From IMG/VR virus record IMGVR_UViG_3300042509_000762, positions 1 to 39,088 of that record: a DNA stretch of 39,088 nucleotides. The stretch is one strand, 5' to 3'. Under the pieces are notes generated by a model. It saw only the letters and a program-made list of their open reading frames with translations. It ran no database searches and was not told where the DNA came from. The position numbers and the translations under genes are program-made. Source of the stretch: a virus. Below are positions 1-39,088 of this stretch, piece after piece. Each line of letters starts with the position of its first letter. Position 1 is the first letter of the stretch.

Positions 1-103
1 AAACTGGAATAACACAGCTCCCACTTCTACCGTGTTTAGTGTTGGTGGGAACAATGTAGGTGCAGGCACAACCTATGGTGCCTACCTTTTTGCAACATGC
101 GCT
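1..103. repeat. terminal direct repeat, left copy (circular closure)
   Basis: These 103 bases match the last 103 bases of the window (offset 38985) with one difference: G at 78 here, T at 39063 there. Both copies lie inside the tail-fibre gene and in the same frame. The simplest reading is an assembly overlap of a circular or circularly permuted genome, giving a unit length near 38,985 bp. The mismatch changes a Gly codon to Val and may be read error or population variation. Confidence 0.93.
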
Positions 104-409
104 GGCGTCAGCAAGGTGGGAACGTACACCGGCACCGGCACGACGCTTCAGATCAACTGCGGCTTCACCGCTGGCGCACGGTTCGTCCTGATTAAACGCA
201 CGGACAGCACTGGAGACTGGTACGTTTGGGACAGCGCCCGCGGCATCATCGCAGGCAACGATCCGTACCTGCTCTTGAACTCCACTGCGGCTGAAGTCAC
301 AAACACCGACTACGTCGACGCGTACTCGGCTGGGTTTGAACTTAGCAGCACGGCCCCTGCAGCACTCAACGCTAACGGCGGCACATACATCTTTCTAGCC
401 ATCGCGTAA
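2..409 (+). CDS. tail fibre-like protein (DUF7483-type), C-terminal part
   Basis: This is the 3' end of the gene that starts at 37490 and crosses the circular junction. The frame is open from the left edge to the TAA at 407-409, so no start is expected here. The segment contains another copy of the repeating module seen upstream: Tyr-Thr-Gly-Thr-Gly, a short beta-like stretch, then a VLIKRTD-like motif and an aromatic-rich YVWD. It ends FLAIA, like the YLAIRR-type closing strand of the upstream module. The joined protein is about 634 residues. It most likely forms a distal tail fibre or host-binding appendage. Modular DUF7483-type proteins are frequent in environmental phages. Confidence 0.75.
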   Translation, partial: NWNNTAPTSTVFSVGGNNVGAGTTYGAYLFATCAGVSKVGTYTGTGTTLQINCGFTAGARFVLIKRTDSTGDWYVWDSARGIIAGNDPYLLLNSTAAEVTNTDYVDAYSAGFELSSTAPAALNANGGTYIFLAIA

Positions 410-421
410 GGAGGCCAAGCA

Positions 422-871
422 ATGCCTGATTATCGTGTCCGCGCCTCTGGCGAAGTCATCTCCGATCTCGTCCATGCGTTCCCGAATGTCTCGATCCCGC
501 AGCCTCCGTCGCTGCAGGATCTCAACGATCTCGGCGTCGATCCAATTCTCGAAGGCCCGCAGCCTTCGCTGACGCGGTTTCAGTACGCCGTCCGCAGCGG
601 CCCGACGCAGATTAACGGTCAATGGTTTTGGATCTACACGGCGGAAGACATGACGCCGGAACAGATTCAGCAGCTGACAGATCAGCAGTGGCAGAACGTC
701 CGCAACGAGCGCGACCGCAAGCTGCAGGAATGCGATTGGACGCAGCTCCCCGACGTGCCGCTGACTGCAGAGCAGAAGGCGGAATGGGTCACATATCGCC
801 AACAGCTCCGTGATGTCACGAACCAGCCCGATCCGTTTAACATTACCTGGCCGGTTGCGCCGCAGGCGTAA
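422..871 (+). CDS. tail fibre assembly chaperone-like protein
   Basis: This protein of 149 residues directly follows the tail-fibre gene and has a strong AAGGAGG ribosome site about 7 bases before the ATG. The N-terminal half looks like a small fibre-associated domain with a WFWIYTAEDMTPEQ stretch. The C-terminal half (about residues 95-145) has the RDRKLQECDW...LP..PL...Q..EW..YRQ.LRD pattern and ends DPFNITWPVAP. That pattern is characteristic of phage tail assembly chaperones (Phage_tail_APC type). Such proteins help fold or trimerise the fibre encoded just upstream, and the gene order fits. The family assignment comes from motif recall, not a search. Confidence 0.72.
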   Translation: MPDYRVRASGEVISDLVHAFPNVSIPQPPSLQDLNDLGVDPILEGPQPSLTRFQYAVRSGPTQINGQWFWIYTAEDMTPEQIQQLTDQQWQNVRNERDRKLQECDWTQLPDVPLTAEQKAEWVTYRQQLRDVTNQPDPFNITWPVAPQA

Positions 872-895
872 TGAGTTGTGCGTGGAGCAACGGCG

Positions 896-1129
896 ATGGA
901 TCTGCAGCATGTCCTCAACTTCACAGTCGGGGCGGTCCTCGCCGCTCTAGGTTGGTTCGCCCGTCAACTGTGGGACGCCGTCGCGGCGCTCCGTGAAGAT
1001 GTAAGAAGCCTTGAGCGAGATCTCCCGCGGCACTATGTGCGGCGGGATGACTTCCTCGAGGCGATGCGCCGCATAGAAGACATGGTCGGAAAGATCTTCG
1101 ACAAGCTCGACGGGAAACAAGACAAATGA
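896..1129 (+). CDS. small membrane protein with coiled coil, lysis-cassette associated
   Basis: This 77-residue protein has one predicted transmembrane helix at about residues 6-25, followed by a charged, heptad-like helix (ALREDVRSLERDL and RRIEDMVGKIFDKL). The ATG at 896 is preferred over the in-frame GTG at 878 because a GGAG site (884-887) lies 8 bases upstream of it. The stop overlaps the holin start (ATGA at 1126-1129), so the two are translationally coupled. Its place before a holin and an endolysin suggests a lysis accessory role, possibly a holin partner or antiholin. No family is recognised with confidence. Confidence 0.6.
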   Translation: MDLQHVLNFTVGAVLAALGWFARQLWDAVAALREDVRSLERDLPRHYVRRDDFLEAMRRIEDMVGKIFDKLDGKQDK

Positions 1130-1515
1130 CATTCGGGATCGGGGAAGCGGTTGCTGCCGGCCTAAAGGTCATCGACAAGTTCGTCCCTGATCCGCAGGCT
1201 AAAGCTAACGCCGAGAAGGAGCTGCGCGAAAGCCTGCAGGCGTGGGACAAGACGCAGACAGACGTAAATGCCGAAGAGGCCAAGCACGCAAGCATCTTCG
1301 TCGCCGGCTGGCGCCCAGCTCTCGGCTGGACGTGCGCCTTTGCGTTTGCGTTCATTTATGTGATCGGCCCGATGATTACCTGGCTGTCGACAATGGCCGG
1401 CAATCCGATCCCGCTGCCGTCCTTTAACGTCGACGCCTTGATGGGTCTAACACTTGGCATGTTAGGTCTCGGAGGTCTGCGAACCTACGAGAAGGTTAAG
1501 GGCGTCGCGCGGTGA
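1126..1515 (+). CDS. holin, three-transmembrane GTA type
   Basis: Holins form lesions in the inner membrane that let the endolysin reach the cell wall at a set time. This 129-residue protein has an amphipathic N-terminus, a conserved FVAGWRPALGWTCAFAFAF stretch at about residues 58-76 running into the first hydrophobic segment, and further hydrophobic segments (about 77-90 and 105-118). The AGWRP-W motif and the layout match the holin family with three TM segments first described in gene transfer agents (GTA_holin_3TM). It overlaps the previous gene by ATGA and the endolysin start by GTGA (1512-1515), forming a tight lysis cassette. Confidence 0.8.
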   Translation: MTFGIGEAVAAGLKVIDKFVPDPQAKANAEKELRESLQAWDKTQTDVNAEEAKHASIFVAGWRPALGWTCAFAFAFIYVIGPMITWLSTMAGNPIPLPSFNVDALMGLTLGMLGLGGLRTYEKVKGVAR

Positions 1516-2048
1516 AAGAGAATTGGGGCGCCGCATTCAAGGCCACGCTGAAGCATGAGGGCGGGTTTGTGAACCACCCGAAGGATCCTGGCGGCATGAC
1601 AAACCTCGGCGTCACGAAGCGCGTGTGGGACGACTACACGGGACGCCGTGCGACCGAAGCCGAGATGCGTGCGCTGACGCCGGAGAAGGTGAAGCCGCTC
1701 TACAAGAAGAACTATTGGGACAGGGTCGCCGGCGACGAGTTGCCGTCCGGCGTCGACTTCGTCATCTACGACTTTGCCGTCAACTCCGGCCCGTCTCGAG
1801 CAATCCGCACGGCTCAAAGGATTACCGGCACAAAGCAGGATGGCGTGATGGGTTCCCACACGATGGCGAGGATTAAAGCTTACTGCGACACATACGACGC
1901 CGAGACGTTCGTCATCACCTACCAGCATGAGCGGCTGGCCTTCCTGCAGAGCCTGTCGACGTTCCAGACGTTCGGTAAGGGTTGGAGCCGGCGCGTTGCT
2001 GAGGTAGAAGATCAGGGCGTTGCTCTTGCGAGAACAGAGGTTGTGTGA
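1512..2048 (+). CDS. endolysin, glycoside hydrolase family 108 (N-acetylmuramidase)
   Basis: The enzyme cleaves the glycan strands of peptidoglycan at lysis. The 178-residue protein begins with the GH108 signature: HEGG with the likely catalytic Glu16, DPGG at 25-28 and TNLGVT at 30-35. Then come LYKKNYWDR and DFAVNSGPSRAIRTAQ, followed by a region like the peptidoglycan-binding C-terminus of this family (QDGVMGSHTMARI). Length is normal for single-chain GH108 phage lysins. There is no signal peptide, so export depends on the holin encoded upstream. The start is GTG, coupled to the holin stop. No spanin pair is evident nearby. Confidence 0.88.
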   Translation: MKENWGAAFKATLKHEGGFVNHPKDPGGMTNLGVTKRVWDDYTGRRATEAEMRALTPEKVKPLYKKNYWDRVAGDELPSGVDFVIYDFAVNSGPSRAIRTAQRITGTKQDGVMGSHTMARIKAYCDTYDAETFVITYQHERLAFLQSLSTFQTFGKGWSRRVAEVEDQGVALARTEVV

Positions 2049-4006
2049 TGCCGCTTGCCCCGATCAGCCTCCCTCCCGGTGTTGTTAAGCCTGCCACGGC
2101 GTTGCAGGCCAAGGGCCGCTATTGGGACGCCAACCTCATCCGCTGGCAGGCATCGAAGCTGCAGCCGATCGGCGGCTGGCAGCGTATTACGTCGTCTCCT
2201 CTTGATAGCCCCGCGCGCACGATCACGTCGTGGGCAGACAACGACAACAGCGCATACGCGGCGATCGGCTGCGAGACGAAGCTTTATGTGCTGAACGGCA
2301 GCACGTTTACCGACATCACGCCAGACAACTACGTCGCGCCAGACAGTTCTCTCGTCGGCCCGTATGGCGCCTACGATTACAGCGACCTGCTCTACGGTCT
2401 CGACATTGGCACGGTGTCGATCTCGACTGCCGTGCGCTCGTCGAATGTAGTAACAATCACCACATCGACGCCGCACAGTTTCATCGTCGGTGTTGATGTT
2501 GTCATCTCGGGCGTCACAGACAACTCGTTCAATGGCACGTTTGCAGTCGCCAGCGTGCCGTCGTCGACCACGTTTACGTTCTCTCAGACGGCATCTAATG
2601 CATCGTCGTCGGGCGGAACAGCGGAGCTGACGGAAGCCGATCGGCGCCCGTTCTCGGCGTTCTTCACGCGTGAGTTCACCTGGACGATCGACAACTGGGG
2701 CGAAGACATCCTCGCCGTTGCATCAAGCGACGGGCGCCTCTTGCATTGGGGTGTCGGCGAACAGAAGGCGCATATTGTCGGATATTCGGACATCGTGACA
2801 GCGGCGCGTGTTTCTAACATCGTCACTGTCACAACAGACTTTCACCACGGCCTGCAAACAGGCGACGTTGTGACGATCGCCGGCAATTCTGTTGCGGCGT
2901 TTAACGCGACCTGGACGATTGCGTCTGTCCCGTCTGATACGACGTTTACGTTTGGCAACAGCGGAACGAATACGACGGGTAGTGGCGGGTCTGTTACCTC
3001 TGCCAACGTCCCGTCAGGCAATCGTGGCGTGATCGTGACGCAAGAGCGGCACGCTGTGCTGTTCGGTTGCGGCGGAAACAGCCGTCGCATCGCCTGGTCA
3101 AACCGCGAGGACTACAACAACTGGAACTTTGCAGACGCAACAAACACGGCAGGCTTTCTTGATCTTGAGACCGAGAGCGAGATCGTCATGGTCGCGCCCG
3201 TGCGCGAAGGCGTGCTGATTTGGACGGACGACGAAGCCTGGCTGATGCGGTACGCCGGCCTGCCTTACGTCTACGGCATCGAGCGGATCGGCTACGGCTG
3301 CGGGCTGATCGCGCCGCGGTCGTTTGCGACGTTTGCCGGTCGCTGCATCTGGATGGGCCGCGAAGGCTTCTGGATCTACGACGGCGGCTATGTGAAGCCG
3401 CTGCCGTGCGAAGTCGGCTCCTATGTGTTTGAGAACATCGACCCGTCTGCCGGCATCATCTACACGAACGGATCCGAGAACAACGTCTTCCCCGAAGTGT
3501 GGTTCTGGTATCCAGAAGTCGGCAGCGCAGTGCCGAACCGCTACGTCGCGTTCAATTACGCCGAGAACTGGTGGACGATCGGCGAGATGACGCGCACAGC
3601 AGGATGCGGCGCTGGCGTGTTCGACTTCCCGATATGGGGCGACGAAGCCGGCGAGATCTATTTCCACGAAGACGGATGGACAGCGGCAGGCACGTCTTTG
3701 GTCGGCCACAGATGGGCCGAGAGCGGCGCTCTGAACCTGCAGCAAGGTAACGGCATGACGTTCATCCGCCAGGCTCTGACGGACAGCGGCTACGGCTACA
3801 ACTCGACGACGCTGACGTTCTTCTCGACGTTCACGCCGGAAGGCGCCGAGACGACGAGCGGTCCCTACGCGCCGCGGTCTGACGGCTACACCGACACGCG
3901 CGTCACGGGCCGAGACTTCCGCATCAAGCTGGCGGCAACGCAAGACAGCAACTGGAGCGTCGGCGAGATGCGGCTTGATCTAGTCCCGGCAGGAGGGCGC
4001 AGGTGA
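2048..4006 (+). CDS. packaged-DNA stabilisation / tail hub protein, P22 gp10-like
   Basis: This large beta-rich protein (652 residues) has the LPPGVVKPATALQAKGRYWDANLIRW opening style of podophage tail-hub or DNA-stabilisation proteins. It then has a propeller-like series of W/Y/G-rich strands (RIAWSNREDYNNW, GREGFWIYDGG, NRYVAFNYAENWWTIGEM). Such proteins plug the portal after packaging and build the short tail. Two copies of an Ig-like domain are inserted at about residues 128-192 and 253-316, each with a SNxVTxTT...HxF/GL...G..V.I.G and a VPSxTTFTF motif. The ATG at 2048 overlaps the endolysin stop (TGATG); a GTG at 2045 is the alternative start. The P22 gp10 assignment is inferred from style and position. 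Confidence 0.6.
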   Translation: MPLAPISLPPGVVKPATALQAKGRYWDANLIRWQASKLQPIGGWQRITSSPLDSPARTITSWADNDNSAYAAIGCETKLYVLNGSTFTDITPDNYVAPDSSLVGPYGAYDYSDLLYGLDIGTVSISTAVRSSNVVTITTSTPHSFIVGVDVVISGVTDNSFNGTFAVASVPSSTTFTFSQTASNASSSGGTAELTEADRRPFSAFFTREFTWTIDNWGEDILAVASSDGRLLHWGVGEQKAHIVGYSDIVTAARVSNIVTVTTDFHHGLQTGDVVTIAGNSVAAFNATWTIASVPSDTTFTFGNSGTNTTGSGGSVTSANVPSGNRGVIVTQERHAVLFGCGGNSRRIAWSNREDYNNWNFADATNTAGFLDLETESEIVMVAPVREGVLIWTDDEAWLMRYAGLPYVYGIERIGYGCGLIAPRSFATFAGRCIWMGREGFWIYDGGYVKPLPCEVGSYVFENIDPSAGIIYTNGSENNVFPEVWFWYPEVGSAVPNRYVAFNYAENWWTIGEMTRTAGCGAGVFDFPIWGDEAGEIYFHEDGWTAAGTSLVGHRWAESGALNLQQGNGMTFIRQALTDSGYGYNSTTLTFFSTFTPEGAETTSGPYAPRSDGYTDTRVTGRDFRIKLAATQDSNWSVGEMRLDLVPAGGRR

Positions 4007-4248
4007 CAACGTACCCCGCGCCACAGTCGACACTTCCGTCTCCTCCGGAGCGGTACGAGCAGTCTTATTTCGCGCTGGTACTCAACACCCTTTCGCGTTC
4101 GATCGCGGCAGCTGTGTTGAGAGATCAGGCAGTCGCGTCTGTCCTACTTCAATCTCCTAACGGTTCAGTCTATAAGGTTGAGGTAGATAACAGCGGCAAC
4201 TTGACGACAACGGCGGTGCCACTTGGTCAACAGGGATCGCCTCCTTAA
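4003..4248 (+). CDS. hypothetical virion-associated protein
   Basis: This 81-residue protein starts with GTG, overlaps the previous stop (GTGA) and has AGGAGG at 3991-3996. It has a Pro-rich N-terminus, a helix (YFALVLNTLSRSIAAAV) and a C-terminal beta hairpin (GSVYKVEVDNSGNLTTTAV). Small proteins with this helix-then-hairpin layout often follow tail-hub genes in podophages and may be minor tail components. No function is recognised. Confidence 0.6.
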   Translation: MTTYPAPQSTLPSPPERYEQSYFALVLNTLSRSIAAAVLRDQAVASVLLQSPNGSVYKVEVDNSGNLTTTAVPLGQQGSPP

Positions 4249-4603
4249 CCGGATGCAGAAGGCTCTGCGGCTCGCCGCAGACACGCATGCTCTGGAAGAC
4301 ATCATCGAAGCCCTCAAGAGAGGGGAGATGCAGGCCTTCCACAATGACAGGGCGATCGTCATCACTGAGATCGCTCAGTCTCCCCGCAGGAAGTTCGTTC
4401 ACGTCTTCATGTCTGCCGGGGATCTTGATGGAGTTCTCGAGCTGATGCCTCAGATTGAGGAGTGGGGCAAAAGCTTAGGTGCCGAGTTCGCTCGAGCATC
4501 TGTCCGGCCAGGATACGAGCCGATCCTCAAGGCTCGGGGCTGGAGAAAGACGATGGTCGTTATGGAATATCACCCGAAGGGGGCAGACAATGGGCGGCAG
4601 TAG
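4223..4603 (+). CDS. phage protein of unknown function, GNAT-like fold possible
   Basis: This 126-residue protein begins at a TTG (4223) inside the previous gene; ATG 4253 is an internal alternative. The TTG is preferred because the RDRLLNRMQKALRLAADTH stretch looks like a conserved N-terminus. The centre reads GEMQAFHNDRAIVITEI and VHVFMSAGDLDGVLELMP. The C-terminus has RPGYEPILKARGWRK, which resembles the last strand-helix part of acetyltransferase-like phage proteins. It sits between the tail-hub gene and an internal virion protein gene, so it is probably made late. No acetyl-CoA-binding motif is clear. Confidence 0.55.
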   Translation: MVNRDRLLNRMQKALRLAADTHALEDIIEALKRGEMQAFHNDRAIVITEIAQSPRRKFVHVFMSAGDLDGVLELMPQIEEWGKSLGAEFARASVRPGYEPILKARGWRKTMVVMEYHPKGADNGRQ

Positions 4604-5537
4604 CGCACCGGCAACCACGACACAGGTCACGAAGACGGAACTTCCGGCGTGGCTTGAAGGCACGACAAAAGAGAACATCGCCATTGCCGATGCCATCTCG
4701 AAGCGTCCGTATGAGGCATACGGCGGGCAGATGACGGCAGGCTACGCGCCGGAGCAGCTGGCGGCGTTGCAGTACGCGCAAGAGGGTGTCGGCATGACGA
4801 CGCCGCTTTATCAGCGTGCGGCGATGGCAGCAAATGATGCGGCAGGTTTTAATCCGCTGCAGGTGCAGTCGCAGAACTTTCTGCAGGGCGACATTGGCGC
4901 CTACATGAACCCGTTCACGCAGAACGTCGAGAACGCGGCGCTGCAGCGCCTCGACAGCGCCACACGCCTCGGCGTCAACCGGATCGGCGACCAGGCTCGT
5001 CAGGCTCGCGCGTTCGGCGGATCTCGTCAGGCGCTGGCTGAAGGCGCGGCGATCGGCGAAGCGGCACGCTCCGCTGGCGAGCTGTCGGCCAATCTCCGCT
5101 CGCAGGCGTTTAATACTGGCGCCTCGCTTATGCAGACGGATCAAGGTCGTGCGCTGCAGGCGCAACTGGCTAACCAGGCGGCGGGCCTTCAAGGCCAGCA
5201 GCTCGGTCTCAGTGCTGCAGGGCAGCTGCAGAACATCGCGCAAGGCGCACAGCAGGCTCGTTCGATCGACGCGTCGACGCTCGAGAGCGTCGGTTCGGCG
5301 AAGCAGGCGCAGCAGCAGCAGATGCTGGACGAGGCCTACAACCGTTGGTTGGAAGCGCGCAACTACCCGATCGAGATGCTCAACCTGCGCCTCGGTGCGA
5401 CGACGGCGACGCCTTACGGCTCGACGCAGACAATGACAGGCACGCGCACGGGCGGCGGATCCGGCAGCAACTTCCTGTCTGGTCTCGGCGCCGCTGCGTC
5501 GATCGGTTCGTCTCTCGCTTCGATCATAGGTTTCTGA
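4590..5537 (+). CDS. putative internal virion / DNA-ejection protein
   Basis: This 315-residue protein is rich in Ala, Gln and Gly with long helices and has few hydrophobic cores until a glycine-rich C-terminus (FLSGLGAAASIGSSLASIIG). The ATG at 4590, after a purine-rich GGGGG site, is chosen over the longer frame from 4479, which lies in the previous gene. Motifs include YMNPFTQNVENAAL (about 107-120) and ARQARAFGGSRQAL. The composition and place at the head of the ejection module resemble the internal proteins that podophages inject before their DNA. Function is inferred from context. Confidence 0.6.
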   Translation: MGGSSAPATTTQVTKTELPAWLEGTTKENIAIADAISKRPYEAYGGQMTAGYAPEQLAALQYAQEGVGMTTPLYQRAAMAANDAAGFNPLQVQSQNFLQGDIGAYMNPFTQNVENAALQRLDSATRLGVNRIGDQARQARAFGGSRQALAEGAAIGEAARSAGELSANLRSQAFNTGASLMQTDQGRALQAQLANQAAGLQGQQLGLSAAGQLQNIAQGAQQARSIDASTLESVGSAKQAQQQQMLDEAYNRWLEARNYPIEMLNLRLGATTATPYGSTQTMTGTRTGGGSGSNFLSGLGAAASIGSSLASIIGF

Positions 5538-6226
5538 TGACGGTATGCCTTCAGTTCTCCGGCGGTAAAGACAGCCTCGCCTGTCTCTACCTTCTGCGCG
5601 ACCAGTGGGACACGCTCAACGTAGCGTGGCTTAACACTGGCGCGGCCTATCCGGAGATGGAGGCCTACATGCAGATGTGGAAAGAGCGGCTTCCCGGCTT
5701 CGTCGAAGTTCGCTCTAACCAGCCTGAGCAAGTTAAAGAGTACGGGTGGCCCGCAGACGTTGTGCCGATCAATAGCACGGCGATGGGGCAGTCCGTATCA
5801 AACCAGCGCGGTCCTCTTATTCAGCCCTATCTAGCGTGCTGCATGTCGAACATCTGGCTTCCGTTGCACAAGGCCATGATCGACATGGGCGTGACGACGA
5901 TCATCAAGGGGCAGCGCATCGAAGACGGGCGCAAGTCTCCGGTTCGGAACGGCGATGTGATCGACGGCATCACGTTCCTGATGCCGATCGAAAACTGGAC
6001 GACAGAGCAAGTGTTCGACTACCTCGACGAAGTTGGCGCTGATCTTCCGCCAGGCTACGGCTTGGGCGAGCAGACAGGGCGCGACTGCTGGGATTGCACG
6101 GCGTATCTCGACGAGAACAAACGGCGCATTGAAAACCTGCCAGAAGAGCGTAAAGCTGAAGTGAAGCGGCGTCTCGGTTTGATCGGACAGGCTATCCGCG
6201 AACAGTGGAGTGCACACTATGAGTAA
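5537..6226 (+). CDS. PAPS reductase-like ATP-pyrophosphatase with four-Cys Fe-S-type motif
   Basis: This 229-residue protein belongs to the adenine-nucleotide alpha-hydrolase superfamily. SGGKDS at residues 8-13 is the PP-loop that binds the nucleotide phosphate. A KGQRIEDGR stretch (about 124-132) matches the arginine-containing substrate loop of PAPS/APS reductases. Cys101-Cys102 and Cys184-x2-Cys187 reproduce the CC...CxxC pattern that binds a [4Fe-4S] cluster in assimilatory APS reductases. The C-terminal catalytic ECGLH-type tail is absent, so true sulfonucleotide reduction is doubtful. The ATG overlaps the previous stop (TGATG). It sits among ejection genes, so it is made late. Possible roles are sulfur metabolism, nucleotide or tRNA thiolation, or DNA modification. 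Confidence 0.8.
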   Translation: MTVCLQFSGGKDSLACLYLLRDQWDTLNVAWLNTGAAYPEMEAYMQMWKERLPGFVEVRSNQPEQVKEYGWPADVVPINSTAMGQSVSNQRGPLIQPYLACCMSNIWLPLHKAMIDMGVTTIIKGQRIEDGRKSPVRNGDVIDGITFLMPIENWTTEQVFDYLDEVGADLPPGYGLGEQTGRDCWDCTAYLDENKRRIENLPEERKAEVKRRLGLIGQAIREQWSAHYE

Positions 6227-6959
6227 CGCTCCGATCGTATATCGCAGGCTTCGTGAGCTTGGCTACTCGCCAGCGCAGGCTGCTGGTGTCATTGGGAACC
6301 TGCAGCAAGAAAGCGGATCTCGTCTCGACCCGAATGTTGTCGGAGATAAAGGAACCGCTTTCGGCATCGCTCAATGGCGCGGTCCTCGCTTTGAGCAGCT
6401 GCAGCGATTTGCGTCTCAAGCGAATAAGGATTGGCGCGATCCTGTTCTTCAAACTGATTTCATTGATTACGAGTTGAAGAACAGCGAACGGCGCGCTGGT
6501 GATTTGCTGCGATCGGCGAAAACTCCAGAAGAGGCCGTTCGAGCATTCGTTGCGTTTGAGCGTCCTGCAGGTTTTCGTTGGGGCGCTCCCGAAGGCGCTC
6601 ACGGATTTGATAACCGCTTGAAGTTTGCTCTGTCATTTAATCCGGATGACACATCAACCGCAGCAGCTCCGGCTCCTGTCTATAAGCAGGACATGGCGAC
6701 GGCAGCGCGCTGGCTCGGCAACAAGATCCTTCCGGATCAAATCGACGCGCCGAAGCCGATGACGCCGGAAGAAGTGAAGACGCAAAACGCGGATCTCGCG
6801 CAGTCTGCCGGTTACGCAAAGGCGGCTGGCGGGCTGCTTAACCTGGCGAAGCTCATGCAAGAGAAGCCGGAACCCGAAGAAGAAATGATGCCGGCACAAA
6901 TGCCGGAACGGCGGCGCGTTGCATTTCGTCCGCTCCCGACAATGAGAGGGCTTCTCTAA
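6219..6959 (+). CDS. virion-associated lysozyme-like protein (Phage_lysozyme2 type)
   Basis: This 246-residue protein has, at residues 1-140, the fold signature of tail-associated lysozymes: SPAQAAGVIGNLQQESG with a likely catalytic Glu, then GTAFGIAQWRGPRFEQLQ and AVRAFVAFERPAGFRWG. Such domains open the cell wall locally during genome entry. The C-terminal part is Ala/Pro/Glu-rich and probably anchors the enzyme to the virion core. ATG 6219 is chosen because a GGAG site lies at 6207-6210; the reading frame overlaps the previous gene by 8 bases. It differs in fold from the GH108 endolysin, so the phage has separate entry and exit lysins. Confidence 0.78.
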   Translation: MSNAPIVYRRLRELGYSPAQAAGVIGNLQQESGSRLDPNVVGDKGTAFGIAQWRGPRFEQLQRFASQANKDWRDPVLQTDFIDYELKNSERRAGDLLRSAKTPEEAVRAFVAFERPAGFRWGAPEGAHGFDNRLKFALSFNPDDTSTAAAPAPVYKQDMATAARWLGNKILPDQIDAPKPMTPEEVKTQNADLAQSAGYAKAAGGLLNLAKLMQEKPEPEEEMMPAQMPERRRVAFRPLPTMRGLL

Positions 6960-8284
6960 TGGTCGATTACGCACAATACGTCGCAGACCTTTACCAAAAA
7001 GAACTTGGGCGTGGAACAGATGCAGGCGCTCAAGGCTGGATCGACGCGCTCAATTCAAACGCCATGACGCCGGAACAAGTACAAGCGGCGATCGACGCTT
7101 CAGCTGAAGGCGCTGTTTACGATGCTTATCAAGCTAATTTTAATCGCGGACTAGATCCGAATGCGTATGGATGGGTCGATGCTTTAAGCAGCGGCGCGCT
7201 CAATGAGCAGCAGTTAAACGACAAGCTGCGCCAAAGCGGCGAGTACCGGCAACTTGCTGTTGATCAGTATAGTGGGCTTCTTGGTGAAACTTATAAAAAA
7301 GAAACAGGAAGAGACCCAGATGCTGAAGGATTAGCGTCGTGGGCTATCGGTCTGCGTTCTGGCGCAATTAATCCGGCTGATCTTTCAGCGCGTTTTAGCG
7401 CGACGCCTGAAGGCTATGTATACGATCTTTACAAAGAGTTTTTCGACCGTGGTTTAGACCCTGCAGCCTATAAGTGGGTCGATGCTCTTAACAGCGGCGC
7501 GTTGACGCGTGAACAAGTCAGACAAGGTCTGATGAACTCGCCGGAATATCAAAGCCATTTTGGGAACAAGAACCCGGCAACAAAGAACACAACAACAAAT
7601 CTGCCGAACGTCAATCAAGGCAACATAAACCCGTATGGCCCGAACACACGCATGGCGACAGGCCCGTACAGCTCCGTCAGCGTGTTTGACAACTACACGC
7701 CGATGCGTCCGTTGCCGTCTCCGAAGGACCAGCCGTTCGGCTTTCTTTACGACACAATCAATCAACGCCTAGGGCGCGATGTGTCTGCGCGCGGTCTGCT
7801 TGATGATGTGACCGGCATGCAAAACGCTGCTGCTATTCGAGGGAACGGAGGATTAACAGCTACGTCATACAACGATTACGCCAAGAGCGCGCAGCAGCAG
7901 ACGCTAGGATCAACGGGCGGCTATGCCGGCGGAGGATCAGCCGGTGGCTCAACAGGCGGTTTTGTTTACAAGGACGTGCCGCCTGGTCCGACGAACTCAA
8001 CCTACGATCAGTGGGCTGCAGGTCAGTCAAACCCAAACCTCGTCGGCGGATTGCTTAATGCTCAAACCCTTGTGAAGAGCGCATACAGCGATCTTCTAGG
8101 CCGCTCGCCAGACGATGCTGGCCTGACATCTTGGTCGAACGCAATCTACGGCGGCGGTCTGACGCAGCAGCAGCTGTACGACGCGATCCGTTCAAGCCCC
8201 GAGTATCAGGCGCGCATTGCTGGCCCTGTTTCAAATAACGACGGCAACTTCTTCTATGCAGCTGACGGCGGGGGTAACGGATGA
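6959..8284 (+). CDS. DUF4214-repeat virion protein
   Basis: This 441-residue protein carries five DUF4214-like units, each with the pattern Y..LGR..D..G...W...L..G..T..Q....I..SPEY. Four run nearly back to back at about residues 5-197 and one is at about 370-415. Between them is a low-complexity Asn/Gly/Ser linker (about 198-365) with a glycine-rich stretch. DUF4214 occurs in surface and secreted bacterial proteins and in virion proteins of environmental phages; its biochemical role is not settled. The ATG overlaps the previous stop (TAATG). Local base composition is more AT-rich than in flanking genes. Confidence 0.75.
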   Translation: MVDYAQYVADLYQKELGRGTDAGAQGWIDALNSNAMTPEQVQAAIDASAEGAVYDAYQANFNRGLDPNAYGWVDALSSGALNEQQLNDKLRQSGEYRQLAVDQYSGLLGETYKKETGRDPDAEGLASWAIGLRSGAINPADLSARFSATPEGYVYDLYKEFFDRGLDPAAYKWVDALNSGALTREQVRQGLMNSPEYQSHFGNKNPATKNTTTNLPNVNQGNINPYGPNTRMATGPYSSVSVFDNYTPMRPLPSPKDQPFGFLYDTINQRLGRDVSARGLLDDVTGMQNAAAIRGNGGLTATSYNDYAKSAQQQTLGSTGGYAGGGSAGGSTGGFVYKDVPPGPTNSTYDQWAAGQSNPNLVGGLLNAQTLVKSAYSDLLGRSPDDAGLTSWSNAIYGGGLTQQQLYDAIRSSPEYQARIAGPVSNNDGNFFYAADGGGNG

Positions 8285-8781
8285 ACTACTACGACATCAT
8301 GCGCCAGCGCGCGCAGGACGAACGCAACCGCCGGCTGCAGCAAGCTTCTCTTGATGTCAGTATGGGCGCCAAGCCTGTCGGCATCATGCCGCTCAACAAG
8401 CTCGGCCCGAAGCTGCTGCCGCAGATGATGGGCGGCAGAGAAGTTGGACCAGCTCGCGCGCCGGAGCAGTTCGGCCCGCCGATGCCTGCGGCGTTCAATG
8501 TTCTTGGATACACCAAGGGCTTGAAAGACGCTGGCCCCGAAGCGCAGGCTTATGCAGACAAATTCGCTGGCGGCGATCTGTCGAAGGTGAAGGCTCGCAT
8601 GATCAACATCGACGGCGAGATGAAAAACGATTACTACACTCGGGGTCTTCTAGATGCGCCGATGATGCCTGAGCCGGGTTCTGCGCCAGACGCATCGACG
8701 GGCGGCTATGGACCGCCACAGCCTGACACGATGGATCGTTTCAGAATGTGGCTTGGCGGATTATTTGGAGGAGGTGCCTGA
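8281..8781 (+). CDS. hypothetical virion protein
   Basis: This protein of 166 residues overlaps its neighbours by ATGA (8281) and TGATG (8779-8783), so it is part of the coupled ejection operon. The N-terminus is a charged helix (IMRQRAQDERNRRLQQA). The middle is Pro/Met/Gly-rich, and the C-terminus is a short amphipathic RMWLGGLFGGG helix that could touch a membrane or another core protein. No domain is recognised. Confidence 0.6.
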   Translation: MNYYDIMRQRAQDERNRRLQQASLDVSMGAKPVGIMPLNKLGPKLLPQMMGGREVGPARAPEQFGPPMPAAFNVLGYTKGLKDAGPEAQAYADKFAGGDLSKVKARMINIDGEMKNDYYTRGLLDAPMMPEPGSAPDASTGGYGPPQPDTMDRFRMWLGGLFGGGA

Positions 8782-10073
8782 TGGCCGGTCTTCTCGACTT
8801 TATCATGGGTTCCGGTGACTACGCAGATCCGGAAAAGATCGACCCGCGCTACGGCGTCCCAATGTCGGACGTTCGCCAGGCTGCGCTGAACTCGATCGGC
8901 AACATGGGCGCCATCCTTATGGCTGCGGGTCAGCGTATGGAACCAGCGCAACGTGCTGCGTATCTCGCACAACTTGGGCAGGCCGGATCGGGTTTCAACA
9001 CCGATATGTATAACGCGGCACAGCGCCGTTTGATGCAGGCGCAGTATCAGACGCGCATGGAAGAAATGCAGGACGACAAACGGATCCGCGAAGATCTGAA
9101 AGATCCGGCTGCGTTCCAACAGAAGTATGGATTTAACCCCGCAGGTCTTGGCGTTTCAGATGTGCGTCAAGCAATCCGCACCATTCGCACGCGTGACCCC
9201 AACGAGGCTCTGTTGCGTGGCCTGCAGATCCAGAAAACGCAGCGCGAGCTGTCACAGCCTGTGGTGCAAAAGGTTGGCGAAGACCTTTACCAATACGACG
9301 AAGCAAATAAATCTTGGGTAAAAGCGGCTGGTGGTTTTGAAGAACGCCCTCTTAACGCAGATGAGCGTAAGGCATACAACATACCAGACAACGTGCCAGC
9401 AAAAATGACATCTAAGGGGCCAACCGTGATGAGCGGAGGCACGACGATCAATCTTGGTGACACGGTTGACAAACTAGCTGTTGGCGATGCGATGAAGCGC
9501 GCTCAAGCCGACATTCAGGGTGGCGAGGCTGCGGCAGGGCGCATCAACCAGAGCAATACGATCCGCGCTCTGCTTGACCAGGGCGTCATCACAGGCTTCG
9601 GCGCTGAAGGTCGAGTGATGATGGGTCAGGCCGCTCAGGCTCTTGGTTTCAACGTAAACGACGAACGTCTGTCTAACAGTCGCGCTCTCTTCTCTGCTCT
9701 TGCACAGCGCGCTCTTGACGCAGCAGGCGCGATGAAGGGCCAAGGTCAGATTACTGAACCAGAGCGCAAGTTGCTTGCTGATGTTGCTGGATCAAACGTC
9801 AACCTTGGGGCCGATGCAATCCGCAAGGTCCTTGATATTGCTGATCGCATTGATCAGTCTGATCTCAGCAAAGGCATGCGAGCCGTCGGCATCATTAAGA
9901 ACATCCCAGGCTTGAAGGACAACCCGCTTTCAAGTGTCTACGACATCCAGCAGCCGCGTTCTTATCAGCGCACGTTCAACGTCGATGGTAAGTCGGTGCA
10001 GGGCCGTCTTGGTGTGGATGGAAAGTATTACTACTCTGACGAAACAGGTCGTCGGTATCGGATTGAGGAGTGA
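8781..10073 (+). CDS. internal virion / DNA-ejection protein
   Basis: This predominantly helical protein of 430 residues starts MAGLLDFIMGSGDYADPEK. The ATG at 8781 is taken because it is preceded by a GGAGGAGG site and coupled to the previous stop. A long helical region with coiled-coil character (about 45-160) is followed by a second Ala/Gln-rich helical part (about 220-370). The C-terminus is a small beta domain (RTFNVDGKSVQGRLGVDGKYYY). Length, composition and position before the largest core protein fit an ejected inner-core component that helps DNA cross the envelope. Family assignment is by context. Confidence 0.65.
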   Translation: MAGLLDFIMGSGDYADPEKIDPRYGVPMSDVRQAALNSIGNMGAILMAAGQRMEPAQRAAYLAQLGQAGSGFNTDMYNAAQRRLMQAQYQTRMEEMQDDKRIREDLKDPAAFQQKYGFNPAGLGVSDVRQAIRTIRTRDPNEALLRGLQIQKTQRELSQPVVQKVGEDLYQYDEANKSWVKAAGGFEERPLNADERKAYNIPDNVPAKMTSKGPTVMSGGTTINLGDTVDKLAVGDAMKRAQADIQGGEAAAGRINQSNTIRALLDQGVITGFGAEGRVMMGQAAQALGFNVNDERLSNSRALFSALAQRALDAAGAMKGQGQITEPERKLLADVAGSNVNLGADAIRKVLDIADRIDQSDLSKGMRAVGIIKNIPGLKDNPLSSVYDIQQPRSYQRTFNVDGKSVQGRLGVDGKYYYSDETGRRYRIEE

Positions 10074-10080
10074 TTGAAAT

Positions 10081-12150
10081 ATGGCGCGTCTCATCCCGCT
10101 TGATGACGAAGAGCTAAAGCCAGAAAATCGGGTCAAAGCCGTTCCTGTTGATGAGCCAAAAGCTCAAAATAAAGGATCCGGTCGTCCTGTTTCAGAAGGT
10201 TTGAAACGTGGCGTGCTTGATGTCGGGCAAGGCATGAAGCAGCTTTATCTCATGGCAACTGATCCAGAGGCCGCAAAGTCATACACAGATCAAGTTAATC
10301 GTGAGATCGCCGCATACGAAGCATCGCGCGGTCAAGACGCAGGCTTCGATTGGGCGCGCTTGGGCGGCAGTGTGGCTGCAACTGCGCCTGCGATGTTCAT
10401 TCCCGGTGGTCAAGCTGGCCTTCTTGCGCGCCTTGGTATGGGCGCATTGGCTGGCAGTATTTCAGGCGCCGCAAACTTTAGCGAAGCTGGTACATGGGAA
10501 GACAAGGCGCTTCAAGGCGGTCTCGGCGCAGTCACAGGCGCTGTGGCTCCTGAAGCCGTTCGCCTTGGCGTGAAGGGTGTTGTCGGAGCGGGGCAGGCCG
10601 CGTCAAACGTGGGGCGGAAGGCTCTTGGTGCAACCGCATCGAACGCCGACATCCTCGCAGATATTCAGCGCGCCGGATCGCAGATCGACAACGGTTTTGA
10701 CCTTGGCAAAATGTCGGCAGACATCCGCGATCGACTTTTGGCTGATGCTAAAGCGCAGCTAAAGACAAGCGGCCAGCTTGATGCCGATGCGCTGTTGCGG
10801 TCGCAGGATTACGCAAAGCTCGGCGTAAAGCCGACGATGGCGCAGCTATCGCGCGATCCGCGTCAGTGGCAGACTGAGCGCAATCTGGCGCAAGTTCAAG
10901 GCGTCGGTGACGAGCTGCTGAACCGTTTCTCTGAGCAGCCTGGTGTTTTGCTCAAGAACCTTGAAGGCATGCGTACAGGCACGGCCACAACGCCGATCGA
11001 GGCTGGTCAGGCTGCGATGGACGTGATTGGGTCGCGCGTGAAAAAGTCAGGCGTTTACGGCGAACTTGGCAAACGCATAGACGACATCTACACGGAAGCG
11101 AGATCTGCCCCTGGCGCTCAGGCTGAAATACCGTTCAAGCCGTTTAAAACGCAGATTTCAAGCGTTATTGAGCAGTTTGAAGACAAGATACCAGCCCCGA
11201 TTGTTAAGCGTTTAGGCGATTTCGACGACCCAAAAGGAACGCGTTATTTCTCGGTTGCAGAAGCCGCAAAGTTTCGCGAACTGCTGAACGCGCGCATTGC
11301 TGACGGAGATCCGGCGCAGGCAAAGGCTCTCGGTGCGATTAAGCGCGAACTTGACGCCTATATGAGTTCGGTCGGAGAAAGCGTAGGAGACGAAGGCGTC
11401 GAGGCAATAAAGTTGTTCCAGCGTGGCACGCAGGCATCAGCGAAGCGCGCGCAGGAATTCTCCGCGCCGCCGTTGTCGCAGACTGTTGCTGGCGAAGTGC
11501 AGCCAGACGACTTCTTCAAGCGGTTTGTGCTGAACGCCAAGGTAAGCGACCTTAACCAGCTGAAGAGCAATTTGACGCGTGCAGACGTTCCTGATGCACT
11601 GCGTCAGTCTGGCGCTGAAGCATGGGAAAACTTACGCGGTCAGACGATCCAGTATCTCATCAACAAAGCATCTCCTGACGGTCAAGCGTTCTCTCAGGCG
11701 AACTATCGGCGTGCTCTTGAAAGTATCGGGCCGCGCATGGAAGTTCTGTTCTCGCCGGAAGAACGCGGCATGCTTTTCACGTTGCAGCGTGCCTCGCAAA
11801 ACCTGTTCTCGCAGCCGGCTACTGGCGGAATACCACTTGTCAATCAGTCAGGCACAGGGGCAGCGATTGCGAACATGATGCAGAAAGCGTCTGCAATCCC
11901 AGGCGCTGGCACTGTGCTGCAAGCGTCAGCAAACGCGATCCGTGAACAGGCGCAAATGAACGCAGCGCAGCAGGCGCTCATGGGCGGTGTTGGCGGGGCT
12001 GCTGCAGCGCAGCGTGCTGCGAACCAGCAAGGCTCTCGAGCTGTGGCTGCTAGTATTGCGGCGAACCCGTTTGGATTGCAGCCGTTCGCTACAGCGGTTC
12101 CGTCGCTGCTTGAAGTCGATCGTGACATGCGACCGCGCAGCTCTCGGTAA
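10081..12150 (+). CDS. large internal virion / DNA-transfer protein
   Basis: This protein of 689 residues is the last and largest of the ejection series. Residues about 90-180 form Gly/Ala-rich hydrophobic helices (SVAATAPAMFIPGG, MGALAGSISGAANF, VTGAVAPEAVRLGVKG), which resemble the membrane-inserting part of ejection proteins. The rest is helical with coiled-coil-like stretches, and the C-terminus is Ala/Gln-rich. In podophages the largest core proteins form the trans-envelope channel for the genome. A terminator at 12179-12205 ends this transcription unit. There is no recognisable enzyme motif. Confidence 0.68.
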   Translation: MARLIPLDDEELKPENRVKAVPVDEPKAQNKGSGRPVSEGLKRGVLDVGQGMKQLYLMATDPEAAKSYTDQVNREIAAYEASRGQDAGFDWARLGGSVAATAPAMFIPGGQAGLLARLGMGALAGSISGAANFSEAGTWEDKALQGGLGAVTGAVAPEAVRLGVKGVVGAGQAASNVGRKALGATASNADILADIQRAGSQIDNGFDLGKMSADIRDRLLADAKAQLKTSGQLDADALLRSQDYAKLGVKPTMAQLSRDPRQWQTERNLAQVQGVGDELLNRFSEQPGVLLKNLEGMRTGTATTPIEAGQAAMDVIGSRVKKSGVYGELGKRIDDIYTEARSAPGAQAEIPFKPFKTQISSVIEQFEDKIPAPIVKRLGDFDDPKGTRYFSVAEAAKFRELLNARIADGDPAQAKALGAIKRELDAYMSSVGESVGDEGVEAIKLFQRGTQASAKRAQEFSAPPLSQTVAGEVQPDDFFKRFVLNAKVSDLNQLKSNLTRADVPDALRQSGAEAWENLRGQTIQYLINKASPDGQAFSQANYRRALESIGPRMEVLFSPEERGMLFTLQRASQNLFSQPATGGIPLVNQSGTGAAIANMMQKASAIPGAGTVLQASANAIREQAQMNAAQQALMGGVGGAAAAQRAANQQGSRAVAASIAANPFGLQPFATAVPSLLEVDRDMRPRSSR

Positions 12151-12168
12151 AATCCAACCTATTGCAAA

Positions 12169-12178
12169 CCGTTACCCG
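12169..12178 (+). repeat. 10-bp direct repeat flanking integrase, left copy
   Basis: CCGTTACCCG lies between the ejection operon and the integrase, directly before the terminator stem. The same 10-mer is found just upstream of the integrase start at 13315-13324. The pair brackets the integrase gene and could be integrase arm-binding sites, part of attP, or a trace of cassette insertion. This is a suggestion only. Confidence 0.35.
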
Positions 12179-12205
12179 AACCCCCTGCAAAGGGGGTTCT
12201 TTTTT
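12179..12205 (+). terminator. rho-independent terminator of the ejection operon
   Basis: A perfect 8-bp stem, AACCCCCT (12179-12186) and AGGGGGTT (12191-12198), has a 4-base loop and is followed by C and six T. It ends rightward late transcription just before the convergent integrase gene. In the leftward direction the tail is poor, so it probably stops integrase transcripts less well. Confidence 0.85.
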
Positions 12206-12225
12206 GCGTTTCTCGCCGACCGGCA

Positions 12226-13302
12226 TCAACTGTTGATTACCTTGTCGATGCTGTCGGCCAGAGCCTGGTCGTCGCCGGTCAGGACGCCGGCATAGACCGT
12301 CAGCGTCACCTCGACGTTGGCATGCCCCAGGCGCTCGGAGACGGCTTTCAGCGGCATCTTTTCGCGCAGGAGATGCGTGGCATGGGCGTGGCGCGTCGAG
12401 TGCAGGCAGTAGCCCTCGTCCAGCCCGATCGCGCGCAGGGCGTCCTTGGTTGCCGAGGTCATGTAGGACAGGGTCGGGCGATCGCCCCACACGGTCTGCA
12501 GGACATGCTTGTCAGGCCGTCCGGCGGCAGCACGAAGCTCGTCGATCAGCGAGCGGGGCATGCGGATGGAGCGGATCGACTTAGCCGTCTTGGGCTTCTT
12601 CTCGTATTCGGCGTTGCCGACGCGGACGACGGTGCGCGAGACGTGAATGATGCCGGCCTCGAGGTCGATGTCTGACCACTTCAGCGCGCACATCTCGCCG
12701 CGGCGCATGCCAGTGTGCAGGGCGAGGCGGATCATGCGGCCCAGGAACGGCTTGTCGGCAGCGTGCGCCAGCAACGCCTTGATGTGGCGCTTCTCAAGCG
12801 GCTTGCGGCTCTCGCTGGAACCTTTCGGCGCCGAGACGCGTTTCATGGGGTTCTTCGCCAGCACGCCGGCTTCGATCGCCTGGTTGAACATCGCCTTCAG
12901 ATGGTGGTGCGTGATCGTCATCGTGCCTTCCGCGACGGCGCGGATCCGCGACAGGTAGAACGTCTCGATGTCCTCCTTCGTCAGCGAGCGCAGGGGGCGC
13001 GTGCCGTACATGGCGAAGAACGGCTTCATCAGGTTCTTCTGGCTCTGCTCGGTGACTTCCGAGATCTGCTTCAGCGCGAGGCGATTGGCCTGCCACTTCG
13101 TCCAGTGCATCTCGACGCTGTCGTCGGTGATCTGGACGAGGTCGCCGGTCTGGTGCTGCTGGAGGATCTCGACCTTGCGGGCGTCGGCATCAAGCCGCGT
13201 GCCTTTTAGGGTCTCGGTGCGGAACTTCCGCTGGCCGCTTTCCTGCGTCTCGATGCGGATGCGGAACACGCCAGGACTGCGTTCAAAAATCGTTACGTTC
13301 AT
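12226..13302 (-). CDS. int: tyrosine recombinase (phage integrase)
   Basis: This 358-residue site-specific recombinase integrates and probably excises the prophage. The N-terminal arm-binding and core-binding (SAM-like) domains cover about residues 1-160. The catalytic domain has all expected residues: Arg200 (TGMRRGE), Lys241 (KTAKS), His301 and Arg304 (HSTRH), His327 (LGH) and the nucleophile Tyr337 (TVYAG). It is the only minus-strand gene in the window. A GGAGGAGAG site precedes the ATG at 13302. A predicted promoter reads leftward from the operator region at 13327-13355. It lies between the ejection operon and a metalloprotease gene, away from the early region, which is unusual. No excisionase is evident. 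Confidence 0.95.
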   Translation of the reverse strand: MNVTIFERSPGVFRIRIETQESGQRKFRTETLKGTRLDADARKVEILQQHQTGDLVQITDDSVEMHWTKWQANRLALKQISEVTEQSQKNLMKPFFAMYGTRPLRSLTKEDIETFYLSRIRAVAEGTMTITHHHLKAMFNQAIEAGVLAKNPMKRVSAPKGSSESRKPLEKRHIKALLAHAADKPFLGRMIRLALHTGMRRGEMCALKWSDIDLEAGIIHVSRTVVRVGNAEYEKKPKTAKSIRSIRMPRSLIDELRAAAGRPDKHVLQTVWGDRPTLSYMTSATKDALRAIGLDEGYCLHSTRHAHATHLLREKMPLKAVSERLGHANVEVTLTVYAGVLTGDDQALADSIDKVINS

Positions 13303-13314
13303 GGGTCTCTCCTC

Positions 13315-13324
13315 CCGTTACCCG
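13315..13324 (+). repeat. 10-bp direct repeat flanking integrase, right copy
   Basis: This second copy of CCGTTACCCG lies between the integrase promoter and its ribosome site. See the copy at 12169-12178. The spacing of the two is about 1.15 kb. Confidence 0.35.
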
Positions 13325-13326
13325 CA

Positions 13327-13355
13327 ACAATAGTTGACTTGTGCGCTAGACGCAA
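13327..13355 (-). promoter_or_regulatory. predicted leftward integrase promoter
   Basis: Read on the minus strand, TTGCGT (13355-13350) is a -35 candidate. It is separated by exactly 17 bases from TATTGT (13332-13327), a -10 candidate. The -35 hexamer is part of the AGACGCAA element shared with the HTH-gene control region, so a bound regulator would block the promoter. Sigma-70 matching is by eye. Confidence 0.5.
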
Positions 13356-13378
13356 GCGGTTTGTGTGAGGCGCACAGC
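13339..13378. promoter_or_regulatory. candidate operator pair in the divergent int / metalloprotease region
   Basis: Bases 13339-13358 match the 20-bp element at 18763-18782 upstream of the HTH gene at 17 of 20 positions, including an 11-base identical core AGACGCAAGCG. Directly adjacent, 13361-13378 (TTGTGTGAGGCGCACAGC) is a second, looser copy lacking two bases. The two sites cover the -35 regions of both the leftward integrase promoter and the rightward promoter. This arrangement suits regulation of lysogeny genes by one DNA-binding protein, most likely the phage HTH protein. Binding is inferred. Confidence 0.55.
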
Positions 13379-13389
13379 TGTGGCATAAA
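13361..13389 (+). promoter_or_regulatory. predicted rightward promoter of the metalloprotease gene
   Basis: TTGTGT (13361-13366) and CATAAA (13384-13389) are separated by 17 bases. The predicted start of transcription is about 20 bases before the ATG at 13414, which has AGGGGA at 13402-13407. The -35 box falls inside the second candidate operator copy. The match to consensus is moderate. Confidence 0.45.
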
Positions 13390-13413
13390 GGGGCGTTTTA
13401 TAGGGGAACCGCA

Positions 13414-14481
13414 ATGGCAGAGCTGCGGCGTTACGAACCTACTTGGCGCGATCGTTTGGCTCAGATGATGATGGGCAACGGACGCGCGTCTCCGGAACGG
13501 CGCCGCGTTGTCGAAGGCCTACTCGGGTCGTCAGGTCTTGGTAATACCGGGATGGGCGTCGTCGATGTGACGCCGGTTGGCGGCATCCTTCAAGCGCAGG
13601 AAGCGGCTCGAGAAGGCGATGCGCGCGGTGCTGCGTTGGCAATCTTCGCTGGCCCTGCAGCCAAGACAGCGAACCGCGCAGCTCTCAAAACAGCTCAGGA
13701 GATGGCAGAGAAGGGCGCATCACGCGATGCGATCTGGAACGAGACGGGATGGTTTAAGGGCGTTGATGACAAGTGGCGGTTTGAAATACCGGACAACAAA
13801 TCTTTTTATCGAAGTCTCCCGACGCCTTCTCCACAGTCACAGGATGATTTTGTGAAACAGGGTGGCGATACCGTTGGGCGGCAACTTATTCACGACGAGT
13901 TGTTTGCTGCATATCCAGACGCAAAAGGTATTGGTCTCCAGCAGTTTTCTGGAAACTCAAAGCTAAAAGGCACTTACAGTTCAGGTGAAGGCGGCGCTAT
14001 GGATGGCGGTCAAATCTCTCTAATGGGGAATGATAAGGGTTCAACCATTCTTCACGAGTTACAGCACGCTATTCAAGACGCTGAGGGCTTTGCTCGCGGC
14101 GGAAATGCCTTTGGTCTTAAACCCGGCACACCCGCTTGGGGTATTTATCAAGATCGCCTAAAGAGCATTGTCACGCCACCATCGCTTGAGGATTTTGCTA
14201 AATCGTGGGGCGGAACGCCAGCCGAAGCTGCTGCTGATTATGCGAAACACGTTAAACAGCTTGAGACGTATTCAAAGAAAGGGCTTCCTTCAGATTTAGA
14301 CCGCGCCGCTCAAGAAAGCGCGGTAGAGGAAGCATATCGTCGCATGGCAGGAGAAGTTGAATCTCGTAATGTTCAGACGCGGCTAAACATGACACCAGAA
14401 CAACGCCGCGCCACTTTCCCCTGGGTGACGCAAGACGTTGAGGACGAGCTGCAAATCATCCGCGGTCTGCTAGACCGTTGA
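13414..14481 (+). CDS. zincin-type metalloprotease, LPD23-like
   Basis: This protein of 355 residues has HELQH at 214-218, the zinc-binding HExxH motif. A downstream GEVESRN (313-319) can supply the third, glutamate ligand. The surrounding HELQHAIQDAEGFARGGN and YRRMAGEVESRN...ERR pattern matches the LPD23 group of large polyvalent phage-protein domains. An N-terminal helical part and a TGWFKGVDDKWRFEI motif (111-125) also occur in injected phage proteins. It could be an ejected protease that acts on host proteins. However, it is cut off from the ejection operon by the integrase and has its own promoter with shared operator sites, so expression from the prophage is possible. Confidence 0.7.
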   Translation: MAELRRYEPTWRDRLAQMMMGNGRASPERRRVVEGLLGSSGLGNTGMGVVDVTPVGGILQAQEAAREGDARGAALAIFAGPAAKTANRAALKTAQEMAEKGASRDAIWNETGWFKGVDDKWRFEIPDNKSFYRSLPTPSPQSQDDFVKQGGDTVGRQLIHDELFAAYPDAKGIGLQQFSGNSKLKGTYSSGEGGAMDGGQISLMGNDKGSTILHELQHAIQDAEGFARGGNAFGLKPGTPAWGIYQDRLKSIVTPPSLEDFAKSWGGTPAEAAADYAKHVKQLETYSKKGLPSDLDRAAQESAVEEAYRRMAGEVESRNVQTRLNMTPEQRRATFPWVTQDVEDELQIIRGLLDR

Positions 14482-14559
14482 CCTAACCAAGTTTTCTGCC
14501 ATCTTTTCTTAGCGGGTCGAGTTCTGCTCCCCGCGCGGCGTGGCTCTCCAGCACGCTTA

Positions 14560-14616
14560 GGGGCCTGTGGCGGGTTTTCCTCTCTCCTCCCGACGCCACA
14601 GGCCCCGACCCTTTTT
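14560..14616 (+). terminator. long-stem terminator upstream of the early region
   Basis: A perfect 13-bp stem is formed by GGGGCCTGTGGCG (14560-14572) and CGCCACAGGCCCC (14594-14606), with a 21-base loop. Four bases later CTTTTT follows. The loop is long for a terminator, but the stem is very stable and the position, after the metalloprotease gene and before the early promoter, is as expected. Confidence 0.7.
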
Positions 14617-14640
14617 GGGCCAACCTCCCGATAAAAGTGT

Positions 14641-14669
14641 TTGTGCCTAGCGTAAACGACGCTTATGGT
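14641..14669 (+). promoter_or_regulatory. candidate early promoter with internal operator
   Basis: TTGTGC (14641-14646) and TATGGT (14664-14669) are 17 bases apart. The spacer contains the inverted repeat AGCGT-AAACG-ACGCT. Bases 14641-14658 resemble the integrase-region operator with two single-base gaps. It is the first promoter-like sequence before the long rightward early gene run. Confidence 0.5.
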
Positions 14670-14692
14670 GGGTCGCATCAAAGGAGAGCCAC

Positions 14693-14899
14693 ATGACCTA
14701 CCAGATTTACAACACAAAGACGGTCAAGAGCCTGACGCTGTTTGATGCCGATACGGAAGAAGAGGCCGTAGCTTATTTCGCCGAGTACGTTGCCGAACAC
14801 CCCGAACTGGCTAACGAGCTTGCCCATGCAAAGGTGCCTGATGAGTTGGTCTACGAGTACATCAACGACATCTACAAGATGGCCGGCACGCTGGACTGA
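14693..14899 (+). CDS. hypothetical early protein
   Basis: This acidic 68-residue protein is the first gene after the predicted early promoter and has a strong AAGGAGAG site. It has a short beta start (YQIYNTKTVKSLTLFDADTEEEA) and a helical remainder (YFAEYVAEHPELANEL, DELVYEYINDIYKM). First early genes of temperate phages often act on host processes, but no family is recognised. Confidence 0.65.
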   Translation: MTYQIYNTKTVKSLTLFDADTEEEAVAYFAEYVAEHPELANELAHAKVPDELVYEYINDIYKMAGTLD

Positions 14900-14910
14900 G
14901 GAGAGAACAC

Positions 14911-14997
14911 ATGGAACTGCGCGTCCCTCACATTCTTTGGATCTGCCTTTTCTGGTCGATCGTGATGATGTTCGTGGCGGAGAACTTCCTGCCATGA
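14911..14997 (+). CDS. 28-residue single-span membrane peptide
   Basis: This very small reading frame has a GAGGAGAG ribosome site ending 6 bases before its ATG and overlaps the next gene by ATGA. It encodes a hydrophobic peptide with one likely transmembrane stretch (HILWICLFWSIVMMFV). Tight coupling on the 3' side and the good ribosome site support its being translated. Function is unknown. Confidence 0.6.
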   Translation: MELRVPHILWICLFWSIVMMFVAENFLP

Positions 14998-15194
14998 CGA
15001 AGGCGATCGACATCAAACGCAACGACGACGGCACATGGACCGTTTACTACTTTGGCAAAGAGGCCGGCTACATCGAGCCGATCCGCTACAGCAAGCACGA
15101 CAAGGGCTACCGCGCTGTCAGCGTTCACGGTCGGCTCGACCACACCTACACCTTCGAGGGTGCCAAGCAATTCGTGATTGAGAATTACGCATGA
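14994..15194 (+). CDS. hypothetical small early protein
   Basis: This 66-residue protein has beta-rich, aromatic character (DGTWTVYYFGKEAGYIEPIRY, YRAVSVHGRLDHTYTFEGAKQFV). The ATG at 14994 overlaps the upstream stop (ATGA), and its own stop overlaps the next start (ATGA at 15191). The longer frame upstream is rejected because it lies in the genes before it. No family is recognised. Confidence 0.6.
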   Translation: MTKAIDIKRNDDGTWTVYYFGKEAGYIEPIRYSKHDKGYRAVSVHGRLDHTYTFEGAKQFVIENYA

Positions 15195-15628
15195 CAGATT
15201 GGTGGAGACACTACAAAGAAGTCCGCGCGCGTCTGAACCAGCAGCCGCAGATCACCAAGATCAAGCCTCCGAAACACGTCGACGACTACGTCATGCCGGT
15301 GTGCGTTCCAGAGGTTTCGGAAACCGCGGAGCAGCTGCAGAAAAAGCGGTTGAAGGGTTGCCCGCTTTCAATGCGTCGGCAGGCGATCGTCCTGCCGGTC
15401 CTCGAAGAGTTCGACATGACATGGGAACAGCTGTGGGAAAAAGACCGAACCGCAAAAATGCACCCGCCGCGGCGCAAGGTGTGGCTGAAGCTGTGGGAAG
15501 ACGGCATGTCGATGAACCAGATCGCGTACTACACGCGTCGAGATCACACGACGGTCCTGTGGGGCCTGCGGATGATCAAGAAGGAGCAATCAAAGGAGAA
15601 GGTGGAATGCACTACCGGGACACGCTGA
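15191..15628 (+). CDS. DnaA domain IV-like DNA-binding protein
   Basis: This 145-residue protein has a C-terminal half (about residues 92-133) resembling the DnaA box-binding domain. PPRRKVWLKLWEDGMSMNQIAYYTRRDHTTVLWGLRMIKKE contains RDHTTVL at 117-123, the hallmark of DnaA signature helix-turn-helix proteins. There is no AAA+ ATPase part, so it cannot open an origin alone. It may recruit or compete with host DnaA, or regulate transcription through DnaA boxes. A perfect DnaA box lies at 18752-18760. It is coupled to its neighbours through an ATGA and overlaps the next gene by 22 bases. Confidence 0.7.
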   Translation: MTDWWRHYKEVRARLNQQPQITKIKPPKHVDDYVMPVCVPEVSETAEQLQKKRLKGCPLSMRRQAIVLPVLEEFDMTWEQLWEKDRTAKMHPPRRKVWLKLWEDGMSMNQIAYYTRRDHTTVLWGLRMIKKEQSKEKVECTTGTR

Positions 15629-16011
15629 AGAAGGCGCTCGAGGTCATGGACGAGCGTCAGAAGAAGTACAGCACGCCGGAGATCAACTTCGCGCGCATCG
15701 CATCGCTCGCGTCGATCATGCTCAACCGCAACGTGACGCCATACGAAGTGTCGATGATCCAGCTCTGCACAAAGCTCGGCAGGCACATCGAGACGCCGGC
15801 CTACGAAGACAACGTGCTGGACGGCGTCAACTACCTCGCGTTCGTCGGCACGTTCGCCGGCCAGCATTTCGACGGCTTGTCTGAGCTGCGGCGCCAAGAA
15901 ATCATCGCCGGCATGGAAGAGGCGCTGCGTATGGACCAGGCGATCCGCAACAAGCCGCTGCTAACGGAAGCCGAACTTGAGGAGGCCTCCCGTGGCGCAG
16001 TCTCTGGTTGA
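15607..16011 (+). CDS. DUF6378-type protein (MazG-like nucleotide metabolism possible)
   Basis: This mostly helical protein of 134 residues has the pattern LEVMDERQKKYSTPEINFARIASLAS...VTPYEVSMIQLCTKLGRHIE...EDNVLDGVNYLAFVG. That pattern is typical of the DUF6378 phage family, whose fold resembles all-alpha NTP pyrophosphohydrolases. The pair of acidic-rich helices (DNVLDGVNYLA) fits a metal-binding site. ATG 15607 follows an AAGGAG site, and the frame overlaps the DnaA-like gene. A role in clearing modified or excess nucleotides is an inference from fold. Confidence 0.6.
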   Translation: MHYRDTLKKALEVMDERQKKYSTPEINFARIASLASIMLNRNVTPYEVSMIQLCTKLGRHIETPAYEDNVLDGVNYLAFVGTFAGQHFDGLSELRRQEIIAGMEEALRMDQAIRNKPLLTEAELEEASRGAVSG

Positions 16012-16228
16012 ACGTCTCGAGTTCACGGCAAAGACATCGCAGGATCCTGTCGACGCGCAGGCGCTGCGTGATGCTGCCGAAGCAATCGAGCTGTGCATCC
16101 GCTCGCTGTCGTTCTACCAGTGCGGCTGCAGCCTGCCTTGCACTGAGGACCAGTACAAAGACAGTCCCTGCGGCATGCGTGCCAAGCGCACGATCAAGGC
16201 GTTGAACGATGGCCGATCAAGGCTTTGA
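15992..16228 (+). CDS. small Cys-containing early protein
   Basis: This 78-residue protein uses GTG 15992, six bases after GGAGG (15981-15985); an upstream TTG lacks such a site. A helix (SLVERLEFTAKTSQDPVDAQALRDAAEAIEL) is followed by FYQCGCSLPC and DSPCG, giving four cysteines in 20 residues that may bind zinc. It overlaps both neighbours. No function is recognised. Confidence 0.6.
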   Translation: MAQSLVERLEFTAKTSQDPVDAQALRDAAEAIELCIRSLSFYQCGCSLPCTEDQYKDSPCGMRAKRTIKALNDGRSRL

Positions 16229-16469
16229 CGCCAACCTGATCCTCGATCAAGACGTCGGCGTTCGCGCCGCGCAGATCGCTGACGCCGTGATGACGATCGC
16301 CGAACGGATCAGCGAAGAAACAGACACACCGGCCTGCGGGGTCTTCCAGGAGATCATCAAGGCCGCTGTCGGAAGCATGCACTTCCACGGTCACGGAGAA
16401 TGTGCGGACGCACTGCTGAAGGCGGTTCTCGTCATCAGCGGAATGCCAGACGATACGACCATCAACTAG
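16209..16469 (+). CDS. hypothetical early protein
   Basis: This 86-residue acidic, helical protein (VRAAQIADAVMTIAERISEE, ECADALLKAVLVIS) overlaps the previous gene by 20 bases. A central HFHGHGEC stretch is His-rich and could hold a metal, but this is not enough to assign a role. The gene lies in the run of small early genes. Confidence 0.55.
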   Translation: MADQGFDANLILDQDVGVRAAQIADAVMTIAERISEETDTPACGVFQEIIKAAVGSMHFHGHGECADALLKAVLVISGMPDDTTIN

Positions 16470-16479
16470 GAGAGAGACG

Positions 16480-16638
16480 ATGCGTAAATTACTGACTGCA
16501 ATCGGCCTGTCGGTGTTCCTGCTGACGCCGACGATCGCCGTGGCCTGCTCGACGACGACATACTTCGTCAACGGCAAGGTGATCGTGTGTGTGACGTGCT
16601 GCAACAACGGCAGCAACTGCTCGACCGTGTGTTCGTGA
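16480..16638 (+). CDS. small exported Cys-rich peptide
   Basis: This 52-residue reading frame has a GGAGAGAG ribosome site. The first 22 residues are a textbook signal peptide: MRKLL, a hydrophobic core (AIGLSVFLL) and AVA before Cys23, usable by signal peptidase I or, less well, by the lipoprotein peptidase. The mature part is about 30 residues with six cysteines (23, 37, 40, 41, 47, 51), Thr/Asn-rich, suggesting disulfides in the periplasm. Envelope-directed roles such as superinfection exclusion are conceivable. No family is recognised. Confidence 0.6.
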   Translation: MRKLLTAIGLSVFLLTPTIAVACSTTTYFVNGKVIVCVTCCNNGSNCSTVCS

Positions 16639-16645
16639 GGTCGAG

Positions 16646-16885
16646 ATGCTGAACAACTTCCACGATTGGTTCAACAGCGCGAAGCGTGGCGCCAAGTTCA
16701 CCTACCACACGGGCGACCTGGCATTCGATCGGTATGTGCCGCTCGCAAAAACACCGACGCCTGAGAAGCGCGAACTCAACATGCTGGCCGAGATGGCATA
16801 CGAGCTTTACTTGCAAGGCGATATTTTGCTGATCCAAAAACGCCAGGAGAAGAACATCTACAAGTACATCGCGGTGAAGAGGTAA
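16646..16885 (+). CDS. hypothetical early protein
   Basis: This basic protein of 79 residues starts MLNNFHDWFNSAKRG. Its AKFTYHTGDLAFDRY stretch looks like a conserved small phage domain, followed by a helix and a short beta pair (ILLIQKRQEKNIYKYIAVKR) resembling a winged-helix end. A DNA-binding role is possible but unproven. A GAGG site lies before the ATG. Confidence 0.6.
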   Translation: MLNNFHDWFNSAKRGAKFTYHTGDLAFDRYVPLAKTPTPEKRELNMLAEMAYELYLQGDILLIQKRQEKNIYKYIAVKR

Positions 16886-16888
16886 ACG

Positions 16889-17086
16889 ATGGACAGAGAG
16901 AAGCACGCGTTCTTTACCGCCGTGCAGCGCATGGAGCGTGAGAGCAAAGAGCGTCGGAAGAAGGATGCCGAAGCGCACAAGCGGCACATGCTGGCAAGTA
17001 TGACCGGCGGCTTCGGAAGGAACCAAGCGACCCGCCCGAAGAAGATCACGCTGCCGCGGGTATCTATCTTGGAGGACAAGAAATGA
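16889..17086 (+). CDS. basic hypothetical early protein
   Basis: This 65-residue protein has a highly charged helix (FFTAVQRMERESKERRKKDAEAHKRHML) and a Pro/Lys-rich tail. It is coupled to the next gene by ATGA at 17083. The composition suggests nucleic acid contact or a disordered adaptor; nothing more can be said. Confidence 0.6.
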   Translation: MDREKHAFFTAVQRMERESKERRKKDAEAHKRHMLASMTGGFGRNQATRPKKITLPRVSILEDKK

Positions 17087-17346
17087 TCATGGTCAAAGGA
17101 CAGGAAGACGAGGACGGTGCTGGGCTGTATTGGGAGGACGGCACGCGGCTCACTGATAAAGAAGGCGAGGCTTGGTGGGCGGGCTATAACCAAGGCCATC
17201 AGGACGGCGAAGAGGATGCCGAGGAGGACATGCTTGGTGAGATCATGCGGCTGCGCGATGCGCTGCGTTACATGGTCGAAAACCCGGAAGATGTTGAGAG
17301 TTTTTGGCAGATTGCCCGCGTTGCGCTTGGGGAGGGGAAGGGATGA
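17083..17346 (+). CDS. acidic hypothetical early protein
   Basis: This 87-residue, strongly acidic protein (GQEDEDGAGLYWEDG, GHQDGEEDAEEDM) ends in a helix with MVENPEDVESFWQIARVAL. It overlaps both neighbours by ATGA. Small acidic phage proteins sometimes mimic DNA to block host nucleases, but no known family is recognised, so this is only a possibility. Confidence 0.6.
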   Translation: MIMVKGQEDEDGAGLYWEDGTRLTDKEGEAWWAGYNQGHQDGEEDAEEDMLGEIMRLRDALRYMVENPEDVESFWQIARVALGEGKG

Positions 17347-17540
17347 GTGAAATCACAGAGGCGCAGTTTGAGAGGGTCATACAACGTCTGGCTGATAATA
17401 ATAAGGCGTTGAGTGATCTTGTCGATTTTCACGCAAAAGAAAATGACCGGCTGCGTTGGGCGCTTAAGTTTATTCTTGGTGCTGAAAGGTTAAACGATGC
17501 TCACGTTGCCGCACGCACCGCGCTGGAGGAAAAGGAATGA
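17343..17540 (+). CDS. small helical early protein
   Basis: This 65-residue helical protein starts at ATG 17343, coupled by ATGA at both ends. It begins ITEAQFERVIQRLADNNKALSDLVDFHAKENDRLRWAL, a coiled-coil-like pattern. The ENDRLR motif is echoed in the next gene, so the pair may be related or may interact. Confidence 0.55.
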   Translation: MSEITEAQFERVIQRLADNNKALSDLVDFHAKENDRLRWALKFILGAERLNDAHVAARTALEEKE

Positions 17541-17731
17541 GCAGAGTAACCAAAAAAGCACTCAATGCCTTTGTCATTGCAAACCTTGAATCTGAAAATG
17601 ATCGGCTGCGTCGCCGCGTGCAGGAACTTGAGACGAAAGACATCATCCGCCTCGAAAAACAAACCAAACGTCTGTTCGCCGCGATTGCGGACATTTATGA
17701 GGTGATCATGTTACCGGGGATTAAACGATGA
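17537..17731 (+). CDS. small coiled-coil early protein
   Basis: This protein of 64 residues has a clear heptad region (IANLESENDRLRRRVQELETKDIIRLEKQ) and ends in a short hydrophobic helix. It shares the ENDRLR stretch with the upstream product and is coupled by ATGA on both sides. It is possibly a dimerisation partner; function is unknown. Confidence 0.55.
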   Translation: MSRVTKKALNAFVIANLESENDRLRRRVQELETKDIIRLEKQTKRLFAAIADIYEVIMLPGIKR

Positions 17732-17937
17732 ACTGCTCATCATGCCGCTACTACCGAGGCACGACGATCGGCTACTGCCATCGTTTTCCGCTTGTGACGA
17801 AGGCGGCGTCGACGCACTGGTGCGGAGAGTATGCGGCTGTCGACACGCCGAAGGCGCCGACAGACACGACGAAAAAATCACGCGGTAAACTTACATTTAA
17901 ATCGCCACATGATGATTTCTATGGAGAGAAAAAATGA
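17728..17937 (+). CDS. small zinc-ribbon-like protein
   Basis: This 69-residue protein has Cys3-x2-Cys6, then GYCHRFP with Cys17-His18, and WCGEY with Cys32, a pattern used by small phage zinc-binding proteins. The C-terminal half is Lys/Thr-rich and probably disordered. It is coupled by ATGA to the genes on both sides. It may be an adaptor for the nuclease encoded next, but only the position suggests this. Confidence 0.6.
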   Translation: MNCSSCRYYRGTTIGYCHRFPLVTKAASTHWCGEYAAVDTPKAPTDTTKKSRGKLTFKSPHDDFYGEKK

Positions 17938-18746
17938 ACTTTACGACAGGCTTGCACACGAATATGCCGGCACCGGACTATCACGCGATCGACGCACTGT
18001 CTGCGAGCGGTGCGAAGCATTTGCTGAGGTCACCCGCGCACTATCTCGCGCAAAAAGAGCAGCCGATGCAGCCGACCGCGGCGATGCGTCTCGGCACGGC
18101 AGTCCACACGATGATCCTTGAGCCGGAGAAGGCAGACATCGAGATCGCTAGGGCGCCGAAGGTCGACAAGCGGACGAAGGTCGGCAAGGAAACGATCGAG
18201 CTGTTTGAGCGCGAGAACGCCGGCAAGCTGTGTCTTGACGCCGACGTGTACGACAAGGCGGCAGCGATCGCTGACGCCGTGTACAAGCATCCGACAGCGC
18301 GCGAGCTGCTGAAGGATGGGCAGTCGGAAGTGTCGATGTTGTGGAAGGCTTACGGCGACACGCCGTGCAAGGCCCGCTTCGACTACTACCGCGGCGACGG
18401 CATCGTCGACATCAAGACGACGCAGGACGCGTCGCCCGAAGCATTCGCGCGCAGCATTGCGTCGCTGAAGTACCACATGCAGGCGGCGCACTATCTGCAG
18501 GGCTATCGTGAGGTGACGGGCTGGGACGCCGACCACTTCACGTTCATCGCCGTCGAGAACGAGCCGCCCTATGCGATCGGCATCTACCGGCTCGACGACG
18601 CGTCGCTGCAGACCGGACGCATGCTGATGGAGAAGGCCGCAATGGCCTTCCGGACGGCAGCAGATCCCGTCCAGTGGAAGGGCTACCGCCAGGACATCGA
18701 GACGATCTCCGTGCCGTCCTGGGCGTTGCTGGACCCCAGCTGGTAA
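17934..18746 (+). CDS. RecB/exonuclease VIII-like PD-(D/E)XK nuclease
   Basis: This 270-residue protein has the layout of phage recombination exonucleases. It has SASGAKHLLRSPAHYL (22-38), GTAVH with His58, Glu132 (SEVS), KARFD (146-150), VDIKTT with Asp159 and Lys161, and a final QAAHYLQGY motif (183-191). These are the PD-(D/E)XK catalytic and RecB signature elements. Such enzymes resect duplex ends to make 3' single strands for annealing or repair. The ssDNA-binding-like protein encoded at 20175 and the resolvase at 19654 are plausible partners. No separate annealase such as RecT is seen. Confidence 0.8.
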   Translation: MNFTTGLHTNMPAPDYHAIDALSASGAKHLLRSPAHYLAQKEQPMQPTAAMRLGTAVHTMILEPEKADIEIARAPKVDKRTKVGKETIELFERENAGKLCLDADVYDKAAAIADAVYKHPTARELLKDGQSEVSMLWKAYGDTPCKARFDYYRGDGIVDIKTTQDASPEAFARSIASLKYHMQAAHYLQGYREVTGWDADHFTFIAVENEPPYAIGIYRLDDASLQTGRMLMEKAAMAFRTAADPVQWKGYRQDIETISVPSWALLDPSW

Positions 18747-18751
18747 ATCGT

Positions 18752-18760
18752 TGTGGATAA
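18752..18760 (-). promoter_or_regulatory. perfect DnaA box
   Basis: On the minus strand this reads TTATCCACA, the strongest DnaA box consensus. It lies in the short non-coding stretch between the exonuclease gene and the HTH gene, 3 bases before the 20-bp operator-like element. With a DnaA-domain-IV-like protein encoded by the phage, a regulatory or origin role is plausible. Confidence 0.5.
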
Positions 18761-18762
18761 CT

Positions 18763-18791
18763 TTGTGTGTGAGACGCAAGCGATTGCGTCT
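18763..18791. promoter_or_regulatory. candidate operator / palindrome upstream of the HTH gene
   Basis: A perfect 8-bp inverted repeat, AGACGCAA (18772-18779) and TTGCGTCT (18784-18791), surrounds GCGA. It sits at the end of a 20-bp element (18763-18782) that recurs in the integrase region with three mismatches. TTGCGT at 18784-18789 can serve as a -35 box with TAGCTA (18808-18813) as the -10 box, spacing 18. This suggests autoregulation of the HTH gene. Confidence 0.6.
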
Positions 18792-18842
18792 ACACACGAA
18801 GACAGTCTAGCTAACGGTGCAGTGATTGGTGGAGGGTTTGAA

Positions 18843-19064
18843 GTGGCCGGGATTGTTATCGAGACTACAGACGACATCGTGCAGGTCATTGAGCGGGAGC
18901 GCGTGCGGCAGGGATTGTCGCAACGGCAGCTTTGCGCCGAGGCGGGCTTGTCGCATGGGGCTTATTGGTTTGTGAAGCAGAACCGTGGCGGGCTTCACAT
19001 GGACACAGCTTTGAGACTGCTCGAGGCTGTTGGGGCCGGCGTCAGTGTTGAGGTTCAAAAGTGA
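18843..19064 (+). CDS. XRE-type helix-turn-helix regulator
   Basis: This 73-residue protein is essentially a single HTH domain: IVQVIERERVRQGLSQRQLCAEAGLSHGAYWFVKQN, with the helix-turn-helix at about residues 24-47, then DTALRLLEAVGAGVSVEV. The GTG at 18843 is chosen because GGAGG (18831-18835) lies 7 bases upstream. The longer frame from 18753 would run through the palindrome and DnaA box and has no good ribosome site. It is the only clear transcription regulator of this type in the genome, so it is the best candidate to bind the repeated operator elements. It is Cro-sized and has no dimerisation or peptidase domain. Confidence 0.75.
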   Translation: MAGIVIETTDDIVQVIERERVRQGLSQRQLCAEAGLSHGAYWFVKQNRGGLHMDTALRLLEAVGAGVSVEVQK

Positions 19065-19657
19065 TGCCGATGCCTGGCGGAACAATCCTAATGTCAGGCC
19101 AAGTCTGGTCTGAAAAATGGGCCGGATATATCGACTGTGGCAACGGCAAGTTTCGCAAGCCTGCTGAATGGAACGGTCGAACCATTAATCGTTATGCGAT
19201 TGAAAAAAGATGCGCTCACTGCGGCACAGAAACGCTGCAAAACACATCGAACGCTAAAAAGAGCGCGAATGCCTATTGCTCTGTCGAGTGCAAATCGCAT
19301 TACGTCAAAGCTCGACATCGCGGCAATAAGGTTCGCAAGACGCGCAAACATGGTCGTGGCTCGCACGTTTTAGTTCGGATGCATGAGCATCATAGAGCTG
19401 GTCGTCATGGGACGGTCTTTGAACACATCCTAGTTGCCGAGCAAAAGATAGGTCGACCGATTGAAAGGCATGAGCGTGTTCATCACATCAACTGCATAAA
19501 AGACGACAACAGGCCTGAAAACCTATTTGTGTGTGCAGACGATCGAGAACACTTCCTCATTCACGGCACGCTAAACGATTGCGTTGCCGAACTGTTGGCG
19601 TCTGGCGCGATCGTTTTTGACGAGGATGCAAAGACTTATCGGGTCGTGAAGCAATGA
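19064..19657 (+). CDS. HNH endonuclease
   Basis: This 197-residue protein has two Cys pairs forming a zinc finger (Cys50-x2-Cys53 and Cys72-x3-Cys76). They are followed by an HNH core: VFEHILVAEQKIGRPI, VHHINCIKDDNRPENL (about 139-154) and REH at 161-163. This is the HNH_3 arrangement of free-standing homing-type endonucleases, so the gene may be a mobile intruder in the early operon. The ATG at 19064 overlaps the HTH stop (TGATG), and the stop overlaps the resolvase start (ATGA). ATG 19091 is an alternative start. Local codon use is more AT-rich than in the helicase gene. Confidence 0.82.
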   Translation: MPMPGGTILMSGQVWSEKWAGYIDCGNGKFRKPAEWNGRTINRYAIEKRCAHCGTETLQNTSNAKKSANAYCSVECKSHYVKARHRGNKVRKTRKHGRGSHVLVRMHEHHRAGRHGTVFEHILVAEQKIGRPIERHERVHHINCIKDDNRPENLFVCADDREHFLIHGTLNDCVAELLASGAIVFDEDAKTYRVVKQ

Positions 19658-20127
19658 TTTCGGTAGGAATAGATCCAGGTTTATCGGGAGCTATAGCGTT
19701 CTTTGATCGAGATGCCGGAACGCTTCAAGTGTTCGACATGCCAACTGTCGAGATTACGCGAAACGGCAAAAAGAAAAACGAAGTTGCAGCTCAAGCATTG
19801 GCGCTGATGTTTCGTCCTTTTGTCGATTGCCAAATGTCGATCTACCTTGAGCGTGTAAATGCGATGAAAGGCCAAGGTGTTACGAGCGTTTTTTCGTTTG
19901 GTAGATCAACAGGAATTGTCGAGGGCGTCGTGTCTTGGCTTTCGTCTCCATTAACGCTTGTTGCGCCGCAACTTTGGCAAAAAGCTGTTGGTTTGCGCGA
20001 CGGGAAAGATGGTTCGCGCCTTCGCGCAATGGAGCTGTTCCCGGCATACGCGGAATTGTTTCGCCTGAAAAAAGCACACGGGCGCTCAGATGCCGCTCTC
20101 ATCGCCTGGTACGGCGCGACGCAGTAA
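19654..20127 (+). CDS. RuvC-like Holliday junction resolvase
   Basis: This 157-residue enzyme has the RNase H-like fold signature: GIDPGLSG with Asp7, IYLERVNAMKGQGV with Glu66, FSFGRSTGIVEG, VAPQLWQK, and GRSDAALIAWYG near the end, where Asp146 likely completes the metal site. It should cut four-way junctions and branched DNA during replication, recombination or before packaging. Length is normal for RuvC-family resolvases. It is coupled to the HNH gene by ATGA. Confidence 0.85.
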   Translation: MISVGIDPGLSGAIAFFDRDAGTLQVFDMPTVEITRNGKKKNEVAAQALALMFRPFVDCQMSIYLERVNAMKGQGVTSVFSFGRSTGIVEGVVSWLSSPLTLVAPQLWQKAVGLRDGKDGSRLRAMELFPAYAELFRLKKAHGRSDAALIAWYGATQ

Positions 20128-20174
20128 TCCCGGCCACGGGGATCAGTGGCATTTTGGTAAAAGGACTATGGACT

Positions 20175-20798
20175 ATGGCTTTAGGGTTCAACACAGAAGG
20201 CCGCTCAAGCGGCGACATCCTGCCGATCGTGAAGTTCGACGCGAAGTCTGGCGACTTCATCGCCCGCAATCGCGAGCAGCGTTCGGACGGTATGTGGGAC
20301 AACATTGAGGAAGAGGTCGCGCTGCCGTTCAAAGCGATCTTTGACTTCGACAACATTGAGGTCGGCTGGCTGTCGTTCTCGTCGGGCGCTCCCGACTTCC
20401 ACATGGTCAAGTATGGCGAGCGTATGCCGGCGCAGCCGTCGCCCGAACACAAGCACGCGTTTCGGATCCGTATCTACTCCAAGGCTCTCGGCCTGCGTGA
20501 GTTCTCGCACAGCTCCAAGACCATGTTGCGGGCGATGGATCCTCTCCACAACCAATTCTTGGCCGACCAGGCGGCGAACCCCGGCAAGGTTCCTGTCGTC
20601 GAGGTCTCGGGCCTTGAGACCGTTAAGGTGAACAGCCCGCAAGGGGAATTGCGTTTCAAGGCGCCGAAGTGGTCGATCGTTTCGTGGGTCGCCAAGCCCG
20701 AGGCGATGGATGGAGCAGCAGCTGCTCCCGCTCCTGCGCCGGCTCCTAAGCCCGCTCCGGCTCCGGCTCCCGTTGCGGCCAGCGACGACGAGTTCTAA
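20175..20798 (+). CDS. ssDNA-binding-like protein
   Basis: This protein of 207 residues has a beta-rich body, an Ala/Pro-rich linker (about 178-200) and a very acidic end, SDDEF. It resembles single-stranded DNA-binding proteins, whose acidic tips recruit partner proteins. It lies between the resolvase and the primase-helicase, as expected for a replication SSB. The ATG at 20175 is chosen as the start of the conserved MALGFN style; ATG 20168 is in another frame. The body lacks a clear OB-fold signature, so the call rests on the tail, linker and place. Confidence 0.5.
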   Translation: MALGFNTEGRSSGDILPIVKFDAKSGDFIARNREQRSDGMWDNIEEEVALPFKAIFDFDNIEVGWLSFSSGAPDFHMVKYGERMPAQPSPEHKHAFRIRIYSKALGLREFSHSSKTMLRAMDPLHNQFLADQAANPGKVPVVEVSGLETVKVNSPQGELRFKAPKWSIVSWVAKPEAMDGAAAAPAPAPAPKPAPAPAPVAASDDEF

Positions 20799-20806
20799 CA
20801 AATAAA

Positions 20807-20839
20807 AAAGGGCAGGCTCACGGGTATGGCCTGCCCTTT
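20807..20839. terminator. hairpin between the ssDNA-binding and helicase genes
   Basis: A perfect 11-bp stem is formed by AAAGGGCAGGC (20807-20817) and GCCTGCCCTTT (20829-20839), with an 11-base loop. Rightward, there is no T tract beyond the stem. Leftward, the transcript would end in TTTTTT. It may be a weak rightward attenuator, a transcript-end stabiliser or a leftward terminator. Confidence 0.55.
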
Positions 20840-20874
20840 AGTTGTCCGCACCAGGGGAGAAAGAGTAGCGCGGA

Positions 20875-23019
20875 ATGTCCGAAGCAGTAACACAACAAGA
20901 ACCGAAAGACATCAGCGAGCATTCGATGAAGCTCGCATTTGCTGTGGGCGGGCGCACCGACGTTGCCCTCACAGTGAAGGACTACACATTCCAGCAGCTC
21001 GCCGCTCGCCTGCGTTCGCCACGGCAGGGCGCCAAGGACGGCAGCTATTACATCCGCGGCGGTGATCTCGTCGCGCCGAAGCGTGCGGATGAAAACCTTC
21101 GCAGCGCAGAACTTCTGATCCTTGACGGCGACAGTCGCATCGACCCCGAGACCGGCGAGATCCTGTCCGGCGCTCCTCCGATGCCGGAGGTATGCCAAGC
21201 ACTCCGCGACATGGGCATCGCCTACATCGCCCACACGTCGCACAGCTATCGCCCCGTCAACGGCGGCGGTCAGCCTCATTGGAAGTACCGGATCGTCATC
21301 CCGGCGCGTCTGAAGTCACAGGCAGAGCTGCAGGCTTGCGTTCAGTGGATCCTCGCGCAGCTGCACAGCCGCGGCGTCTGGCTTGCCGACGTCACCGAGA
21401 ACAGCAAGTGGTCGCAGCCGTGGTATCTGCCGCGCGTCGAGCAGCCTGACGCGTTCCTGTTCGACGTGAACGAGGGCGGTCATGCGTTCCCGGTCGGCGA
21501 GGCAATGGAATGGTCTAAAGAACGGGCCATCCGCGAGCAGATCGAACAGTCGATCGTCGAAAGCGTCGTCGTATCTAAGGTCTCAGGCGACATCGACAGC
21601 TTCAACAAGGCGCGTGGCCTCGAGTGGGTTCGATCGAAGCTCGAGAGCCAAGGCTATAAGTTCGTCTTCAAGGACGGAGACAAGTATCGCTACATCAGGC
21701 CAGGCTCAGAGAGCGGGACGCCTGGTGTCGTCGTCTTCCGCGGCGCCCGTGGTGATTATTGCGTGTTCAGTCACCACGGCGCTGCGGATCCTCTGTCGAA
21801 CAAGGTCTCGGATCCGTTCGACCTGGTCTCCATCTTCGATCATGGGGGCGATCGGAAGGCCGCAGCGCGTGCTGTGCTGCCCAAGGCGCCGAGCGTGATC
21901 GAGCAGCTGAGCATCCTGTCCGGTCATACACACCAGCCGCAGCCTGTACCGCAGACGGTACAGGTCGAGCAGCCCAAGCGCCGCATCGACCTAGTCCCGT
22001 GGCACGACCTGCAGGACGTGAAGGTCAAGTGGCTGGTCAAGGACATGCTCCCGGCCCGATCGTTCAGTGCGATCTACGGGAGGTCCGGAGCGGGAAAGTC
22101 GTTCTTTGCCATGTATTTAGCGGCAATGGTTGCATCAGGACGTGAAGCGTTCAGCTGCGATGTCCAGCAGGGCGATGTGGTCTATTTGGCGCTCGAGGGC
22201 GGCGCCGGCTTGCGGCGTCGGCGTGATGCGCTGATGCAGCGATACGACCTGCCGGATGATCTGCCCGTGCATTTCGTGAAGGCGCAGATGAACCTGCGGT
22301 CGAGCCTCGACGATCTCAATGCGCTGATCGAGGTGATCAAGGAACGCGGCATCAAGCCTGCCGTGATCTTCGTCGATACGCTAGCGCGTGCCTATGCCGG
22401 CGGCGAGGAGAACTCGTCAGCCGAGATGATGCAGTTTGTTAGTGTCATGGCGGCGCTGCAGGATGCGCTCGACTGCACGGTCTGCGTCGTCCATCACACC
22501 GGCAAGGACGAGAGCCGCGGCATGCGTGGCTCCAGCGCGCTCCTGGCGGCTGTGGACGCCGAACTCGAGCTGACGCGCATCAGCGACGACGATGCCACAG
22601 AGCCGGTCTGTACGGTCAAATCTACGAAGCAAAAGGACGGCATGGATGGCCTCTCCTGGTCGTTCCGTCTCGACCTGATGCACGTCTCACAGCTCGATCC
22701 GGACGCCACATCTCTGGTCGTGCACCCGCTTAACGAGACCCATGAACCGAAGAAGCGGAAGCGGGCCAGCGGCAACCAGAAGATGATGCTCGATGCGCTA
22801 AAGAAGGCAATCGAGCAACAAGGAAAGCCGGTCGGTTTGGACCAAATTCCAGCCGGAAAGAAGGTTGTCAATATCGACGTGTGGCGCACATATTTCGACA
22901 CAATGACCCATTTACAGGGCGACAGCGTGCGTCGGACGTTTGAGCTTCATGTGCCGAAGCTCGGACAGTCCGGACATATAAGCATGTGGGCTAAATATGT
23001 ATGGATTACAGAGGGTTAG
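20875..23019 (+). CDS. primase-helicase (AEP-like N-terminus plus RepA-type AAA ATPase)
   Basis: This 714-residue replication protein has an N-terminal half (about 1-340) with features of archaeo-eukaryotic-type primases: LDGDSR (83-88), HTSHSY (120-125) and KYRIVIPA. A zinc-free YCVFSHHGAADPL...DPFDLVS segment, common in phage primase-helicases, follows. The C-terminal half is a RepA/DnaB-like motor: Walker A GRSGAGKS (402-409), LALEGG (439-443), Walker B VIFVDT (497-502), HHTGK (540-544) and RGSSAL (551-556). It should unwind and prime phage DNA. No DNA polymerase is encoded, so the host enzyme is probably recruited. Iteron-like repeats begin at its 3' end. Confidence 0.85.
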   Translation: MSEAVTQQEPKDISEHSMKLAFAVGGRTDVALTVKDYTFQQLAARLRSPRQGAKDGSYYIRGGDLVAPKRADENLRSAELLILDGDSRIDPETGEILSGAPPMPEVCQALRDMGIAYIAHTSHSYRPVNGGGQPHWKYRIVIPARLKSQAELQACVQWILAQLHSRGVWLADVTENSKWSQPWYLPRVEQPDAFLFDVNEGGHAFPVGEAMEWSKERAIREQIEQSIVESVVVSKVSGDIDSFNKARGLEWVRSKLESQGYKFVFKDGDKYRYIRPGSESGTPGVVVFRGARGDYCVFSHHGAADPLSNKVSDPFDLVSIFDHGGDRKAAARAVLPKAPSVIEQLSILSGHTHQPQPVPQTVQVEQPKRRIDLVPWHDLQDVKVKWLVKDMLPARSFSAIYGRSGAGKSFFAMYLAAMVASGREAFSCDVQQGDVVYLALEGGAGLRRRRDALMQRYDLPDDLPVHFVKAQMNLRSSLDDLNALIEVIKERGIKPAVIFVDTLARAYAGGEENSSAEMMQFVSVMAALQDALDCTVCVVHHTGKDESRGMRGSSALLAAVDAELELTRISDDDATEPVCTVKSTKQKDGMDGLSWSFRLDLMHVSQLDPDATSLVVHPLNETHEPKKRKRASGNQKMMLDALKKAIEQQGKPVGLDQIPAGKKVVNIDVWRTYFDTMTHLQGDSVRRTFELHVPKLGQSGHISMWAKYVWITEG

Positions 23020-23122
23020 CGAGTTCGGATATTTACCGGACACTTTTTCGGATACAAAAGTGCGAAGTTAAAAATCCGGACGGACACGGATACAACACTA
23101 GGAAGTATCCGGTGTCCGGATT
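22961..23122. repeat. iteron-like CCGGACA / CGGATAC cluster
   Basis: Short related words crowd the end of the helicase gene and the following stretch. CCGGACAT is at 22970 and CCGGACAC at 23036. CGGATAT is at 23026 and CGGATAC at 23049 and 23087. A hairpin at the right end carries both words on the other strand (GTATCCG 23105, GTGTCCGG 23112). The cluster is interspersed with AT-rich runs. This looks like a replication origin or a multi-site operator. Confidence 0.6.
23073..23122. repeat. large imperfect inverted repeat within the iteron cluster
   Basis: The left arm 23073-23093 (AATCCGGAC...GGATAC) is complementary to the right arm 23105-23122 (GTATCCGG...CCGGATT), except for three extra bases in the left arm. 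The spacer is 11 bases. There is no T tract, so it is not a typical terminator; a cruciform or protein-binding site is more likely. Confidence 0.6.
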
Positions 23123-23150
23123 TAATCGGGGCAGAGAAAAGGAGGGTGAT

Positions 23151-23696
23151 GTGGGAAGGGTGATGGAGAGGGCGTTCATGCCGCTGCCGATCGACCGAGG
23201 GCCAGTGCAAGATGCGCTCGAGCCGGTCGACAAAGTCGCCGTCGACATGGAGCGGAGATGGGGCGTCGGAAGGCTGCAGAGGCTGGTCACGCCGGACATG
23301 GCCGCACGCTTTTCGTCGGCCAGGTCAAAGCTCGACGACGCAATCCGTGATAATGATCTCGAGCAAGTTGTGCATCGCGCAAACGTCGTGATCCGCGGAT
23401 GGCAGGCGCTCGATAAGGCAGCGACTGAGGCGGGACACAAAACCTATCCCGAAGCCGTCTGGCAGAAACGACATAAAGGCAGTACCTATACGATCGTGCT
23501 GGACCGGGCTGACGTAGGGAAGGTTGCGGTCGACAGTGAGACGCCGCAGCATGTCGTGACGATCGACGAGCTGCTGACAGTCTGGACAGACTTCCAAGGC
23601 CGGCGCGTCGTCGAGACGACGAAGAGCCTGTTTCCAGGCGCGACGGTCGAGAAGGTCGGAGGAGTGAGGAAGCTAGACGATGACATCCCATTTTGA
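23151..23696 (+). CDS. hypothetical early protein downstream of helicase
   Basis: This 181-residue protein starts at GTG 23151, with AAGGAGGG just upstream. A longer frame from ATG 23001 exists but would translate the iteron-like cluster into an unlikely sequence, so the downstream start is preferred; ATG 23163 is another option. It contains ERRWGVGRLQRLVTPDMAARFSSARSKLDDAI, a helical segment with VIRGWQALDKAATEAGH, a beta part (YTIVLDRADVGKVAV) and an acidic tail DDDIPF. That tail resembles the acidic tip of SSB proteins, so interaction with replication partners is possible. No family is assigned. Confidence 0.6.
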   Translation: MGRVMERAFMPLPIDRGPVQDALEPVDKVAVDMERRWGVGRLQRLVTPDMAARFSSARSKLDDAIRDNDLEQVVHRANVVIRGWQALDKAATEAGHKTYPEAVWQKRHKGSTYTIVLDRADVGKVAVDSETPQHVVTIDELLTVWTDFQGRRVVETTKSLFPGATVEKVGGVRKLDDDIPF

Positions 23697-23892
23697 GGAC
23701 GGGACAGAACGGTCACAGGAAGAGCTGGACGAGTATCTCGCCGGCATCATCGACGATTACCTCGCTGAGTGTGAGGCGTCGCCTGTGCGGTTCATGGCAG
23801 TCACAAACAACGGACGGACATACAAGGTCAGGATGGAGAACAACGTGATCTGGTTTCCGTCCCTGGCAATCAAGGCGAGGAAGAAGCAGTGA
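23680..23892 (+). CDS. hypothetical small protein before terminase
   Basis: This 70-residue protein overlaps the previous gene by 17 bases and the TerS gene by a GTGA. An acidic helix (SQEELDEYLAGIIDDYLAECEA) precedes a beta part (FMAVTNNGRTYKVRMENNVIWFP) and a basic tail. It is probably translationally linked to TerS. Function is unknown. Confidence 0.6.
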   Translation: MTSHFEDGTERSQEELDEYLAGIIDDYLAECEASPVRFMAVTNNGRTYKVRMENNVIWFPSLAIKARKKQ

Positions 23893-24608
23893 GTGAAACG
23901 AAGATCGGAAGGCCGTCCAAACGGACGCCGGAACTGATCGACGAGATATGCATCAGGATCGCAAGCGGACGATCTCTTCTCAGCGTATCGAAGGACGAGG
24001 ACATGCCAGATCACGCAACGATCTGGCGTTGGATGCACGCGGAAGAGGATTTCCGCGACAAATACGCGCGCGCAATCCAGACGCGAGCCATCAATCACGC
24101 AGAAGAAATAAGCGAGACAATTCAACAGGTTAAGCGAGGAGAGCTACCACCTGATGTAGGGCGCGTCGTCGTCGACGGCATGAAATGGGTAGCTTCTCGT
24201 TTGTTGCCAAAGGTTTACGGCGACAAGCAGATCGTCGAGGCGAACGTCACGCACACGCATCAGCTGCATCTTGATGCGTTGCGTGCGCTGTCTGCACGTC
24301 GATCGGGTAACGATGTCGGGTACATCGAGGGCCAAGTCATTGATATTACTGGCGATCCAACCTTTTCGGGTGAAAGGCAGGATCAAAATAGATCGCATGT
24401 GAACAGTACACATGTGAACGATCTTGCACAGATTGGGTCGCCAGACGCCAGTTTGGGTCTGGACCCCCCCGGCGGGGGCCTAGTACCGGGGGCCGGTCTC
24501 GCGCCGCCTACCGCTACTCGTACACGCAAAAAACGATCAGACCCCCCACCCCCACCCCCCGGCACACCGAAACGCCGGCCCGCCAAAAAACCAAAAAACG
24601 AAAAATGA
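23889..24608 (+). CDS. terS: terminase small subunit, Sf6-type
   Basis: This 239-residue protein begins GRPSKRTPELIDEICIRIASGRSLLSV...MPDHATIWRWM (7-49), the HTH opening of Sf6 gp1-like small terminases. YARAIQTRAINHAEEISETI and DGMKWVASRLLPKVYGDK then follow, giving the typical body of about 140 residues. TerS recognises the packaging site and loads the large subunit. The last 90 residues are unusual: low complexity, rich in Pro, Gly and Arg/Lys, and encoded by long C and G runs (seven C at 24474-24480, and C6, C5 and C6 runs at 24542-24560). This tail may bind DNA or may reflect a frame slip. The start is GTG. Confidence 0.8.
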   Translation: MSETKIGRPSKRTPELIDEICIRIASGRSLLSVSKDEDMPDHATIWRWMHAEEDFRDKYARAIQTRAINHAEEISETIQQVKRGELPPDVGRVVVDGMKWVASRLLPKVYGDKQIVEANVTHTHQLHLDALRALSARRSGNDVGYIEGQVIDITGDPTFSGERQDQNRSHVNSTHVNDLAQIGSPDASLGLDPPGGGLVPGAGLAPPTATRTRKKRSDPPPPPPGTPKRRPAKKPKNEK

Positions 24609-24850
24609 CGATCAGCTGGTTCCGGTACGTCAGGCATCACGACGTGCCTGCGCGCCAGGCGGAAGGCTGGGCGGTTGCCGCTGACTTGGGACCGACGCAT
24701 GGACAATGGTCGGTCCTAATGCAATGGTCCCGCTCGGGAAGCCCGCCGGGATGTGAGACGGACGAACCTGATGCCGCAGCCGCCGATAACGAAAGCAGCC
24801 GCCGAAGAGACGGTGTTCGGGTTATTGGCGGCGCTGAAGGCGGGGCATAG
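24605..24850 (+). CDS. small phage protein next to TerS, C-terminus uncertain
   Basis: The first 50 or so residues (TISWFRYVRHHDVPARQAEGWAVAADLGPTHGQWSVLMQW) look like a compact conserved phage domain, coupled to TerS by ATGA. The remaining 30 residues are low complexity and overlap the next gene by about 80-100 bases, far more than elsewhere. The 3' end may therefore be affected by a frameshift, or the natural stop may be missing. Function is unknown. Confidence 0.55.
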   Translation: MTISWFRYVRHHDVPARQAEGWAVAADLGPTHGQWSVLMQWSRSGSPPGCETDEPDAAAADNESSRRRDGVRVIGGAEGGA

Positions 24851-25826
24851 CACGGGGCGATCGATCGCGCTGCTGGCTGAAAAGCTGGGCATTAGCCCGC
24901 CGACGATCTACACCAGGTTACGTCATAACGGCCCGATCGCTAGGTCGTTTCCAGAACTTTACCAACAGTTTTTAGATGCCTCGCGTGCGCGTCCGGCGCA
25001 GGAGGTTGAGTTTGCGCCTGCCGCAAAGCCGCGGGTGTCTGTGCGTGCGGGAGCGTCTCCGGAGGGGGAGACGATTAGGGTCTGCGCGATCGGTGATGTG
25101 CATGACAGCCCGACGCAGGACAAGGAGCGGTTCAAGTGGTTCGGGCGGCACATTGCGGCGACGCGGCCTAACAAGGTCGTGCAGATTGGTGACCTTGGAG
25201 ACTTCCACAGCTGCTCGAGCCATGAGCCGGTCGGATCTCTGAGCGCGGCTCTGAAGCCGTCCTACCGCCGAGATTTGGACAGTTTGGAAGAGGCTCTGGC
25301 ACTTATCCACAAGGAAATTGCAGGCGGGAATATCGCTTTGCACCTGGTCGAAGGGAACCACGAAGACCGTATTTACAGGTTTCAGGATCTGCATCCGGAA
25401 GCTGACGGCATGTTTGTCGAGGCGATGCACGACGTGCTGGCGCGGTTCGATTGGCGGTTCAAGCCGTATGGCGAGTTCCTGTTTATTGCTGGGGTCGGGT
25501 TTGTGCATGCGCCGAAAACGATTATGGGGCGCGCGTATGGTGGAAAGAATAGCGAGCAACAGATCGGGAATGATGCGCTGTTTTCGATCGTGTGGGGGCA
25601 CACGCATCGCGCTGTGTTTAAACAGATCCCGAAAATTGGCCCGTCGCAGCACATTGAGGTGCTGAATTTAGGTAGCGCGATGCCGCAGGGCTATGTGGCG
25701 CCCTACGCTGGCACGGCGACGACGGGCTGGACCTACGGCGTGTTCGATCTTGAGCTGCGTGGCGGTCACATTGTGGGTCACCGCTTCATTGGCATGGACA
25801 GTCTGCGTGAGATGTACAGAGACTGA
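24771..25826 (+). CDS. calcineurin-like metallophosphoesterase with N-terminal HTH
   Basis: This 351-residue enzyme has all metal-site motifs of calcineurin-type phosphoesterases: GDVH (108-111), QIGDLGD (138-144), EGNHED (194-199), VHAP with His246 and GHTHR (276-280). The N-terminus (about 12-55) has an HTH-like segment, SIALLAEKLGISPPTIYTRL, which could bind DNA. ATG 24771 is used; GTG 24753 adds six residues. It sits between the two terminase subunits, so it is made late and could act on DNA ends, nucleotides or proteins during packaging. The substrate cannot be predicted. Confidence 0.8.
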   Translation: MPQPPITKAAAEETVFGLLAALKAGHSTGRSIALLAEKLGISPPTIYTRLRHNGPIARSFPELYQQFLDASRARPAQEVEFAPAAKPRVSVRAGASPEGETIRVCAIGDVHDSPTQDKERFKWFGRHIAATRPNKVVQIGDLGDFHSCSSHEPVGSLSAALKPSYRRDLDSLEEALALIHKEIAGGNIALHLVEGNHEDRIYRFQDLHPEADGMFVEAMHDVLARFDWRFKPYGEFLFIAGVGFVHAPKTIMGRAYGGKNSEQQIGNDALFSIVWGHTHRAVFKQIPKIGPSQHIEVLNLGSAMPQGYVAPYAGTATTGWTYGVFDLELRGGHIVGHRFIGMDSLREMYRD

Positions 25827-25836
25827 GGAGCTGGCG

Positions 25837-26049
25837 ATGGACGAGGACGAAGAATTGGTCGTAGTTGGGCAGGAGAGTGAGCTGGCGCAGCTGGCTGGCG
25901 CGTTGTGTGAGCTGGCGCAGCAGGTTGATGTAACGCGCGACGACGACGCGCGGATCTACTTGCTGCAGGCAATGGCGGGGATTACCTACATGCTTAATCC
26001 GCCGAAGGGGGAGGTTCATGTCATCGACGGCGGAAAAGCCAAGCGGTAA
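25837..26049 (+). CDS. small acidic protein before TerL
   Basis: This 70-residue protein with a GAGGAG site has an acidic, helical N-terminal part (DEDEELVVVGQESELAQLAGALCELAQQV). Its centre (DDDARIYLLQAMAGITYML) is hydrophobic. It overlaps the TerL start by 32 bases. It may be an accessory packaging protein, but this is only inferred from place. Confidence 0.55.
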   Translation: MDEDEELVVVGQESELAQLAGALCELAQQVDVTRDDDARIYLLQAMAGITYMLNPPKGEVHVIDGGKAKR

Positions 26050-27427
26050 CGATTTCGTCGCGTTCATCGAGCGTTACGAGAACGATCCGATCGGGTTTGT
26101 CGAGAATGTTCTCGAGGCGAAGCCATTGCCTTGGCAGAAAGACTTTTTGCAGGCGATTGCGCGCAAGGAGCGACGGATCTCGGTGCGAGCCGGCCACGGC
26201 GTGGGCAAGAGCACGGCGTGTTCCTGGGCGCTGATTTGGCACATGACGACGCGTTTTCCGCAGAAGAGCGTTGTGACGGCGCCTACGTCGGCCCAGCTGT
26301 TCGATGCTCTGTATTCGGAGCTGAAGGCCTGGATCAACAAGCTGCCGCCCGTGCTGCGCGAGAGCTACGAAGTGTTCTCCGATCGCATTGTGCTGAAGGG
26401 AGCGCCGGAGAGTTCGTTTATTTCGGCCAGGACTAGCTCGAGCGAGAGGCCGGAGGCGTTGGCCGGCGTCCATTCCGAACACGTTTTGCTGGTGGTGGAC
26501 GAAGCATCAGCCGTTCCGGAGGCGGTTTTCGAGGCGGCGGCTGGTTCGATGTCTGGTCATTCGGCATCGACAATTCTCATTAGCAACCCCACGCGAAATT
26601 CGGGTTTGTTTTACAAGACGCATCACGATCTTGCATCTGATTGGTATCGGATGCACGTCTCTTGTTTGAATATCCCGCTCGTTTCTGCTGACTTCGTTTC
26701 GCAGATCAAGGCGACATACGGAGACGAGAGCAACGCGTTCCGGATCCGCGTCCTTGGGGAGTTTGCTTTAGCTGATGACGACACCCTGATCCCCGCGGAG
26801 TTGGTCGATGGAGCCATTTCACGCGACATCAGCATTAATTCTTCTGAGCCTCTTGTTTTTGGTCTCGACGTGGCGCGTTTTGGTAGCGATCGGACCGCTT
26901 TGGTGAAGCGGAAAGGCAACGTCGTGATCGAAGTGAAGAGCTGGGGCGGTCTCGACACGATGCAAGTTGTCGGCGCGATCGTGAACGAGGCGAAATTGGA
27001 CAGGCCCGACGAGATTTGCGTCGACACGATCGGTCTCGGGTCCGGTGTTGCTGATCGGTTGCGCGAATTAGGCATGAATGTGCGCGATGTGAACGTCGCT
27101 GAGAGTTCGGCGATGAACCCGAACGCAAACAAGCTGCGCGACGAGCTATGGTTGGCGGTGAAGGAGTGGCTTGCGACGAAATCCGTGAAATTGCCGGCAG
27201 ATGATCAGCTGCGGCATGAGCTGGTGGCGCCTCGATACACGTTTACGTCGAGCGGCAAGGTGCAAGTTGAGAGCAAAGACAGTATGAGAAAGCGCGGCAT
27301 GCGTTCGCCTGACTTGGCGGATGCGTTGTGCTTGTCGTTTGCGTCGAATGCGGCGATGGTTGGCGGGCGTGCGCCCAAGTGGGTGCCTGGTCAGGCTCTC
27401 AAGCGCCATATTCGTGGCGTTGTGTGA
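26018..27427 (+). CDS. terL: terminase large subunit (packaging ATPase-nuclease)
   Basis: This 469-residue motor protein has an ATPase domain with Walker A AGHGVGKST (58-66), Walker B LLVVDEA (157-163) and the coupling motif ILISNPTR (186-193). Its RNase H-like nuclease domain has Asp284 (FGLDVARFG), Asp336 (CVDTIGLGSG) and the C-terminal SPDLADAL (430-437). It translocates DNA into the prohead through the portal and cuts the concatemer. Length and motif spacing resemble the Sf6/P22 headful group, which agrees with the circular assembly. ATG 26018 lies inside the upstream small gene. Confidence 0.95.
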   Translation: MSSTAEKPSGNDFVAFIERYENDPIGFVENVLEAKPLPWQKDFLQAIARKERRISVRAGHGVGKSTACSWALIWHMTTRFPQKSVVTAPTSAQLFDALYSELKAWINKLPPVLRESYEVFSDRIVLKGAPESSFISARTSSSERPEALAGVHSEHVLLVVDEASAVPEAVFEAAAGSMSGHSASTILISNPTRNSGLFYKTHHDLASDWYRMHVSCLNIPLVSADFVSQIKATYGDESNAFRIRVLGEFALADDDTLIPAELVDGAISRDISINSSEPLVFGLDVARFGSDRTALVKRKGNVVIEVKSWGGLDTMQVVGAIVNEAKLDRPDEICVDTIGLGSGVADRLRELGMNVRDVNVAESSAMNPNANKLRDELWLAVKEWLATKSVKLPADDQLRHELVAPRYTFTSSGKVQVESKDSMRKRGMRSPDLADALCLSFASNAAMVGGRAPKWVPGQALKRHIRGVV

Positions 27428-27438
27428 AAGGTATCGAC

Positions 27439-27594
27439 ATGAAAAAGGTTTGGGACACGAAAGATCCGACGAAGGGCGACAAGAAGCTGACGCCGAAGCA
27501 GAAGGCCTCGGCGAAGGCTGCAGCGGCTAAGGCTGGGCGCCCGTATCCGAACCTGGTCGACAACATGCGTGCCGCGAAAAAGAAGGGCAAGTGA
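27439..27594 (+). CDS. small Lys/Ala-rich phage protein
   Basis: This basic 51-residue protein has the KKLTPKQKASAKAAAAKAGRPYPNLVDNMRAA pattern, which recurs in many environmental phages as a small protein of unknown role near terminase and portal genes. ATG 27439 follows AAAGG; the longer upstream frame is inside TerL. The high Lys content suggests it binds nucleic acid. Confidence 0.65.
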   Translation: MKKVWDTKDPTKGDKKLTPKQKASAKAAAAKAGRPYPNLVDNMRAAKKKGK

Positions 27595-27595
27595 G

Positions 27596-28060
27596 ATGGA
27601 AGAAGAAATGCAGGGCGGTCAATGCCCGATTGCGACGCGCGACATCACGATCAACCTGCAGAACCGCGGGAAGGCGATCGACAAGGCCAACTATGGCCCG
27701 ATGAATCCGCGCGAGCCGAACGATCGTTACTGGCAGCAGCTGGCGGCGAAGTGGGACGTTCCGGTTGAGGAAGCCAAGACGATGCGCTGCGGTAATTGCG
27801 CGGCGTTCAATCAGACACAGAAGATGATGGCCTGCATTGAGCAGGGCCTCGGAGGAAGAGGGCAAGCCGATGACCCTATGGAAACGATGGAAGCAGGCAA
27901 TCTCGGATTTTGCGAGATCTTTGACTTCAAGTGCGCCGCCGAGCGCACCTGCGACGCCTGGATTGTCGGAGGCCCCATCACCGACGAAGAAGAGGGCGAC
28001 GAGTACGGCGAAGCCGAAGAAGGATCCGAAGAAGACGAAAGCTACAACGAAGAGGATTAA
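27596..28060 (+). CDS. Cys-rich putative metal or Fe-S protein
   Basis: This protein of 154 residues carries cysteines at 65, 68, 80, 106, 113 and 119 in the pattern RCGNCAAF, MMACIEQG, LGFCEIFDFKC and RTCDAW. This recalls the cysteine spacing of small phage proteins annotated as high-potential iron-sulfur-like, although the spacing is not that of a classical HiPIP. A further Cys10 is near the start. The C-terminus is strongly acidic (DEEEGDEYGEAEEGSEEDE). It lies between TerL and the glycosyltransferase. Structural and redox roles are both possible. Confidence 0.6.
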   Translation: MEEEMQGGQCPIATRDITINLQNRGKAIDKANYGPMNPREPNDRYWQQLAAKWDVPVEEAKTMRCGNCAAFNQTQKMMACIEQGLGGRGQADDPMETMEAGNLGFCEIFDFKCAAERTCDAWIVGGPITDEEEGDEYGEAEEGSEEDESYNEED

Positions 28061-28063
28061 GTC

Positions 28064-28759
28064 TTGAAAGTAGCGATCTGCATACCGGCACGGGAGACGG
28101 TGTGTTCTGGCTTTGCGAAAGACCTGGCGATGTTGACTGCCAACATCTACGCAGGTCTTCCGCAAGGCGGCACGTTCAACGTCAACATCCTCAGCGGCAC
28201 GCTGATCGCCGACCAGCGTCAGAACCTGGTCCGCAAGGCGTTCGCCGCTGACTACGACTATGTGCTGTTCCTCGATGCCGACATGCGGTTTCCGGCGAAC
28301 ACGTTCTGGCAGCTGCAGAAGCACGACAAGGACATCGTTGCGGCGAACTATCCGACGCGCCGGATCCCCGTTAAGACCGTCGCCTTCCGTGATTTTGCGA
28401 ACCTCGAGTGCATCTACACGGACGGCGACAGCACGGGGCTGGAAGAGGTCGATGCGGTCGGTATGGGCTGCATGCTGATCAAGATGGACGTGTTTCGGAA
28501 GTGTCCGCTGCCGTGGTTCAACCTGGCCTGGTTGCCGTCCGGCAACGTGTGGGTCGGCGAGGACATCTACTTTTGCAAGCTTGCCCAGGCTAACGGGTTC
28601 AAGGTCTACATCGACCACGACCTGTCAAAAGACGTGAAGCATATCGGCACGATGGAGTTCACACACGACCATGCGGTCGAGTGCCGGCCCGACGAGCCGC
28701 AAGACATCGCAGATGCCGCGCAAAAGATGGAGGCGCTCAATGAAGAAGTCGAAATCTGA
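28064..28759 (+). CDS. GT-A type glycosyltransferase
   Basis: This 231-residue protein starts CIPARETVCSGFAKDLA, has RQNLVRKAF and then YVLFLDADMRFP, where Asp71 and Asp73 form a DxD metal motif. VGEDIYFCKLAQANGFKVYID (about 165-185) resembles the acceptor-side acidic motif of family 2-like enzymes. The start is TTG, with GAGG at 28052. It may modify DNA bases, capsid or host surface glycans; no sugar-nucleotide synthesis genes accompany it. A late, head-module location favours virion or DNA modification, by inference only. Confidence 0.75.
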   Translation: MKVAICIPARETVCSGFAKDLAMLTANIYAGLPQGGTFNVNILSGTLIADQRQNLVRKAFAADYDYVLFLDADMRFPANTFWQLQKHDKDIVAANYPTRRIPVKTVAFRDFANLECIYTDGDSTGLEEVDAVGMGCMLIKMDVFRKCPLPWFNLAWLPSGNVWVGEDIYFCKLAQANGFKVYIDHDLSKDVKHIGTMEFTHDHAVECRPDEPQDIADAAQKMEALNEEVEI

Positions 28760-28898
28760 GAAGAAGATCAGCAAGGTGATGACAGAGTTCGGAGCCGGAA
28801 AGCTGCACAGCGGATCGAAAAAGGGTCCGGTCGTGAAGTCACAGAAGCAGGCGATCGCCATCGCTCTGTCTGAAGCAGGCAAGAGCAAGAAGAAGTGA
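28740..28898 (+). CDS. DUF6496-type small basic protein
   Basis: This 52-residue protein has the conserved pattern KVMTEFGAGKLHSGSKKGPV with VKSQKQAIAIALSEA, characteristic of DUF6496 phage proteins. It overlaps the glycosyltransferase gene by 20 bases and the methyltransferase start by GTGA. The Lys-rich ends suggest nucleic acid binding. The role is unknown, although the family often lies near portal genes. Confidence 0.75.
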   Translation: MKKSKSEKKISKVMTEFGAGKLHSGSKKGPVVKSQKQAIAIALSEAGKSKKK

Positions 28899-29452
28899 AG
28901 CACTTCTACGACCAGGTCGACGGCTGGTTCAATTTTTCGCGCCCCTACCGAGAAGCGGTCAAAGGCGCGAAAGATGGCGCGATCTTTGTCGAATTGGGGT
29001 GCTGGAAAGGCAAGTCTGCGTCTTTTCTTGGCGTCGAGATCGTCAACAGCGGAAAGTCGATCGCACTGCACTGCGTCGACCATTGGGGCGGATCAAATGA
29101 GCCTGCTCACAAGACTGACCCCGATCTTGAGCGCGTTTTTGACATCTTTAGAGAGACGATGGAGCGCATCGACGGCCTCGACCTGCATGTGCATCGCATG
29201 CCGTCTGCGCCGGCAGCTCACAAGTTTGAGGACGGATCTGTCGACTTCGTCTGGATTGACGCGGGCCACGAATATGAGGATGTCATGGCTGACATCGAGG
29301 CGTGGTGGCCTAAGTTGAAGGCCGGCGGCGTCATGGGCGGTGACGATTACCCGATGGATGGTGTAAAGAAAGCTGTAGATACAGTTTTCGCGGGACGCGA
29401 AGTCGGCTCAGAGAATGGCTGGCAGTGGTGGCGCGTTCGGAAGAAGGGATAA
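28895..29452 (+). CDS. class I SAM methyltransferase (Methyltransf_24-like)
   Basis: This 185-residue protein has VELGCWKGKSASFL (32-45), the SAM-binding loop, followed by LHCVDHWGGS. VDFVWIDAGHEYEDVMADIEAWWPKLKAGGVMGGDDY is the signature of family 24 methyltransferases, which often act on sugars or small molecules. The start is GTG, coupled to the DUF6496 gene. It may work with the neighbouring glycosyltransferase to methylate a glycan. The substrate is unproven. Confidence 0.78.
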   Translation: MKHFYDQVDGWFNFSRPYREAVKGAKDGAIFVELGCWKGKSASFLGVEIVNSGKSIALHCVDHWGGSNEPAHKTDPDLERVFDIFRETMERIDGLDLHVHRMPSAPAAHKFEDGSVDFVWIDAGHEYEDVMADIEAWWPKLKAGGVMGGDDYPMDGVKKAVDTVFAGREVGSENGWQWWRVRKKG

Positions 29453-29456
29453 GACG

Positions 29457-31652
29457 ATGGCAGACATGCTCCCCGGCAAATACGATCCGAGCTACACGCC
29501 GATCCCGAAGCCGCGCGTTCTGAACGGAGACACGGGTCTCCTGGTTCCTGATCAGGGTGGGATCGACGACGAAGAGTTCGCCTTTATTCTGCGCCAGGCG
29601 ATCGAGAACGCGCAGAGCTACATCGACAGCTACCTCGCGCCCGAGCGCGAAGCGGCGATGGCGTACTACCTCGGCGACAAGTTCGGCAACGAGGAAGACG
29701 GTCGCTCGCAGGTCGTTTTGACGGAAGTGCGCGACACGATCCTGGCGATGCTGCCGTCGCTGCTGCGGATCTTCACGGGTCCGGAGAAGGTCGTCGAGTT
29801 CGTGCCGAAGATGCCGGAAGACATCGAAGCCGCCGAGCAGGCCACAGACCTGATCAATTACATTTTCATGCAGGAGAACCCCGGCTTCCGGATCCTGCAC
29901 GACGCCATGAAGGACGCTCTGATCCTCAAGACCGGCGTCATTACCTGGTACAAGGTCGACGACGAGAGCGTCGAGTACTACTCGTACTCCGGTCTGACGG
30001 CTGACGAAATGATGATGATCCAGAACGAGCCTGGGGTTTTCATCGAAGAGATGCTTGAGGAGTTCGACAGCGCAATCGGCGTGCCGTTCTATTCGCTGCG
30101 GATCCGCAAGACGAAGCGCACGCCGCGCTACGTCGTCGAGTGCATCCCGCCCGAGCAGTTCCTGATCGACAGCGAAGCCACGAACCTCGACGACGCGATC
30201 TACGTCGGGCGCCGCAAGCTGGCGACGGTCTCCGAGCTGGTGGCGATGGGCTACGACCGCGACATCATCGAGCAGAACGCTGGCACGGGCGGCTTTGAAG
30301 AGAACCTCGAGGTTCTTGTCCGCAATCCGGCAGATCAGTCGTTTTTTGGCATCACAAACGCAACAGACGAAACGACCGATCGCGTCTTTTACGTCGAGAG
30401 CTATGTGCGGGTCGACAAGGACGGCGACGGCATCGCCGAGCTGCACAAGGTCTGCTCTGTTGGCAATGGCGCCTACATTCTGCATGACGAGGTCGTGCAG
30501 CATGCGCCGTTTGCAATCCTCTCGCCGGATCCGACGCCGCACACGATTTTCGGCCAGTCGATCGCCGACCAGACGATGGACCTGCAGCTGATCAAGTCGA
30601 CGATCATGCGCGCGACCCTCGACAGCCTGGCGCAGTCGATCCATCCCCGCATGGCGGTGGTCGAGGGCCAAGTGAACCTCGACGACGCCATGAATACGGA
30701 AACTGGTGCTCTGGTGAGAGTGCGTCAGCCTGGCGCCATTGCTCCCCTTGTTGAGCCGTTTGTCGGCCAAGCCGCCCTCGGCGTGCTGGCCTACATGGAC
30801 GAGATCAAGACGCAGCGCACGGGCATCTCACGCGCCTCGCAGGGCCTCGACGCAGACGTGCTGCAGTCGACCACCCGCGCGGCTGTCCAGGCGCAGCTGT
30901 CGTCGTCTCAGGAGCGCATCGAGATGATTGCGCGCCTGTTCGCTGATGGCTTGAAGCGGTGCTTCCAGGGCCTTCTCAAGCTCGTCGTGCAGCATCAGGA
31001 CAAGCCGAAGATTGTCCGCTTGCGGAATAAGTTTGTCCCGATCGACCCGCGCGGCTGGGACGACGGCATGGACATGACGGTCAACATCGCCTTGGGCCGC
31101 GGATCCGACGACCAGCGCATGGCCTTCCTGATGCAGATCATCCAGCAGCAGAAGGAGATCATCCAGGTCTACGGGCCGTTCAACCCGCTAGTCGATCTCA
31201 ACCAGCTGCGCGATGCTCTGGCCGAAGTGACGCAGCTCGCCGGCTTTCAGGACCCGACGAAGTTCTGGAAAGAGATCAACCCGCAAGAAGTGCAGGCCTA
31301 CATGCAGCAGATGGCCGGCAACAAGAAGCAGGATCCGGCGGAGATGCTGGCCGGTGTCGAGGCCGAGAAGATCAAGGCCGACATCCTTATCAACGCCGCC
31401 AAGCAGGAACTCGAGCGCAACAAGGCGATGGCCCAAGCCGACATCGAGCGCGACAAGCTCTTCGTCGACGCCATGATCCGCGCGACAGAGCTGCAGGCCA
31501 AGTACGGCACGCAGGTCGACATCGCCATGATCAAGGGCGAGGTCGATCGCCAGCGTGAAGAAATTCGTGCCATGTTCAGTGCGGCGCAGACGCAACAGGT
31601 TGCGCCGGAGCCGCAACCCATGCCGATGCAGATGCCACCGATGGGGATGTGA
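29457..31652 (+). CDS. portal protein, P22 type
   Basis: The 731-residue length is close to P22 portal (725). It has the helical opening typical of this family (QAIENAQSYIDSYLAPEREAAMAYYLGDKF, SQVVLTEVRDTILAMLPSLLRIF). A stem and wing region follows (HTIFGQSIADQTMDLQLIKSTIMRATLDSLAQS), then a long C-terminal helical barrel (about 600-715) with a Met/Pro-rich end. Twelve copies form the ring at the unique capsid vertex through which TerL drives DNA. ATG 29457 is chosen; the frame upstream of it lies in the methyltransferase gene. It is coupled by TGATG to the next gene. Confidence 0.88.
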   Translation: MADMLPGKYDPSYTPIPKPRVLNGDTGLLVPDQGGIDDEEFAFILRQAIENAQSYIDSYLAPEREAAMAYYLGDKFGNEEDGRSQVVLTEVRDTILAMLPSLLRIFTGPEKVVEFVPKMPEDIEAAEQATDLINYIFMQENPGFRILHDAMKDALILKTGVITWYKVDDESVEYYSYSGLTADEMMMIQNEPGVFIEEMLEEFDSAIGVPFYSLRIRKTKRTPRYVVECIPPEQFLIDSEATNLDDAIYVGRRKLATVSELVAMGYDRDIIEQNAGTGGFEENLEVLVRNPADQSFFGITNATDETTDRVFYVESYVRVDKDGDGIAELHKVCSVGNGAYILHDEVVQHAPFAILSPDPTPHTIFGQSIADQTMDLQLIKSTIMRATLDSLAQSIHPRMAVVEGQVNLDDAMNTETGALVRVRQPGAIAPLVEPFVGQAALGVLAYMDEIKTQRTGISRASQGLDADVLQSTTRAAVQAQLSSSQERIEMIARLFADGLKRCFQGLLKLVVQHQDKPKIVRLRNKFVPIDPRGWDDGMDMTVNIALGRGSDDQRMAFLMQIIQQQKEIIQVYGPFNPLVDLNQLRDALAEVTQLAGFQDPTKFWKEINPQEVQAYMQQMAGNKKQDPAEMLAGVEAEKIKADILINAAKQELERNKAMAQADIERDKLFVDAMIRATELQAKYGTQVDIAMIKGEVDRQREEIRAMFSAAQTQQVAPEPQPMPMQMPPMGM

Positions 31653-32314
31653 TGTCGACGTTTGACATTCAAGCGGTTGAGCAGGCAACCCGCGTGGCCG
31701 TAGAAGCCGGCCACCGCGTGTTGCAGGCTCACCGCTTTGACCATAACGACATCCTGCACGTTCGTCGGCTTGCTCTATGGGCCGATATCCCGAACGGGGC
31801 GCGTGTTGTCGACATGGGCAGTGGGATCGGTGAGGTGGCGCGGCTTTGGCTGTTTACTCAACCTGACGTTGAGTTTTGTTTGGTCAACATCAGCCGTATG
31901 CAGCTTGATATGTCACCCCTAGATATGGACAGGCATTGCTGCGACATGCTTTCCGTGCCTGAGCCAGATGGGGCTTTTGATGCCGCTGTTTGCATGTTTG
32001 CGATTGGCCACGTTGATCGGTTCAAGGCGTTCCGTGAAATGGCGCGTCTTGTTCGCCCTGGCGGCATTGTGTTCGTTTACGACATGGTGCGCGTTTCTGG
32101 CGACAACAGCGAGCTAGAAAAGTTGGCCTACCGGGTTGATGGCCGCGAGGTCATGGAGGACTACGCGCAGATGGCTGGCCTTCAACTTGACTTCTATCTT
32201 GAGCCGGTAGACGGCGGATGGTTTGGGCCAAATGCGTTTGGAGACGACTTTGATCGTTATTTCGGCGACGTGAAGCCGGCGATCTGGCGGTTTAGGAGGG
32301 GCCATGTCGTTTGA
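31652..32314 (+). CDS. class I SAM methyltransferase (Methyltransf_11-like)
   Basis: This 220-residue enzyme has the SAM loop VVDMGSGIGEVARL (52-65) and the acidic second motif VEFCLVNISRMQL. CDMLSVPEPDGAFDAAVCMFAIGHV and LVRPGGIVFVYDM are the classical methyltransferase 11 motifs. The gene is placed between portal and scaffold, which normally adjoin, so it is probably an accessory insert. The start is ATG 31652; a GTG at 31649 is possible. The target is unknown. Confidence 0.8.
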   Translation: MSTFDIQAVEQATRVAVEAGHRVLQAHRFDHNDILHVRRLALWADIPNGARVVDMGSGIGEVARLWLFTQPDVEFCLVNISRMQLDMSPLDMDRHCCDMLSVPEPDGAFDAAVCMFAIGHVDRFKAFREMARLVRPGGIVFVYDMVRVSGDNSELEKLAYRVDGREVMEDYAQMAGLQLDFYLEPVDGGWFGPNAFGDDFDRYFGDVKPAIWRFRRGHVV

Positions 32315-32558
32315 ACAGGAAGACCTGTGGCGCGAGGCCAAGAGCCTCGCAAACAGCCGAGCGGCAATGGAAGTGATCCGGCGCATCGAGCAGCGCCTGA
32401 TTGATGAATGGTCGAACTCTGACCCCGAAAAGTACGACGAACGCGAGGCGTCATATCACCTCGTCCGCGCTGTTCGCACATTTCGGGACGAGCTTGCGGC
32501 GCTGGCGAGTGAGCCAGACGTGACCGCGTTCAACCGTCGCTTGAAGGGCGACCGATAA
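32304..32558 (+). CDS. small head-module protein
   Basis: This 84-residue helical protein (EQEDLWREAKSLANSRAAMEVIRRIEQRLIDEW, YHLVRAVRTFRDELAAL) overlaps the methyltransferase gene by 11 bases and has a GGAGGGG site. Its place directly before the scaffold gene suggests a head assembly role. Related small helical proteins are seen there in other podophages, but no function is known. Confidence 0.6.
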   Translation: MSFEQEDLWREAKSLANSRAAMEVIRRIEQRLIDEWSNSDPEKYDEREASYHLVRAVRTFRDELAALASEPDVTAFNRRLKGDR

Positions 32559-32570
32559 GGGAGTAAATAC

Positions 32571-33608
32571 ATGAGTGGAGCCGAGCAGTCGCAGCCCAGC
32601 GAAATCGGCATTGCAGAAGCAGCAGACCGCATGGCGGCACTGATGGGAGCCTCTGAGGCCGAACCCACACCCGCTAAAAGTCAGCCTGCCCCTGCCGCGA
32701 CCGAAGAGGTCGAGGCGTCTGCGGAAGATGTCGAAGAGACGCCTTCTGAGGATGGAGAGGCCGCAGAGACCGAAGAGGTCGAAGCGTCATCCGACGAAGA
32801 TGCGACAGAAGCCGCAGAGGACGACGAAGATGGTTCGGAAGGTGAGCTTTCGGATGAAACGCTCGTAACCGTCAAGATTGACGGCAAGACGCAGCAGATC
32901 ACTCTGAAGGAAGCACGGGAAGGCTATCAACGGCAGTCCGATTATTCGCGTCGAATGAATGTTCTCCGTCAGGAGCAACAGGCAGTCGAAGCGGTTCGCC
33001 AGCAAGTATTAGTTGAGCGATCGCAGTACGAGCAGATGCTCCCCGTTCTGCAGCAGCAGCTCCAGCAGCTAATGCCGCAAGAACCGGATTGGGAAAAGCT
33101 GCATCGTGAAGATCCGCTGAACTACCCGCTGATCAGAGACCAATGGCGCGACTACCAGGAGCGCCTTGCTGCGACGAGAGCCGAACAGGAACGTCTCAGC
33201 TATCTGCGTCAGCAAGAAGAGCAGATGCGTATGCGTCAGGTCGTTCAAGAGGGCCAGAAGTGGCTCGTCGAGAAGGTGCCTGAGTGGCGCGATCAAAAGA
33301 AGTGGGACGACGCGCGTAGCAAGCTGAAGGACTATGGCCGCAAGGTCGGCTATACGGACGAAGAACTCGCGCAAGCATACGACCCACGCGCTCTTTTAGT
33401 TCTCGACAAGGCTCGCAAGTATGACGAGCTGATGGCTAATCGGCCCAAACCTGTGAAGCAGGAAGGCCCCAAGCCGATGAAAGCGGGAACCGCGGCATCT
33501 ACGCCGCGCAAGGCGACCGAAATAACGCGAATGAAACAACGTCTCGCTAAAACTGGCAGCGTCGATGACGCCGCTGCATTTTTCGGTCTACTAGACAGCA
33601 GGAGGTAA
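32571..33608 (+). CDS. capsid scaffolding protein
   Basis: This 345-residue protein has a disordered, very acidic N-terminal part (about 35-100, rich in Glu, Asp and Ser). A short VTVKIDGKTQQITLKEAREGYQRQSDYSRRM motif precedes a long coiled-coil region (about 120-220, Gln/Arg/Leu). A basic helix-turn-helix-like C-terminus (ATEITRMKQRLAKTGSVDDAAAFF) probably contacts the coat protein, as in P22 scaffold. It lies directly before the capsid gene, the usual order. Confidence 0.82.
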   Translation: MSGAEQSQPSEIGIAEAADRMAALMGASEAEPTPAKSQPAPAATEEVEASAEDVEETPSEDGEAAETEEVEASSDEDATEAAEDDEDGSEGELSDETLVTVKIDGKTQQITLKEAREGYQRQSDYSRRMNVLRQEQQAVEAVRQQVLVERSQYEQMLPVLQQQLQQLMPQEPDWEKLHREDPLNYPLIRDQWRDYQERLAATRAEQERLSYLRQQEEQMRMRQVVQEGQKWLVEKVPEWRDQKKWDDARSKLKDYGRKVGYTDEELAQAYDPRALLVLDKARKYDELMANRPKPVKQEGPKPMKAGTAASTPRKATEITRMKQRLAKTGSVDDAAAFFGLLDSRR

Positions 33609-33612
33609 GCCA

Positions 33613-34593
33613 ATGGCTTCCGTTTCTAAAGTAACGACGTATGACGCGTCGAATGCGATCCGCGAGGATCTCGCCAACATCATCTACGACATCTCTCCGG
33701 TTGATACGCCGTTCATGTCGAACGTCGGTCGTGACACCGCATCGAACACCTACTTCGAGTGGCAGACAGATGAGTTGGCCGCAGCTGGCGCGAACGCAGC
33801 CGTAGAAGGTGCAGACGCCGGCAATGCCGACTTTGACGCAACTCTGCGCGTGGCGAACTACTGCCAAATCTCGACGAAGGTTGTCTCTGTATCGAACACA
33901 TCCGATGCAGTGAACACTGCAGGGATGCGCACAGTCATGGCCTACCAACAGGCCAAAAAATCGAAAGAGCTAAAGCGCGACATGGAATTTATCCTGTTGC
34001 GTAACCAGGCTGCTTCTGCCGGCAGCACGTCGACCGCTCGCAACACTGCAGGCTTGCCTGCATGGTTGCAGACGAACGTGCAGGCAAACAGCGCAACTGC
34101 TGGCACGATGTCTGGCGCTGGCGGCAACGGCTACCCGAACGCTGCTTGGACGAACCTCTCGACATCGACCGATGTCGCGTTCACGGAAGCCATGCTCAAG
34201 ACTGCACAGCAGCAGGCTTGGTCGGAAGGCGGCAATCCGTCGATCCTCATGGTCGGCCCGTACAACAAGACCGTCGCCTCGGCGTTCGCTGGTCTTGCTG
34301 AACAGCGCGTGACCTACAACCAGGTCAAGCCGCTCAAGATCATTGCGACCGCCGATGTCTACCTCGGCGATTTCGGTGAGCTTGCGATCGTTCCGAACCG
34401 CTTTCAGCCCGAAAACTTCGCTTTCGTGCTCGATCCGGAATACGCCTCGGTCTCGTACCTGCGTCCGTTCCGCGTCATCGACATCGCCCCGACAGGCGAC
34501 GCCGCGAAGAAGGAACTCGTGGTCGAGTACGGCCTCCGCGTGAAGAACGAAAAGGCTCACGCGATCATCGCCAACCTCACGACCTCGGCGTGA
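33613..34593 (+). CDS. major capsid protein, SU10/DUF5309 type
   Basis: This 326-residue protein has the TYDASNAIREDLANIIYDISPVDTPFMSNVGRDTA opening typical of the SU10 major capsid family. ANYCQISTKVVSVSNTSDAVN, KRDMEFILLRNQA, SILMVGPYNKTVAS and GLRVKNEKAHAIIANLTT complete the HK97-like fold pattern. No cleaved propeptide is obvious. It follows the scaffold gene after four bases with an AGGAGG site, and a terminator-like hairpin just after it can set expression apart from downstream genes. Confidence 0.88.
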   Translation: MASVSKVTTYDASNAIREDLANIIYDISPVDTPFMSNVGRDTASNTYFEWQTDELAAAGANAAVEGADAGNADFDATLRVANYCQISTKVVSVSNTSDAVNTAGMRTVMAYQQAKKSKELKRDMEFILLRNQAASAGSTSTARNTAGLPAWLQTNVQANSATAGTMSGAGGNGYPNAAWTNLSTSTDVAFTEAMLKTAQQQAWSEGGNPSILMVGPYNKTVASAFAGLAEQRVTYNQVKPLKIIATADVYLGDFGELAIVPNRFQPENFAFVLDPEYASVSYLRPFRVIDIAPTGDAAKKELVVEYGLRVKNEKAHAIIANLTTSA

Positions 34594-34601
34594 TGAATAA
34601 G

Positions 34602-34628
34602 GAGGGCGGGGCAACCCGCCCTCTCTTT
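34602..34628 (+). terminator. terminator after the capsid gene
   Basis: A perfect 9-bp stem, GAGGGCGGG (34602-34610) and CCCGCCCTC (34615-34623), has a GCAA tetraloop and is followed by the T-rich TCTTT. The short tail suggests partial read-through into the tail genes, with the strongest expression left to capsid. Confidence 0.75.
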
Positions 34629-34642
34629 ATCGGAGAGGATTG

Positions 34643-34969
34643 ATGGCGGAAGAGTTTGCGCCTGGCAGTTTCAGTCTCGGCGGTGACGAGTTCACCGGCT
34701 CGATGACAAAGATGCACATCACGCCTGACGGCAAGATGCACATCGAGAATATCTACAACGTCGACCCGATCGCCGAGCAGGCGAAAGTTGAACGTAACGA
34801 AGTTTCACGCACGGCAAAGACGGGCGACATGGTCAAGGTCGCAAGCTTGCCGATGCACGTTTATCTCGAGCTGCTTCAGCGCGGGATCATTGGCGACAAG
34901 ATGGCGATGCGTCGCTGGCTTCAGTCAGATGAAGCGCAGCCCTGGCGCACGCACTGGATGGCAAGCTGA
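34643..34969 (+). CDS. hypothetical head or connector protein
   Basis: This 108-residue protein is preceded by GGAGAGG. An alternative TTG at 34640 adds one residue. A beta-rich N-terminal part (SFSLGGDEFTGSMTKMHITPDGKMHIENIYNV) is followed by helices (LPMHVYLELLQRGIIGDKMAMRRWL). It ends one base into the adaptor gene and is probably a minor head or packaging protein. No family is recognised. Confidence 0.6.
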   Translation: MAEEFAPGSFSLGGDEFTGSMTKMHITPDGKMHIENIYNVDPIAEQAKVERNEVSRTAKTGDMVKVASLPMHVYLELLQRGIIGDKMAMRRWLQSDEAQPWRTHWMAS

Positions 34970-35586
34970 TGGCGACGATCACGAACTACACGACGCTGCA
35001 AAGCACGATCGCCGACTATCTGAACCGCGCGGATCTGACGGCTCAGATCCCGACGTTTATTCAGATGGCCGAAGCCGACATGAACACACGTCTCCGCACG
35101 CGCGAGATGATCGTGCGGGCAGAGGCGACGAGCAGCAATGAATACGTTCAGCTGCCGTCTGATTGGGTTGAGGCGATCAACCTGCACATCGTCGACGGCA
35201 AGCAGCCGCTGCGGTTCGTGACGCTCGACGAAGCCGATCGCATCATCAAGCAAAACATCTACACGCAGGTTGCGGCGTTCTCTCTGATGAACGGCGCTCT
35301 TGAGCTTGTGCCGCCGCCTGGCTCCGATGTCGACATCGAGATGATCTACTACGGAAAGATCCCGGCGCTCTCAGCTCAACAGGCGACGAACTGGCTACTG
35401 ACGAAGGCGCCGGACGTTTACCTGTACGGATCTCTCTTGCACGCGCAGCCGTTCCTCATGGACGACCAGCGCATGCCGGTCTTTGCAACTCTTTACAACT
35501 CTCGGATTGAAGCCCTAAACGAAGAGAGCATGAAGTCCACACACAGCGGATCCCCGCTGATTGCTAGAGCCAGGAGGGTCTACTGA
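34969..35586 (+). CDS. head-tail adaptor protein
   Basis: This 205-residue, mainly helical protein begins TTLQSTIADYLNRADLTAQIPTFIQMAEADMNTRLRTREM, the opening of phage adaptor proteins that extend the portal ring (SU10 adaptor and gp4-like group). VQLPSDWVEAINLHI and WLLTKAPDVYLYGSLLHAQPFL are also typical of this group. It connects the portal to the tail hub. It is coupled by TGATG to the next gene. Confidence 0.72.
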   Translation: MATITNYTTLQSTIADYLNRADLTAQIPTFIQMAEADMNTRLRTREMIVRAEATSSNEYVQLPSDWVEAINLHIVDGKQPLRFVTLDEADRIIKQNIYTQVAAFSLMNGALELVPPPGSDVDIEMIYYGKIPALSAQQATNWLLTKAPDVYLYGSLLHAQPFLMDDQRMPVFATLYNSRIEALNEESMKSTHSGSPLIARARRVY

Positions 35587-35978
35587 TGGCTGGTTTAACT
35601 AATTTTGCTGAAGACCTCGTTCTCGATTGGCTCTTCACAAATGCTGCAGCGACGCGCCCGACTGCTTGGTACGTCGGCCTCTTCACTGTCGCGCCAGGCG
35701 AAGGCGGCGGCGGTACTGAGGTATCTGGCAACTCCTATGCGCGCACTGCGGCGACGTTTACTGTTTCTGGCACGGCTCCGACGACGGCATCGAACAGCTC
35801 CGCTGTCGAGTTCCCCGAAGCCTCTGGCTCGTGGGGAACGATCGTTGCTGCCGGCATCTTCGACGCCTCGACATCCGGCAACCTCATCGCGTTTGCCGAC
35901 TTGACGACCAGCAAGGCGATCGATACGGGCGACGTGCTGCGGTTCAACACTGGCGCGCTCGACATCACGCTTGACTGA
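35586..35978 (+). CDS. tail structural protein, tail-fibre-like small beta domain
   Basis: This 130-residue protein has the pattern NFAEDLVLDWLFTNAAATRPTAWYVGLFTVAPGEGGGGTEVSG, followed by SYARTAATFT and WGTIVAAGIFDASTSGNLIAFADLTTSKAI. The pattern is characteristic of a small tail or fibre beta-sandwich family found in many phages. It probably decorates the tail. It is coupled by TGATG on both sides. Confidence 0.68.
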   Translation: MAGLTNFAEDLVLDWLFTNAAATRPTAWYVGLFTVAPGEGGGGTEVSGNSYARTAATFTVSGTAPTTASNSSAVEFPEASGSWGTIVAAGIFDASTSGNLIAFADLTTSKAIDTGDVLRFNTGALDITLD

Positions 35979-36760
35979 TGGCTTATCTCGGTCGGCCATA
36001 CGGTGAGTACGACTATGGCGACGGAGCCTACGGGACTGCCGTCGTCATTAACGTCGACCCGTATCCTGGCCGAGACTATGGCGGGTGGGACTATGGCGCT
36101 TGGAGCTACGGCGAAAGCCTAGCACTCAACCAGATCGTCATCACGTCTGACGCGGCGGCAACGTCGACGAAGATCGTCTCGGCTGTTGCTGAGGCTATGT
36201 CGACGACAAGCGGCGCGGCGGCTGCGGCCAATACAGAACTTGCGGCCTGCGTCGTCGTCATAACGTCTGACGCGAGTGCGGTAGGCGGCAGGATCCGCGA
36301 AGCGGCAGCGGCGGCAACTTGTGTGTCCGATATGTCGGCAGTCGCCGATCGGGACAGGAACGCCACGGCGATCGGCGCCAGCACATCTGACGGGACGGCC
36401 TCGGCGTACATCTCAATCATCGTCGAGGCGATCGGCACATCCGAAAGCGATGCGATCTTCACGCCGACGCGTGAGACGCTGGCCGTCGCCTTGGCGACCT
36501 GCCTGTCTGACGCTGCCGCCACTGGAAACGCGAACTATTCTGCTGTAGAGCTAATTGCTGTTCAGAGCGATATGACGGCAGTGCCACGGCGCAATCTGTT
36601 CCTGTCTGTAGTCGTCTCTGTGACATCGAGCATGACGGCCAACGGGCGGTATCTATGGGAAAAGGAAACAGTGGCATCTGAGACGTGGAACCCACAGTCG
36701 GCTTCTGCTACGACTTGGACGACGGTGCCTGTTTCTTCTGAGACTTGGACAATCCAGTAG
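35978..36760 (+). CDS. tail protein with 20-residue tandem repeats
   Basis: This protein of 260 residues has a Tyr/Gly-rich N-terminus (about 1-48, repeated DYG and YG pairs), like phage tail-fibre attachment segments. Residues 50-220 then form degenerate tandem repeats with a Ser-Asp or similar pair at 57, 97, 117, 137, 157, 177, 197 and 217, almost exactly every 20 residues. A Thr/Trp-rich end follows (SETWNPQ, TTWTTVPV, SETWTIQ). A regular beta solenoid or fibrous shaft is likely. It lies between head-tail and fibre genes. Confidence 0.65.
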   Translation: MAYLGRPYGEYDYGDGAYGTAVVINVDPYPGRDYGGWDYGAWSYGESLALNQIVITSDAAATSTKIVSAVAEAMSTTSGAAAAANTELAACVVVITSDASAVGGRIREAAAAATCVSDMSAVADRDRNATAIGASTSDGTASAYISIIVEAIGTSESDAIFTPTRETLAVALATCLSDAAATGNANYSAVELIAVQSDMTAVPRRNLFLSVVVSVTSSMTANGRYLWEKETVASETWNPQSASATTWTTVPVSSETWTIQ

Positions 36761-36769
36761 GAGGCTAAC

Positions 36770-37477
36770 GTGGCCGACAGCTATACAACCAACCTAAACC
36801 TGACGAAGCCGGAAGTTGGCGGAAGCCGTGACACCTGGGGCACGAAGACAAATGCCGATTGGGATTTAGTCGATGCAGTCTTTGCTGCGGCTGGCACTGG
36901 CACGTCTGTCGGTCTCAACGTCGGCGCAGGCAAGACGCTTGCGGTCGCTGGGACGATTAACGTCACCGGCACGGTCTCGGGCGGCATCATTGCTACGCTC
37001 ACCGGCACGCAGACGCTGACGAACAAGACGCTCACGACGCCTGTCGTAAACGGATTTACGGGCGACACGTCGCTCGTCAATATCGGATCCGGCCAGTTCT
37101 ACAAGGCGACAGACGGAAAGATCGGTTTCTCGACGGCATCGCCTGCATCCATCCTCGACGTAAACGGAAACGTCGCGCAGAACATCGTCGCCGTGGCGGC
37201 GTCTGCGATCGACTGCTCCGCAGGCAACTTTTTTACGAAAACGGCATCCGGCGCTCTGACCTGGACGTTCACAAACGTGCCGGCGTCTCGCGCGTTCGCT
37301 TTGATCCTCGAGCTTACGAATGGCGGCACTGGCACGCAGACGTGGCCGGCTGCAGTCAAGTGGCCTGGCGGCACGGCTCCGACGCTGACGGCGTCCGGTG
37401 TCGACGTTCTCGGATTTATTACAGACGACGGCGGCACAACGTGGCGCGGTGTCGCTCTGATGATTGACAGCAAATAA
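36770..37477 (+). CDS. tail fibre or collar protein
   Basis: This protein of 235 residues starts at GTG 36770 after AGGAGG. It opens SYTTNLNLTKPEVGGSRDTWGTKTNADWDLVDAVFA, a common N-terminus of tail-fibre shaft proteins. Gly/Thr-rich beta-repeats follow (TGTVSGGIIATLTGTQTLTNKTLTTPVV), then a C-terminal jelly-roll-like part (WTFTNVPASRAFALILEL, VDVLGFITDDGGTTWRGVALM). It probably makes the fibre base or an adhesin partner of the next gene. Confidence 0.75.
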   Translation: MADSYTTNLNLTKPEVGGSRDTWGTKTNADWDLVDAVFAAAGTGTSVGLNVGAGKTLAVAGTINVTGTVSGGIIATLTGTQTLTNKTLTTPVVNGFTGDTSLVNIGSGQFYKATDGKIGFSTASPASILDVNGNVAQNIVAVAASAIDCSAGNFFTKTASGALTWTFTNVPASRAFALILELTNGGTGTQTWPAAVKWPGGTAPTLTASGVDVLGFITDDGGTTWRGVALMIDSK

Positions 37478-37489
37478 GGGAATAGTGCT

Positions 37490-39088
37490 GTGCTGACAGA
37501 TCTGCTCGTCAAGAATGCTTCAAGCGATCGGCTGTACGTCGAGGACGTGTTCAGCACATGGCTCTATTCGGGGAACGGCAGCACGCAGACCATTACCAAC
37601 GGGATAAACCTGTCTGGTAAAGGCGGAATGGTTTGGGTTAAGGGGCGAAATCAAACAGTCGGACACTGGCTAACAGATACAAGCCGTGGGGCGACAAAAT
37701 CACTTCAAACAAATTCAACAATCGCCCAGCAAACAAAAACCGCTGGTATAAGTTCATTCTCTGCGACAGGTTTCAATCTTGGTGATGACGGTGATTTTAA
37801 CGATGCTGCTGGAAACTACGCCTCATGGACCTTCCGCGAGGCACCGAAGTTCTTTGATATTGTGACGTACACGGGGAATGCTAGTGCGCGCGACATTAGC
37901 CATAGCTTAGGAACATCACCGGGCTTCATAATTATCAAGCGAACAGATGCAGTTGCTCAATGGAATGCGTGGCACAGAAGCCTAGCAGCAAATAACATTT
38001 TATTTTTGAACCAAACTGCTGCAACTACTAGCGCTTCCGGCTATGTATCTGCTGTATCCAGCACCACGTTTTCTATTGGCACTCAAAATAACGTCAACGC
38101 CTCGGGTGGCTCCTACGTCGCCTACCTCTTTGCCCACGATACAACCGCTGATGGCATCGTGCAGTGTGGGTCGTTTACGACTGACGGTTCTGGCGCTTAC
38201 TCTGTTAATCTTGGCTGGGAGCCGCAATTTATTCTTGTAAAACAAACAAACGGTACAGCAAATTGGTACTTATACGATACGATGAGGGGATTGCCAGACA
38301 CATACAATGATGGTGTAGAACTATATCCAAACACATCAGGAACAGAGCAGCTTAACGCTTCTGCTAGGCCAAGCGCTACAGGGTTTTATTCAACGAACTT
38401 TGCTGGCGCAGGGGCGACACATATCTACCTCGCCATCCGCCGAGGCCCTATGAAGGTGCCTACGGATGCGACGAAAGTGTTAAATTTAAGCACGCGGACA
38501 GGTACTGGCGCTACAGCTTCTATTTCTGGTTTAACATCAGCTCCTGATGTTGCATTTATTTCTTCCCGCAACGGGTGGAGTTCCCCAGTATTTATAGATA
38601 GGCTTCGTGGATTTGGACAATCATTAGTTACTGTTTCAACATCTTCCGAAGGATCGGCAACAGATAGTATTACTGCTATGGGTAATACATCTATATCTCT
38701 TGGATCAGACACGACTCAAGGCTATGTAAATTATAGCAGCAAACCTTATGTTAATTGGATATTGAGCCGCGCCCCCGGCTTCTTTGATGTGGTCTGCTAC
38801 ACGGGGACAGGGGCCGCTGCTACAGTCACGCATAATCTTGGCGTTGTCCCTGAAATGATTATTGTTAAGGGGAGAAGCGGAGCTACCGATTGGCCTGTTT
38901 ATCATGTAGGGACAAATGGCGGGGTTTCCCCGCAACAATATTATACGCGATTAAATTCAACAGCGGCGCAAACAAATGCGGTTGCAAACTGGAATAACAC
39001 AGCTCCCACTTCTACCGTGTTTAGTGTTGGTGGGAACAATGTAGGTGCAGGCACAACCTATGTTGCCTACCTTTTTGCAACATGCGCT
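37490..39088 (+). CDS. tail fibre-like protein (DUF7483-type), N-terminal and central part
   Basis: Translation begins at GTG 37490 and is open to the window edge (533 codons); it continues at 104-409 across the circular junction. The repeated module reads FFDxVxYTGxxxxxxxxHxLGxxPxxIIxK, seen at about residues 122-150 and 431-460 with weaker copies between. Each is followed by a stretch ending YLFA or YLAIRR. Such modular proteins are thought to form receptor-binding fibres. Base composition from about 37,640 onward is visibly more AT-rich than in the tail genes before it, a sign of exchange by recombination. Confidence 0.8.
   Translation, partial: MLTDLLVKNASSDRLYVEDVFSTWLYSGNGSTQTITNGINLSGKGGMVWVKGRNQTVGHWLTDTSRGATKSLQTNSTIAQQTKTAGISSFSATGFNLGDDGDFNDAAGNYASWTFREAPKFFDIVTYTGNASARDISHSLGTSPGFIIIKRTDAVAQWNAWHRSLAANNILFLNQTAATTSASGYVSAVSSTTFSIGTQNNVNASGGSYVAYLFAHDTTADGIVQCGSFTTDGSGAYSVNLGWEPQFILVKQTNGTANWYLYDTMRGLPDTYNDGVELYPNTSGTEQLNASARPSATGFYSTNFAGAGATHIYLAIRRGPMKVPTDATKVLNLSTRTGTGATASISGLTSAPDVAFISSRNGWSSPVFIDRLRGFGQSLVTVSTSSEGSATDSITAMGNTSISLGSDTTQGYVNYSSKPYVNWILSRAPGFFDVVCYTGTGAAATVTHNLGVVPEMIIVKGRSGATDWPVYHVGTNGGVSPQQYYTRLNSTAAQTNAVANWNNTAPTSTVFSVGGNNVGAGTTYVAYLFATCA
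38986..39088. repeat. terminal direct repeat, right copy (circular closure)
   Basis: This is the second copy of the 103-base repeat that opens the window, identical at 102 positions. Joining base 39088 to base 104 keeps the tail-fibre frame open. Packaged-end repeats of T7 type are less likely because the repeat is short, sits inside a coding gene, and the terminase is of the headful-packaging type. Confidence 0.93.

Follow-up and report, generated by a model that had tools for sequence, protein, structure and literature searches.

A short near-palindromic element that overlaps the -35 boxes of several promoters in the window (the whole stretch analyzed, 39,088 nucleotides of the IMG/VR virus record IMGVR_UViG_3300042509_000762) is the putative operator of a 73-aa helix-turn-helix (HTH) protein encoded in the same genome. 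We consider it likely, with a probability of roughly 70%, that a homodimer of this protein represses the integrase promoter, the early promoter and its own promoter, and is thereby the probable keeper of lysogeny in a phage that has no CI-like gene. Many environmental podoviruses carry an integrase and no recognizable repressor, and the means by which they stay silent is the question addressed here. The relevant features of the window are the following:

12226..13302, minus strand: tyrosine integrase gene (PF00589, E 5e-22; PHROG 1 integrase, E 6e-60)
13339..13355, minus strand: putative integrase operator, dyad TTGCGTCTAGCGCACAA as read on the minus strand
13355-13350 and 13332-13327, minus strand: -35 (TTGCGT) and -10 (TATTGT) of the integrase promoter, spacer 17
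13361..13377, plus strand: weak further copy of the dyad, TTGTGTGAGGCGCACAG, 22 bp away from the integrase operator and placed at the -35 of a rightward promoter
14641..14657, plus strand: putative, degenerate operator of the early operon, TTGTGCCTAGCGTAAAC; -35 at 14641-14646, -10 (TATGGT) at 14664-14669
14693..14899, plus strand: first gene of the early operon, 68 aa, an ORF 37 bp past the early dyad; Shine-Dalgarno aaaggaga
15191-15628: gene for a DnaA-domain protein, early operon
17934..18746, plus strand: RecE/exonuclease VIII-like gene (PHROG 412, E 8e-84), just upstream of the HTH promoter
18763..18779, plus strand: putative HTH operator O1, TTGTGTGTGAGACGCAA, a match to the dyad pattern
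18784..18800, plus strand: putative HTH operator O2, TTGCGTCTACACACGAA; left arm TTGCGT is the -35 (18784-18789)
18808-18813, plus strand: candidate -10 of the HTH promoter, TAGCTA
18843..19064, plus strand: XRE/HipB-like HTH gene, 73 aa, the proposed repressor

The initial annotation had described a 20-bp element shared by the integrase region and the HTH gene, and this similarity holds: positions 13339-13358 (TTGTGCGCTAGACGCAAGCG) and 18763-18782 (TTGTGTGTGAGACGCAAGCG) are identical at 17 of 20 positions and share the core AGACGCAAGCG, with the next-best match to either 20-mer in the window reaching 14 of 20. A 17/20 match to the integrase 20-mer was found in one of 200 windows shuffled at first order, and, in the list that was checked, the two 20-mers are the only separate intergenic pair agreeing at 16 or more positions, except for the two arms of one hairpin. 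The 20-base element is a genuine, non-chance repeat.

The 20-mer with its core was nevertheless dismissed as the unit of recognition because related phages show a 17-bp dyad. The putative operator unit is this near-palindrome, TTGYG(T)-N5/7-(A)CRCAA, the arms of which pair at 4.4 of 5 positions on average; its left arm coincides with the -35 box and its right arm fills the spacer, the -10 box mostly following 17 nt on. The overlap with TTGCGT proposed from the first reading is present both at the integrase gene (minus strand, 13355-13350) and at the HTH gene (plus strand, 18784-18789). The 8-bp inverted repeat noted at 18772-18791 (AGACGCAAGCGATTGCGTCT) is indeed perfect, but it bridges the neighboring operators 18763-18779 and 18784-18800, relatives do not conserve it, and it is a coincidence where two tandem operators meet rather than a functional unit. 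As an operator it was rejected, its matches in an IMG/VR scan being confined to two contigs, L002 and L020. L002 is a near-identical phage that shares the repeat; L020 is an unrelated contig, with its copy lying outside any phage of the family. Two exact matches to a stricter pattern outside the family, in L020 and L026, were discarded as chance positions.

The element is conserved in dozens of related phages. The same promoters bear sites in two clades, A and B, in which the integrases are 76-100% and the HTH proteins 28-100% identical; a scan of 33 records allowing up to three mismatches found one to three sites in nearly all of them, at the integrase, early, HTH and head places, and a control scan with the reversed pattern gave two single matches. 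The exact form TTGCG-N7-CGCAA, expected about 0.1 times per genome, occurs up to six times, and dyads number about two to eight per genome. In many relatives, the head operon that follows TerL carries a dyad as well; this site after the terminase gene is absent from the window. Two divergent phages, phiM5 and MW202496.1, keep both an HTH homolog and dyads at the promoters of c2-like and head genes, phiM5 at the integrase gene too. The arms read TTGCG in clades A and B and TTGTG in phiM5, which has three perfect TTGTGT-N5-ACACAA dyads. Some relatives (clade B, MW202496 and phiM5) encode a c2-like second repressor, the own promoter of which bears the same dyad. Chance similarity, with which the early and O2 copies of the window would be compatible when taken alone (in a matrix scan, they score no better than matches within genes), we regard as refuted by the comparison with relatives, in which both place and sequence are conserved, and by the shuffles; its probability is negligible.

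The same comparison bears on whether the element is simply a class of promoter with an extended -35 and no operator function, a reading that agrees with the identity of TTGCGT as the -35 box and with the prevailing distance of 17 to the -10 box. This is very unlikely, considering that the right arm CRCAA, which is conserved and pairs with the left arm, falls within the spacer, a stretch not read by RNA polymerase; that tandem copies 21 bp apart before the HTH gene would be needless for a promoter; and that the element is missing from related phages without a YW-type HTH protein (see below). Furthermore, the asymmetric core at the integrase gene has opposite orientations in clades A and B, yet the distance of the 17-mer from the -10 is 17 nt in both, which is what a symmetric ligand with a fixed footprint would give. 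Promoters of a T7-like phage RNA polymerase were rejected too, since the sites are dyads found in either orientation and the matches listed include no polymerase of this kind.

Within the window, the dyad is found at the promoters of the integrase gene, the early operon and the HTH gene. The dyad pattern matches the integrase site, O1 and one position inside the portal gene, with no other occurrences. The motif search suggested earlier, with a matrix from the four window sites, is powerless. A matrix trained only on clade B ranks the integrase site first (22.4 against 14.0 for the next), and all relatives that have this integrase keep the site at the same position. The looser copy reported at 13361-13378 exists and its position is conserved; it is weak, its arms pairing at 4 of 5 positions in the window, and relatives keep the dyad only in part. 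The proposed relative of the element at the early promoter is degenerate in the window and, on its own, falls outside the top 20 in the scan trained on other phages, but its orthologs are strong, near-perfect dyads (for example, TTGCGTCTAGCGCGCAA at L007 410-426), the window copy being a weak remnant. The right arm of O2 has decayed in the window, whereas most relatives have a perfect dyad there and an O1-like site upstream at the same 21-bp offset. Two of the four window sites (early and O2) are accordingly degenerate.

Occurrence of the dyads varies with the recognition helix of the HTH protein. In 13 of the 14 records with a YW recognition helix, the dyads number at least two, the class total being 59 in 461 kb; none of the 14 records with other helices reaches two, and the total there is one in 446 kb. 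The Fisher value obtained from these counts overstates independence, many of the records belonging to one clade; clade A, clade B, MW202496 and phiM5 are the independent YW lineages, compared with several of the non-YW type, and such lineages are few. The HTH protein is the only regulator common to all dyad-bearing phages, and the only non-virion genes common to the window, clade B, MW202496 and phiM5 are those for the integrase, a RuvC-like resolvase and the HTH protein. Judging from this co-variation, the 73-aa HTH protein is the most likely ligand, and the earlier suggestion that it acts at dispersed operators gains a promoter element and a probable ligand, with the unit corrected to the 17-bp dyad.

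That some other protein binds the dyads is improbable, although each candidate has something in its favor. The integrase site abuts the integrase gene, the usual place of attP, and the integrase might bind it as core-type att sites; however, five of the 14 other-helix records, dyad-free relatives with HTH homologs, possess an integrase (G034, G035, G041, G044 and G055, with a single unrelated-looking match in G035), and other dyads occur well away from the integrase gene, at HTH and head promoters. The c2-like repressor is confined to dyad-bearing records among the 40 searched, but is missing from the window and from G005, G009, G010, G015 and G025, all of which bear dyads. Both candidates were rejected on distribution. 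The DnaA-domain protein is encoded in the early operon but was rejected as well, a search of clade B finding no homolog. A host regulator is possible but improbable: the arms vary with the phage HTH protein, and related phages with other HTH proteins lack dyads.

The HTH protein matches PHROG 1373 (transcriptional regulator, E 1e-4) and HTH_31 (E 3e-4, below the Pfam cut-off), and its clade B homolog matches HTH_31 (5e-7) and HTH_3 (2e-6), both above the cut-offs, placing it by profile among XRE/Cro-CI-type HTH domains. The AlphaFold2 model (pLDDT 82) is all-helical with an HTH, and its best Foldseek matches are HipB (probability 1.00, TM 0.75-0.80), which a PDB profile search also finds; the predicted fold is thus HipB-like. 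At 73 aa, the protein consists of the HTH only and does not have the two-domain architecture of CI-like/S24 repressors. The absence of a CI-like repressor asserted in the initial annotation is confirmed within the scope of Pfam and PHROGs on the 48 window proteins, where no S24/CI family is among the 25 commonest families listed, and of a search with the c2-like repressor of relatives, which has no match in the window. The neighbors of the HTH gene are exonuclease VIII and HNH endonuclease genes, or methyltransferase/RuvC genes.

The Cro and CI proteins of lambdoid phages, 434 Cro included, are small XRE-type HTH proteins with dyad operators over the -35/-10 region, autoregulation and control of early promoters. 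The window system resembles them in its small XRE-type HTH protein, in its -35/-10 dyads over both the early promoter and the HTH gene's own promoter, at which binding is predicted, and in the autoregulation and early control that would follow from such binding; it differs in the location of the gene inside a recombination operon rather than a divergent immunity region, in that the integrase, early, own and head promoters each have one or two operators, and in the lack of a CI/Cro pair in the window. Integration-dependent immunity of the BPs type also links a small immunity system to the integrase gene, but the window shows no sign of an attP inside the repressor gene. With HipB, the antitoxin and autorepressor of Escherichia coli and Legionella, the protein shares the fold, the size of about 73 aa, and 5-bp arms around a center of 7-8 bp in several tandem operators of its own promoter (TATCC-N8-GGATA in HipB; PMC3920265). 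It is only 14-22% identical to HipB, with TTGYG..CRCAA operators at phage promoters and no adjoining gene for a HipA-like kinase, there being no HipA family among the matches listed for the 48 window proteins. The L5 repressor of cluster A mycobacteriophages likewise serves as a single phage repressor with sites dispersed over the genome, but it acts as a monomer on more than 20 asymmetric 13-mers and halts elongation as well (PMC9283540); here, the sites are dyads, two to five in number and at initiation sites, and their orientation at the integrase gene differs between clades, unlike the many asymmetric, transcription-oriented sites of stoperators. Sinorhizobium phage phiM5 (MF074189.1), which is temperate (PMC10386132), resembles the window phage in TerL (69%), in an HTH homolog of 73 aa (phiM5_36) and in dyads upstream of the integrase gene, at the divergent c2-like/early promoter and upstream of gp54; it differs in its TTGTGT rather than TTGCGT arms, its c2-like repressor and its replication module. 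One scan of the genome collection yielded no prophage of this group, its only match being a distant integrase in Limnohabitans, so that the evidence for temperate life comes from the integrase and from phiM5.

In the mechanism that we propose, a HipB/Cro-fold homodimer of the HTH protein would sit on the 17-bp dyad, covering the -35 box and the spacer and so keeping RNA polymerase from the promoters of the integrase gene, the early operon and, through two tandem operators 21 bp apart, the HTH gene itself; in relatives, the promoter of the head operon, which follows the terminase gene, would be blocked too. Lying within the early operon, the HTH promoter would provide negative autoregulation and a low, steady level of the protein. 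In phages without a CI-like gene, the window phage included, this protein would probably silence the prophage.

A possible but clearly less probable alternative keeps the protein and its sites and gives them a Cro-like part, the early lytic shutdown of early, integrase and c2-like transcription, with lysogeny kept by the c2-like protein in some relatives and by an unrecognized factor in the window. Consistent with this, the HTH gene is part of the early operon, co-directional with recombination genes and not in a divergent immunity region; clade B, MW202496 and phiM5 have the dyad at their c2-like promoter, which recalls PRM as a target of Cro; and HTH homologs without their own promoter occur in relatives in which no integrase was found, such as MW202711. 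Against it, every dyad-bearing phage of clades A and B has a dedicated promoter for the HTH gene, many relatives have a dyad at the head operon, which a lytic factor should spare, and the window has no recognizable CI or c2-like gene. For the HTH protein, we consider a CI-like role (upkeep of lysogeny) more probable than a Cro-like one.

A broader generalization, to which we give somewhat less than even odds, is that one HTH-only protein, about 73 aa long and of HipB fold, encoded in a recombination operon and having no CI partner, silences the prophage through -35 dyads, that this arrangement is broadly distributed among LUZ24-like temperate podoviruses of alphaproteobacteria, and that it was lost together with its operators where the HTH helices differ. 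The comparison of relatives thus names a protein, its putative operator and its regulon, and offers a sequence rule: a YW recognition helix accompanies TTGYG-N7-CRCAA. The prediction is testable at once in phiM5 of Sinorhizobium meliloti, a cultured phage that bears the predicted system. If true, this would be a minimal lysogeny switch, with one protein and one operator acting at all key promoters.

TerL of the 39,088-base IMG/VR virus record is 80% identical to that of the environmental phage MW202711.1 and 69% identical to that of Sinorhizobium phage phiM5, which has been described as temperate and LUZ24-like (PMC10386132). The early operon on the plus strand includes genes for exonuclease VIII, the 73-aa HTH protein, an HNH endonuclease, RuvC and a helicase-primase, and the head genes are placed after TerL. 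The ends of the window (1-80 and 39000-39088) are nearly alike (CTTCTACCGTGTTTAGTGTTGGTGGGAACAATGTAGGTGCAGGCACAACCTATG), which reflects either an imperfect assembly end repeat or tail-gene repeats. The region of interest contains:

12226-13302, minus strand: tyrosine integrase (int)
13339-13355: int dyad
13414-14481: optional cargo gene between int and the early promoter, encoding an LPD23-domain protein whose HELQH motif is metalloprotease-like; absent or replaced by other genes in some relatives
14514-14624, plus strand: RNA-like structured element, conserved and also located between int and the early promoter
14641-14657: early site
15191-15628: early-operon protein whose HTH resembles DnaA domain IV (Pfam Bac_DnaA_C, E 6e-6)
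18752-18760: perfect DnaA-box 9-mer TGTGGATAA, immediately ahead of the HTH operators; kept in most clade A relatives but altered in L009 and L010
18763-18779 and 18784-18800: tandem HTH-promoter sites O1 and O2
18843-19064, plus strand: HTH gene

As claimed in the initial annotation, the 20-mers at 13339-13358 and 18763-18782 agree at 17 of 20 positions; such a match to the int 20-mer occurred in 1 of 200 shuffles, and the element is unlikely to be a product of chance even when judged within one genome. The perfect 8-bp inverted repeat described at 18772-18791 is present but is the joint of two adjacent sites and is not conserved in relatives, which are needed to read the true form of the element, not apparent from the window alone.

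Relatives were gathered with an exonuclease query (18 contigs), an exact pattern scan (34 stretches), an integrase query (28) and a TerL query (80 loci). The integrases of clade A are 82-100% identical to that of the window and those of clade B about 77%. The near-palindrome TTGCGTCTAGNNCGCAA occupies the same places in both clades, upstream of int, the early operon and the HTH gene. With up to 3 mismatches allowed, nearly all of 33 records have one to three sites at these places, compared to 2 single matches in total in the backwards control; exact TTGCG-N7-CGCAA, expected about 0.1 times per genome, was observed up to 6 times. Many relatives carry an extra conserved site directly after the TerL stop, ahead of the head genes, that was not found in the window. 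In three records without dyads (L135, L143 and L144), a putative tRNA-like sequence (e.g. GCGGGCGTAGCTCAACGGTAGAGCC... in L135) lies directly after TerL, at the head-operon operator place.

In a scan of the window using a matrix whose training set was limited to clade B, the int dyad was the best match (22.4), whereas O1 and O2 scored 14.0 and 11.4, and the early site fell outside the top 20. Because of these scores, the whole-genome search previously suggested, with a matrix from four window sites, would fail; the case for the predicted window operators is carried by orthology.

In each promoter, the left arm of the dyad is the -35 box, the right arm lies within the spacer and the -10 box is mostly 17 nt further:

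int promoter: TTGCGT-17-TATTGT
late promoter: TTGCGT-17-TATTTT
clade B HTH promoter: TTGCGC-17-TATGTC

The clade A early and HTH -10 boxes are weaker (2-4 of 6 matches, spacing 15-18), and in this clade two operators 21 bp (two helical turns) apart precede the HTH gene. At int, the asymmetric core is inverted between clades A and B while the distance from the footprint to the -10 box is unchanged, as a symmetric ligand predicts.

The RNA-like element, also identified in the related records L004, L005, L007/L045, L010/L090, L012, L018/L087, L054 and L058, had no match in Rfam. It has three predicted hairpins, the largest being GGGGCCTGTGG...CCACAGGCCCC, in which CUCUCUCCUCCCG is left unpaired; these 12 nt are perfectly complementary to the int ribosome-binding site of the window (CGGGAGGAGAGA). 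Compensatory changes affect 6 of the 27 predicted pairs, and the fold z-score is -2.3. The layout resembles the alpha-r14/NfeR1 anti-Shine-Dalgarno sRNAs (PMC10746234), and such an sRNA borne by a phage, if true, would be of interest in itself.

Every dyad-bearing phage has the HTH protein, and no other regulator candidate is shared by all of them. Outside the virion genes, the window, clade B, MW202496.1 and phiM5 have only the integrase, a RuvC-like resolvase and the HTH protein in common. The recognition helix contains Tyr-Trp in some HTH homologs (SHGAYWF, SHSAYWY, SPSAYWW, AHATYWF) but not in others (SHATYAA, SSNTIHA, SFATYAV and others). Of 14 Tyr-Trp records, 13 carry at least two TTGYG-N7-CRCAA dyads (the fourteenth is a 7-kb fragment), compared with 0 of 14 records without Tyr-Trp (59 dyads in 461 kb versus 1 in 446 kb; Fisher p 7e-7, not to be taken literally because the records share kinship). 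Five records without Tyr-Trp that have an integrase lack dyads, except for a single match in one, so dyad occurrence does not follow that of the integrase. Although most of their non-virion genes are unlike those of clade A, phiM5 and MW202496 retain both the dyads and the Tyr-Trp HTH, which tempers the kinship objection. In phiM5, one perfect TTGTGT-N5-ACACAA dyad lies 50 bp upstream of int, a second in the divergent c2-like/early promoter and a third upstream of gp54.

A c2-like repressor (about 134-142 aa, on the strand opposite the early region) occurs in only part of the group (L080:15532-15957, L096:34454-34855, L095:27392-27760, G011 and G014); neither the window nor five further dyad-bearing records have it. 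Where it is present, its promoter often bears a dyad (clade B, MW202496 and phiM5). This dyad, along with the location of the HTH gene in the early operon, speaks for a Cro-like role of the HTH protein, which we consider somewhat less probable than a lysogeny switch.

The AF2 model of the HTH protein (pLDDT 82) has four or five helices, with HipB as the nearest fold (Foldseek, PDB profiles). HipB, which is related to Cro, binds TATCC-N8-GGATA as a dimer (PMC3920265); unlike in HipBA, no HipA adjoins the HTH gene. We file the protein as an XRE-type regulator with a HipB-like fold, not a HipBA antitoxin.

All parts of this system are of known kinds. For the layout, in which a recombination operon encodes one small HipB-fold putative repressor, each key promoter has one dyad and several members have no CI, the literature searched offered no precedent; the search did not extend to the original phiM5 description and is no proof of absence. 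The comparison directly shows the dyads, their placement, their conservation and their co-variation with the HTH protein, from which binding, repression and the biological role are inferred. Most likely, an HTH dimer would bind the dyads, occlude the polymerase at the promoters that bear them and limit its own synthesis. Since the HTH gene has a promoter of its own, relatives carry a head-operon site and CI is missing, we tentatively favor, with a probability of roughly 0.4, a role in which the HTH protein would maintain lysogeny as a full lysogeny switch.
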